From: Deltaproteobacteria bacterium | GTDB lineage: Bacteria > Bdellovibrionota_B > Oligoflexia > Oligoflexales > CAIYRB01 | Length of the DNA: 39,394 bases | NCBI GenBank assembly: GCA_016874735.1 | Contig: VGTI01000038.1 | Span: forward strand, 1-39,394 | Direction of reading: 5' to 3' | Part shown: piece by piece, positions 1-39,394 of the stretch | How positions within the stretch are numbered: position 1 is the first letter of the stretch | Layout of the letters: each line of letters opens with the position of its first letter | Notes under the pieces: generated by a model | The model's input: the letters and a program-made list of their open reading frames with translations, nothing else | Told to the model about the DNA's origin: nothing | The model's database searches: none | Position numbers and translations under genes: made by a program

Positions 1-866
1 GCATTGCTGCGCCGCATGAACGTCATCAGCTTGTTATAGACAGCGGCACCTGCGGGGTGGAAAAAGGCGTTGGCCGGCGCTTCTTTATGGAAGGAAAAGA
101 GACCGAGTTGCTTGCCGAGTACACGGTGGTCGCGCTTTTTCGCCTCTTCCAGCCGGTGCAGGTAATCGTCGAGCTCTTTCTGTGTAGCCCAAGCAGTGCC
201 GTAGATGCGGGTGAGCTGTGCGTTGCGCTCATCACCGCGCCAGTAGGCGCCAGCCACCGTCATCAGCTTGAAGGCTCCAACCTTTGCGGTGGTTGGGACG
301 TGCGGCCCACGGCAGAGGTCAAACCACTGACCCATACCGTAGATGGAGACATCCTCAGTCTCCGGGATCGCGCTGACGAGCTCGACCTTAAAATTTTCGC
401 CTAGCTGCTCAAAACGGCGGACAGCCTCGTTACGGGACACCACTTCACGAGCGATCTTGAGGTCGGCTTTAACGATGGCCTTCATCTCGGCCTCGATGCG
501 TTCCAGGTCTTTGTCGTTAATTTTGACGTCATCGGGGAATTTAAAGTCGTAGTAAAATCCATGATCTACCACTGGACCTATGGTCACTTGCGTCCCGGGC
601 CAGAGCTTCTGCACGGCCATAGCTAGGACGTGCGCAGTGGAGTGGCGGATCACTTCGAGACCGTCGGCTGACTTAGAGGTCAAGATCTCAAGGTCCGTGT
701 CTACCCGCACTGGCTGCGATAGATCGAGCAGCTTACCGTTAGCTTTGACAGCTAGCGCTGCCTTAGCTAGGCCGGCCCCAATGCTCTGAGCTACCTCAGC
801 AAAAGTTGCTTCTGGTGAATAAGAACGTTTAGATCCGTCAGGTAGACGGACATGCACCTGCGCCAT
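1..866 (-). CDS. thrS: Threonyl-tRNA synthetase, N-terminal part (runs off the window start)
   Basis: Charges tRNA-Thr with threonine in the cytoplasm. Reading the minus strand from the ATG at 866 gives 288 codons open to the window edge. The first ~65 residues (MAQVHVRLPDGS...) look like the TGS domain. The following part is the editing/second additional domain, with the zinc-type motifs RHSTAHVLAMAV, GPVVDHGFYYDF and DLCRGPHVP. The class II catalytic core would begin where the window stops, so the gene is incomplete only because of the window. The start is supported by a strong GGGAGGAG ribosome site 3-4 bases upstream. A promoter-like sequence lies just upstream, between this gene and the small gene at 963-1274. 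Identification is by family motifs and is secure. Confidence 0.95.
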   Translation of the reverse strand, partial: MAQVHVRLPDGSKRSYSPEATFAEVAQSIGAGLAKAALAVKANGKLLDLSQPVRVDTDLEILTSKSADGLEVIRHSTAHVLAMAVQKLWPGTQVTIGPVVDHGFYYDFKFPDDVKINDKDLERIEAEMKAIVKADLKIAREVVSRNEAVRRFEQLGENFKVELVSAIPETEDVSIYGMGQWFDLCRGPHVPTTAKVGAFKLMTVAGAYWRGDERNAQLTRIYGTAWATQKELDDYLHRLEEAKKRDHRVLGKQLGLFSFHKEAPANAFFHPAGAAVYNKLMTFMRRSN

Positions 867-915
867 GACTCCTCCCAGTTCCGCTTGGCCACGCCCGATA
901 AGGCGCCGAGATACT

Positions 916-943
916 GGTATAGCATGTCGGTGCAATAGCTCAA
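916..943 (-). promoter_or_regulatory. Possible sigma70 promoter of thrS
   Basis: On the minus strand TTGAGC (938-943) is followed after 16 bases by TATACC (916-921), about 50 bases upstream of the thrS start. The match to the consensus is moderate. It would give thrS its own transcript separate from the upstream small gene. Confidence 0.4.
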
Positions 944-962
944 ATTGTGGTTACGAGAAAAT

Positions 963-1274
963 TCAGTGCAGGTGACCCATCCCGAGCTCTTTCGCCATCC
1001 TAGACATGATGTACGGGGCTTGGTCGAGGAAGCTGCCGGCCCTTTCATGACCAAGGTCATAGGCAGCAGCCACGGCATCGATGGCATCTACGGCCTCGTC
1101 GCCCTGCAGTCGCGAGGCCATGTCATCGAGCACATGGCCGACCAGTAGGGTCGTCGACTCTTCGGCGTCGGAGATGATGCCAAAGGGCAATGTTAGCCGA
1201 TTGAGCGTTAACGGCACATTCGAATAGCCCTTCAGGAAAGCAAGATACTGCTTGAATGGCATGGATAATTTCAT
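963..1274 (-). CDS. Small hypothetical protein (103 aa)
   Basis: I do not recognise this protein. It is 103 residues, soluble, without signal peptide or membrane segment. It has a hydrophobic N-terminal helix-like part (MKLSMPFKQYLAFLKGY) and an acidic, alanine-rich helical middle (DEAVDAIDAVAAAYDLGHE). The ATG at 1274 is preceded by GAGGAGAGAC at good spacing, which supports a real gene. It lies 96 bases upstream of thrS on the same strand and diverges from rarA. Its own function cannot be inferred from the context. Confidence 0.65.
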   Translation of the reverse strand: MKLSMPFKQYLAFLKGYSNVPLTLNRLTLPFGIISDAEESTTLLVGHVLDDMASRLQGDEAVDAIDAVAAAYDLGHERAGSFLDQAPYIMSRMAKELGMGHLH

Positions 1275-1407
1275 GTGACCGTCTCTCCTCGCCGCTGCCG
1301 GCTGAGCTAAAAATGTGCTAGGTACTTTCTCTCTATCGGCCGGTCATGGGGCGGCATTAATTGCCGGATCAAATCGGCCCACGGTCGAAACTGAAGGAGG
1401 CTCATCG

Positions 1408-2715
1408 ATGGTAAGAAAGTCAGAGGGTTCGGCGGCACCGCTCGCGGTGCGCCGTCGTCCCGAGCGGCCCGACGACGTCATCGGTCAGGAGAAAATTTGG
1501 GGCCCTGATTCCCCATTATGGGCTCTGGTCAAGGCCGACAGATTCACCTCCCTCCTACTCTGGGGTCCGCCTGGCACTGGGAAGACCAGCCTGGCGCAGG
1601 TCATAGCCAGAGCCTCCGAGCGAGATGTGGCGCTTATGTCGGCTGTGCAGCACGGGGTTAAGGAGATCAGGGCGCAGATATCCCGCTCCGAGGGGCTTTT
1701 AGCCATAGGCGACAAAGCCCTGCTGATTTTTATGGATGAGATCCATCGCCTCAACAAAGCCCAGCAAGATATCCTGCTACCAGCCTTGGAGGCCGGTACC
1801 ATTAAGTTTATTGGCGCTACGACGGAAAACCCGTCCTTCACCGTCAATAACGCGATCTTGTCGCGCACCCTCGTGTTCAAGCTGGAGAGCCTAGCGGTCA
1901 AAGATTTGGAGCGGATTCTAGTCGGAGCTCTGCAGGGCGCTGACAGCAACCTGCCGCGAACAGATGTCGGGACCGATGTTATTCAAGCGATTGCCAAGGC
2001 CGCCGATGGCGATGCCCGGAGAGCGCTTAATCTCCTCGAGGCCGTCATCTGCGCAGCTCCCAAAGATCAGGGCGCCATCACTATCGAGAGCCTAGCGGCA
2101 GTCGCACCGACTCTGAATATCCGCTATGACCGTGATGCAGATAGTCATTACGATCTTGTGTCGGCAATGATCAAAAGTATTCGCGCTAGCCAGCCCGATG
2201 CTGCGGTGTACTACATGGCGCGGATGTTGGCGGGTGGCGAGGACCCGATGTTTATCGCCCGCCGCCTGGTGATCGCCGCCAGCGAAGACATTGGCAACGC
2301 CAACCCGACGGCACAGCTTCTGGCTGTAAGCTGTATGCAGGCAGTCCATGCCATCGGCATGCCCGAGGCCCGTATCATGCTCGCGCAGGCCGCTACCTAT
2401 CTCGCTGCCTCACCCAAGAGCAACAAGGCCTACGTCGCCATCAATCAAGCTCTGGTAGATGTCGAGGCTACTGGTGCCCTGGAAATACCAATGCACCTCC
2501 GCAACGCTCCGACCAAACTCATGCGTGAATTTGGCTACGGAGTGGGGTATGTCTACGCCCACGATGATCCATCCGGGGCACAACGACTCGGCTACTTGCC
2601 GCGCGAACTTGCCCACAAAAGTTATTACGAGCCAATTAATTCCGGGGTCGAGGCGCAACTAAAAGCTAATTTAGAGCGCATGAAGGCCGCCGGCCGCCCA
2701 GCCACCAAAACTTAG
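1408..2715 (+). CDS. rarA: Replication-associated recombination protein A (RarA/MgsA-type AAA ATPase)
   Basis: RarA is an AAA+ clamp-loader-like ATPase that acts at stalled replication forks (WRNIP1/Mgs1 family). Visible in the 435-residue product are a Walker A motif GPPGTGKTS, a Walker B-like IFMDEIHRLNK, a sensor-type GATTENPSF segment, an SRT arginine stretch and the C-terminal tetramerisation region (GGEDPMFIARRLVIAASEDIG). The open frame extends further upstream to 1315. I chose the ATG at 1408 because a perfect AAGGAGG lies at 1394-1400, 7 bases before it, and because the extra N-terminus does not resemble the family. purH starts 16 bases after the stop with its own ribosome site, so the two are probably co-transcribed. 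Confidence 0.93.
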   Translation: MVRKSEGSAAPLAVRRRPERPDDVIGQEKIWGPDSPLWALVKADRFTSLLLWGPPGTGKTSLAQVIARASERDVALMSAVQHGVKEIRAQISRSEGLLAIGDKALLIFMDEIHRLNKAQQDILLPALEAGTIKFIGATTENPSFTVNNAILSRTLVFKLESLAVKDLERILVGALQGADSNLPRTDVGTDVIQAIAKAADGDARRALNLLEAVICAAPKDQGAITIESLAAVAPTLNIRYDRDADSHYDLVSAMIKSIRASQPDAAVYYMARMLAGGEDPMFIARRLVIAASEDIGNANPTAQLLAVSCMQAVHAIGMPEARIMLAQAATYLAASPKSNKAYVAINQALVDVEATGALEIPMHLRNAPTKLMREFGYGVGYVYAHDDPSGAQRLGYLPRELAHKSYYEPINSGVEAQLKANLERMKAAGRPATKT

Positions 2716-2731
2716 CGTGAAGGAGCCTCCC

Positions 2732-4324
2732 ATGTCGTCACATTCCCAGCAGCAGCGCCTCGCCCTACTCTCAGTCACCGATAAGTCGGGACTGGTACCG
2801 TTTGCCCGTGGCTTAGTCGAACTCGGTATAGGACTTCTTTCGACCGGTGGTACGGCCAAACTCCTGCGGGAGCATGGTTTGCCGGTGACGGATGTAGCGG
2901 AATTTACCGGCAGTCCTGAGATCCTTGGTGGCCGCGTCAAGACTCTGCATCCAAAAGTGCATGGTGGGATTTTGTTTGATAGAGGGCAAAGCGCTCACGT
3001 GGCTGAGGCGGCCAAGCATGGGATTAAAGGTATCGATCTGATCGTCGTAAACCTCTATCAGTTTGCTGCTGAGGCCATCGCCAAAAAGCTGCCTCTCGAA
3101 GATGCTATTGAACACATCGACATCGGTGGCCCAACGATGCTTCGGGCAGCGGCCAAGAACTGGCGCTTTACGCTGCCGGTCATTGACCCTTCCGATTACG
3201 ACGCGGTGCTTGCCGCACTCGGCAAGGGCGAGGTTCCTAAAGAGCTGCGGCTGAAGTTGGCGGTCAAGACCTTTGCCACAATCGCAGCATACGATCACTC
3301 GATTGCTAGCTACCTCGGGCAGGGCGGCACCAGTGAGACGAGCAACGCAGACACCGAGAGCAAGGCAACGCTCCCCGTGCATCTCAAGCTGCGTCAGCCG
3401 CTCCGGTACGGCGAGAATCCGCACCAGGCTGCTGGGCTCTACGCCGATGAGGCGCTGCCGGCCGTGGGATTCGCAGCAGTGGAACTGCTGGGCGGCAAAG
3501 AACTTTCTTACAATAATATTCTGGATCTCGATGCCGCAACGGCGCTGGCCGCTGAGTTTAGCGACCCAGCCTGCGTGATCATCAAGCACACCAATCCTTG
3601 CGGATGTGCCACCAGCGCAACGGCCGCGTTGGCCGAAATCTTCCGGCGTGCCCTGAGCTGCGATCCCAAGTCGGCCTTTGGTGGCATCATCGCCCTCAAC
3701 CGTCCAGTTGATGCCGCAACGGCTACGGCAGTGACCAGTCTATTCACTGAGTGCGTAGCCGCGCCAGACTTTAGTCCCGAGGCACTCGAAATTTTGCGCA
3801 AAAAACCAAACCTCCGCATCCTTCGTGCCGCCTTTGCACGGCAGGGCAGCCGGATTTCTCGCGCGCAGCTGAAATCTGTTTACGGAGCTATGCTGGTGCA
3901 GTCTGAAGATACTGGCAGCTTCGATCCCGCCAAGTGGCAGTCGGTGACGACCACTAAGCCGCATGCCTCGACCATGTCTGATCTGCAGTTTGCGATGATT
4001 GTCGCCAAACACGTGAAGTCGAATGCTATTGTGTTTGCTAAGGATGGTGTGACGGTTGCTATTGGGGCTGGTCAAATGAGCCGCATTGACTCAGCCAATA
4101 TTGCTGTCGCTAAAGCCGAAGCTGAAGGCCGCAGCGTTAAGGGTAGCGTGCTCGCCAGCGATGCCTTTTTTCCCTTCAGTGACACGGTAGAATTTGCCGC
4201 CAGTCACGGGGTCGCTGCGATTGTCCAACCAGGCGGGTCCAAGCGCGATCAAGACTCAATCGATGAGGCAAACAAGCACGGCATCGCCATGGTGTTTACC
4301 GGCGAAAGACACTTCCGCCACTAA
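2732..4324 (+). CDS. purH: Bifunctional AICAR formyltransferase / IMP cyclohydrolase
   Basis: Catalyses the last two steps of purine synthesis, AICAR to FAICAR to IMP. The 530-residue length is normal for PurH. The N-terminal MGS-like cyclohydrolase domain shows LLSVTDKSGL, STGGTAKLL and GGRVKTLHPKVHGGIL. The C-terminal formyltransferase domain shows LRYGENPHQAAGLY, GKELSYNNILDLDAA, IKHTNPCG and SAFGGIIALNR, ending in the typical IAMVFTGERHFRH. The GTG at 2717 in the same frame is less likely than the ATG at 2732, which is preceded by AAGGAG. It follows rarA by 16 bases and is convergent with the next gene. Confidence 0.97.
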   Translation: MSSHSQQQRLALLSVTDKSGLVPFARGLVELGIGLLSTGGTAKLLREHGLPVTDVAEFTGSPEILGGRVKTLHPKVHGGILFDRGQSAHVAEAAKHGIKGIDLIVVNLYQFAAEAIAKKLPLEDAIEHIDIGGPTMLRAAAKNWRFTLPVIDPSDYDAVLAALGKGEVPKELRLKLAVKTFATIAAYDHSIASYLGQGGTSETSNADTESKATLPVHLKLRQPLRYGENPHQAAGLYADEALPAVGFAAVELLGGKELSYNNILDLDAATALAAEFSDPACVIIKHTNPCGCATSATAALAEIFRRALSCDPKSAFGGIIALNRPVDAATATAVTSLFTECVAAPDFSPEALEILRKKPNLRILRAAFARQGSRISRAQLKSVYGAMLVQSEDTGSFDPAKWQSVTTTKPHASTMSDLQFAMIVAKHVKSNAIVFAKDGVTVAIGAGQMSRIDSANIAVAKAEAEGRSVKGSVLASDAFFPFSDTVEFAASHGVAAIVQPGGSKRDQDSIDEANKHGIAMVFTGERHFRH

Positions 4325-4350
4325 TGACGACGGAACTCACGATATCCCTC

Positions 4351-4379
4351 AGAGGACAACGACGCACGTGCCGTCCTCT
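4351..4379. terminator. Inverted repeat between convergent genes, possible weak terminator
   Basis: AGAGGAC (4351-4357) pairs with GTCCTCT (4373-4379) across a 15-base loop, lying between the 3' ends of purH and the minus-strand gene. There is no clear T run, so the terminator role is only suggested by position. Confidence 0.35.
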
Positions 4380-4873
4380 TAGAGGGTGACCTGCGTGCCG
4401 ACATCGATATTGACGACGTAGTGTTGATCAAAAGACCAGTTCAGGACGATACCAACAGCCTGCCGGTCGGAGCGACTGAGCTGGATGAAGACCAACCTGT
4501 CGCTCTTTCTAATTTGAGCACCTTCATCAAAGTCGACTTCAGGAGTAACTGAAATGCCGAGGAGTTTGGCTAAATCACCCTGTTTGATTGCGACCGAAGT
4601 ATAGGCCGACGACTGCAAGGGCTCCGTGGTCTCGCTGTAGACAGGCACAGTGGCTCGCGGCGACGTTAAATTCGCCATACCGCTAGCCCCCGCCTCCAGA
4701 GTCCAAGTCTCGCGAAATGATTCCGTAACCGTAGTGGCGTTACCACCAACACTGCGGCTGCTCGTAACCTGCCAAGTAACGGGTAGCCGGAGTTGTAGGA
4801 TAGGCATTCCCGCGAGACCAAGAAGGCCCACACTGAGCAACGGGATTAAAAAGTTAGCCAGGGGTCGACGCAT
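4379..4873 (-). CDS. Hypothetical membrane-anchored or secreted protein (164 aa)
   Basis: I do not recognise the family. The N-terminus has basic residues (MRRPLANF) followed by a hydrophobic stretch (residues 8-29), so it is a signal peptide or signal anchor. The remaining ~130 residues look like a beta-rich extracytoplasmic domain, rich in Thr/Ser/Val with no cysteines. The ATG at 4873 directly follows an A/T-rich leader and has no strong ribosome site. It diverges from the secreted protein gene at 4944 with only 70 bases between them, so the two probably share a control region. Confidence 0.7.
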   Translation of the reverse strand: MRRPLANFLIPLLSVGLLGLAGMPILQLRLPVTWQVTSSRSVGGNATTVTESFRETWTLEAGASGMANLTSPRATVPVYSETTEPLQSSAYTSVAIKQGDLAKLLGISVTPEVDFDEGAQIRKSDRLVFIQLSRSDRQAVGIVLNWSFDQHYVVNIDVGTQVTL

Positions 4874-4943
4874 GCCATGATTTTAACTATATTTAAGAAC
4901 AACCGAAATAGAGAAGAATCTTTAACCAACTCCGGACTGTTGA

Positions 4944-6278
4944 TTGCGACGATTTCTTGCCGCATTGCTGCTGCTGATAGGGAGCTGGAGCCACTCAGCT
5001 TGGGCAGCTATTCATTCGGCGCCCATAGTCATTAAGGGCGACTCGGTTAAGTGGCTGACTCACTACCCTATCGGTATGTACCGCCTATTCCGTGCTAGCT
5101 CCAGCGGCAAGGCCGTGGTGATACCGTTTCAGATTGATGAAATTAACGACTGGGGTGATTACGTCCTGCCTGATGGGGGCGATGTCACGGCTAATACCGG
5201 CACTGGGATCTTCGATCCGCAGGACGAGCTGAGTTTTATGGGTGACGACGTCGGACCTGCGACGCCTCCCAGTGACTGGACCGAGGTTGGGAAACCACCG
5301 ATCGTCATCGAAATCAAAATCACCTACCCAGATCCCAATACACCTGGTGATAAAGAGGGTGCAGTCTATCTTGGCGTCTACTTCAGCAACGCGCCGCCGC
5401 TTTCACCGCGTCAGTACGTCAATTTTGATCGCCAACGCGCCGAAGTGACGACGTCTCGCTACCGCTACCAGTTTGATCAGAAGAACTGGCTCGTGGCCAA
5501 AAGGGTGGAGATGGTGAAAAGGGGTACGGAGCAACTGCCCGAGCGAGAGTTCGTGCCGCTCATCGACTCGACCACCTTCTTTATGAAGGCCGACCTCAAA
5601 TACTTTTTGACCGTCGAAGCTAGTCATCGGTCCATCCAGAGTCAGCTCGAGGCCTACAAGATCGGTCCGATACGGTCGATCATTAGGATCAGCTTTGTTT
5701 ACAACTTTCTCAAACTCAATTTTGAGCTCGGCATGTATACGGAGGTTAGCTTTTTCTCCAATGCCGTGTATCTGCCAGCGATTCTCTACAATCCGCTCGA
5801 CGGGGCCAAAAACCTAAACCCAGGCTCAGGGTTTTACTACGGTATGGCACTCAGAGAAAATCCGGAGACCTACAAGGTCGAAACCAATATGCCGCGGCAC
5901 AAAAAGTCTGGCATCCTCGACTTCCTAACTACTCGACCAGAGCCACAGGAAACCTACTGGATCACCGCCGCTAGTGCAGACCGCATACTCTACATGGAGA
6001 TCAATCCATCCGACGAAATGCGCAAGCGCAAGAGTGTCCCCCTCTTCTACCAAGAGAATGTCCCTGGCAGCGCGGTCTTAACGCGGAGTAATGATAAACC
6101 GGGGGAACTCGGCAGTAGTCCAGTCAACTTGGCGCTTTATTTTGATATGACAAAATTCTCTGAGGGCGAGCATAATATGTCGCTGAAGCTTTTCTTTGAG
6201 AATCTTAACGACTCGCAGCACTTGACGACGTTCAGAACGCTCAAAGACTGGACCATCAAATCGAGACGAGTCAACTAA
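4944..6278 (+). CDS. Hypothetical secreted protein (444 aa), TTG start
   Basis: I do not recognise this family. A signal peptide is clear: MRRFLAALLLLIGSWSHSAWA, with likely cleavage near AWA-A. The mature part is about 420 residues, with aromatic and charged beta-type segments and no obvious catalytic motif. An in-frame TGA at 4941-4943 directly abuts the TTG at 4944, so no longer reading frame is possible and TTG is the earliest start. It leaves the full signal peptide intact. The stop overlaps the next gene's ATG by one base (TAATG), so the two are translationally linked. It may be a periplasmic or outer-membrane-associated protein of a poorly described group. Confidence 0.8.
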   Translation: MRRFLAALLLLIGSWSHSAWAAIHSAPIVIKGDSVKWLTHYPIGMYRLFRASSSGKAVVIPFQIDEINDWGDYVLPDGGDVTANTGTGIFDPQDELSFMGDDVGPATPPSDWTEVGKPPIVIEIKITYPDPNTPGDKEGAVYLGVYFSNAPPLSPRQYVNFDRQRAEVTTSRYRYQFDQKNWLVAKRVEMVKRGTEQLPEREFVPLIDSTTFFMKADLKYFLTVEASHRSIQSQLEAYKIGPIRSIIRISFVYNFLKLNFELGMYTEVSFFSNAVYLPAILYNPLDGAKNLNPGSGFYYGMALRENPETYKVETNMPRHKKSGILDFLTTRPEPQETYWITAASADRILYMEINPSDEMRKRKSVPLFYQENVPGSAVLTRSNDKPGELGSSPVNLALYFDMTKFSEGEHNMSLKLFFENLNDSQHLTTFRTLKDWTIKSRRVN

Positions 6279-7243
6279 TGGACGAACGGAACGATGAAGC
6301 ACCGGCTGCAGACCTACCACTGGTCGTCTGGTTGCGCGGTGACGAGGACTACTGCGGTGACTTCTCGCTCGACGCAGACGCCGTTATGGATCAGCTTGGC
6401 ATCAAACGCTCGCGCCTGACCCAGATCTCCGGACGGGAGCTGCGGGTGGGTCGCATCAGACGTGGACGTTATATAAGCCCGGTTTACAGGCAGGCCGATG
6501 TTGAGTCGTATTTGGCGTGGACGCGGGCGACGGCCTCCCAGCAAAAATCTGCTAGCCTCGTCAGTGAAGCCACCGCTGAACTACTCGAGCACAGTGAACG
6601 CCTCAGCGATTATTTGCAGTCAATCCCCGATCAACTAACCACGGTGATTCGTGGTGATATCAGCTCAGCTACCGTGCAGGTGACGACGGAGTTAAGACGC
6701 GTACTCGATCAAGCTCAAGGGATCACTGACCAGCATAGGGAGACCAGCCTTGGTGTTGAAGGCCGACTCCGCCAATTGCTAGCTAGCCAAACCGAGCTGA
6801 ACGGATCCCTTCTGCTGCAGATGCAGCGGCAGACGGTCCACCTAGAGTTACTGCAGAAGCAGGTGACGGAGCTTGCGGCGACGCTGCGGATCGTGCGGCA
6901 AGAGAGCCAAGAGGCTGGTGCTGCTCGCGCAACGACTGAGCTAGAGCTACTGAGGCGCCTCGACGACCTGAAGACTGTGGTACCAAAGACTCACAATAGA
7001 AGGCAGCGCGGCGGCGCGGCAACGCGCCGTATTAAAGCAGTGGCAAAGCGCACCGCTGCGGCTCCGTGCTCTAAAGAGGCTAAGCACCCTAAAAAGCGCA
7101 CCATTGTCGGTGCTCAATCGACTAAACCACGTCCTTTGAGCAAGCGGATCATGGCCAAGATCGAATCTTCCATCGACAAGTCACTCGTATCAAGCACGAC
7201 GGCGTCGTCGGCTTGCTTGAGCGGTGCGGTGTCGCGCCCCTGA
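6278..7243 (+). CDS. HTH/coiled-coil protein with basic tail
   Basis: The 321-residue product has three visible parts. Residues ~28-80 (LDADAVMDQLGIKRSRLTQI...YISPVYRQADVESYLAW) look like a MerR/excisionase-type winged helix-turn-helix. Residues ~85-235 form a long, heptad-like, Gln/Leu/Glu-rich coiled coil. The last ~85 residues are very Lys/Arg-rich (RRQRGGAATRRIKAVAKR, HPKKRTIVG), like a DNA- or polyanion-binding tail. The layout resembles KfrA-like or nucleoid-associated coiled-coil proteins, which is inference only. Its ATG overlaps the stop of the secreted protein gene upstream. Its last 43 codons overlap the 3' end of cmk on the other strand. Confidence 0.75.
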   Translation: MDERNDEAPAADLPLVVWLRGDEDYCGDFSLDADAVMDQLGIKRSRLTQISGRELRVGRIRRGRYISPVYRQADVESYLAWTRATASQQKSASLVSEATAELLEHSERLSDYLQSIPDQLTTVIRGDISSATVQVTTELRRVLDQAQGITDQHRETSLGVEGRLRQLLASQTELNGSLLLQMQRQTVHLELLQKQVTELAATLRIVRQESQEAGAARATTELELLRRLDDLKTVVPKTHNRRQRGGAATRRIKAVAKRTAAAPCSKEAKHPKKRTIVGAQSTKPRPLSKRIMAKIESSIDKSLVSSTTASSACLSGAVSRP

Positions 7244-7806
7244 TCGCGTTCGTCACGCTTGGCGATCCCGGCTCGAATGTCCTCAATGGACTGCACCTCG
7301 GCGTCTGAGCCGAGTTGTTGGAGACGCCGACGTGAGCGCTCCTCCAAGCTCGCTGTGACGAAGATCTTAAGGTCTGCATCCGGAAATACTACGGTGCCAA
7401 TGTCACGGCCGTCGACTAATGCCCCTGCGGGAGCCGACAAAGTCAACTGCCGCTGGACTGGTAAAAGGCAGTCTCGGACCGCCGCCTGCTTGGCCACCTT
7501 GCTGGCGGCGTAGCCAGCTTGCTCAGAGTTCATGGCCAGGCTCAGGTTACGCCCTTCAAACCAAAGAGTCCGGTCATCGCCGCGCCAGGTAAGACCGGGA
7601 GCAATTTCATCAACCATTGCGGCAATGCGCACACTGTCGTTGAGATCGATGCCGCGCCCGAGAGCAAGTAACCCTACGGCCCGGTACAAGGCACCGGTAT
7701 TGATGTAGGTCCAGCCGAGTCGGTGACTTACCGCGTCACAGATGCTGCTCTTACCGGACCCTGCTGGCCCATCAACCGCGACTATTTTCGGTCTGTGCTG
7801 ACTCAA
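7114..7806 (-). CDS. cmk: Cytidylate kinase
   Basis: Phosphorylates CMP and dCMP in nucleotide salvage. The 230-residue length is usual. The P-loop is GPAGSGKSSIC near the N-terminus, followed by YINTGALYRAVGLLALGRG, then DGRDIGTVVFPDADLKIFV and the ASLEERSRRR arginine cluster typical of CMP kinases. It lies 32 bases downstream of aroA, an arrangement common in proteobacteria (aroA-cmk). The 3' 130 bases are shared with the convergent HTH/coiled-coil gene. The C-terminal tail in the overlap (ILAMIRLLKGRGLVD) still looks family-like. Confidence 0.95.
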   Translation of the reverse strand: MSQHRPKIVAVDGPAGSGKSSICDAVSHRLGWTYINTGALYRAVGLLALGRGIDLNDSVRIAAMVDEIAPGLTWRGDDRTLWFEGRNLSLAMNSEQAGYAASKVAKQAAVRDCLLPVQRQLTLSAPAGALVDGRDIGTVVFPDADLKIFVTASLEERSRRRLQQLGSDAEVQSIEDIRAGIAKRDERDQGRDTAPLKQADDAVVLDTSDLSMEDSILAMIRLLKGRGLVD

Positions 7807-7838
7807 GTTCGTTCCTCATCTAAGGATAGGCTAAGAAA

Positions 7839-9194
7839 CTAACCTAGGCTGGCCAAAACTTCAAAGAAATCCGGGAAACTTACAGCCACACACTGGGGGT
7901 CGGCAATGCGACAGGGAGCGTGAGCAAATTTAGCCAGTATGGAAGCTGCCATGGCCAGGCGATGGTCTTCAGCAGGGTCGAAGACAAAAGGCTGAACCTG
8001 CTCTGTGGGCCCCTCGATAAGGAGGTCATCACCCTCCGTCCAGACTCGGGCGCCAGCAACGGTCAGGAGCTCGACGACTTTAGATAGACGGTCGGATTCT
8101 TTGACGCGTAGTTCACCAAGCCCGCGTAGTCGCGACTTGCCGGATGCAAACATGGCTGCCACGGCTAAAATTGGTACCTCGTCAATAAACGTGGGAGCCG
8201 CAGCTGGATCGGTCTCGATTGCCTTCAGCTCACGCGCGCCGTGGACGACCAGGTCCATCACCGGTTCAAGGTAACCGGGACGATCGACAAGACGACGGCG
8301 TTCGAACTTAGCGCCCATCTGTTCCAACAGCGTAACGAAGCCAGTGCGGGTGTCGTTATCCAAGACGCCCTTGATCACCAGAGTGCCACTGCTGAGGACC
8401 GCCAGTACGGCAAAAAACGCTGCGGAGGAGGGGTCACCGGGAACCAAATGACGGCGCGCCGCCGGTCTGAATGGGCCTGTGACCGTTACCGTTTCATTAG
8501 GCCCTTGCTTCGTGACAGCAATCGGGGCTCCTAGGGCTGCTAGCATGCGCTCAGTGTGATCTCGGCTGCCACCAGGTAAAGTGACCTGAGTCTGCCCCTC
8601 ACAGTTGAGGCCAGCCAGGATCAGAGCCGATTTGACCTGCGCCGTGGCCTTATCGACCGTGTGATTGGCGGCCTTCAGTGGTTGACCATACACGGCCATA
8701 GGCAAAAGGCGGCCGTCATCACGCCCCAGAATTTTGGCTCCCATGGCGCGCAGCGGTGTTACTACACGTCCCATGGGCCTGGTGCTCAAACTAGCGTCGC
8801 CAAAACATGAGACGAATAAGCCTGGGGTCGCTGCAAAAAGCCCTGTCAAGAGGCGGGCCGTCGTCCCGCTGTTACCGTAATCAAGAGGTGTCAGCGGCGA
8901 GCGCCAACCGTCCCAGCCTGGGGAGCTGACGCGCACAGTAGCACCGGCGCTACCCCCAGTGTCGCCCTCGATGGTCACACCCAAAGCGCGGAACACAGCC
9001 ATTGTGGAGCGACAGTCGGCGCCCATCAGCGGGTAGACAATTTCGCTCTCACCCCTAGCCATCGCCGCCAGCATTACTGAGCGATGGGTCACCGACTTGT
9101 CCGGCGGACACAGAATCTCGCTCTGGAGAGACCAGGCCCGCCCGTCATCCCAAGGCCGCACCGTGACCAGTTGTGGGGTGCGCTTACTGGACAT
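7839..9194 (-). CDS. aroA: 3-phosphoshikimate 1-carboxyvinyltransferase (EPSP synthase)
   Basis: Joins PEP to shikimate-3-phosphate in chorismate synthesis. Seen in order are PPDKSVTHRSVM (phosphate-binding Lys/Ser/Arg), LDYGNSGTTARLL, STRPMGRVVTPLRAMGA, VKSALILAGL, DPSSAAFF, RVKESDRL and DHRLAMA. The NSGTT form is unlike the NAGTAMR of E. coli-type (class I) enzymes. The frame is open to 9230. I prefer the ATG at 9194 (MSSKRTPQL, 451 aa), which overlaps the accA stop by 11 bases, though starts at 9230 or 9218 cannot be excluded. It sits between accA and cmk in one transcription direction. Confidence 0.95.
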   Translation of the reverse strand: MSSKRTPQLVTVRPWDDGRAWSLQSEILCPPDKSVTHRSVMLAAMARGESEIVYPLMGADCRSTMAVFRALGVTIEGDTGGSAGATVRVSSPGWDGWRSPLTPLDYGNSGTTARLLTGLFAATPGLFVSCFGDASLSTRPMGRVVTPLRAMGAKILGRDDGRLLPMAVYGQPLKAANHTVDKATAQVKSALILAGLNCEGQTQVTLPGGSRDHTERMLAALGAPIAVTKQGPNETVTVTGPFRPAARRHLVPGDPSSAAFFAVLAVLSSGTLVIKGVLDNDTRTGFVTLLEQMGAKFERRRLVDRPGYLEPVMDLVVHGARELKAIETDPAAAPTFIDEVPILAVAAMFASGKSRLRGLGELRVKESDRLSKVVELLTVAGARVWTEGDDLLIEGPTEQVQPFVFDPAEDHRLAMAASILAKFAHAPCRIADPQCVAVSFPDFFEVLASLG

Positions 9195-10161
9195 CACTGA
9201 GCACTTTCCGCCCGTCATCGACAAAGCCAAGATTCATGAACTTCTGCATCCTGTGCTCCCGTAGCTCTGGCCCAGATTTACGCCCGAGTTCTGCTAGGTC
9301 AGCGATGATTTGCGCGCGGATGTTTCGGGCTGTCACCTCGATACTGCGGTGAGCGCCACCCTCTGGCTCTTCAATGATCGAGTCGATGACTCCTAGATCT
9401 GCAGCATTTGTAGCGGTTAGCCTCAAGGCTTCAGCCGCCGCTGCCGCGTTGGATGCGTCCTTCATCAATATCGAGGCGCAGCCTTCGGGCGAGATCACGG
9501 AGTAGATCGCGTAGCGCAGCATGTGCACTTTGTTGGCGACACCAAGGGCAAGAGCACCACCACTACCACCCTCACCGACGACAATCGTGATGATGGGTAC
9601 CTTAAGGGTCGACATGATCATGATGTTTTTGGCAATCGCCTCAGATTGGCCACGTTCCTCAGCGCCAATACCCGGATACGCACCTGGGGTATCAATAAAG
9701 GTGAGGATCGGTAGCCCAAAGCGTTCCGCCATATTCATGATGCGGAGCGCTTTGCGGTACCCCTCGGGGCGTGGCATGCCAAAATTGCGGTAGATGTTGT
9801 CCTTGGTGCCGCGACCCTTTTGATGGCCGATCACGACGATCGACTTACCTTCAAAAGTGGCAAGGCCAGCAACGATGGCTGGATCGTCGAAAAAGTTACG
9901 GTCGCCGTGCAATTCGACAAAGTCTGAGCACAGAGCGCTGATAAGCTCGAGGGTGTTTGGGCGCCGTGGGTGCCTCGACAGCTGCGTCGTTTCGTACGCT
10001 GTCAGACGTGTGAACATCTCACGGCGCAACTTGTGCGCCTGATCCTCGAGGTCACGAATCTCACCATCGAGGTTGACGGACTGTACCGTGGCCATGCGAC
10101 GGAGCTCGTCTATACGGTTTTCAAGATCGGCAATCGGCTTCTCTAGAGGAATGTATTCCAT
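9184..10161 (-). CDS. accA: Acetyl-CoA carboxylase carboxyltransferase subunit alpha
   Basis: Forms the carboxyltransferase with AccD and makes malonyl-CoA for fatty acid synthesis. The 325-residue length is typical. The N-terminal coiled region (LEKPIADLENRIDEL) is followed by the crotonase-fold core with LISALCSDFVELHGDRNF, IGHQKGRGTKDN, NFGMPRPEGYRKALR, FIDTPGAYPGIGAEERGQ and GEGGSGGALALGVA, all hallmarks of AccA. The ATG at 10161 is preceded by GGTGAG. It is the first gene of the minus-strand accA-aroA-cmk run and diverges from the IHF/HU gene. Confidence 0.97.
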   Translation of the reverse strand: MEYIPLEKPIADLENRIDELRRMATVQSVNLDGEIRDLEDQAHKLRREMFTRLTAYETTQLSRHPRRPNTLELISALCSDFVELHGDRNFFDDPAIVAGLATFEGKSIVVIGHQKGRGTKDNIYRNFGMPRPEGYRKALRIMNMAERFGLPILTFIDTPGAYPGIGAEERGQSEAIAKNIMIMSTLKVPIITIVVGEGGSGGALALGVANKVHMLRYAIYSVISPEGCASILMKDASNAAAAAEALRLTATNAADLGVIDSIIEEPEGGAHRSIEVTARNIRAQIIADLAELGRKSGPELREHRMQKFMNLGFVDDGRKVLSDVQ

Positions 10162-10214
10162 GTTTACTCACCATTGGTCTTGGAAAGAACCTGTTATCCC
10201 ATAAGTCGATTAAG

Positions 10215-10243
10215 TTGCCAAGATCGTTCAGATCTTGTTATCA
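10215..10243 (+). promoter_or_regulatory. Sigma70-type promoter of the IHF/HU gene
   Basis: TTGCCA (10215-10220), a 17-base spacer and TTATCA (10238-10243), or TATCAT one base further. It lies 32 bases upstream of the start codon at 10275. Confidence 0.55.
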
Positions 10244-10274
10244 TAAGAGTGCTGCTGAATAGAAAGGGAGAGCA

Positions 10275-10583
10275 ATGGTCAAGTCAGAGTTGATCGAAAG
10301 TTTGGCGGAACGAGCTGATATCACCTTGGCCAAGGCTGAGGAAATTGTCGACCTGTTTTTTGACGCCGTCGGCGACACCCTTTGCGCCGGCCACCGCGTT
10401 GAGATCAGGGGCTTTGGCGCCTTCACCGTGCGCGAATACAAAGCGTACGAAGGTCGTAACCCCAAGACCGGTGAGCGGATCACGGTCCCACCGAAACGTC
10501 TGCCGTTTTGGAAGACCGGGATGGAGCTGAAGCAGCGTGTGGACTCAGCATTTCCACCCACGCCGGTAAAATCTGGTCGTTAA
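10275..10583 (+). CDS. ihfB: HU/IHF family DNA-bending protein (IHF beta-like)
   Basis: Nucleoid-associated DNA-bending protein of the HU/IHF family, 102 residues. The start MVKSELIESLAE and the block VEIRGFGAFTVREYKAYEGRNPKTGERI (signature EIRGFG and RNPKTG) match the IHF-beta/HU group of deltaproteobacterial type. An extra ~10-residue Pro/Lys tail follows the usual end. AGGGAG precedes the ATG. In E. coli ihfB also lies near aroA-cmk (with rpsA between), so its place here next to accA-aroA-cmk fits the beta subunit, but a generic HU remains possible. Confidence 0.85.
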   Translation: MVKSELIESLAERADITLAKAEEIVDLFFDAVGDTLCAGHRVEIRGFGAFTVREYKAYEGRNPKTGERITVPPKRLPFWKTGMELKQRVDSAFPPTPVKSGR

Positions 10584-10636
10584 GTCCCTTAGTCCCTTGA
10601 CAAGGGGCCGCCTCGGTCGCAAATAGAGGTCTCTCA

Positions 10637-10670
10637 GTAACGCTGCATTGGCGGCGTTACTTCTATTATT
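10637..10670 (+). terminator. Hairpin terminator downstream of the IHF/HU gene
   Basis: A 10-bp stem (GTAACGCTGC at 10637-10646 with GCGGCGTTAC at 10651-10660, one G-T pair) with a 4-base loop is followed by TTCTATTATT. It lies between ihfB and the FmdB gene. The T tract is imperfect, so it could instead be a leader structure of the FmdB gene 20 bases downstream. Confidence 0.6.
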
Positions 10671-10689
10671 GAGCCTGGAGTTAGCGCCG

Positions 10690-11034
10690 ATGCCCATTTA
10701 TGAATATGAGTGCAAAGCCTGCAATTCGGTACAGGAAGTCCTACAAAAGGTGGATGACCCTGCGCCTGCTGAATGCCCAGCCTGTGCCAAAGGCCCGCTG
10801 GTCAAGCTACTCAGCCGGACAGGCTTTATCTTGAAGGGAAGCGGCTGGTATGTCACGGATTTCCGTGGCGGAAGCAACAAGGCGCATAGCCCCGCTGCCA
10901 GTGGATCGGCGAGCTCAAGCTCGAGCTCTAGCAGTGAGAGCAGCGCTAGTAGCGACACCCCCCCTGCGACGCCACCAAGTCCGGCCAAAGACGGTGGTGG
11001 CTGTGCTGCCGGGGGCTGTGGACACAAACACTAA
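10690..11034 (+). CDS. FmdB-family zinc ribbon protein with Ser-rich tail
   Basis: Small FmdB/CxxC_CxxC-type regulatory-protein family, role generally unknown. The ATG at 10690 gives MPIYEYECKACNSVQEV, with CxxC, then a second CxxC (AECPACAKG), forming the zinc ribbon within the first ~60 residues. A serine run (SASSSSSSSSESSASS) follows and then a Cys/Gly/His end (GGGCAAGGCGHKH) that could bind metal. The product is 114 residues. The frame opens at a TTG at 10648, but that lies inside the hairpin loop and gives a non-family N-terminus. Confidence 0.88.
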   Translation: MPIYEYECKACNSVQEVLQKVDDPAPAECPACAKGPLVKLLSRTGFILKGSGWYVTDFRGGSNKAHSPAASGSASSSSSSSSESSASSDTPPATPPSPAKDGGGCAAGGCGHKH

Positions 11035-11068
11035 TAATTGATATTTTAATACATTAATAAAATTTATT

Positions 11069-11087
11069 GCTTTTTTATTAAAAAAGC
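11069..11087. terminator. A/T hairpin downstream of the FmdB gene
   Basis: GCTTTTTT (11069-11076) pairs with AAAAAAGC (11080-11087) over a 3-base loop, inside a very A/T-rich patch (11035-11090) that contrasts with its surroundings. It could end FmdB transcripts or act as an upstream element for the protease promoter. Confidence 0.45.
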
Positions 11088-11092
11088 GTAGT

Positions 11093-11130
11093 ATGCCGGC
11101 TTGTATGAAACCCATAAGGGAGTCCGGCAT
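11093..11130 (+). promoter_or_regulatory. Inverted repeat enclosing the ribosome site of the protease gene
   Basis: ATGCCGG (11093-11099) is complementary to CCGGCAT (11124-11130). The AAGGGAG ribosome site lies in the loop and the first two bases of the ATG start at 11129 lie in the 3' stem. In mRNA such a hairpin would limit translation initiation. Confidence 0.45.
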
Positions 11131-12565
11131 GCCTCGTTTGTCCGCATGTTTGCTCGTAACTGCTGCCGTTTCGGTGGCTTGTGGGTCGGACAAAGATCTG
11201 TTCGGCAGACGGAACGAACCGAGCACCACCCCAGTGGCTCAGGTTGAGCCGGAGTCGCCGGCGACACCAGCGTCGACAGCACTCGATGGGAAACGTACCG
11301 TCGCCTCCGTCATCGAGCAAGAGGACGGCAACTCGTACCTGGTGAACCAGCAAGCTCTGATCGAGTCGCTTGGCCTCGGGGCTTATCACCGCCTCGGTAA
11401 GCACGGCAAGAAGGTTAAAGTTGCTGTACTCGACAATGGCTTTTCTGGACTCAAATACAGCCTGGGGAAGCGATTACCCCCAGACACAGAGCTCGTCAAA
11501 TCGGCTCTGGATCAAATGGACAGTACCACCCACGGGACTAAACTGGCCGAAATTGTTTATGCGCTAGCCACGGGTAAGAGTCGCTATGATGAAGACATTG
11601 ACGGGCCAGAAATTATTCTCATGAATACCTACGGGTTTAGTAACTTCAAACAGGCCGTTGACGAGGTTATTAAGCGTAAGATTGATATCGTGCTCTACGC
11701 CCAGGTCTGGCAGTACTTTGGCAATTTCGACGGCCGCGGCTTCATTAATACCGAGGTGAACCGAGCTACCAAGGCCGGCGTCCTTTGGATCAATGCTGCT
11801 GGCAACATGGGGCGCTCGACCTATAATAGCGCGGTAAATATTAATGCCGACGGCGTCTCGGTGACGCTACCTCACGAGGGCCGGTTTGTGCGTTTCACGG
11901 TGCCCAAAGACCAGACGCGGGTGGCGATTGCCCTCAGCTGGAACGACAACCGCGATACCTCCAACTTTGCCACCGACCAGGATCTGGATCTCGTGCTGGA
12001 AGATGCTTATCACAATCAGCTTGGCGTCGGCCGCCTGCGCCAAAGCGGGCCAGCGGGTAATAAATCAGATCCGCTTTACTCGGCCTATCCGCGTGAGACC
12101 GTCACGACGATGGTCAACGCAGGGACCTATCTTCTGCGGGTCGAGGCCATCAGTCGTAACTTCAAGGGCGCATCGCAGCTGAGACTCAGTATCGACGGAG
12201 AGGGCATCGTCGTGCTTGATACCCCGAGCGACAATAGCGTTGGCATCCCGGCCGATAACGCCACCGTGCTTACCGTTGGGGCGAGTGATGTCGATTACAG
12301 CGGTAAGATGCCCGCAGCCGCTGGCACTAAGGCCAAACCTGAGTTGCAGGTGATCTCGTCTGAGGTCAAATTCTCCGACGGCGAAACCCACCGGGGTACT
12401 TCGGCGGCTTCCGCCATCGTTGCCGCTGGGATGGCTGTATTCCAGGGTACCTATGGCAAACAGAGCCGCGCCCAAGTGATCGACCTGATGGCGCGGGGTA
12501 TTCTCGCCACACCGGCAACGCGGCAGGCTACCACGCCTAGTTTCAAGCTCGGAGCACCGCGTTAA
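11129..12565 (+). CDS. Subtilisin-like serine protease, probable lipoprotein
   Basis: S8-family peptidase of 478 residues. The catalytic triad is visible: Asp102 in VAVLDNGFSG, His135 in STTHGTKLAE and Ser425 in HRGTSAASAIVAAGMA, with the oxyanion Asn225 in WINAAGNMG. Between Asn and Ser sits a ~130-residue inserted beta domain (about 235-360), like a pre-peptidase/P-type domain. The N-terminus MPRLSACLLVTAAVSVACGSD has a signal peptide ending in a relaxed lipobox (Cys18), suggesting a lipid-anchored envelope protease. I chose the ATG at 11129 for its AAGGGAG site and proper signal peptide, not the ATG at 11093. Its substrate is unknown. Confidence 0.88.
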   Translation: MPRLSACLLVTAAVSVACGSDKDLFGRRNEPSTTPVAQVEPESPATPASTALDGKRTVASVIEQEDGNSYLVNQQALIESLGLGAYHRLGKHGKKVKVAVLDNGFSGLKYSLGKRLPPDTELVKSALDQMDSTTHGTKLAEIVYALATGKSRYDEDIDGPEIILMNTYGFSNFKQAVDEVIKRKIDIVLYAQVWQYFGNFDGRGFINTEVNRATKAGVLWINAAGNMGRSTYNSAVNINADGVSVTLPHEGRFVRFTVPKDQTRVAIALSWNDNRDTSNFATDQDLDLVLEDAYHNQLGVGRLRQSGPAGNKSDPLYSAYPRETVTTMVNAGTYLLRVEAISRNFKGASQLRLSIDGEGIVVLDTPSDNSVGIPADNATVLTVGASDVDYSGKMPAAAGTKAKPELQVISSEVKFSDGETHRGTSAASAIVAAGMAVFQGTYGKQSRAQVIDLMARGILATPATRQATTPSFKLGAPR

Positions 12566-12584
12566 CTGCGGTTGGACCAAGAGC

Positions 12585-13946
12585 TCATTGCTTGTAGCGA
12601 CCAATCTCCTCACGCAGTTTACCGAGTCTTTCTTTAGGTAAACGCAGACGCTTTAGGGCAGAGTTGGCCCAAGCTTGAATTTTAGGGGACCGATCCATGG
12701 TCGCGGCCATGATGTAATTGGCGCGGAATTCATCTTTATACCTGAAGATCCCTTCAAGCAGCACAAGGCGGCCCCGGGTATCGGCAAACCGCAGGATGTG
12801 CCGCATCACGTAAACCTGCGCGGCGTTAGGGGCCTTCGTGAAGCGCCTGAAGAAGCTGGCGATTAGCTCCGAGCGGGTCTCTTCGCAAGCAATCATGAGT
12901 TCTTGCTCCGTCACCATGACGCCAAATTCGACCAACCCGATGGCTGCATACATGCGGTTCCAAAACTTGCGATCCACCAAACCTTGACGCAGGAGGACCG
13001 CTGCTTTTTTGATTTGGGACGCGCGAATTTCCTGGATTGCCCGGTAGTGTTGGTACACGTATTCATGGTCCATCGCTTCGGCAAGCGCTGGGTCAAAGTC
13101 TTCGCCGGCGGCCTTACCTTTCCCCTCGTTGTCCTGGGTAACGCTGGCTTGGCTCCTGTTATCTTGACCCTCTGACTTGCCATCTGCCGTGCTGTTGGCT
13201 GCGGTTTCAGTTTTGACCTCGGCAGTCTCCTGACTGGTGCCGTCGATGGTGGCTTTGTCGCCATCCGCTGCCTTGTCCTCCGTTGCCGTGTCCGTTGATT
13301 TTTCCGTCGAGTCACCGCTAGGCGCAGGGGTAGTCTCGGGGATATCGGATTTTGGTAGAGGGTTGGGCAGTGATGTATAAATGCGCTCAATGTCGCGCTT
13401 TGCGTCTAGCTTTGGAAGTTCCACCGGATTCGGCGGTGCTGCCGTGGCGACGGCTGACTCTGGGGCGGGTTTTGCCGCGGTCTTTTTGGCCTTGGCTGGT
13501 GCCGGGGCCTCTTCATCCGCGGTGGTCTCCGCGGCGCCAAACAGGGCGTCGAAAAAAGGGGCTAGCTCAGACTGGAATGGGTTGTCTTCCCCCAGGTAGA
13601 AGATGAAGCCGGCAAAGGCACCGGCTACGATGAGCAGGGACACAGCGCCAATCAGACCCAGCCGTTTAGCGCTAAGACGCTCCGCTGCACCGGGGCTGCT
13701 GAGGGCGGTGAAATCAGCTTGGCCATGGTCCCCCACTTGGGTGTCGTACCCGTCCCAGTAGGCCTCATTGTCGGCCGGCTCAGCGACGACGAAGGCGAGT
13801 TGGGTGGGACCCTGGGCAGAGGGTGGTGAAACGAGTGGCTGCGCGGCGCTCGCCGACACTGGAGCTGCCTCGGAAGCGCCTCTGAGAGGGGTGGAGCCCT
13901 TGCGCCCCTCCGCTTCGAAAAGTTTGATTTTCAGTCGGCTCACCAT
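12585..13946 (-). CDS. Hypothetical membrane-anchored protein with low-complexity linker
   Basis: A 453-residue protein of unknown family if started at the ATG at 13946 (MVSRLKIKLFEAEG); an upstream in-frame ATG at 14027 is less convincing. Residues 1-95 are cytoplasmic and Ala/Pro/Ser-rich. A single membrane helix follows at about 100-118 (LIGAVSLLIVAGAFAGFIF), then a long Ala/Pro/Thr/Glu/Asp linker to about 290. The final ~160 residues form a helical repeat-like domain (YVYQHYRAIQEIRASQIKKA...MDRSPKIQAWANSALKRL), perhaps HEAT-like. The design, a cytoplasmic head plus anchor, linker and periplasmic helical domain, suggests an envelope scaffold. It converges on the protease gene 19 bases away. 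Confidence 0.75.
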   Translation of the reverse strand: MVSRLKIKLFEAEGRKGSTPLRGASEAAPVSASAAQPLVSPPSAQGPTQLAFVVAEPADNEAYWDGYDTQVGDHGQADFTALSSPGAAERLSAKRLGLIGAVSLLIVAGAFAGFIFYLGEDNPFQSELAPFFDALFGAAETTADEEAPAPAKAKKTAAKPAPESAVATAAPPNPVELPKLDAKRDIERIYTSLPNPLPKSDIPETTPAPSGDSTEKSTDTATEDKAADGDKATIDGTSQETAEVKTETAANSTADGKSEGQDNRSQASVTQDNEGKGKAAGEDFDPALAEAMDHEYVYQHYRAIQEIRASQIKKAAVLLRQGLVDRKFWNRMYAAIGLVEFGVMVTEQELMIACEETRSELIASFFRRFTKAPNAAQVYVMRHILRFADTRGRLVLLEGIFRYKDEFRANYIMAATMDRSPKIQAWANSALKRLRLPKERLGKLREEIGRYKQ

Positions 13947-14065
13947 GTCCGCACCACGATGTGGGTAATTTCCGCCTACTCCTTTTCGTGGGATTGGGAG
14001 CAAAAGTTTAGCGATGTCGCATGGCAAGACTTTGGGGCGATTGGAGACGGGTCGGAATTTTTTGC

Positions 14066-14094
14066 TTGAGATTGACGGGTTACCTTGGTACTCA
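14066..14094 (+). promoter_or_regulatory. Possible promoter of fusA
   Basis: TTGAGA (14066-14071), a 17-base spacer, then TACTCA (14089-14094), about 65 bases upstream of the fusA start. The -10 match is modest. Confidence 0.35.
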
Positions 14095-14158
14095 TGCTGG
14101 CTTCATGGTATCGCAGTAAAAGTTGGGACCTTTCTCATTAGTAACAGGGTGTTCGCGC

Positions 14159-16261
14159 ATGGCATCAACAGGTAAAATGGAATTTGTCCGTAACATCGGC
14201 ATTTCAGCTCACATCGATTCGGGCAAGACGACGCTCACCGAGCGGATCCTCTTCTACACCGGCCGGATCCACAAGATTCAGGAAGTTCGTGGTACGACCG
14301 GCGACGGTGCGACCATGGACCACATGGAGCTTGAGAAGGAGCGGGGCATCACGATTACCTCCGCTGCGACGACCGTGGGCTGGAAAGACTTCGCAATCAA
14401 CATCATCGACACCCCCGGGCACGTCGACTTTACGGTCGAAGTAGAGCGCTCGCTGCGTGTACTTGACGGTGCGGTTCTGGTACTTTGCGGTGTGTCGGGC
14501 GTTCAGTCGCAGTCGATCACAGTAGACCGCCAGATGAAGCGCTACCGCGTTCCTTGCTTGGCGTTCATCAACAAGCTTGACCGCCAAGGGGCCAACCCCT
14601 ACCGCGTCACTGGCATGCTCCGTGAGAAGCTGGGCCACAATGCGGTCATGATGCAGATTCCTATCGGTCTCGAAGGCGATCACGATGGTGAAATCGACCT
14701 CGTCAAGATGAAGGCTTTCTTCTTCGAAGGCGAAAAGGGTGAGCGCATTCGCGAAGCTCCGATTCCTGAAGAATATTTGGAAAAGGCTAACGAATACCGC
14801 GGCATCATGCTCGACAAGATCTCGATGTTCTCCGATGAGATGACTGAACTCATGCTCGAAGAGAAAGAGATTCCCGAAGACATGATCAATAAAGTGGTGC
14901 GCCATGCGACTATTAAGCGTGAGTTGACCCCGGTATTTATGGGCTCGGCCTACAAAAACCGCGGCGTTCAGCTGCTTCTAGATGCAGTCGGCCGTTACCT
15001 GCCGAGTCCTACAGAAGTTCCAAACTTCGGTACCGACCTCGACAAAGGCGAGAAGATCGAAGTTTTGTCCGATCCCAAGCTACCGCTCGTGGCGATGGCA
15101 TTCAAAATTTCTGACGACCAGTACGGCCAGCTGACCTACACACGGATTTACCAAGGGACGCTGAAGAAAGGCGACACTGCGTACAACCCGCGTCTGCAGA
15201 AGAAACAGCGGATCGGTCGCTTGGTGCGCATGCACTCAGCCGACAAAGAAGAGATCGATGTCGCATCGGCTGGTGACATTATTGCTATGGTCGGTGTCGA
15301 ATGCGCGTCCGGTGACACCTATTGCGACGAAAACATCAACGTTGCGATGGAGTCTATCTTCTGCCCTGAGCCTGTGATCGAACTCGCTCTCAAGCCTGAG
15401 AAGCAAGACGACCTCGTTAAGGTTTCGAAAGCACTCAACCGCTTCATGAAGGAAGACCCAACCTTCCGCGTATTCGTCGACCCAGAGTCCAACGAGACCA
15501 TCATCAAAGGGATGGGCGAGTTGCACCTTGAGATTTACGTCGAGCGCATCAAGCGTGAATACAAAGCGAGCGTAGTCGTTGGTCAGCCGAAGGTTAACTA
15601 CCGCGAGGCACCAACCCTACCAGCTAACTTTGACTACAAACACAAGAAGCAGACCGGTGGTTCGGGCCAGTACGCACACGTTGTTGGTCAACTAGTGCCG
15701 CTGTCGGAAGACTCCGAGATCAACTTCAAGTTCGAGAACAACATCGTCGGTGGTGCGATTCCAAAAGAATTCATCCCTGGCTGTGAAAAAGGCTTCAACG
15801 AGTCGATCGTCAAAGGTCCTCTCGGTGGCTTCCAGGTAATCCGTACTCAGATCAACCTCAACGACGGTGGTTTCCACCCTGTTGACTCCTCCGAGATGGC
15901 GTTTAAGATTGCTGCTCGTGCAGCGTTCAAAGAGGCATTCCTCGCTGCTAAGCCGGTTCTACTAGAGCCGATCATGCGCGTCGAAGTTGAGACCCCAAGC
16001 GACTTCCAAGGTACGGTTCAGGGTGACCTGTCGTCCCGTCGTGGTCTGCTGCTCGGTAGCGACATGCGTGATGATTACGCCGTCATCATCGCCGAAGTGC
16101 CGCTGTCTGAGATGTTTGGTTACTCGACCGACCTCCGGTCGGCCACCCAGGGTAAAGCTAACTTCTCCATGGAGTTTGCAAAATACCGTCCGGTGCCATC
16201 GAGCATCCAGGAGCAGATCGTTTCCAAGTACCGGGAAGACCAGGCCAAAGGTAACAAGTAA
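14159..16261 (+). CDS. fusA: Translation elongation factor G, spd/mitochondrial EF-G1 type
   Basis: GTPase that drives ribosomal translocation, 700 residues from the ATG at 14159. The G1 motif is [13 protein letters not shown], with Ser where ordinary bacterial EF-G has AHIDAGKTT. The switch region [11 protein letters not shown]3 DTPGHVDFT and G4 NKLD follow. Domain IV/V motifs include [23 protein letters not shown] and SRRGLLLG. Many stretches ([33 protein letters not shown]) look closer to mitochondrial EFG1 and to the spd group (spirochaetes, planctomycetes, deltaproteobacteria) than to E. coli FusA. It is monocistronic here, with no str operon neighbours, and ends at a strong terminator. 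Confidence 0.95.
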
Positions 16262-16284
16262 GGTCAGTTGAGTTAGTTGACGAG

Positions 16285-16320
16285 AGTCCCGTAGTCAGCG
16301 ATGGCTACGGGGCTTTTTTT
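16285..16320 (+). terminator. Rho-independent terminator of fusA
   Basis: AGTCCCGTAG (16285-16294) pairs with CTACGGGGCT (16305-16314) with one G-T pair, and is followed by seven T residues. It starts 23 bases after the fusA stop codon. Confidence 0.9.
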
Positions 16321-16325
16321 AGTAA

Positions 16326-16472
16326 CTGATCCACTTAATTGTTGGTAGTTGAGATGCAACTACCTAGTTTCACTACAGCTAGTGGATCGCCCGAACTCAA
16401 GTTCAGGTGAAGCTCAATAACCATCTGTTATAACTAGTGAAATTAACCATTACCAACAATTAAGTGGACCAG
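16326..16472. mobile_element. 147-bp MITE-like element with 22-bp terminal inverted repeats
   Basis: CTGATCCACTTAATTGTTGG and its two following bases (16326-16347) recur inverted at 16451-16472 with a single mismatch; the inner 17 bp are perfect. Inside lie further inverted repeats: GGTAGTTG/CAACTACC (16344-16364), GATCCACT/AGTGGATC (16328-16335 and 16381-16388), and GAACT/AGTTC (16393-16404). The flanks AGTAACT (left) and AGCTAACT (right) could be a degenerate target duplication that overlaps the repeat ends. There is no coding potential. It could be a MITE, a REP/BIME-like repeat or a structured RNA. Confidence 0.65.
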
Positions 16473-16512
16473 CTAACTCAAGCTCCAACGGTTTCCTACC
16501 GACACCTGTAGC

Positions 16513-16749
16513 ATGACCACCAAGGATAAAACTAAGAGGGCTCACCTCAGTACTGCTGGCAGCGGAGTACGACTGAAGCTCGTGACAAACAACACCTCTG
16601 TTCATCAGCAGAGGGTGCACGCTGGCTGTGCAGGCGCACGTTTGCCAGCGGAGGCGACACCTCTTAAGTCCAAATCCCCGCTAGTTCATACGATGACGGC
16701 CTACGCCGACGCTATTGACCGTCAGCTCGCTGCCCTTATGAACGACTGA
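16513..16749 (+). CDS. Doubtful small hypothetical protein (78 aa)
   Basis: An open frame of 78 codons starting with ATG (MTTKDKTKRAHLSTAG), basic at the N-terminus and ending in a helical segment (AYADAIDRQLAALMND). No ribosome site is visible before the ATG. It starts 40 bases after the inverted-repeat element and its 3' end overlaps the methyltransferase gene by 14 bases tail to tail. No family is recognised. It may be a chance frame, in which case 16261-16736 holds only the terminator and the repeat element. Confidence 0.3.
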   Translation: MTTKDKTKRAHLSTAGSGVRLKLVTNNTSVHQQRVHAGCAGARLPAEATPLKSKSPLVHTMTAYADAIDRQLAALMND

Positions 16750-17668
16750 GTTTGATCTCCATCAGGGTGAGACGCTGCGTTAGTTCATGGAGCTGATCGT
16801 TAGGCAATGGTCTTTGTTTAAGACAGCTGAGCACAAAGCTACCGTCCACCTGTAGCTGTGAGGTGCCTACGAGACCGTGGCGGTCAAGTAGCTGATCAAT
16901 GTCGGCTTGGGTCCTGAAGCAACCCTGTTCAAAACTACGCCCAGTTTGCTGCGTGATCGACTCAGTCATCCCAGTCAGAGAGCTATCCCGCCAAAAACTC
17001 CCCATAGCCTCGTCCATTGTGACAAAATCGGGCGAAATCCACACGCCGCCAAACTCCCTTAAGATCCGGGCTACATGGGCTGCCACAACCTCTTTTTCCT
17101 GGGGCATCAGATAGGGTAAGAGCCCTTCGTGAATGATGGCGACTGATTGACTCGGATCCAGAAGACTTAGGACAGCTTCAATTTCGTCCCACGACATGAT
17201 GTTACAGCTGCGGTAATGCAGGTTTGGCGGATGCGGGAGGCCATGAGTGCTGCGAATCGCGTCGCTGAGCGCCACCTTCTCCTGCGACAGGTCTGGCAGG
17301 TCTGTCTCCACATAAGTCAGTTGAGTATTGCGGGACATCGCGAGGCCACGGAGAGCAACGCCACTGGCAAACTCGATTACCTGACTGACTCCACTGCGCA
17401 CGACGGCCGCAGAGAGGCTCTTGTAGCGGGCTTCGAGCAGTGCATCGAACCAATTAAGGGCAGTGGGATCGAGAGAGGTGGTTCCGAGCATATGCTCGTA
17501 GACAGCTTGGGCGCCGATGCGTTCAGCGACTTCGCTTGCATAGGGAATATCGGAGGCTAGACGACAGTAGGCAACGAGTTTAGCAGTGAAGCTGATTTTG
17601 CTATGGGCCGGTAGCTGCGCCGGATCCGGATCCGTAGATTTGTGCTTAGGTTCGAAGACTAGGTCCAT
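16736..17668 (-). CDS. SAM-dependent methyltransferase, LCMT/PPM-like family
   Basis: Resembles the leucine-carboxyl/O-methyltransferase family often called polyketide-type O-methyltransferases. Seen are the N-terminal KISFTAKLVAYCRL (AxLxAxxRA-type start), VIEFASGVALRGLAM as the SAM-binding glycine loop, LTYVETDLPDL (acidic residue contacting SAM) and VAIIHEGLLPYLMPQEKEVV, the EGLxxYL signature. The start at 17668 (MDLVFEPKHK) has a GGAGGTGA site 10 bases upstream; ATG codons at 17722 and 17710 in frame lack one. The 310-residue length fits. The substrate cannot be told and no biosynthetic genes adjoin it. Confidence 0.82.
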   Translation of the reverse strand: MDLVFEPKHKSTDPDPAQLPAHSKISFTAKLVAYCRLASDIPYASEVAERIGAQAVYEHMLGTTSLDPTALNWFDALLEARYKSLSAAVVRSGVSQVIEFASGVALRGLAMSRNTQLTYVETDLPDLSQEKVALSDAIRSTHGLPHPPNLHYRSCNIMSWDEIEAVLSLLDPSQSVAIIHEGLLPYLMPQEKEVVAAHVARILREFGGVWISPDFVTMDEAMGSFWRDSSLTGMTESITQQTGRSFEQGCFRTQADIDQLLDRHGLVGTSQLQVDGSFVLSCLKQRPLPNDQLHELTQRLTLMEIKLSRS

Positions 17669-17828
17669 CGGCTTAATCACCTCCAGATTGATGGCCGGTT
17701 CCTTAACACACATGAGCCACACCGTACACCATCGGTTACTTGGAAATTATAAGTGCTGGCATGGAAGTTGAACTGCTTGGGGGTAGTGAGCCATTTGGCT
17801 CTCATGACTAGGAACTGGGAGGTTTACC

Positions 17829-18293
17829 ATGGGAAATGTTCAAATTCAGGCCAGTGGCTACGCGAAGCCTGCGGCAGCGCATGAGTTTTCTTTGATCGAG
17901 CGCATTCTAATTAGGGGAAGTCACCCGGTTTCGATGATTTTCTACTTAGTCAGTTGGACCTGGGGCTTTTTCTTCCTATGGAATCATCAGTGGCCTCTGG
18001 CCCTTGCTGTCGTGCTTGTCGGCCGCATTTTTGGGCACCTGTCGGTGCGGCACGCCCACGTCGATGCCATTGCAGACACAACCCTGGGTAAGATCGCCAT
18101 ACTGCACGCACACCCGTTCAATCTGATCACACAAACAATAGGCGCGGTCGTTTGCCTTACGGGAGTCTGGATGCACACAACTGAGACCATCTTGAGCGGT
18201 ATCAGCATCATTGCCCTAGGTCACATGATGGGATGGGCTAAGGTGCATGAAAGTTTGGACTTACACACGCTTGAATCGCAGTCTGGGGAATGA
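17829..18293 (+). CDS. Small His-rich membrane protein (154 aa), unknown
   Basis: I do not firmly recognise the family. Four hydrophobic stretches are likely membrane helices (SMIFYLVSWTWGFFFLW, WPLALAVVLVGRIFG, LITQTIGAVVCLTGVW, ILSGISIIALGHMMGW). Histidines cluster between and beside them (HLSVRHAHVDA, LHAHPFN, WMHTTE, KVHESLDLH), which could bind metal. The HAHPFN segment faintly recalls Mpo1/DUF962 proteins, but this is weak. GGGAGG lies 8 bases before the ATG, so the gene is real. It diverges from the methyltransferase gene and precedes the SDR gene by 100 bases. Confidence 0.75.
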   Translation: MGNVQIQASGYAKPAAAHEFSLIERILIRGSHPVSMIFYLVSWTWGFFFLWNHQWPLALAVVLVGRIFGHLSVRHAHVDAIADTTLGKIAILHAHPFNLITQTIGAVVCLTGVWMHTTETILSGISIIALGHMMGWAKVHESLDLHTLESQSGE

Positions 18294-18393
18294 AGATCGC
18301 CTGCAGCTAAGCCGTAGCATTTTGCATTGACCGCCCGACTGGAAGCACATACCGTCGCTTACAGGTCACAAAAACTTGAGAGAGGGCGGCGGT

Positions 18394-19128
18394 ATGGCAA
18401 CTAAAAAGGTGCTCATCATTGGTGCTACCAGCGGTATCGGGCAGAAGTTAGCTGAGCGCCTCATGGATGCCCATCACCATGTGGCTCTGGCGGCACGCGA
18501 TCACAATCGCTTGGAAGAGCTAGCAGGACGCCTGGAGACGATGGCACTGCGCATCACTGGAGATTACAACAGTATCGTCAACGCAAGTGTACAGGCGGCA
18601 GAGAATCTGGGCGGTCTCGATGGCGTCGTATGCTGTGCGGGATCACTACTGCTAAAGCCAGCCCATCTCACCAAAGAGGACGAACTAGACGCCGTGCTGG
18701 CGGCCAACGTCAAGACGGCTTTCGCTACGGTGGCCGGCGCCGCGAAAGTGATGCAGAGCACGGGTGGATCGATCGTGCTATTTAGCTCAGCCGCAGCGAG
18801 GATTGGTCTGACAAATCATGAGGCCATCGCTGCGGCTAAGGGTGCTGTGTCGGGGCTTACCCTCTCGGCTGCTGCCACCTATGCTGCTAGAGGCATCCGC
18901 GTCAATTGCATCGCACCCGGACTGGTCGACACGCCGCTTACCGAGCGCATAACGAGCTCCGAGGTAGCCCGCAAAGCGTCGCTAGCCATGCACGCCCTGG
19001 GACGCCTCGGCACCGCTGATGATATTGCCGCGATGGCCGAGTTTCTGCTGGTAGGTGAGTCGACGTGGATCACTGGGCAAGTGATCGGGGTCGATGGTGG
19101 CCTGGGGAGCCTGCGCTCCCGCGGCTAG
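18394..19128 (+). CDS. Short-chain dehydrogenase/reductase family protein lacking the catalytic Tyr
   Basis: Rossmann-fold SDR of 244 residues. The cofactor loop is GATSGIGQ (10-17), the CAG motif is at 81-83, and Asn105 (AANVKTAF) and Ser132 (LFSSAAAR) are present. The YxxxK motif reads IAAAK, with Ile145 at the tyrosine position and Lys149 kept. The C-terminus (GIRVNCIAPGLVDTPL, WITGQVIGVDGG) is standard. The ATG at 18394 follows GAGAGGGCGG; an ATG at 18376 in frame is less likely. Its substrate and even its activity as an oxidoreductase are uncertain. It is convergent with the TPR gene. Confidence 0.9.
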   Translation: MATKKVLIIGATSGIGQKLAERLMDAHHHVALAARDHNRLEELAGRLETMALRITGDYNSIVNASVQAAENLGGLDGVVCCAGSLLLKPAHLTKEDELDAVLAANVKTAFATVAGAAKVMQSTGGSIVLFSSAAARIGLTNHEAIAAAKGAVSGLTLSAAATYAARGIRVNCIAPGLVDTPLTERITSSEVARKASLAMHALGRLGTADDIAAMAEFLLVGESTWITGQVIGVDGGLGSLRSRG

Positions 19129-19145
19129 TGGCACGCTTTACGAGG

Positions 19146-19886
19146 TTAGGAGTTGAGGGCGCCGGCATCGTCCAGGCCGGTCACTGCCTCGTTGTGCCAG
19201 GCAGCATAATCTAGGGGATAAAGATCGGCTTTGGCGCGCTGTAAAACTTCGCGGTAAAGCTCGGCGGCGCGCGTTTTGTTGCCTTGATCAGCTTCGACGC
19301 GTGCCATCATCAGCATGTTGGCCGGACTGTTAGGGTCTAGGGAGTAAGCCTTAGTGGCATACTGCGCAGCTTTCTTACTCGAGCCCACGGAGATAAGACT
19401 TGGTGCGTTGAAATAGATGGCCGCTAGAGCGCGGTAGGCTGCGCCAGATTCGTGGGAGGGAAATTTCTCACTGAGGGTGAGAAGTCGTTTTTCAATTTTA
19501 TCCATGAGCCTGAGGGCGTCGAGGTTGCGTTCGATGCTTGCCACGCCGCCTGCATTTGCCGCCCAGATCAGCACGGCATCCGGGTCTTTACCTTCGGCGG
19601 CAGCAGGTTCAAGGGCAACGAGGCCTTGCCGGAATGAGTTGAGTTTATCCTCATCTTTGGAGCTATATTGGCCAATAAAGTAAGTTAGCTTTGCACGTTC
19701 GACGACCACTTTACTATCCGAACTTCCTCCTAGTGCCTCAAGGCGTGGGCGAATCTTATTCAGGATTGCGGCTTGCTCTTCTGCCGTGATGGGCGCATTA
19801 GGGCCCGTTGACGGCGGCTTTGCCCAACCAAATGTTGAAAGGCTAAATGCTAATATACCAACTAAACTAAAATGTTTTTTATTCAT
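19146..19886 (-). CDS. Secreted TPR-repeat protein (246 aa)
   Basis: The start at 19886 gives MNKKHFSLVGILAFSLSTFGWAK, a clear signal peptide; the longer frame to 19931 would bury it. The mature protein is helical, with TPR-like units (AGVASIERNLDAL...; SKKAAQYATKAYSLDPNSPANMLMMARVEADQG; KTRAAELYREVLQRAK). It is probably periplasmic and a protein-interaction scaffold. It is the last gene of the long minus-strand array, 34 bases after the glycosyltransferase. Nothing in it points to a specific partner. Confidence 0.8.
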   Translation of the reverse strand: MNKKHFSLVGILAFSLSTFGWAKPPSTGPNAPITAEEQAAILNKIRPRLEALGGSSDSKVVVERAKLTYFIGQYSSKDEDKLNSFRQGLVALEPAAAEGKDPDAVLIWAANAGGVASIERNLDALRLMDKIEKRLLTLSEKFPSHESGAAYRALAAIYFNAPSLISVGSSKKAAQYATKAYSLDPNSPANMLMMARVEADQGNKTRAAELYREVLQRAKADLYPLDYAAWHNEAVTGLDDAGALNS

Positions 19887-19920
19887 TACCCAAAACCTCA
19901 CTGTGAGAGATTCAAAGCGG

Positions 19921-21048
19921 TCACTCAACAACCAAGGACCGATCTTTCCAAACCAAGACGCCGCGCCGACTATAGACTACCGACTCACACAAAACCACCA
20001 TAGCCACGACTATGCCAAGTGGCAAGCGCACCAGCGCCGACCAGGGGGTGCGGAACGCTAGGCGTTGGGCTAACAACAGAACTAAATTAAGGCTCAAGAG
20101 TGCGACGCCAGCTTCTAGAGAGCCGGTCGCAAGAGCCAAGATTGGAGCTAGCAAAAGAGCAACAGTTGTCACTAGGGATGCACACGCAGCGACCCACGAG
20201 TCACCCAGGAGGGCAAACAAGTTCTTACGAAATCCTAGCCGAGCGGCTGCAAGACTTTCATACATCCGCACCGTGAGCTCGCGAGTTGCCAAAGCCACGA
20301 TCAACGTCAAACCTTGCTCTTTAACTAAACGAGCGAGCGCGACATCTTCGATCCGCGAGGTTCTGACGGCTTCATGACCACCGATTTCAAGGTAGGCCGA
20401 ACGGCGCCATGCCATCCATTGACCATTGCCAGTGGCAAGCGATGGATTTTTGGACCTCGGAATCACCATCAGTGGTAGCGAGATCAAGATGGAAAACTGT
20501 GTCACTACGGCTACCAGCGCCTGAACCAACGCGCTGCCACCGAGTTGCCGCGGGAGCGCACTGAGTGTATCTGCACGGTATCCGTTGAGTAGCGCCACCG
20601 TTCCAGCAAGTGCTTCCGGCGCGGCATTTACGTCCGCATCACAGAATACAAGTATTTCTCCCCTAGCCTGGTTCGCGAGCTCCTGACAGGTACGAGCCTT
20701 GCCAGTCCAACCCAGTGGTGGTGGCTGATTGATCGTCAGCAACTTGAGTGTCGGGCCGAGCGCGGCAGCGCGCTCATTGATCATGGCGGCAACGACTGCC
20801 CCAGTCCCATCGGTGGATTGGTCGTCGCCAACGATTACCTCAAAGTCAGAATACTGGTTTGCCAGTAATGAGCCGATGCAGGCGCTAATTTGGTGTGCCT
20901 CGTTACGGGCTGGAACAAGAACGCTAACAAAAGGCTGTTTGCCTAAGGAAAGTTTTTTTGATTTTGATAAACGAGGTGCAGCCAGTACGTTCGCTAAGGC
21001 AATCAGTACAAAAACCACGGTTAGCATTAAACTACACCAGACTAACAT
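19921..21048 (-). CDS. Family 2 glycosyltransferase, CruG-like
   Basis: Membrane-bound GT2 of 375 residues. An N-terminal membrane helix (VWCSLMLTVVFVLIALANVL) precedes the GT-A domain with VSVLVPARNEAHQI, VGDDQSTDGT, the metal-binding DAD in LVFCDADVN and an acceptor region GNGQWMAWRRSAY...SRIEDVALARLV (ED motif). Two or three C-terminal helices follow. This layout matches CruG/CrtQ-type carotenoid glycosyltransferases, and the two genes upstream are an acyltransferase and CruF, which supports sugar transfer to a hydroxylated carotenoid. The start at 21048 has AGGGGG 7 bases before it and overlaps the acyltransferase by 17 bases. Confidence 0.85.
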   Translation of the reverse strand: MLVWCSLMLTVVFVLIALANVLAAPRLSKSKKLSLGKQPFVSVLVPARNEAHQISACIGSLLANQYSDFEVIVGDDQSTDGTGAVVAAMINERAAALGPTLKLLTINQPPPLGWTGKARTCQELANQARGEILVFCDADVNAAPEALAGTVALLNGYRADTLSALPRQLGGSALVQALVAVVTQFSILISLPLMVIPRSKNPSLATGNGQWMAWRRSAYLEIGGHEAVRTSRIEDVALARLVKEQGLTLIVALATRELTVRMYESLAAARLGFRKNLFALLGDSWVAACASLVTTVALLLAPILALATGSLEAGVALLSLNLVLLLAQRLAFRTPWSALVRLPLGIVVAMVVLCESVVYSRRGVLVWKDRSLVVE

Positions 21049-21763
21049 ACGATGGCCCCCTACCCTCGCTGAACAGGTGCTCACCATGAATACTTAATTC
21101 TCTTTGCAGGCCGTCTAGCGCGTCCGTCACTAGTCGCTCAACGAGCTGTAGATCCAATGGGTCCCCATGGTGTGCCATCGGTTGACCAAAAGCGATCAAA
21201 GCTTCAGGCTTACGCTGGGTCATAGGCTCGTAGTGAAATGCGATGGGTATCAGCGTCACTGGCGCGACGGCGTTAGCGACAGCGCGTAGGCCGCTTGTAA
21301 ACTTGAGCGGCCTAGCAAAGCTAGGCCTGATCTCCCCTTGAGGAAAATAACTGCATATGTAACCAGAATCAGCGTTTTCTCGATTGAGCTGGCTCAGACG
21401 ACGAAGCAGCCGCCTAACGGAGCCAGTGCTGCCAGGCGTGATAGGTATGCAGCCTATAAGGCGAAACCAGAAGGTGGCACCAAATTCCCGCGCCAACATC
21501 ACCGAATACACAGGCAACCCAGGAAAAAATCGGCGCTGGAGGAGTAACAGCAGCAGCCCATCCCACCAGCCACAATGATTGGCGACAAAAATCGCTCGCG
21601 CACCAGGTGCCAATTCTGGGCACTGCCCTATCACCCTAACCGCGTGAAAGTCGGACCGCGCCATGCGACGTAAAAACCAGTCAAAAACGGCTCGAGCCCA
21701 CCGGTAATTCCGAGCCACCCGAGCATCCGCATCTCTAAAAGTTGCTGGCGCGGCAGTTGTCAC
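21032..21763 (-). CDS. PlsC-like acyltransferase of the carotenoid cluster
   Basis: Glycerolphosphate-acyltransferase fold. The HX4D catalytic motif is in FVANHCGWWDG and the second motif is FPQGEIRPSF, a variant of FPEGTRS. The start probably is the GTG at 21763, which overlaps the cruF stop (GTGA) and gives 243 residues; the frame is open to 21829, where an ATG would overlap cruF by 70 bases. Because it sits between cruF and a CruG-like glycosyltransferase, it may acylate the sugar of a carotenoid glycoside, by analogy with staphyloxanthin synthesis. A role in phospholipid synthesis is the alternative. Confidence 0.8.
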   Translation of the reverse strand: MTTAAPATFRDADARVARNYRWARAVFDWFLRRMARSDFHAVRVIGQCPELAPGARAIFVANHCGWWDGLLLLLLQRRFFPGLPVYSVMLAREFGATFWFRLIGCIPITPGSTGSVRRLLRRLSQLNRENADSGYICSYFPQGEIRPSFARPLKFTSGLRAVANAVAPVTLIPIAFHYEPMTQRKPEALIAFGQPMAHHGDPLDLQLVERLVTDALDGLQRELSIHGEHLFSEGRGPSYVSLV

Positions 21764-22671
21764 GCTGGTGCATGGGTCTCCGTCTGAGACAGGTCTTGAC
21801 GCATTTTGATGCGAGGGATGGCATGCCATCCCAGCCAGCGTCCCAGCCTAAAGAGGAGCCATCCCATGGCAATCGTTAGACCTAGGGGAATCCAGGCTTC
21901 CACTGCTGCAAGAAGTCCCAGTGGTAGAATAAGGTTTGTGGCATAAAGCCCGACGAAAAACTGAGCCGGTACCTGTTTAGCCCGCACCGGACCAAAGAGC
22001 CTGTCGATCGCGATCATGATGGCGAAACCGGTCACTGCCCAGCCAAAAATATTCAGCGCCGGCATGCCATAGTAGCTACCATCCTGTTCCCAAATCCAAA
22101 ATGGAGTCGTCTTGCTCATGGCTGGGTCTAGGGTCACATCCCAAAGTAGGAGCACGCCGGTGGCTAGCAACAGGCGACTCGTGGTCGCAGAAAACCCCGT
22201 AAGCGCTGCGCTCGGGCCAAGCAGAGCAATGGTCAGTCGGTAGGCAGCAAAGCCCATGAAAAACCAGCTCATGGGTATCAGCCATGGCACTTTGTCGAGA
22301 ATCTTGAAGCCCAGGAGATCGGTGTACTCATAGTGACCAAAGGGAAGTCCCCAACTAGTCCCAGAAAATTCGCTGAAGAGCGAGATCGCATAGACCGCCA
22401 AAAAAGCACCAAGCCACGACCACTTCACGCGTGATGTCAGCATGAGCACAGCAGCCAACCAACCGGTGAATATTTGTGCCTGCGCAAAGGCTTTATATGA
22501 ATAGGGATACAGAGCCATGGCCCAGTCGAAACGAGCAAGTAACTCCGGATTCAAAGTAAAAAACTTGAATCCGAACACCGACACCAACGCAATCACCGCC
22601 GATACGATGAGGACCCACTTAGCCACGCGGTTTAGCGTAGGACTGTTATAATGTTGCAGTTGTCCAGCCAT
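21760..22671 (-). CDS. cruF: CruF-type carotenoid 1',2'-hydratase (DUF422)
   Basis: Polytopic membrane protein of 303 residues of the carotenoid biosynthesis protein family DUF422, whose members hydrate the end of acyclic or monocyclic carotenoids. Recognised segments are SEFSGTSWGLPFGHYEYTD, VPWLIPMSWFFMGFAAY, LLWDVTLDPAMS and FWIWEQDGSYYGMPALNIFG. About seven hydrophobic segments are seen. The start at 22671 (MAGQLQHYN) has GGGGAC upstream. It follows pyrE by 30 bases, and the downstream acyltransferase and glycosyltransferase complete a tailoring module. Desaturase and phytoene synthase genes are not in the window. Confidence 0.87.
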   Translation of the reverse strand: MAGQLQHYNSPTLNRVAKWVLIVSAVIALVSVFGFKFFTLNPELLARFDWAMALYPYSYKAFAQAQIFTGWLAAVLMLTSRVKWSWLGAFLAVYAISLFSEFSGTSWGLPFGHYEYTDLLGFKILDKVPWLIPMSWFFMGFAAYRLTIALLGPSAALTGFSATTSRLLLATGVLLLWDVTLDPAMSKTTPFWIWEQDGSYYGMPALNIFGWAVTGFAIMIAIDRLFGPVRAKQVPAQFFVGLYATNLILPLGLLAAVEAWIPLGLTIAMGWLLFRLGRWLGWHAIPRIKMRQDLSQTETHAPA

Positions 22672-22701
22672 TCGAAGTCCCCAATGCAAAGATTCGGATC
22701 G

Positions 22702-23373
22702 TTATTTGAGACGACCGCCGTATGTGGCTAGGTAATCGTCGATACGGGCCTTAATCACGTCATCAATCCACACGCGCCCCAAAATCTCTCGGTTGTGGAG
22801 GCGACTCACTACTTCACTCACTGTCACTAAACTCGCCGTAGGCACCCGCCAGTCTTCGGCTACTTGCAGTAATGCCGCACGCTCGTCCGTGCCACGCTCC
22901 TGACGATCGACGCCGACGACGATGCCGACCACCTCGACCTTACTAGATTCGAGGATGGGCCGCATCTCTCTAAAGCTTGTGCCACCGGTAACAACATCTT
23001 CAACCAAGACTACACGCTCGCCACCGCAGTAGAGGCGTCCGACTAGTGTCCCCCCCTCACCGTGATCCTTGGCTTCCTTACGATTAAATGTGTAGGAAAT
23101 ATCCCTGCCTAAGTTGCGACTCAAGTGATAGGAGGTCATCACCGCCAAGGGAATCCCCTTGTAGGCGGGCCCAAATAAGTTCTCTACCTTGCTACCAAAA
23201 CGCTCAGCGATCACCTCTGCGTATAACTCGGTAATCCCACCGAGGCTTTGGCCCGAGTCAAAGCAGCCTGTGTTGAAAAAGTAAGGCGATAGCCGACCAG
23301 ATTTGGTCTTAAACTCACCGAACCTCAGCGCCCCAGAACGTAGCAGCCACTCGATATAGCGGTCCTGAACCAT
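22702..23373 (-). CDS. pyrE: Orotate phosphoribosyltransferase
   Basis: Makes OMP from orotate and PRPP in pyrimidine synthesis. The 223-residue length is usual. Signatures are FGEFKTKSGRLSPYFFNTG, FGPAYKGIPLA, SYTFNRKEAKDHGEGG and the PRPP loop VVLVEDVVTGGTS. It lies 19 bases downstream of batE and 30 bases upstream of cruF on the same strand, so it is embedded in an otherwise unrelated array. Confidence 0.96.
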   Translation of the reverse strand: MVQDRYIEWLLRSGALRFGEFKTKSGRLSPYFFNTGCFDSGQSLGGITELYAEVIAERFGSKVENLFGPAYKGIPLAVMTSYHLSRNLGRDISYTFNRKEAKDHGEGGTLVGRLYCGGERVVLVEDVVTGGTSFREMRPILESSKVEVVGIVVGVDRQERGTDERAALLQVAEDWRVPTASLVTVSEVVSRLHNREILGRVWIDDVIKARIDDYLATYGGRLK

Positions 23374-23392
23374 TGATTTTTAATTCCAAAGG

Positions 23393-24154
23393 TCAAAGTT
23401 TGCCAAAAACTTTAAGATCATTACCAGAAATCCACCCCTTCTTACCATCAGAGAGTTGGATACGGTAATAACCTCCCGCGGCAATTTCGGTGACTAGCGC
23501 GGGAGCGCCTTCTTGTAGTTCGAAGACGACCTTGTTAAGGGTGCCAGGGCCGGAATAGACTTTAACCTTTGGCTGATTAACAGCTCCCCAGCGGTCGTTT
23601 TCATCAAGCTTGACGCTGAACCCCCAAAGTAAAACTAGGGGTAGCAGAGCGGCGAAAGCAAAGTACAAACGTAAATTACTGAAGCGTGACCAGACAAATG
23701 CTGCGGTCGTACCTGCACCCCAGACAGCTGCAATGACCGCTAGCATCCAAGCTAACTCCTTCGGGGTGAAACTATCGATCCAGAATGCAAATCTAGCCGC
23801 GACAGAGGACGGAACCTCGGGTTCAAGTTTGTCCCTGACATCACTCAAGGCATGTTTCAGATTTGCGGCTGTATCGGGATCGCGCGGCAAATAACGGCGC
23901 GCGGCGAGAAAAGCGGCCACGGCGTCGCCGCGTTTCCCGAGGCGGTAATAGGCCATGCCCAGGTTGTAGTAGAGATGGCCGTTGATGACACCTGAGTTGA
24001 CCATTTGCTCGTAATCCGCAACGGCCTTGGCGTAGTCAGCGCGATCAAAGGCCGCTTCGGCCTCCTTTTGCAGAGGAGACTCATCCATTGCGACCGCCGC
24101 AGATCCAGAACATAACAACATCAGAACTAAGATGACCCGTCTGCATGTGCTCAT
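23393..24154 (-). CDS. batE: BatE-like TPR/SH3 membrane protein
   Basis: 253 residues: a signal peptide (MSTCRRVILVLMLLCSG), a TPR region at ~28-105 (AEAAFDRADYAKAVADYEQM; YYNLGMAYYRLGKRGDAVAA; RYLPRDPDTAANLKHAL), two membrane helices (ELAWMLAVIAAVWGAG; LRLYFAFAALLPLVLLWGF) and a C-terminal SH3-like domain (KVYSGPGTLNKVVFEL...GWISGNDLKVF). This is the typical BatE order. Its ATG overlaps the batD stop by four bases. The Bat proteins (Bacteroides aerotolerance) form an inner-membrane/periplasmic complex linked to stress tolerance, with a role still unclear. Confidence 0.88.
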   Translation of the reverse strand: MSTCRRVILVLMLLCSGSAAVAMDESPLQKEAEAAFDRADYAKAVADYEQMVNSGVINGHLYYNLGMAYYRLGKRGDAVAAFLAARRYLPRDPDTAANLKHALSDVRDKLEPEVPSSVAARFAFWIDSFTPKELAWMLAVIAAVWGAGTTAAFVWSRFSNLRLYFAFAALLPLVLLWGFSVKLDENDRWGAVNQPKVKVYSGPGTLNKVVFELQEGAPALVTEIAAGGYYRIQLSDGKKGWISGNDLKVFGKL

Positions 24155-26001
24155 GCTTTTTCTAACCCTTTCACGACTTGATCTAAAGAGTCGAGCATCT
24201 CCCGAGCGCGCTCTGGACTGGGAACCTGACCACCGAATTCCAGGCGATCAAATTCGCTGACCAGATTCATCATCACATCCTTAATCTCTGGCGTTGCGCC
24301 CAAGCGCGTGGTGGCGAAATCGACATCACGAGCGGTCAGCGCTCCGCCTTGCAAGGATAGCCGGTCACCGAGATAGGTACGCAGTAATCGGTGGCCCTCG
24401 GATAGTGCCGCGGAAATATTGCCGGTCTGGAGTTCTGCTTGAGCCTTCGGTATGGCTAGTTTGTAAACGCGGTAGGCCTGCGAACGACGAGCAGCTTCGG
24501 CGTCTTTCTTTCTGTTTGTATAAAGGAAAAATATGAAAGCGCCTAATGCTGAAGAGGTTGGTAGGCCTCCTAGTACGCCCAGCATAATTTTGTCCGCACT
24601 GGTTATGGTTTGTTGCGCCGTCAGATCTACGTGGCGGTGAAATCCAAGGAGATCACTGCCGAGTTCTTTCACTTCTTCTTTATTGACAGGTAAAGCAGTC
24701 GCGACTTGAGGCTGCCCCTGACTCTCTGCCTGGGCTGCATCGACGATCAGTTGCCCAAGATCAGTGCGGATGGCTACATATTGATTGAGCTTAGGGTTGA
24801 AGGAGGGAAGTTCCACGGACCCCAGATCGTAGGTTCCCGGTTTGGTAGGGACCAGGGCGTACTTATAAACTTTCTTCGAAGCGATCCCGTTTTCGGCGGT
24901 GACCTGCTCGGTGTACTCCGGCTTGTCGGGGTAGATTTTGCCAAATTTATCGAGGCCAGGCGCTAAATCACCCAGAGTATCGGTCAATCCGTAACCTTGG
25001 AGGGTTATGGTTATGGTAACTGTATCGCCAGCGGCTATGTGATTTTTACTGAGGCTTGATTCCAGCTGAAATAGACCAACAAGCCCATTAAACCCGGGCG
25101 GCTTACCCTGTTCAGGCAGCGGTTTAACCTGCAAGGTCTGTGCAGGTGTCGTGACGGTGACACTACGCTCTTCCGTATAATTGAGATCAAAGTTGAAAAC
25201 ACCGCCGCCGAATTTATCGAAGAACTTATCGAGAGGATTATTTTGTTTGTTCCACACAAGCACGCGAGCCTCTATTGAGAACGGCGGAACATCGAGTTGT
25301 CCAGACTTAGTGGGGACGACTAGCTCACGCAGCTCGATCACTGAGTAGCGTTGACCGTTCACTACCTTTTGGTAGCGTTTTTCCCCTTCGAGATTGAAGC
25401 GACGGAAATCTGCTGACGATTGACTGAGGCGTTGGCCACCATTCAAGTTATTGGGGTGATAGAGGCGAATGGTACAAAGAATCTGCTGCCCGATATAGAC
25501 GGGACCGGTGATCCCGCAGTCGCGCTCTAAAAACACGCCGGCCGTCTCACCCCCAGGTTGGCCCTGAGCAGCATTGGTCCCACCTCGAGCCGGTTGTTGC
25601 GCTCGCGCCTGAGCTTGTGACTGGGCTCCGGCCGGCCTAACTTTCAGCTTGAGTGGCACGGTGGCCACCTTTTGCCCGTCGATCGTTGCGGCGATGCTCG
25701 GGATTGTATAATCACCAGGCTTATCGGGAACCACAAGCACCGTGAGTTGCAGCTGCTCTGTAGTTTGGCCATTGATTATAGCGGTAGCCTGATGCACACC
25801 ACGCTGCAAGAACTGCAGGCCATCGACGTTAGGTATCACAGGGTCGCTACGATCACGGCCCTCGATTTGCAGCGTCAGGACAAAAGTGTCGTCCATGGTC
25901 CCATCAGTTGGTGTGAGGTCAGCTGTTATCGATCCAGCATAACCAAGACGAGCGCCGAGTAGCGCCACCAAAACCAAAATTGTGCTCACAAGCTTTGGCA
26001 T
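24151..26001 (-). CDS. batD: BatD family protein
   Basis: 616 residues: signal peptide (LVSTILVLVALLGARLGYAG), then BatD-type beta domains (ADLTPTDGTMDDTFVLTLQIEG; GPVYIGQQILCTIRLYH; AGDTVTITITLQGYGLTDTL), a membrane helix at about residues 475-500 (IMLGVLGGLPTSSALGAFIF) and a helical cytoplasmic tail. The tail has the usual oligomer-like segment (LQTGNISAALSEGHRLLRTYLGDRL). The start lies 2 bases after the batB/C stop. The cytoplasmic tail and periplasmic beta domains suggest it links the VWA proteins to envelope targets. Confidence 0.9.
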   Translation of the reverse strand: MPKLVSTILVLVALLGARLGYAGSITADLTPTDGTMDDTFVLTLQIEGRDRSDPVIPNVDGLQFLQRGVHQATAIINGQTTEQLQLTVLVVPDKPGDYTIPSIAATIDGQKVATVPLKLKVRPAGAQSQAQARAQQPARGGTNAAQGQPGGETAGVFLERDCGITGPVYIGQQILCTIRLYHPNNLNGGQRLSQSSADFRRFNLEGEKRYQKVVNGQRYSVIELRELVVPTKSGQLDVPPFSIEARVLVWNKQNNPLDKFFDKFGGGVFNFDLNYTEERSVTVTTPAQTLQVKPLPEQGKPPGFNGLVGLFQLESSLSKNHIAAGDTVTITITLQGYGLTDTLGDLAPGLDKFGKIYPDKPEYTEQVTAENGIASKKVYKYALVPTKPGTYDLGSVELPSFNPKLNQYVAIRTDLGQLIVDAAQAESQGQPQVATALPVNKEEVKELGSDLLGFHRHVDLTAQQTITSADKIMLGVLGGLPTSSALGAFIFFLYTNRKKDAEAARRSQAYRVYKLAIPKAQAELQTGNISAALSEGHRLLRTYLGDRLSLQGGALTARDVDFATTRLGATPEIKDVMMNLVSEFDRLEFGGQVPSPERAREMLDSLDQVVKGLEKA

Positions 26002-26003
26002 CG

Positions 26004-27842
26004 TTACCAGTCCTTATCTTTTTGTCTCGGTGGGGTCTTATCTTTGGGCCCGTAGAGATGCTTTTTCGGGTTGTCATCAACTGAGCGCAGCACCTTTTCT
26101 GCCTCGTCTGGTGAAATCGGTGCGGCGCGGATTTCGCCCTTACCAGACCTTTCCTCACTGTCGCCACCACGCGGCTGTTGCTCTTGATCCTGACCGCCCT
26201 GGGGTTCTTCGCCATCCCTTTGACCGCTGTCGTTCTGATCGCCTTGGTCGTCCTTCTTCTCGTCCTTCTTCTCGTCCTTGCCGCCTTGTTGACTTTGGTC
26301 TCCTGACGGGTCTTTATTGGGATCTTTATTCGGATCTTGGTTCTGTTTTGACTCCTGGTTGGGATCCTGGTTCTGCTTCTGTTGGTCTTGCCCCGAGTTT
26401 TGCTGCTGATCCTGATTTTGTTGATTCTGCTGTCCCTGATTGTTTTGTTGCTGATTTTGCTGCTGGTCGCTTTGGTTATGGTCACTATTCGGCTGGTTTT
26501 GATTCTCGTTTTGCGGTTGATTCTGCTGTTGCTCTTTCAGCTTCTTGACATACTCGAGATTGTCTTTGGCTTCTTGGTCTTTGGGATCGAGGGCCAGGGC
26601 GTTTTCATAGGCTTTAATTGCCTCGTCCAACTTGCCGAGCTCAACTTGCGTGTTGCCGAGATTGAAGAGTGCGCGCTCGGCCAGGGCCTGGTCGGTGGAA
26701 TCACTGGCGGCAGCAAAACCGCGGGCGGCGCCGGCAAAATCCCCCTTGCGGTAACGCGCTACCGACTGGTTGTAGAGTTCTGCCAAGGGACTAGCCTTGG
26801 CCTCGGGAGCTCTCAGTCCAGCAAAAGTGATGACCATGACCATCGCCAGTAACCGCACATCGCGCAATAAAAACTCCAGAACTAGCGCTACCAAAGCGGC
26901 GCCGACAAACCATTGAAAACGCTCGAACCACAATTTCTCGCGCGTAGCTTGGTACTCACGCTGCGCCACCTGCTTACGTATACCACTCAAGTAGATGCGC
27001 TCGAGGTCACCGCCACCTGCCACCGACCTTGCATAAACGCCGCCACTAGACGCCGCTAATTTACTGAGCGCTGTCTCGTTAGGTTTGGTAATGACCATGT
27101 TGCCTTGAGCGTCCTTCTTGAATCCACCATTGGGCTCTGGTATGGGAGCGCCCTCGGGAGTGCCTATGCCGATGGCATAAAGCTTGACGCCTTTTTCTTT
27201 GGCTGTAGCTGCTGCCTTTTCGGCATTTGGCTCTTGATCCTCGCCGTCGGTGAGTAGGATGATAGCCCGTCCTTCGGTACCTCCGGGGCTACCGTCGAAT
27301 AAAGCTTTGAGCGAGGTATTTATCGCTCCCGCAAGATCTGTCCCCTGCAAAGGTATGAGATCTGGGCCAAGGAAGCCGACAAACATCCGCACCGCACCGT
27401 AGTCCTCCGTGAGTGGACATTCCACAAACGCATCGCCAGCAAAGGCGACGAGACCGATGCGGTCGCCTTTGAGCATGGGTAGCAGGTCCAAGATCTCATG
27501 TTTGGCCCTCTCGATGCGACTTGGACTCACATCTTGAGCAGTCATACTTTGCGACACATCGACGGCGATCACGATGTCGCTGCCGTGGCGCTTCACGTCC
27601 GTCCAGACAAAATCCCAACGCGGTTTAGCGAGAGCCAATACCAAACTCAGCAGAGCAAACACCAAGAGCCCTGCCTTGGCCGTAGTCATTGGCTTGATGA
27701 GCCTCACACCAGAGCCCTGCCCTAAGGGCCCCCCCACCAGACTGAGACGATGCCGCCGCTGCTTTTCACCACGCCAGAGGAGCCAAGCTGCTGCCGGCAG
27801 CAGCAATAGCCAAATCAGTACATCTGCCCGCCCAAAACTCAT
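26004..27842 (-). CDS. batB: BatB-BatC fusion: VWA domain plus TPR and Gln/Asn-rich tail
   Basis: 612 residues from the ATG at 27842, which overlaps the batA stop (ATGA) and follows GGAGG. Membrane helices are at ~8-22 and ~45-65. A VWA domain has the MIDAS motif DVSQS, the threonine loop PLQGTDLAGAI and LTDGEDQEP. A second pair of helices (FVGAALVALVLEFLLRDVRLLAMVM) lies near residue 320. A TPR region follows (AELYNQSVARYRKGDFAGAA; ALFNLGNTQVELGKLDEAIKAY), i.e. BatC. About 115 residues of Gln/Asn/Asp/Lys repeats and a short basic end complete it. In Bacteroides BatB and BatC are separate genes. There is no frame break. Confidence 0.9.
   Translation of the reverse strand: MSFGRADVLIWLLLLPAAAWLLWRGEKQRRHRLSLVGGPLGQGSGVRLIKPMTTAKAGLLVFALLSLVLALAKPRWDFVWTDVKRHGSDIVIAVDVSQSMTAQDVSPSRIERAKHEILDLLPMLKGDRIGLVAFAGDAFVECPLTEDYGAVRMFVGFLGPDLIPLQGTDLAGAINTSLKALFDGSPGGTEGRAIILLTDGEDQEPNAEKAAATAKEKGVKLYAIGIGTPEGAPIPEPNGGFKKDAQGNMVITKPNETALSKLAASSGGVYARSVAGGGDLERIYLSGIRKQVAQREYQATREKLWFERFQWFVGAALVALVLEFLLRDVRLLAMVMVITFAGLRAPEAKASPLAELYNQSVARYRKGDFAGAARGFAAASDSTDQALAERALFNLGNTQVELGKLDEAIKAYENALALDPKDQEAKDNLEYVKKLKEQQQNQPQNENQNQPNSDHNQSDQQQNQQQNNQGQQNQQNQDQQQNSGQDQQKQNQDPNQESKQNQDPNKDPNKDPSGDQSQQGGKDEKKDEKKDDQGDQNDSGQRDGEEPQGGQDQEQQPRGGDSEERSGKGEIRAAPISPDEAEKVLRSVDDNPKKHLYGPKDKTPPRQKDKDW
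26190..26537 (-). repeat. Low-complexity Gln/Asn/Asp coding tract in batB/C
   Basis: Short imperfect CAG/CAA/AAC/GAC-type codon repeats (minus strand) encode runs such as QQNQQQNNQGQQNQQNQDQQ, QNQDPNKDPNKDP and EKKDEKKD. The tract also creates long artefactual open frames on other frames and may vary in length between strains. Confidence 0.75.
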
Positions 27843-28798
27843 AGCGGCAACCTCCGCAACCGCGTTAAGCCCAGTATAAGTTCTGCCGCCAAGCACAGTA
27901 CCGCGAACACGACGACCCCAGTGTAGAGATCCTCGTAGTTGGCAAAGCTCTCCACCTGCACTTTGGTTTTCTCGAGCTTGTCGATCGTGTCGTATACTTT
28001 GATCAACATTTCAGTGGTGCTGGCTAAGAAGTACTTGCCCCCCGTCACTTTGGCGATCTCGCGCAATGTGGGCTGATCGACATCAGCGGCCTGAGGCGCT
28101 CCACCATCCTTGGGGGCCGAGCCTACACCAATGGTGTAAACTTTTACTCCCATAGTGGCTGCAGCCTGGGCTGCCGCGAGGGGATCGACGCGTCCCGCGT
28201 TATTACCGCCATCGGTAAGGAGAATGACCACCTTCGACTTCGCTTCTACCGACTTGAGTCTATTGACGGCAGCCGCCAAGCCATCACCCACCGCGGTCGC
28301 CTCGCCTGCCATACCGACCGTGATGATGTCAATAAACCGATTAAGCACCTCGTGGTCTAAAGTCAGTGGCGCCTGCGTAAAGGCCTCGGTACCAAAGACC
28401 ACCATGCCTATGCGGTCATTGGTCCGCTCCTTGATGAAGTCACCGATCACGCGCTTCACTACGGCCATCCTTGTCGGCTTTTCCCGCCCCCAGGAGAAGT
28501 CACGCAGATTCATACTGCCGGAGGTGTCGAGCACCATCATGATGTCTAGGCCCTCGGCGGTGCGTTGCGTATTGCTATTGCCGGCTTGGGGTCGCGCCAG
28601 CGCGATCGCCAAAGCTCCCAGCCCCAGGCACCGCAGTATAAAGGGAACGTGCCGGTATCTGGTCCATCCCGACTTGGGGAGACGCGCCACTACGCCTGTA
28701 CTGGGGAATTTCAGGGCTGAGCGACGCTTCCAGTAAACAAAAAACAACGGTATGAGCGCCAAGATACTCAGGAGTAGCCAAGGATTAGCCAGTCGCAT
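27839..28798 (-). CDS. batA: BatA-type VWA-domain membrane protein
   Basis: 319 residues from the ATG at 28798 (GGAGG 8 bases upstream; overlaps the upstream gene by 14 bases). Two N-terminal helices (PWLLLSILALIPLFFVYW; FILRCLGLGALAIALARP), a VWA domain with MIDAS DTSGSMN, threonine loop GEATAVGDGLA and LLTDGGNNAG, and a C-terminal helix (YTGVVVFAVLCLAAELILGL). This is the usual BatA architecture. It is followed directly by the BatB/C fusion with which it is expected to work. Confidence 0.92.
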   Translation of the reverse strand: MRLANPWLLLSILALIPLFFVYWKRRSALKFPSTGVVARLPKSGWTRYRHVPFILRCLGLGALAIALARPQAGNSNTQRTAEGLDIMMVLDTSGSMNLRDFSWGREKPTRMAVVKRVIGDFIKERTNDRIGMVVFGTEAFTQAPLTLDHEVLNRFIDIITVGMAGEATAVGDGLAAAVNRLKSVEAKSKVVILLTDGGNNAGRVDPLAAAQAAATMGVKVYTIGVGSAPKDGGAPQAADVDQPTLREIAKVTGGKYFLASTTEMLIKVYDTIDKLEKTKVQVESFANYEDLYTGVVVFAVLCLAAELILGLTRLRRLPL

Positions 28799-29444
28799 GG
28801 TTGGAACCTCCGGCAGCGCTACCATCCACAGGCGGTGGAACGAGCGCCCTCAGCCACGTCTGGACATGAGTATGGGCCGACATAGCCTCGGCCGTGTCAG
28901 TGGGCGCCTTGGCGAACTTGATAAAATCGGCGCGGTCGAGAAACACCAAAAGAGCCTCGACCGTGGCGGCGTCCATCGGCAACTTGCTGCGCAGAGGCAC
29001 GCGGAGCTCCTGACAGGTACGGTCAGTGGCGGGAATCTGTGTGCGCCGCTCGATGGCCTCACGCAAGATCAGACTCAACTGAGCGAAATAGTCCTCACCC
29101 GCCTGCTTAGTGAATGGCACAGGTGGCTGCATCAGCGCCAGCCTCTCCTGCAACACATCCCACGGATCACGCGGCGCCTTAGGCCTGCGCGCTTGATACC
29201 GTTGCCACCATTTCCACAGTGCCCAGGACGCAGCCAGCACGGCCAGCGTGATAGCCACGATCAAAAGAATTTGCCACCACGGCATCGGAATCCCGATAGG
29301 CCCGCGGATCCCGTGCGGCAGCCCCGCGGCCATGCTTTTTCCCGCGCTTGCCCCGCCGCCACCTAATGGTATGCCTTGCACTGGCGCTGTTACTGGCGCT
29401 GTCGTGGGTGTAGCTGCGGCAATCTGTCCTAAAGCAGGCGTCAT
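28785..29444 (-). CDS. DUF4381-like membrane protein of the MoxR/Bat cluster
   Basis: 219 residues with a Pro/Thr/Gly-rich N-terminal part, one membrane helix (WWQILLIVAITLAVLAASWALWKW, residues ~56-80) and a helical cytoplasmic domain (DYFAQLSLILREAIERRTQIPA; RTCQELRVPL; LLVFLDRADFIKFAKAP). Position between the DUF58 and VWA genes and the helical pattern fit the DUF4381 family seen in MoxR-DUF58-DUF4381-VWA clusters. Its start overlaps the DUF58 stop (ATGA) and its end overlaps batA, so it is translationally coupled on both sides. Confidence 0.78.
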   Translation of the reverse strand: MTPALGQIAAATPTTAPVTAPVQGIPLGGGGASAGKSMAAGLPHGIRGPIGIPMPWWQILLIVAITLAVLAASWALWKWWQRYQARRPKAPRDPWDVLQERLALMQPPVPFTKQAGEDYFAQLSLILREAIERRTQIPATDRTCQELRVPLRSKLPMDAATVEALLVFLDRADFIKFAKAPTDTAEAMSAHTHVQTWLRALVPPPVDGSAAGGSNHATG

Positions 29445-30322
29445 CGGTAGCGCCTCCGTTCGCGCTCACGCAGATAGCGGATGAGCGGCTCAGTCACCGA
29501 CGACCCAGTGTCGATAGCAAATTGCCCTGCTCCCGCCTTCCTGAGTTGCGCTGCTAGTTGACTCTCGCGCTGGGCAGCCCCCTGGCTGTAAGCCAACCGC
29601 ACCTTAGGGTCGCTTGAGTCCACCTCGATAAGTTCCCCGGTCTCGCTATCTTGGAGCGACATCATACCCACCGCCGGGAGCTCTCTCTCGCGGAGATCGC
29701 TCACGCGCACGGCAATTAAGTCGTGACGCCGCGCCGCTAGACGCAGTTCCCTGTCGTAATTAGTTGCCCAAAAATCCGAGATCAGAAAACACATACTGCG
29801 CCGCGTCGAATACCGAAGCAGTGCATCGAGGGCGCCGCTAATGTCGGTACGTTTGCCACTACCCTTGTGAGTTAGAACCGCACGGATAATGTTCCACACA
29901 TGACCACGACCTTTTTGCGGACGGATGTACTGCTCGACGTGATCCGAGAAGACTATGAGTCCAACTTTGTCGTTGTTACGGATAGCCAGATAGGCGAGCA
30001 CGGCAGCCAGTTCGGCGGCAACCTCTTGCTTGCGTCGTCCGCCTGAGCCATAGGCCTGCGACGGGCTGACGTCCACCATGAGCATCAGCGTCAATTCGCG
30101 CTCCTCGCGCAGAATTTTCACATAGGGCTGACGCATGCGCGCCGTGACGTTCCAGTCGATCAGACGGACGTCGTCGCCGGGCACGTATTCACGCACCTCG
30201 TCGAATTCCATCCCGCGCCCCTTGAAGGCGCTCAGATAATTACCCGCCAAGGCCGTGGTCACCAGATGGCCGGCCTTGAGCTGAATGGCTTTGATCTGCT
30301 TGATGACCTCGGATGAAAGCAT
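29441..30322 (-). CDS. DUF58 domain protein
   Basis: 293 residues. The family motif FKGRGMEFDEVREYVPGDD followed by VRLIDWNVTARM, with a VWA-like core (LTLMLMVDVSPSQAYGSGG; DKVGLIVFSDHVEQYI; MCFLISDFW), identifies DUF58. Such proteins accompany MoxR ATPases as their metal-binding adaptor partners. It begins one base after the moxR stop at the ATG at 30322; an ATG at 30334 in frame would overlap moxR. No clear ribosome site is present, consistent with coupling. Confidence 0.93.
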   Translation of the reverse strand: MLSSEVIKQIKAIQLKAGHLVTTALAGNYLSAFKGRGMEFDEVREYVPGDDVRLIDWNVTARMRQPYVKILREERELTLMLMVDVSPSQAYGSGGRRKQEVAAELAAVLAYLAIRNNDKVGLIVFSDHVEQYIRPQKGRGHVWNIIRAVLTHKGSGKRTDISGALDALLRYSTRRSMCFLISDFWATNYDRELRLAARRHDLIAVRVSDLRERELPAVGMMSLQDSETGELIEVDSSDPKVRLAYSQGAAQRESQLAAQLRKAGAGQFAIDTGSSVTEPLIRYLRERERRRYR

Positions 30323-30323
30323 A

Positions 30324-31319
30324 TCAGGGCACATCCACGCGCGCGAAGATACGGCGCACGATATCGTCGGTCGTTACCCCCTCGGCCTCTGCCTCATAGG
30401 TCGGCATGATGCGGTGGCGCAGCACATCGAGTCCCACGTCCTTGATGTCCTGCGGCGTCACAAAGGTGCGGCCCTGCAGCATCGCGTTGACCCGAGCGGC
30501 GCGCTCCATGCTGATCGATGCCCGCGGCGAAGCTCCCACATGCACCAAGGTGGCAAGGTCTTTCAGGCCAAAGCTAGCCGGATCCCGTGTGGCAAAGACC
30601 AACTGCACGATGTAGCGACGCACTTTGTCTGCGACATGCAGCCTGCTGGTGAAATCGCGCATCTTTATCAGCGTCTCTCCGTCGAGCACCTTGGTGATAG
30701 GCGTATCTTTGAAGGCCACCGAGCGACTGATGACCTCAAACTCGTCCTCCGGTGTGCCGTAGCCAACCTTGATCTTAAACAGGAAGCGGTCCATCTGCGC
30801 TTCTGGCAAAGGGTACGTCCCCTCTTGCTCAATAGGGTTCTGCGTTGCCAACACTAAAAAGGGGCGCGTCAGCTGGTAGGACTGGTCACCAATAGTTACC
30901 TGACGCTCTTGCATGGCCTCCAGTAAGGCCGACTGTACCTTGGCTGGGGCGCGGTTGATCTCGTCTGCCAGCACCAGATTGGCGAAGACGGGGCCCTTCC
31001 GTACCTTAAACTCGCCGCTGCGCGGGTCGTAAATTTGCGTCCCAATGACGTCCGCAGGGAGGAGGTCTGGCGTAAACTGAATCCGGCCAAAACTAAGCGT
31101 GGCTGCCTCGGCCAAGGTCTTGATCGTGGTCGTTTTGGCAAGTCCGGGCAGACCCTCGAGCAGTACGTGACCCTCAGCGATGATCGCCATGAGTAGTCTC
31201 TGCACCACGTCACGCTGGCCGACAATGCGATGGCTAATTTCCGCCATCGCTTTTTCAGCGGTAGCGGCATAACTGCGGGCTTCGTGTTCAAGGTTGTCGG
31301 TCGCTGCGTCGTAACTCAT
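30324..31319 (-). CDS. MoxR family AAA+ ATPase
   Basis: AAA+ chaperone-like ATPase of 331 residues. Walker A is GLPGLAKTTTIK, Walker B is LVLADEINRAPAK, followed by ALLEAMQERQVTIG, sensor 1 ATQNPIEQEGTYPLPEAQMDRF and the sensor-2 region (GASPRASISMERAAR). This is the classic MoxR signature. GAGGGAA precedes the ATG. It is the first gene of the 12-gene minus-strand array and diverges from the MFS transporter gene; it is thought to remodel complexes involving the neighbouring VWA proteins. Confidence 0.95.
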   Translation of the reverse strand: MSYDAATDNLEHEARSYAATAEKAMAEISHRIVGQRDVVQRLLMAIIAEGHVLLEGLPGLAKTTTIKTLAEAATLSFGRIQFTPDLLPADVIGTQIYDPRSGEFKVRKGPVFANLVLADEINRAPAKVQSALLEAMQERQVTIGDQSYQLTRPFLVLATQNPIEQEGTYPLPEAQMDRFLFKIKVGYGTPEDEFEVISRSVAFKDTPITKVLDGETLIKMRDFTSRLHVADKVRRYIVQLVFATRDPASFGLKDLATLVHVGASPRASISMERAARVNAMLQGRTFVTPQDIKDVGLDVLRHRIMPTYEAEAEGVTTDDIVRRIFARVDVP

Positions 31320-31377
31320 TGCAAATTCCCTCTTATTGTGAGGTAGTTAAGACTGAATCAACGATGGGAAGGTATCC

Positions 31378-31394
31378 CTCATATTGTTAATGAG
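31378..31394. promoter_or_regulatory. Inverted repeat between divergent moxR and MFS genes
   Basis: CTCAT (31378-31382) and ATGAG (31390-31394) are separated by ATTGTTA, an operator-like spacing, in the 167-base gap between the two divergent starts. No regulator is known for it. Confidence 0.25.
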
Positions 31395-31486
31395 ATCACC
31401 CCCAAATGGGAAGCGCTTTTGCATCTAAATTTAAGATAGCGTTCCTCACATTTAAAGATCATGAGACCGACGCGGGAGATGTCAAG

Positions 31487-32827
31487 ATGTCACAGGGTAC
31501 CTTCGCACTATTAGGCACAAGAAGATTTGCGGGCTTTTTTGTCACGCAGTTTCTAGGAGCCATGAACGACAACATCTTCAAGAACGTGCTCATGATCATG
31601 ATTGCTTACCGTTTCAGCAGCGAGGCTACCTCTGGCCTTTTGATCAACCTCGCGGCCGGACTTTTTATTTTACCGTTTTTTCTCCTGTCGCCCATGGCAG
31701 GACAGTTGGCTGATAAATTTGAAAAGGCGATGCTCATTCGCATTGTCAAAGCCAGTGAGATTGCCTTCATGCTCCTGGGCACCGTCGGGTTTATGGTCGA
31801 CAGCTTGCCGTTGCTTTTAGTGACGCTGCTGCTGATGGGCATCCATTCGACTTTTTTTGGCCCCATCAAGTACAGCATCTTGCCGCAGCATCTCGCCGAG
31901 GACGAGCTAGTCAGTGGCAACGCTTTGGTGAGCATGGGTACTTTTATTGCGATCCTGCTCGGCACGATCATCGGTGGAACTTTGGCCGAGAACCGCACCG
32001 CTCTTGTGACAGGCGGAACCGTGGTGGCCGTAGCGGTAGCAGGATTTTTTGCCTCACGCACCATACCGCCAGCGCCAGCTGCGGCACCAACGCTTAGGAT
32101 AGACTGGAACCCATTTACCCAGATGGCGGCGATGACGCGTCTTCTGCGGTCACAACCGGGCGTGACGAGCGCTGTGATGGGTATTTCGTGGTTTTGGTAC
32201 GTGGGTTCCACGGTACTAGCCCAGTTGCCAAACTTCACGCGGCATGCCTTGTACGGCAACGAGCAAGTGGTGATTCTACTACTCACGAACTTTGCTATCG
32301 CTATCAGTATCGGTGCAGCTATTTGTGCCAAAGTGTCGCGCGGCAAGATCGAAACCGGGCTCGTGCTCGTCGGTGCTGTCGGTATGAGCGTGTTCACGGC
32401 GGATCTATTTTTTATGCACAAGGCAGCTGCGCTTGCACCGTCGGACGCACTCGGATCCGCATGGGGTCTGGCCACCGGGCCCTCTGCCATGGCTTTTATG
32501 CGCGCTGTTACCGATCTGTTCCTCACAGGAATCAGCAGCGCCTTTTTTATCGTGCCACTTTATGCACTGATGCAACACCGCAGCGATCCCTCACTACGTT
32601 CGCGAATAGTTGCCATCAACAACGTCTACAACTCGGTCTTTATGGTCGGGTCAGCGCTACTGGCTATGACGGTTTTTAAAGCTGGTCTCACCACTGTTGA
32701 TCTGCTGCTCATCACGGCAGGTCTCAACTTGGTATTTGCCGCCGTACTCGCTTGGAGAAACAGCGAATACCCTAGGCGAACCCTAGCCCTCTTGACTAGA
32801 GGGCAGCATGGAGACGAACCAGCTTAG
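31487..32827 (+). CDS. MFS transporter, LplT (lysophospholipid transporter)-like
   Basis: Integral membrane transporter of 446 residues with about 12 helices. The start MSQGTFALLGTRRFAGFFVTQFLGAMNDNIFKN carries the QFLGAxNDNxFKN motif typical of LplT and the MFS half of Aas fusions, which flip lysophospholipids inward. STFFGPIKYSILPQHL is a further family segment. An ATG at 31406 is in frame, but the ATG at 31487 with GGGAG 8 bases before it matches the family N-terminus. No aas acyltransferase domain follows, unlike many relatives. The last 32 bases overlap the convergent gene. Confidence 0.85.
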   Translation: MSQGTFALLGTRRFAGFFVTQFLGAMNDNIFKNVLMIMIAYRFSSEATSGLLINLAAGLFILPFFLLSPMAGQLADKFEKAMLIRIVKASEIAFMLLGTVGFMVDSLPLLLVTLLLMGIHSTFFGPIKYSILPQHLAEDELVSGNALVSMGTFIAILLGTIIGGTLAENRTALVTGGTVVAVAVAGFFASRTIPPAPAAAPTLRIDWNPFTQMAAMTRLLRSQPGVTSAVMGISWFWYVGSTVLAQLPNFTRHALYGNEQVVILLLTNFAIAISIGAAICAKVSRGKIETGLVLVGAVGMSVFTADLFFMHKAAALAPSDALGSAWGLATGPSAMAFMRAVTDLFLTGISSAFFIVPLYALMQHRSDPSLRSRIVAINNVYNSVFMVGSALLAMTVFKAGLTTVDLLLITAGLNLVFAAVLAWRNSEYPRRTLALLTRGQHGDEPA

Positions 32828-33260
32828 CCGCGAGCTGATGAGTGCGAGGGTGATCTGGCCCGAGATGGCGCAGGTGCAAGTCGACGAGCTCGGTACCTAG
32901 CTCACCGTAGCGCTGGGGCTGGGCCGTCTCCCGGGCAAAATCTGCCGCCTGAGAAATCACAACTACCGCGTGTTCGAAATCGTCCTCGGCCAGTGTTCGT
33001 GCCAGGGCCACGGCCTCGGCAAAGACTGCCGTGGCTGCCTCACCGACACTGTGGCGCAGCCAGCCCAGCGTGCACAGCGCCAGCGGGTAGGCGTAATGGG
33101 CGCGTCCCAGTGACCTAGCGCAAGAGACCACAGCCTGTTCGGCTGCGGTTAGGGCTTCGGTAAAACGTCCGGCGTTATGTAGCTCCTCGGCCGTGCGACA
33201 GAGATCTCGCACCAGGGAGACACTACAGTTGCTGTGGGGGTCCAGTGTATTTTTGGTCAT
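32796..33260 (-). CDS. Small TPR-like protein (154 aa)
   Basis: Soluble helical protein with tetratricopeptide-like pairs (AEELHNAGRFTEALTAAEQAVV; HYAYPLALCTLGWLRHSVGEAATAV; HLGPDHPRTHQLAAKLVRLHA), the last like the TPR_12 pattern. No signal peptide. There are few clues to its role. The stop lies 32 bases inside the LplT-like gene end, and it diverges from the other TPR gene at 33329. Confidence 0.72.
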   Translation of the reverse strand: MTKNTLDPHSNCSVSLVRDLCRTAEELHNAGRFTEALTAAEQAVVSCARSLGRAHYAYPLALCTLGWLRHSVGEAATAVFAEAVALARTLAEDDFEHAVVVISQAADFARETAQPQRYGELGTELVDLHLRHLGPDHPRTHQLAAKLVRLHAAL

Positions 33261-33328
33261 TATGACATCGTATCTTTTTTGGTGCGCGCGCTCAAGTAGT
33301 AGGGATATTCCGCCGATGACTAGTGCGT

Positions 33329-34120
33329 ATGATGCACGTCAAACAAATTACCGAGATCATCGACGCCGGTGCTACCGACGAGGCTCACGAGGCTTTAGAG
33401 CAACTTTTGTCGCTAGGCCCAAACAATACGGCAGCATTGAAGCTCCAGGCCCGCCTGTACGAATATGCCGGCAGGTTTCGCGAGGAGAGTCGTGTTTGGG
33501 ACCGCATTGCGAGCATCGACCGCGAGGACGCCGACGCCGTGGCCTATCTCCTGCGGCGCCAGGTGGAAGACCGCGAGCACTTTTACTTTACCGACGAGGT
33601 GCCAGGGGGCGGGCGGCGCTTTGCGGCCTACCCACGCAGCCTCATGCAGTTATCGGCTATCGGACTTATCGGCTGCATCAGCTTCCTACTCATGACGCGC
33701 CTGGCGGTGGCCTACTCGTTTCTCGAAGCCCCCGAGGTGATGCTACCTACTTTTGCTGCTTTGGTGGTCGCTCCTTGGATTGCCATCATTGCGGTCTTTG
33801 TGAAGGCGATCCGCTACGTGACCGTCTCACCTACCGGGATAACCGTCGGCACTCGACTCAGACTTCATTCCTTTAACTGGAGCGACCTTAGCCGCGTGGC
33901 ATTGGTTCAGACGCTGCGCCCCAGGGGTCCGAAGCTGTCCCTGATGCTAATGCCCAAGAACCCGTCGAGCAAACCCGTTGAGATCGATCTGACGCTGGGT
34001 GCTACGGCGATCCGGGCACGCACCTATCTACTCCAAGACATTGCGAGATTTCATTGCGAGCCCGAATACTTGAAGCGTGAGGCTCTGAATCTCGCGAGCA
34101 CCAAGGTGGCGAGCTTTTAG
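33329..34120 (+). CDS. TPR-membrane protein with PH-like C-terminus (hypothetical)
   Basis: 263 residues. The N-terminal ~90 residues form two to three TPR-like helices (ITEIIDAGATDEAHEALEQL; AALKLQARLYEYAGRFREES). Two membrane helices follow (LMQLSAIGLIGCISFLLM; TFAALVVAPWIAIIAVFV). A beta-rich cytoplasmic tail (VSPTGITVGTRLRLHSFNWSDLSRV) resembles bacterial PH/DUF304-type domains. The exact start is unsure: GTG at 33323 and ATG at 33329 or 33332 are all in frame and none has a good ribosome site. The family is not recognised. Confidence 0.7.
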   Translation: MMHVKQITEIIDAGATDEAHEALEQLLSLGPNNTAALKLQARLYEYAGRFREESRVWDRIASIDREDADAVAYLLRRQVEDREHFYFTDEVPGGGRRFAAYPRSLMQLSAIGLIGCISFLLMTRLAVAYSFLEAPEVMLPTFAALVVAPWIAIIAVFVKAIRYVTVSPTGITVGTRLRLHSFNWSDLSRVALVQTLRPRGPKLSLMLMPKNPSSKPVEIDLTLGATAIRARTYLLQDIARFHCEPEYLKREALNLASTKVASF

Positions 34121-34171
34121 AAGCTGCTTGCCGTCGTGGCGATTGCTCTCATATTTTTTATGCGCCTGCCC

Positions 34172-34199
34172 TTGACAATTCGGGGGGGCGCATTACATT
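34172..34199 (+). promoter_or_regulatory. Promoter of groES-groEL
   Basis: TTGACA (34172-34177), a 16-base G-rich spacer, then TACATT (34194-34199), about 160 bases upstream of groES. The stretch after it (34200-34360) is a long untranslated leader. A half-site resembling CIRCE (TTCGCACTG at about 34199-34207) follows but its partner is poor. Confidence 0.6.
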
Positions 34200-34360
34200 C
34201 GCACTGTTCTTAATTAGTGAGAGTATCTGCCTGAAATCTATCAGTGAATGCTGATGCGCGCAGCTAAGGCGCTTGGTTTCGGTGGCGGATATGGAGCTAA
34301 GGTAGTGTCTTTTTTACGTTTGAGTTGGAATGTTTTCATCACCATTAGGAGGTACTCGCG

Positions 34361-34648
34361 ATGAAAATCAGGCCCCTTCAGGACCGAATCCTGGTTAAAA
34401 GGCTGCAGAGCGAAGAGAAAACCGCCAGCGGCATCATCATCCCTGACAATGCTAAAGAGAAGCCACAAGAGGCGGAAGTGATCGCTGTCGGTTCCGGCAA
34501 GATCCTCGACGACGGCAAAGTGCGCAAGCCTGACGTTAAAGTTGGCGACCGCGTACTGTTCAGCAAATACGCTGGTTCCGAAGTCAAGATCGACGGCCAC
34601 GAGCACCTGATCCTGCGCGAAGACGACCTTCTCGGCGTCCTCGTCTAA
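34361..34648 (+). CDS. groES: Co-chaperonin GroES
   Basis: 95-residue cap of the GroEL chamber. [20 protein letters not shown] is the family start, with the mobile loop [20 protein letters not shown] and [25 protein letters not shown] lies 8 bases before the ATG. groEL follows after 67 bases in the usual order. Predicted to be strongly expressed. Confidence 0.97.
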
Positions 34649-34694
34649 GAGTCTGTGACTTAGGTATTTCGGATTCTAAGTTTTGAGTATCTAA

Positions 34695-36365
<1,671 letters not shown>

Positions 36366-36408
36366 GATCCTGTAGTTACAGGGTTTTATAGCTCACCTAA
36401 GCTAAACA

Positions 36409-36444
36409 ATTGGGCTCCTACCGCAAGGTAGGGGCCCAATTTTT
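36409..36444 (+). terminator. Rho-independent terminator of groESL
   Basis: A 14-bp stem (ATTGGGCTCCTACC, 36409-36422, with 36427-36440) with a GCAA loop and a run of Ts. A smaller hairpin CCTGTAGTTACAGG (36369-36382) followed by GTTTT lies directly after the groEL stop. Confidence 0.93.
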
Positions 36445-36536
36445 GTCGTGTAAATAACTATAAACGCTGTAACATGTGGCCCGCTTATTAGTGCGCCTTC
36501 GTGGACTAGAGCGCTTCTAAATGATCGGATGTGAAA

Positions 36537-36710
36537 ATGGACGGTTCAGCTGGCATTAGATGGCAACAGCAGTTTGACAACTACTCTAAGGCCCATGAGA
36601 CATCGCTCGACGACTTGATGCTGGCCTACAAGATTGACCTGATCTTCATGCACCACATTGATAACGATGCACTGACTGAGCATATTGAGAGATTTGGCAT
36701 CGATCTTTAG
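36537..36710 (+). pseudogene. Relic joining a HEPN (HI0074-like) start to an MNT nucleotidyltransferase end
   Basis: A 57-codon frame. Its first part, IRWQQQFDNYSKAHE, resembles the start of HI0074-type HEPN nucleotidyltransferase substrate-binding proteins. Its second part, LMLAYKIDLIFMHHIDNDALTEHIERFGIDL, resembles the C-terminus of the partner MNT nucleotidyltransferase (LPYxxDLxxxxxIDNPxLxxHIxRVG). In such loci the HEPN gene usually comes first. The simplest reading is an internal deletion that fused the two ends in frame. A TAG falls where the final Tyr/Glu residues would be expected. Homology is from recognition of motifs, not a search. Confidence 0.6.
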
Positions 36711-36729
36711 TAACCGAGGTTTGATCTAA

Positions 36730-37272
36730 ATGACGATTCCAGTTTCACTCGAAATCTATCGACGCTTCGACCTGTTTCTCCAATCACGGGACCTGACATT
36801 TGAGGGATTAATCGTCGGAGGCGCAGCATTCATGCTCTTGGGTGTTCGTGACGCCGCGACTGAAGACATCGATTTCATTAACCAGATTCCTGGTCAAGTT
36901 AGGGCTGCCTCCGAAGAATTTGCAAAACAGGAAGACCTCAAGCTCGCGTGGTTCTCGGATCGAGCCCGGGTAGTTAATGATTACCTAAAATTCGGCTACG
37001 GCAAAGACGGCGTGCAGGATCTTTTCCTCGGTAAAGCGTTGAAGCTTCGCTGCCCGTCCCCAGATAACCTTCTAATCTCCAAGCTATGCCGCATCACCGA
37101 CTCAGGGCCGCGCCTTCAAGACATCGAGGACGTCCGACGCTTGGCTCTGCCTGCCGCAACCTTTGATTCTGTCGTCGTGCACCTTTTGCTCAAGGAGAAG
37201 GCAAATAAAGGCGACGTAGCTAAGGCAAAGAAAATCCTAGCGGTGCTGAGGAAGGATCTTTACGGAGCCTGA
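36730..37272 (+). CDS. Nucleotidyltransferase-fold protein, AbiEii/DUF6036-like
   Basis: 180 residues. LIVGGAAFMLLGVRDAATEDIDF carries the GG plus R-x-T-x-DID pattern of AbiEii- and DUF6036-type minimal nucleotidyltransferases, followed by a helical part (SPDNLLISKLCRITDSGPRLQDIEDVRRLA) with the K-R-D-IEDVR-type motif usual in these proteins. The family often acts as the toxin of toxin-antitoxin or abortive-infection pairs by modifying RNA, but substrates differ. GAGG precedes the ATG by ~11 bases. It lies 20 bases after the HEPN/MNT relic and converges, with a 13-base overlap, on the HTH gene. Confidence 0.78.
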   Translation: MTIPVSLEIYRRFDLFLQSRDLTFEGLIVGGAAFMLLGVRDAATEDIDFINQIPGQVRAASEEFAKQEDLKLAWFSDRARVVNDYLKFGYGKDGVQDLFLGKALKLRCPSPDNLLISKLCRITDSGPRLQDIEDVRRLALPAATFDSVVVHLLLKEKANKGDVAKAKKILAVLRKDLYGA

Positions 37273-37955
37273 TTATATGACGGCAAAGTCGCTCCAGCTG
37301 TCACTGCAGTCATAATCTCGCCAGCAATGCGCCCAGCCGCTTCCCGTGAGCAATGAACAAGCTTCGCGATCTCGCTAGAGGCAGTGACTCCCCGCGCGAT
37401 AGCATAGGCGACATCTGCCCTGACATCGGCACCATACTGGAGCCGCAAACGATACTGTAGGTTCGCTATCGCCAACTCCTCAACGGATAACACGTCCTCA
37501 CGGCGGATTCGAAGTGCTCCGACCGGAACCTTCAGACCACAGCCGATGAGCCACTCCTCGTTCTCAGTCGCGTCAGCCATCTCGACTAGAAGACGTGGCT
37601 GAGACCTCAGCGCGCTTTCGGCTAGCTTGCGGGCCAGCAGACGCCATTTCGCGTAGCCACGGCTAACGGCTAGGTGGGCCAAGACTGCGAGCCAAAAATG
37701 ACTCACTGGTTCAGCTGTTGCGAGCGCGTGCAGCTTCTCAGTGCGCACGCGGGCGCCATGAATGCAAACCCAGGTAGCTAGCAGCTCGGCAATCAGGGGG
37801 TGCACCGCAGCATTAGCCGCCGCTTCGACAAGCAGAGTCTCAATGTCTGTATCCACGTCTCCCATCGATGCTGGCAAACCGAGACCGCTGCCCACGCGAA
37901 TGCCGAGGACCTGCCTCAGGTCTGCCCATAATTGATGTCTGGTGACTTTTGACAT
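37260..37955 (-). CDS. HTH-containing protein, possible regulator/antitoxin partner
   Basis: 231 residues, no signal or membrane helix. The N-terminal and middle parts are helical and unrecognised. The segment VRADVAYAIARGVTASSEIAKLVHCSREAAGRIAGEI near residue 180-215 looks like a winged helix-turn-helix, similar to regulators that accompany AbiEii/DUF6036-like nucleotidyltransferases. The ATG at 37955 has AAGG at 7 bases. A perfect palindrome lies 15 bases before it, suggesting self-repression. It is tail to tail with the nucleotidyltransferase, not in an operon with it, which is unusual for a toxin-antitoxin pair. Confidence 0.7.
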   Translation of the reverse strand: MSKVTRHQLWADLRQVLGIRVGSGLGLPASMGDVDTDIETLLVEAAANAAVHPLIAELLATWVCIHGARVRTEKLHALATAEPVSHFWLAVLAHLAVSRGYAKWRLLARKLAESALRSQPRLLVEMADATENEEWLIGCGLKVPVGALRIRREDVLSVEELAIANLQYRLRLQYGADVRADVAYAIARGVTASSEIAKLVHCSREAAGRIAGEIMTAVTAGATLPSYNQAP

Positions 37956-37970
37956 TGGAAACCTTCGTCT

Positions 37971-37985
37971 GTTGGACTGTCCAAC
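37971..37985. promoter_or_regulatory. Palindrome upstream of the HTH gene, candidate operator
   Basis: GTTGGACTGTCCAAC: a 6-bp perfect inverted repeat with a 3-base centre, directly upstream of the ribosome site of the minus-strand HTH gene. A -10-like TATATT (minus strand, 37995-38000) lies just beyond it, so a bound protein would overlap the transcription start. Confidence 0.5.
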
Positions 37986-38579
37986 TCACTAGCTAATATA
38001 TCGTCATTTTTGGTAAATTCTTTAGCAATTTCTCTCAACACTCGGGAATTAAATATAAAATTCCGTCAGTCCCATGAAACACAGATCCTTGCGTAGCTAA
38101 GTAGTGCGGGAGACCCGTTGGCAGTATTGGCGATTGCTCTCAATCTCTGAGAAACCGAAACCGCATATTTGTGACCCGAGGCTAAACGTTCAGCGCGGAG
38201 GCTGCGGATGCAAAGCATGCGCAGTAAAGACCTAGGGGCAAGGTTCATGCCAAAACACAACTAACTAAATTTATTTGATTTGCTTTTTTATGAGCGGCTT
38301 TGGCGTACCCGCCGTGGCCACAATACGTAGCCACGGTGTTTGCAACACCCAGAATCTACTTGGTATTTCAAAAACGAGATGTGGCATCAAAATATGCCCA
38401 ACAAATGGCACACAAAATGACCTCCTGGTGACTAAAAGCATGTCAGCCATCCCTCCGTAATCATAGCATTTTAAAGCTGGTCCTGAGGCAACTCACAAAT
38501 GACCCTAAAGAATGCGACCAAATACTCCGAGGATCTCTCGTCAGAGCGGATAGGCCCAGGATTCCGAAGGAGGCTCAAA
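37986..38579. other. Non-coding stretch (~600 bp) with one hairpin, no convincing gene
   Basis: Only short frames without ribosome sites or family features are seen (for example 38066-38260 minus, 38275-38460 plus). The stretch is A/T-richer at 37986-38060. An inverted repeat CCGTGGC/GCCACGG (38312-38318 with 38330-38336) forms a 7-bp hairpin with an 11-base loop, without a T run. It may contain a decayed gene or the promoter of the gene at 38580. Confidence 0.5.
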
Positions 38580-39394
38580 GTGGGCATCCGGGGTTTCAAA
38601 ACCTCAGCGACAAGAAGATCGCAGCGAGTGCTGGCGGCTCTTCTGACCGTTTGCCTCACGCCCGCTGCCCAGGCTCAGGGCGTCGGGAGTCTCCCGATGA
38701 CCTACTCAGGTAGGCTCACGGAATCTTCTGGCGCGCCAAAAGACGGGCCTGTCGCGATTGAGGCAACATTTTGGACCGCAGAAATTGACGGTACACAACT
38801 CGGGCAGTCGTTTGATTTCGCCAGTGTGATTCTAAACCAGGGGGTATTCTCACTTTACTTCCCGTTTATGGCCACCCAGGTGCAGGACATCTTCCGCGAT
38901 GGCACGGAGCCTGTATTTATCGAGATCTCGTCGGGCGGTAAGACCTATCCACGGCAGAAATTTAACTACATCCCGCTCGCCATGCGTGTCCCTGTTGATA
39001 ACAAGAGTGTCGGGTTCGACGTCACCAGTGGCAAGCTAGGGATTAGCGGCGTGAAAGACGCGGCTTCGGGTAGCGTCCTTGTGAGTAACGGTGCTGGTGG
39101 CGTCAAGTGGGACAACCTCAGCTCCAGTAATCTCACGGCCAAAACTGAGGCGGGTGCGGCCCCTGTAGCGGATCAGGTGCTGACGTACAGAAGCGGCAAG
39201 TGGGTAGCGGCAAGCTTGCCGCCGGCGGCGGCGTCTGGCAACTACCTAACGGGACTAACCGGCGATATCGTGGCAACGGGCCCGGGTACTGGCACTGCAA
39301 CTCTGGCAACTGTTGCAACGCCTGGCACGGCGACTAAAGTAACGTTCGATGCGCAGGGTCGAGTGCGCTCGGGAACTAGTCTTGTAGCTGCAGA
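38580..39394 (+). CDS. Secreted fibre-like protein, 5' part (runs off the window end)
   Basis: The frame from the GTG at 38580 stays open to the end (271 codons). AAGGAGG (38567-38573) lies 6 bases upstream. The basic N-terminus and hydrophobic stretch (RVLAALLTVCLTPAAQAQG) form a signal peptide of about 33 residues. The next ~110 residues are a beta domain (MTYSGRLTESSGAPKDGP; VFSLYFPF; KTYPRQKFNYIPLAMRV). Gly/Ala/Thr/Ser-rich fibre-like sequence follows (GNYLTGLTGDIVATGPG; TATKVTFDAQGRVRSGTSL), like phage tail-fibre or S74-chaperone-ended surface proteins. The C-terminus is not in view, so the type is inference. Confidence 0.8.
   Translation, partial: MGIRGFKTSATRRSQRVLAALLTVCLTPAAQAQGVGSLPMTYSGRLTESSGAPKDGPVAIEATFWTAEIDGTQLGQSFDFASVILNQGVFSLYFPFMATQVQDIFRDGTEPVFIEISSGGKTYPRQKFNYIPLAMRVPVDNKSVGFDVTSGKLGISGVKDAASGSVLVSNGAGGVKWDNLSSSNLTAKTEAGAAPVADQVLTYRSGKWVAASLPPAAASGNYLTGLTGDIVATGPGTGTATLATVATPGTATKVTFDAQGRVRSGTSLVAA

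Follow-up and report, generated by a model that had tools for sequence, protein, structure and literature searches.

What would three overlapping genes for a carotenoid hydratase, an acyltransferase and a glycosyltransferase make together, and is their combination new? These questions are raised by a locus in the window, that is, the whole stretch of DNA analysed here (39,394 nucleotides, contig VGTI01000038.1 of an Oligoflexales genome). The genome to which it belongs (G000) comprises 4.65 Mb in 166 contigs and is 96.8% complete. A first-pass annotation of the DNA proposed that the trio hydrates, glycosylates and acylates a carotenoid. In this study, the proposal was assessed against protein families, the rest of the genome and the corresponding loci of relatives.

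Results

The trio occupies the (-) strand. The first gene, cruF (21760..22671, (-); ATG at 22671, 303 aa), encodes a member of the Caroten_synth/DUF422 family of carotenoid 1',2'-hydratases. It is followed by a gene for a PlsC-fold acyltransferase (AT; 21032..21763, (-); GTG at 21763, 243 aa) and by one for a GT2 glycosyltransferase with membrane helices (GT; 19921..21048, (-); ATG at 21048, 375 aa). The stop of cruF and the start of the AT gene share the four bases GTGA, and the AT and GT genes overlap by 17 bases (21032-21048). The coordinates and overlaps of the first-pass annotation were thereby recovered, and the family profiles agree with them. The 17-base overlap recurs in all three of the congeners that carry the trio (G002, G004 and G005), which supports the chosen start codons. 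The order cruF-AT-GT is kept in eight relatives, namely these congeners, G030 and four genomes of the family f8 (G013, G020, G026 and G029); together with the recurring overlap, this indicates that the arrangement is not due to chance. Scans for promoters and terminators gave no excess over shuffled sequences.

The neighbours of the trio, pyrE and bat genes upstream and a TPR protein gene downstream, are common to the congeners and none is a carotenoid gene. The pyrE-like phosphoribosyltransferase gene (22702..23373, (-)), separated from cruF by a gap of 30 bases, has the same place in three congeners and is outside the carotenoid pathway. The TPR protein (19146..19886, (-)), which has a putative signal peptide, is encoded in the same direction downstream of GT, is kept after GT in G002, G004 and G005 and is probably outside the pathway as well. 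Elsewhere in the window, a MITE-like inverted repeat of 25 bases (16323-16475; 92% complementary, 103 bases apart) lies between the EF-G gene and a methyltransferase gene; it occurs only once in the window, and the fetched loci gave no further copy.

CruF scored 157 bits against Pfam Caroten_synth (PF04240), over the curated cut-off of 25, in agreement with the DUF422 hydratase annotated at first. Against the NCBIfam CruF model (NF045693), the best-scoring of three CruF models, it reached 138 bits (E 4e-40), under an equivalog cut-off of 400 that is tuned to cyanobacteria. Residues E101 and D178 are kept in 13 of the 14 aligned relatives. A second cruF copy of G020 (L045:5815-6699) has lost both of these conserved residues. 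It adjoins a second rhodopsin frame (contig C2 26746-27279) that matches only parts of the rhodopsin family, and the two are apparently a decayed pair.

The GT belongs to Glycos_transf_2 (PF00535; 63 bits, cut-off 23.3). The product of CruF bears a 1'-hydroxyl and CruG is by definition a 2'-O-glycosyltransferase, so the GT is placed functionally with CruC. It has the features by which CruC is recognised, a GT2 fold with a DXD motif (FCDAD) encoded with cruF and crt genes, and it neighbours cruF in eight relatives. By this functional placement, the GT is likelier to be a CruC-type 1'-O enzyme than a CruG-like one. If it were a CruG-type 2'-O enzyme, the product would be a myxol-like 2'-glycoside in the manner of cyanobacteria. 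CruG (NF045692) is the second-best NCBIfam model for this protein, but the score is 81 bits for a cut-off of 600, another model scores higher and the hydroxyl at hand is the 1' one. Membership of CruG was rejected on these 81 of 600 bits, a CruG-type activity is considered unlikely, and the label CruG-like in the first-pass annotation proved too specific. The model that scores higher, and best of all, is HpnB (124 bits), which raises the alternative that the GT glycosylates a hopanoid and not a carotenoid. However, this score is far under the cut-off of 379, and the GT accompanies cruF in all of the relatives with cruF-AT. Moreover, the crtB gene beside crtI is the sole squalene/phytoene synthase gene of the genome, in which no HpnC/HpnD squalene route was found. 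With no squalene synthase besides crtB, the hopanoid role was rejected and appears barely credible.

The AT matches Pfam Acyltransferase (PF01553) with 37.5 bits (cut-off 23). Its AlphaFold model (mean pLDDT 79) has structural matches to Thermotoga PlsC (5kym; E 7e-6) and plant glycerol-3-phosphate acyltransferases (GPAT); a profile search of acyltransferases against PDB sequences gave no match. This family membership and fold would also suit a PlsC enzyme acting on lysophosphatidate, or another phospholipid acyltransferase, encoded by chance between two carotenoid genes, in which case the pigment would be a plain glycoside. The sequence motifs of the AT argue against such a role. HX4D is present as NHCGWWD, but FPQGEI, the alteration already remarked in the first-pass annotation, replaces FPEGTR, and the Arg of this PlsC block is therefore absent. 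In phospholipid acyltransferases, this Arg helps to hold the acceptor phosphate, and the FPEGTR block that contains it is the mark of a PlsC lysophosphatidate acyltransferase. The pattern N-H-x-x-W-x-D is kept in all of the aligned crt-linked ATs, and the equivalent of the FPEGTR block is FPQG(K/E)(I/L) in most of the order. The genome itself encodes eight other PF01553 proteins; seven are over the family cut-off and well above the score of the AT, and one paralogue (L120) keeps both canonical motifs, NHxxxxD and FPEGTR. Maximum-likelihood analysis placed the crt-linked ATs in one clade with support of 96/99 (18 rows, crt-linked or candidate, some of the branches being long), and the six own PF01553 paralogues in the tree fell outside it. 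The AT thus groups with crt-linked acyltransferases from other phyla, apart from the other PlsC-like proteins of its own genome, and it is kept beside crt genes across phyla. The phospholipid role was rejected on these four grounds (the other PF01553 proteins, the lost Arg, the crt-linked clade and the crt neighbours) and is judged very unlikely. As read from its motifs and phylogeny, the AT is probably a carotenoid-glycoside acyltransferase with a CruD-type role.

Backbone genes had been expected outside the trio locus, and the possibility that the genome has none can be set aside. Genes for crtB, crtI and a lycopene cyclase were all found, in the order crtY-crtE-crtI-crtB on one strand of contig C15. 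Both crtY, a lycopene beta-cyclase gene (364 bits), and crtI (653 bits) are over their NCBIfam cut-offs, and crtE is of the GGPP-synthase type. No CrtO or CrtW ketolase was found in this genome (no match to the CrtW model). A candidate CrtR-like beta-ring hydroxylase (L072) matches the CrtR model with E 1e-33, under the cut-off. A CrtR-like beta-carotene hydroxylase candidate (L132:9338-10207, contig C11) lies near the site of the congeners' proteorhodopsin island and also occurs in G004.

Directly after crtB on contig C15, a gene (L011:9004-9645, (-)) encodes a membrane protein of 213 aa, which is also found near crtB in G008. It has homologues in L134-L138, L140 and L049 and was found in 10 of 38 genomes. 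It has no match in Pfam or NCBIfam, nor in PDB by Foldseek (model pLDDT 82). Its invariant residues D93, H97, R98, E109, D155, E156, H159, E172, H176 and H183 suggest a metal enzyme, which may act on carotenoids. In cruF-less relatives, a different GT2 of a separate clade comes immediately after this gene (L134:5812-6930, L135:8913-10010, L137:7999-9174 and L138:4649-5710), as if the 213-aa protein there would make the hydroxyl that receives the sugar.

Caroten_synth matches occurred in 23 of the 144 relatives searched. The congeners G002, G004 and G005 have cruF-AT-GT at the same site beside pyrE, and no cruF was found in G001 and G003 of the same genus. The trio is also present in G030, of the same order, and lies inside one carotenoid island in the f8 family. 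Beyond these relatives, a Niallia taxi plasmid carries crtN, crtM and then cruF-AT-GT in the gene order seen here, and plasmids of Azospirillum, Gluconobacter and Indioceanicola carry crtI-crtI-AT-GT (for the three plasmid records that lack annotation, genes were identified from their similarity to proteins of the window).

The island of the four f8 genomes (loci L043, L044, L046 and L047) consists of crtE-crtI-crtB, crtW, cruF-AT-GT-crtY::BCD and a gene for a xanthorhodopsin-type pump. The crtW gene (CrtW model E 2e-66) and the rhodopsin gene are in the opposite orientation, and crtY::BCD encodes a fusion of about 700 aa between a lycopene cyclase and a beta-carotene 15,15'-dioxygenase. Among 38 genomes, our own included, rhodopsin (PF01036) was found in seven of nine with cruF and in none of 29 without it. 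The Fisher p of 3e-6 (0.003 when the count is restricted to genomes with crtB or cruF) overstates the evidence because the 38 genomes are related. The best match of the f8 rhodopsins among solved structures is Salinibacter xanthorhodopsin (E 7e-87). In three of the four (G013, G020 and G026; the G029 protein was outside the alignment), Gly156, Tyr207, Met208 and Met211 are as in the carotenoid site of xanthorhodopsin 3DDL. Another xanthorhodopsin-type protein, in G004, has Gly156, and the proteorhodopsin-type proteins of G002 and G005 are without it.

The genome of the window gave no match to rhodopsin (PF01036) or to the BCD dioxygenase (PF15461) in its 96.8% complete assembly. G000 and G004 have an intact locus at the place where proteorhodopsin and crtY::BCD lie in G002 and G005, and neither gene is in it. 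When the 3-kb contig that encodes the G004 xanthorhodopsin was compared with G000, no matching DNA was found, a result that absence and an assembly gap would give alike. An antenna role in this genome was rejected, since the rhodopsin and the dioxygenase were undetected and the proteorhodopsin site is empty.

Discussion

We propose that the three overlapping genes act as one tailoring module with coupled translation. Gamma-carotene or lycopene would be hydrated by CruF at its open (psi) end, giving a 1'-hydroxy carotenoid; the GT2 enzyme would put a hexose on the 1'-hydroxyl, and the AT would esterify the sugar with a fatty acyl chain taken from acyl-ACP or acyl-CoA. The end product would be a membrane-held fatty-acid ester of a carotenoid glycoside. 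In this scheme, we infer the substrates, the sugar, the fatty acid, the 1'-O position and the order of the steps. That the trio tailors a carotenoid by hydration, glycosylation and acylation into a glycoside ester is, on genomic grounds, highly probable. The first-pass annotation is well supported in this respect by the backbone genes found in the same genome, the kept gene order, the crt-linked AT clade and the lost PlsC Arg. Against a glycoside ester, the trio and the backbone cluster occupy separate places in this genus. As a rule, CrtY is a bicyclase, and the amount of psi-end substrate that it leaves is therefore a doubt on this reading.

The association of the trio with a light-driven proton pump in relatives makes an antenna role testable. 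It is plausible from the genes that the f8 carotenoid serves as antenna for the f8 pump. No more than plausibility can be claimed, because Gly at position 156 alone does not give carotenoid binding (PMC3646047), and because salinixanthin binds the freshwater pump Kin4B8 but feeds it no energy (PMC12308411). More tentatively, cruF-AT-GT might be kept in the lineage mainly to build an acyl-glycoside antenna for xanthorhodopsin-type pumps, the hydratase, GT, AT, ketolase, cyclase::dioxygenase and pump being one light-harvesting island; G000 would then keep the pigment module after loss of the pump or before its gain. We consider this possible and somewhat doubtful. Neither a rhodopsin nor an enzyme that forms retinal is detectable in G000 itself, and its pigment probably stiffens the membrane and protects it against light damage.

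The island pairs genes for an acyl-glycoside carotenoid with a fenestrated xanthorhodopsin and a retinal supply, and this could matter more than the trio itself. To our knowledge, few organisms are known to have antennae of the salinixanthin type. In the islands, pump and pigment genes are paired by nature and can be co-expressed, and these pairs bear on which pigments serve freshwater xanthorhodopsins.

The AT was initially regarded as an addition to a known gene pair, a view that did not hold. Sets of cruF, cruC and cruD have been described in the genomes of Chloroflexus and Herpetosiphon, and Salinibacter has separate cruF and cruD (PMC4155588, PMC3368417, PMC2615216), so an AT in the middle is no novelty. 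These sets, for gamma-carotene glucoside esters and salinixanthin, comprise the same three activities as the trio. In contrast to them, the genes here form a single operon with overlaps, at a distance from the backbone genes, and the genome has no detected CrtO or CrtW. In Thermomicrobium roseum (trd_1161-trd_1162), a CruF-acyltransferase fusion lies beside CruC (PMC2615216). By its description, this resembles the trio, with the hydratase joined to an acyltransferase and a GT2 next door, but the cluster also contains crtB and crtI, and the genes here are separate and overlapping. The Niallia plasmid likewise has an AT between cruF and GT. In Planococcus maritimus, the cluster of a GT, an acyltransferase and cruF has the same three gene kinds as here. 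Its CruF and GT hydrate and glucosylate a C30 carotenoid in E. coli, the AT not being among the characterised enzymes (PMC8502411). Unlike the carotenoid proposed here, that carotenoid is built on a CrtN/CrtM backbone. The trio is therefore best described as a new lineage for a known route to carotenoid glycoside esters. What is new here is that four relatives have it in a single island together with crtE/I/B, crtW, a fusion of crtY with a dioxygenase and a pump of the xanthorhodopsin type. Salinibacter combines xanthorhodopsin with a salinixanthin antenna; G000 differs in having no detected rhodopsin, dioxygenase or CrtW, and the f8 relatives, like Salinibacter, join genes for a keto-carotenoid glycoside ester to a xanthorhodopsin-type pump.

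Follow-up and report, generated by a model that had tools for sequence, protein, structure and literature searches.

Why do defence-type genes stand directly behind groES-groEL, an essential and highly expressed operon, and why are two of them arranged tail to tail? We addressed these questions for a stretch of 39,394 nt (the window), which comprises all of contig 38 of a draft genome with 166 contigs (G000).

The Region Behind groEL

An earlier note, made from the letters of the window alone, had described an accessory island with defence-type genes after the groESL terminator. This description was borne out, and a terminator is predicted directly behind groEL. The G+C content was 45% between groEL and the gene for a minimal nucleotidyltransferase (MNT) and was again low between the gene for a helix-turn-helix (HTH) protein and a large ORF at the contig end, compared to 55.6% in the first 34 kb. 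The coordinates given earlier for the MNT gene, the HTH gene, their overlap and a palindrome were all correct on recheck. The features of the region are:

34361..34648, plus strand: groES, context gene; the order groES-groEL is also present in genomes G005, G007 and G013
34716..36365, plus strand: groEL, target gene, with the putative attachment site at its 3' end; the protein is 92-97% identical in four genomes of the same genus
36345..36364, plus strand: putative attachment-site core GGCATGGGCGGGATGATGTA, the last groEL codons; the core is repeated in the genome and found behind integrase genes
36341..36442, plus strand: core plus predicted left end of the element including the terminator; 102 bp, 99% identical to G000:C31:9245-9346
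36408..36441, plus strand: predicted intrinsic terminator after groEL
36531..36710, plus strand: ORF of 59 codons, deletion scar with the N-terminus of a HEPN protein fused to the C-terminus of its MNT partner
36730..37272, plus strand: DUF6036 minimal nucleotidyltransferase, 180 aa, putative toxin, based on the PF19502 match, the fold model and conserved residues
37260..37272: tail-to-tail overlap of the MNT and HTH ORFs, 13 bp
37260..37955, minus strand: HTH protein, 231 aa, putative antitoxin and autorepressor, based on a C-terminal HTH at about residues 190-219 and on linkage to the MNT gene
37971..37985: perfect 15-bp palindrome GTTGGACTGTCCAAC, with the sequence GTTGGACAGTCCAAC on the strand of the HTH gene; candidate operator for this gene
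38499 to the contig end at 39394: large ORF of which only the start is present, as the contig stops inside it

The DUF6036 Nucleotidyltransferase

The MNT protein matched the Pfam family DUF6036 (PF19502) with 44.5 bits at a cut-off of 23.6, in agreement with the earlier view of a minimal nucleotidyltransferase of DUF6036 type. It contains the motif GG...R-x3-T-x-DID (R40, T44, D46, D48). In an alignment of 14 members eight positions were invariant, among them G30, D46, D48, K118 and D131, and four were nearly so, including T44; D134 was conserved. The structure model, built from 14 homologues, had a pLDDT of 91.9. Its nearest solved folds were ANT(2'')-Ia, JHP933 from H. pylori, AbiE and MenAT1, with modest scores (best Foldseek E value 3e-3), and a profile search of solved chains with the MNT protein returned only a fungal nucleotidyltransferase-like protein and, weakly, AbiGII.

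In motif order, without superposition, T44, D46, D48, K118 and D131/D134 match T39, D41, D43, K137 and D149/D152 of MenT1. The toxicity of MenT1 requires D41, K137 and D152 (PMC10435456), and D43 and D149 are named in PMC11375011. As judged from the alignment, the MNT protein appears to retain MenT-like catalytic residues, and its probable activity is the modification of a tRNA, of another RNA or of a protein. A literature search under the name DUF6036 found nothing on the pair.

The MenAT and AbiE (DUF1814, PF08843) systems share with the pair in the window the minimal nucleotidyltransferase fold, the T/S-x-D-x-D, K and D residues and an HTH partner. The AbiE-type membership suggested earlier had to be rejected on the profiles: in the family profile searches AbiEii (PF08843) did not match the MNT protein, nor did the AbiEi profile match the HTH protein, while DUF6036 was the family found. 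In AbiE (type IV toxin-antitoxin), the AbiEi antitoxin has an N-terminal wHTH and its gene comes first in a co-directional pair; here, the HTH is C-terminal and the MNT gene comes first in most relatives. The MNT-HTH pair plausibly works like MenAT. A second type of nucleotidyltransferase was seen at L033:9418-10538, with a DUF6036-like score of 21.1 bits, below the cut-off. Its gene is located downstream of an XRE gene in co-directional orientation, behind the same left end as in the window.

The HTH Protein and Its Linkage to the MNT Gene

No family above threshold was found for the HTH protein in Pfam, NCBIfam, PADLOC or PHROGs. Its model, from 13 homologues, was all-helical with a pLDDT of 88.2, and no solved fold matched it in a search of the PDB. 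Profile positions around 190-228 showed weak resemblance to the winged HTH regulators CRP, AsnC and IclR. The most conserved stretch across homologues was a QYRNRLIYGAxWRADI-like motif, followed by the HTH. A first scan of named genomes with the window protein as lone query gave no relatives. Homologues are present in relatives of the window's genome and in named genomes, which are MAGs filed under Bdellovibrionales, Bacteriovorax, an epsilonproteobacterium and other names; no relatives were found among plasmids, phages and viral contigs.

Absence of co-occurrence in other genomes had been named in the earlier note as the result that would speak against a functional pair. Among 20 loci with a near-full-length HTH homologue, from relatives and named genomes, a DUF6036 gene adjoined the HTH gene in 17. 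Fourteen of these pairs have the MNT gene before the HTH gene, mostly with an overlap of a few bases, two have the reverse order (G022:C48 and G002:C208), and one, the pair in the window, is convergent. The HTH gene occurred without an MNT neighbour in the remaining three loci (G000:C114, G002:C167 and G000:C59, the last with internal stops). The MNT and HTH genes are a true gene pair. The solo copies G000:C114 (L030/L116) and G002:C167 (L022/L135), which lack a nucleotidyltransferase, are both located directly upstream of a gene for a KfrA-like coiled-coil protein, in the same order in both loci.

The HTH gene was intact in all 17 pairs. The MNT gene was broken in five, some of which could be assembly errors of the MAGs: it was truncated in G005 and G002:C208, internally deleted in G063 and interrupted by nonsense codons in G007 and L143. 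As far as small numbers and draft genomes allow, this asymmetry is as expected for an MNT toxin and an HTH antitoxin. We infer that the pair is a toxin-antitoxin module in which the HTH protein neutralises the MNT protein. Loci in which only the MNT gene of the pair is broken represent a natural experiment.

Inverted Repeats at the Promoters

The perfect 15-bp palindrome that had been noticed at the HTH promoter was confirmed; it sits 16-30 bp before the HTH start codon. Over its full length the window contains 11 palindromes with arms of at least 7 and a spacer of at most 1, versus 2-10 in five shuffles, so that such palindromes are not rare; at the HTH promoter, p was 0.013. No palindrome of comparable strength was present upstream of the MNT gene in the window.

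The earlier proposal that the palindrome is a likely operator gained support from the relatives. We searched for inverted repeats with arms of at least 6 within -70 to +10 of the first gene of each pair; in the window and for solo copies, the HTH gene was taken instead. Such repeats were present at 10 of 16 loci, against a null mean of 3.0, and none of 300 shuffles reached 10. When all half-sites and spacings with perfect arms were considered, ATTx-N7-x'AAT was found at 7/16 loci, a number reached by 0/500 shuffled sets searched in the same way. A looser test (any 4-mer half-site, one mismatch, corrected for selection) gave 8 loci against a null mean of 7.3 and was not significant (71/200 shuffles). 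The window palindrome reads GTTG-N7-CAAC and has the TTG-N7-CAA arms and the spacing of the relatives, with a different outermost base. Since related sequences are not independent, the shuffles count as support and not as proof; with this restriction, the promoter repeats support autoregulation by the HTH protein. The candidate operator, the new HTH family and DUF6036 together add a putative toxin-antitoxin system to the nucleotidyltransferase toxins.

A Scar of a HEPN-MNT Module

The small ORF between the terminator and the MNT gene consists of the first about 22-30 codons of a HEPN gene (PF08780-type) and the last about 32 codons of its MNT partner. Window positions 36501-36599 are 86% identical to DNA in G004:C408 at which a full HEPN gene (PF08780, 138 bits) begins, right behind an arm+core site as defined below. 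Residues 2-31 of the small ORF were 60% identical to that HEPN protein (E value 2.5e-5). The second half matched the C-termini of MNT proteins encoded near HEPN genes in G021 and G010 with 48-52% identity (48% over 35 aa; E values 1e-8 and 3e-6). The presence of a HEPN start and an MNT end in one ORF indicates that a HEPN-MNT module was once located here and lost its middle part. The small ORF, which starts near 36537, was rejected as an intact gene, as it carries only the start of the HEPN gene and the end of the MNT gene. Regarding HEPN-MNT (type VII) membership of the window pair, no HEPN gene lies beside the MNT gene; what directly precedes the pair is a fused remnant of the HEPN and MNT genes, and the intact pair consists of DUF6036 and the HTH protein.

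The groEL Tail as Putative Attachment Site

A 22-bp form of the core, GGCATGGGCGGGATGATGTAAG, was found with at most three mismatches at 11 places in G000, groEL included, and the reversed-pattern control gave none. Before most copies there is a conserved arm, about 150 bp long, that contains direct repeats (GACACGA-CTGC-GACACGA or equivalents) as well as the motif AACTACCNGTAAATACTAACCCATACTTCTCNGTACCAAA. The G000:C31 copy of window positions 36341-36442 also follows a conserved arm. The site copies in G000 are on separate contigs and some are partial (C1, C36 and C84), possibly secondary or degenerate. The partial or degenerate cores at G000:C84:73, G000:C1:268158 and G000:C36:10213, some of them beside apparent chromosomal genes, may be secondary integration sites or relics.

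A model of arm plus core (R1) gave 44 matches in 13 of 96 genomes (G007 with 15, G000 with 9, G005 with 4, G004 with 3, and others). Among the 96 genomes, no match occurred in orders or phyla other than the order of the window. The arm together with the groEL core offers a simple handle by which all such units can be located.

At least seven units have a small ribbon-helix-helix-like gene whose start lies directly upstream of the arm and which is oriented away from the core. Copies were located at L033:5437-5880 (-), L105:753-1112 (+), L107:1510-1857 (+), L194:1296-1649 (-), L195:3001-3216 (-), L197:5674-5994 (-) and L201:441-797 (+). For the two copies scanned, no Pfam family was above the cut-off. 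The protein may bind the arm repeats, with a role in recombination directionality or as an oriT accessory factor.

Integrase Genes and Arrays

One unit, in G004:C369, carries genes for a relaxase (PF03432), a TraH-like protein, an Xis-like HTH_17 protein and a tyrosine integrase (Phage_integrase plus SAM_3), the last of which ends 183 bp from a core. Homologues of this SAM_3-type integrase were present at 10 loci in nine genomes of the window's order. In 10/10 loci the end of the integrase match is followed, after about 100-500 bp, by a groEL-tail core in convergent orientation to the integrase. This core was groEL's own 3' end in six loci (G011, G014, G015, G023, G028 and G040:C336) and an arm+core copy in four. 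As this is the usual arrangement of integrase gene and attachment site, it identifies the groEL tail as the probable attB. No copy of the core-adjacent integrase was found in G000 at E <= 1e-40, and the units of G000 thus resemble cis-mobilizable remnants (CIMEs).

A 298-aa Xer-like recombinase (G000:C31:864-1757) was rejected as integrase of the arrays, as it is restricted to the genus and no shared left end or core was found upstream of its copies. The gene and its 64-79% identical copies are located at L033:864-1757, L187, L188, L189, L190, L191, L203 and L204, and a relic of this recombinase lies right behind groEL in G005.

Arm+core copies delimit tandem units that are rich in toxin-antitoxin genes. 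In G013 (8 contigs, another family), two arm+core sites come after groES-groEL; both have the same orientation, and their cores lie about 1.9 and 6.6 kb behind the groEL core. On G005:C49 the order is groEL, an XRE-Fic unit, a site and then an AbiE unit. The DNA directly behind groEL in the site-less G002 recurs behind a site in G005:C19 (91.8% identity over 425 bp), so that by sequence these loci appear to represent the empty and the occupied site. The units between sites are short, 1.7-4.7 kb. Cargo between or beside sites included AbiEi/AbiEii, Fic, MazEF, a VapC-type PIN protein, ParE/HigB-like proteins with XRE, AAA/DUF4143 and DUF6036; other genes are present in G013 as well.

A Model for the Element and Alternative Explanations

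We consider it likely that the groEL 3' end is the attB site of a family of tyrosine-recombinase elements and that the window shows the left end of such an element, carrying a toxin-antitoxin-like pair in which the HTH gene has been flipped. This model builds on features that can be read directly from the compared genomes: the gene pairing, the operator family, the core repeats, the position of the integrase relative to the core, and the arrays. ICEs and their decayed descendants would use the groEL 3' end as attB across the order. The integrase would recombine inside the last about 20 bp of groEL, so that the groEL sequence is retained. The element would bring its own left end including the groEL terminator, and its far end would be marked by a second groEL tail, behind the arm of about 150 bp. 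Later elements would insert at the same core, which would lead to a tandem pile-up, and most units would have lost the integrase and kept their toxin-antitoxin cargo. Such a history would explain the defence-type genes behind groESL in the lineage of the window.

The window element itself would first have carried a HEPN-MNT module, since cut to the scar, and would now carry the DUF6036 nucleotidyltransferase with its HTH partner. The HTH protein would neutralise the MNT protein and repress its own promoter by binding to the palindrome. While the MNT and HTH genes of relatives would form a single autoregulated operon, in the window the HTH gene would have been inverted and have its own promoter with operator.

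The position of the pair on the first unit behind groEL has good, although not complete, support. The left-end DNA of the window is common to two arm-flanked copies (G000:C31 and G004:C408), and G040:C35 has a homologous MNT-HTH pair behind a variant core. No arm+core site was found to the right of groEL within the window; since the contig ends within the large ORF, the right end of the element is not seen and presumably lies beyond the contig. The pair adjoins a core in only two of about 20 pair loci (the window and G040) and is thus not specific to these elements. The same observations bear on the view that the MNT and HTH genes simply inserted behind groEL, without any relation to the attachment site. 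The lack of a right-hand site in the window and the location of most relatives' pairs away from cores fit such an insertion; we nevertheless regard it as unlikely in view of the shared left-end DNA, of the HEPN scar, which begins where the HEPN gene begins behind the G004 site, and of the G040 pair behind a core. An integron-like cassette array, with the repeated sites as single-stranded hairpins of attC type, is highly improbable. Its short units of 1.7-4.7 kb with toxin-antitoxin cargo between repeated sites would resemble sedentary chromosomal integrons, but we found no conserved single-strand fold in the sites: none of five predicted pairs was covarying, and an attC structure was rejected. 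Furthermore, the gene for the integrase, a phage-type recombinase with SAM_3, adjoins its own core, and the G004 unit has conjugation genes.

Two other explanations concern the pair. The earlier note had regarded the convergent order as an unusual toxin-antitoxin layout, possibly with antisense control, in which the overlapping 3' ends would regulate each other through antisense RNA or transcriptional collision. The 13-bp overlap was verified, no terminator is predicted between the two genes in the window, and the HTH gene is preceded by a promoter region of its own that carries the putative operator. The orientation is indeed unusual, but a layout of the system as such did not hold, since all 16 other pairs are co-directional and the convergent order is thus local to the window and points to rearrangement rather than design. 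In addition, the overlap falls into the non-conserved tail of the HTH protein, which was modeled with low confidence (pLDDT about 50), and an overlap of 13 bp gives little room for antisense control unless transcription continues beyond it. We hold this explanation to be quite improbable. Slightly less so, though still unlikely, is an exchange of roles, with the MNT protein as antitoxin or modifier, like MntA in HEPN-MNT, and the HTH protein as toxin or modified partner. According to PMC7641770 and PMC11586414, MNT proteins of HEPN-MNT systems act as antitoxins by modifying HEPN toxins. In the HTH protein, however, no HEPN or RNase-like feature is seen; the protein has its HTH at the end, and its gene occurs alone in three loci and is never the broken partner in a pair, in contrast to the MNT gene. 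The flipped MNT-HTH module on a groEL-targeting element is the preferred reading: the convergent layout is a one-off, and the pair and the attachment site are the lasting findings.

Relation to Known Elements

It is established that ICEs, IMEs and CIMEs with toxin-antitoxin cargo accumulate in tandem at the 3' terminus of a gene (PMC5704250). The arrays described here share with this process, known for example from the ICESt1 family, a conserved gene with a site-specific integrase at its 3' end, tandem elements on one core, decayed units that keep their att sites, and toxin-antitoxin cargo. They differ in that the target is groEL, the units are short and have a common arm, and arrays of this kind are found repeatedly in different families within one order. 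The groEL 3' end is also already known as att site of phage-mobilised islands (PICIs) of staphylococci (SeCISE48; PMC8125051), where the last 18 bp of groEL likewise overlap the att site and groEL is unaltered. Those islands are mobilised by phages and occur in Firmicutes, whereas here ICE-type genes were found in one unit, together with toxin-antitoxin cargo and multi-unit arrays. By sequence, the groEL-tail arrays appear to be CIME/ICE accretion at a new site, in another phylum, with ICE-type genes, short common-arm units and order-wide recurrence.

A more far-reaching idea is that the groEL 3' end serves throughout the order as a general cassette dock, at which short integrase-less arm+core units are captured and shuffled in trans by incoming elements, so that ever more toxin-antitoxin and defence modules accumulate. 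We consider this doubtful. If units do move in trans, this would be a second route besides integrons for stockpiling small gene cassettes, and the dock would correspond to an integron that works on double strands and uses a phage-type integrase.

The large ORF at the right end of the window (38499-39394) belongs to a group of large, secreted-looking ORFs that share an N-terminal region (YSGRL...ASGAP). The others were located at L066:58-5895 (-), L105:8299-8862 (+) and L101:120-812 (-), and the contigs with such ORFs also have a core or a site.
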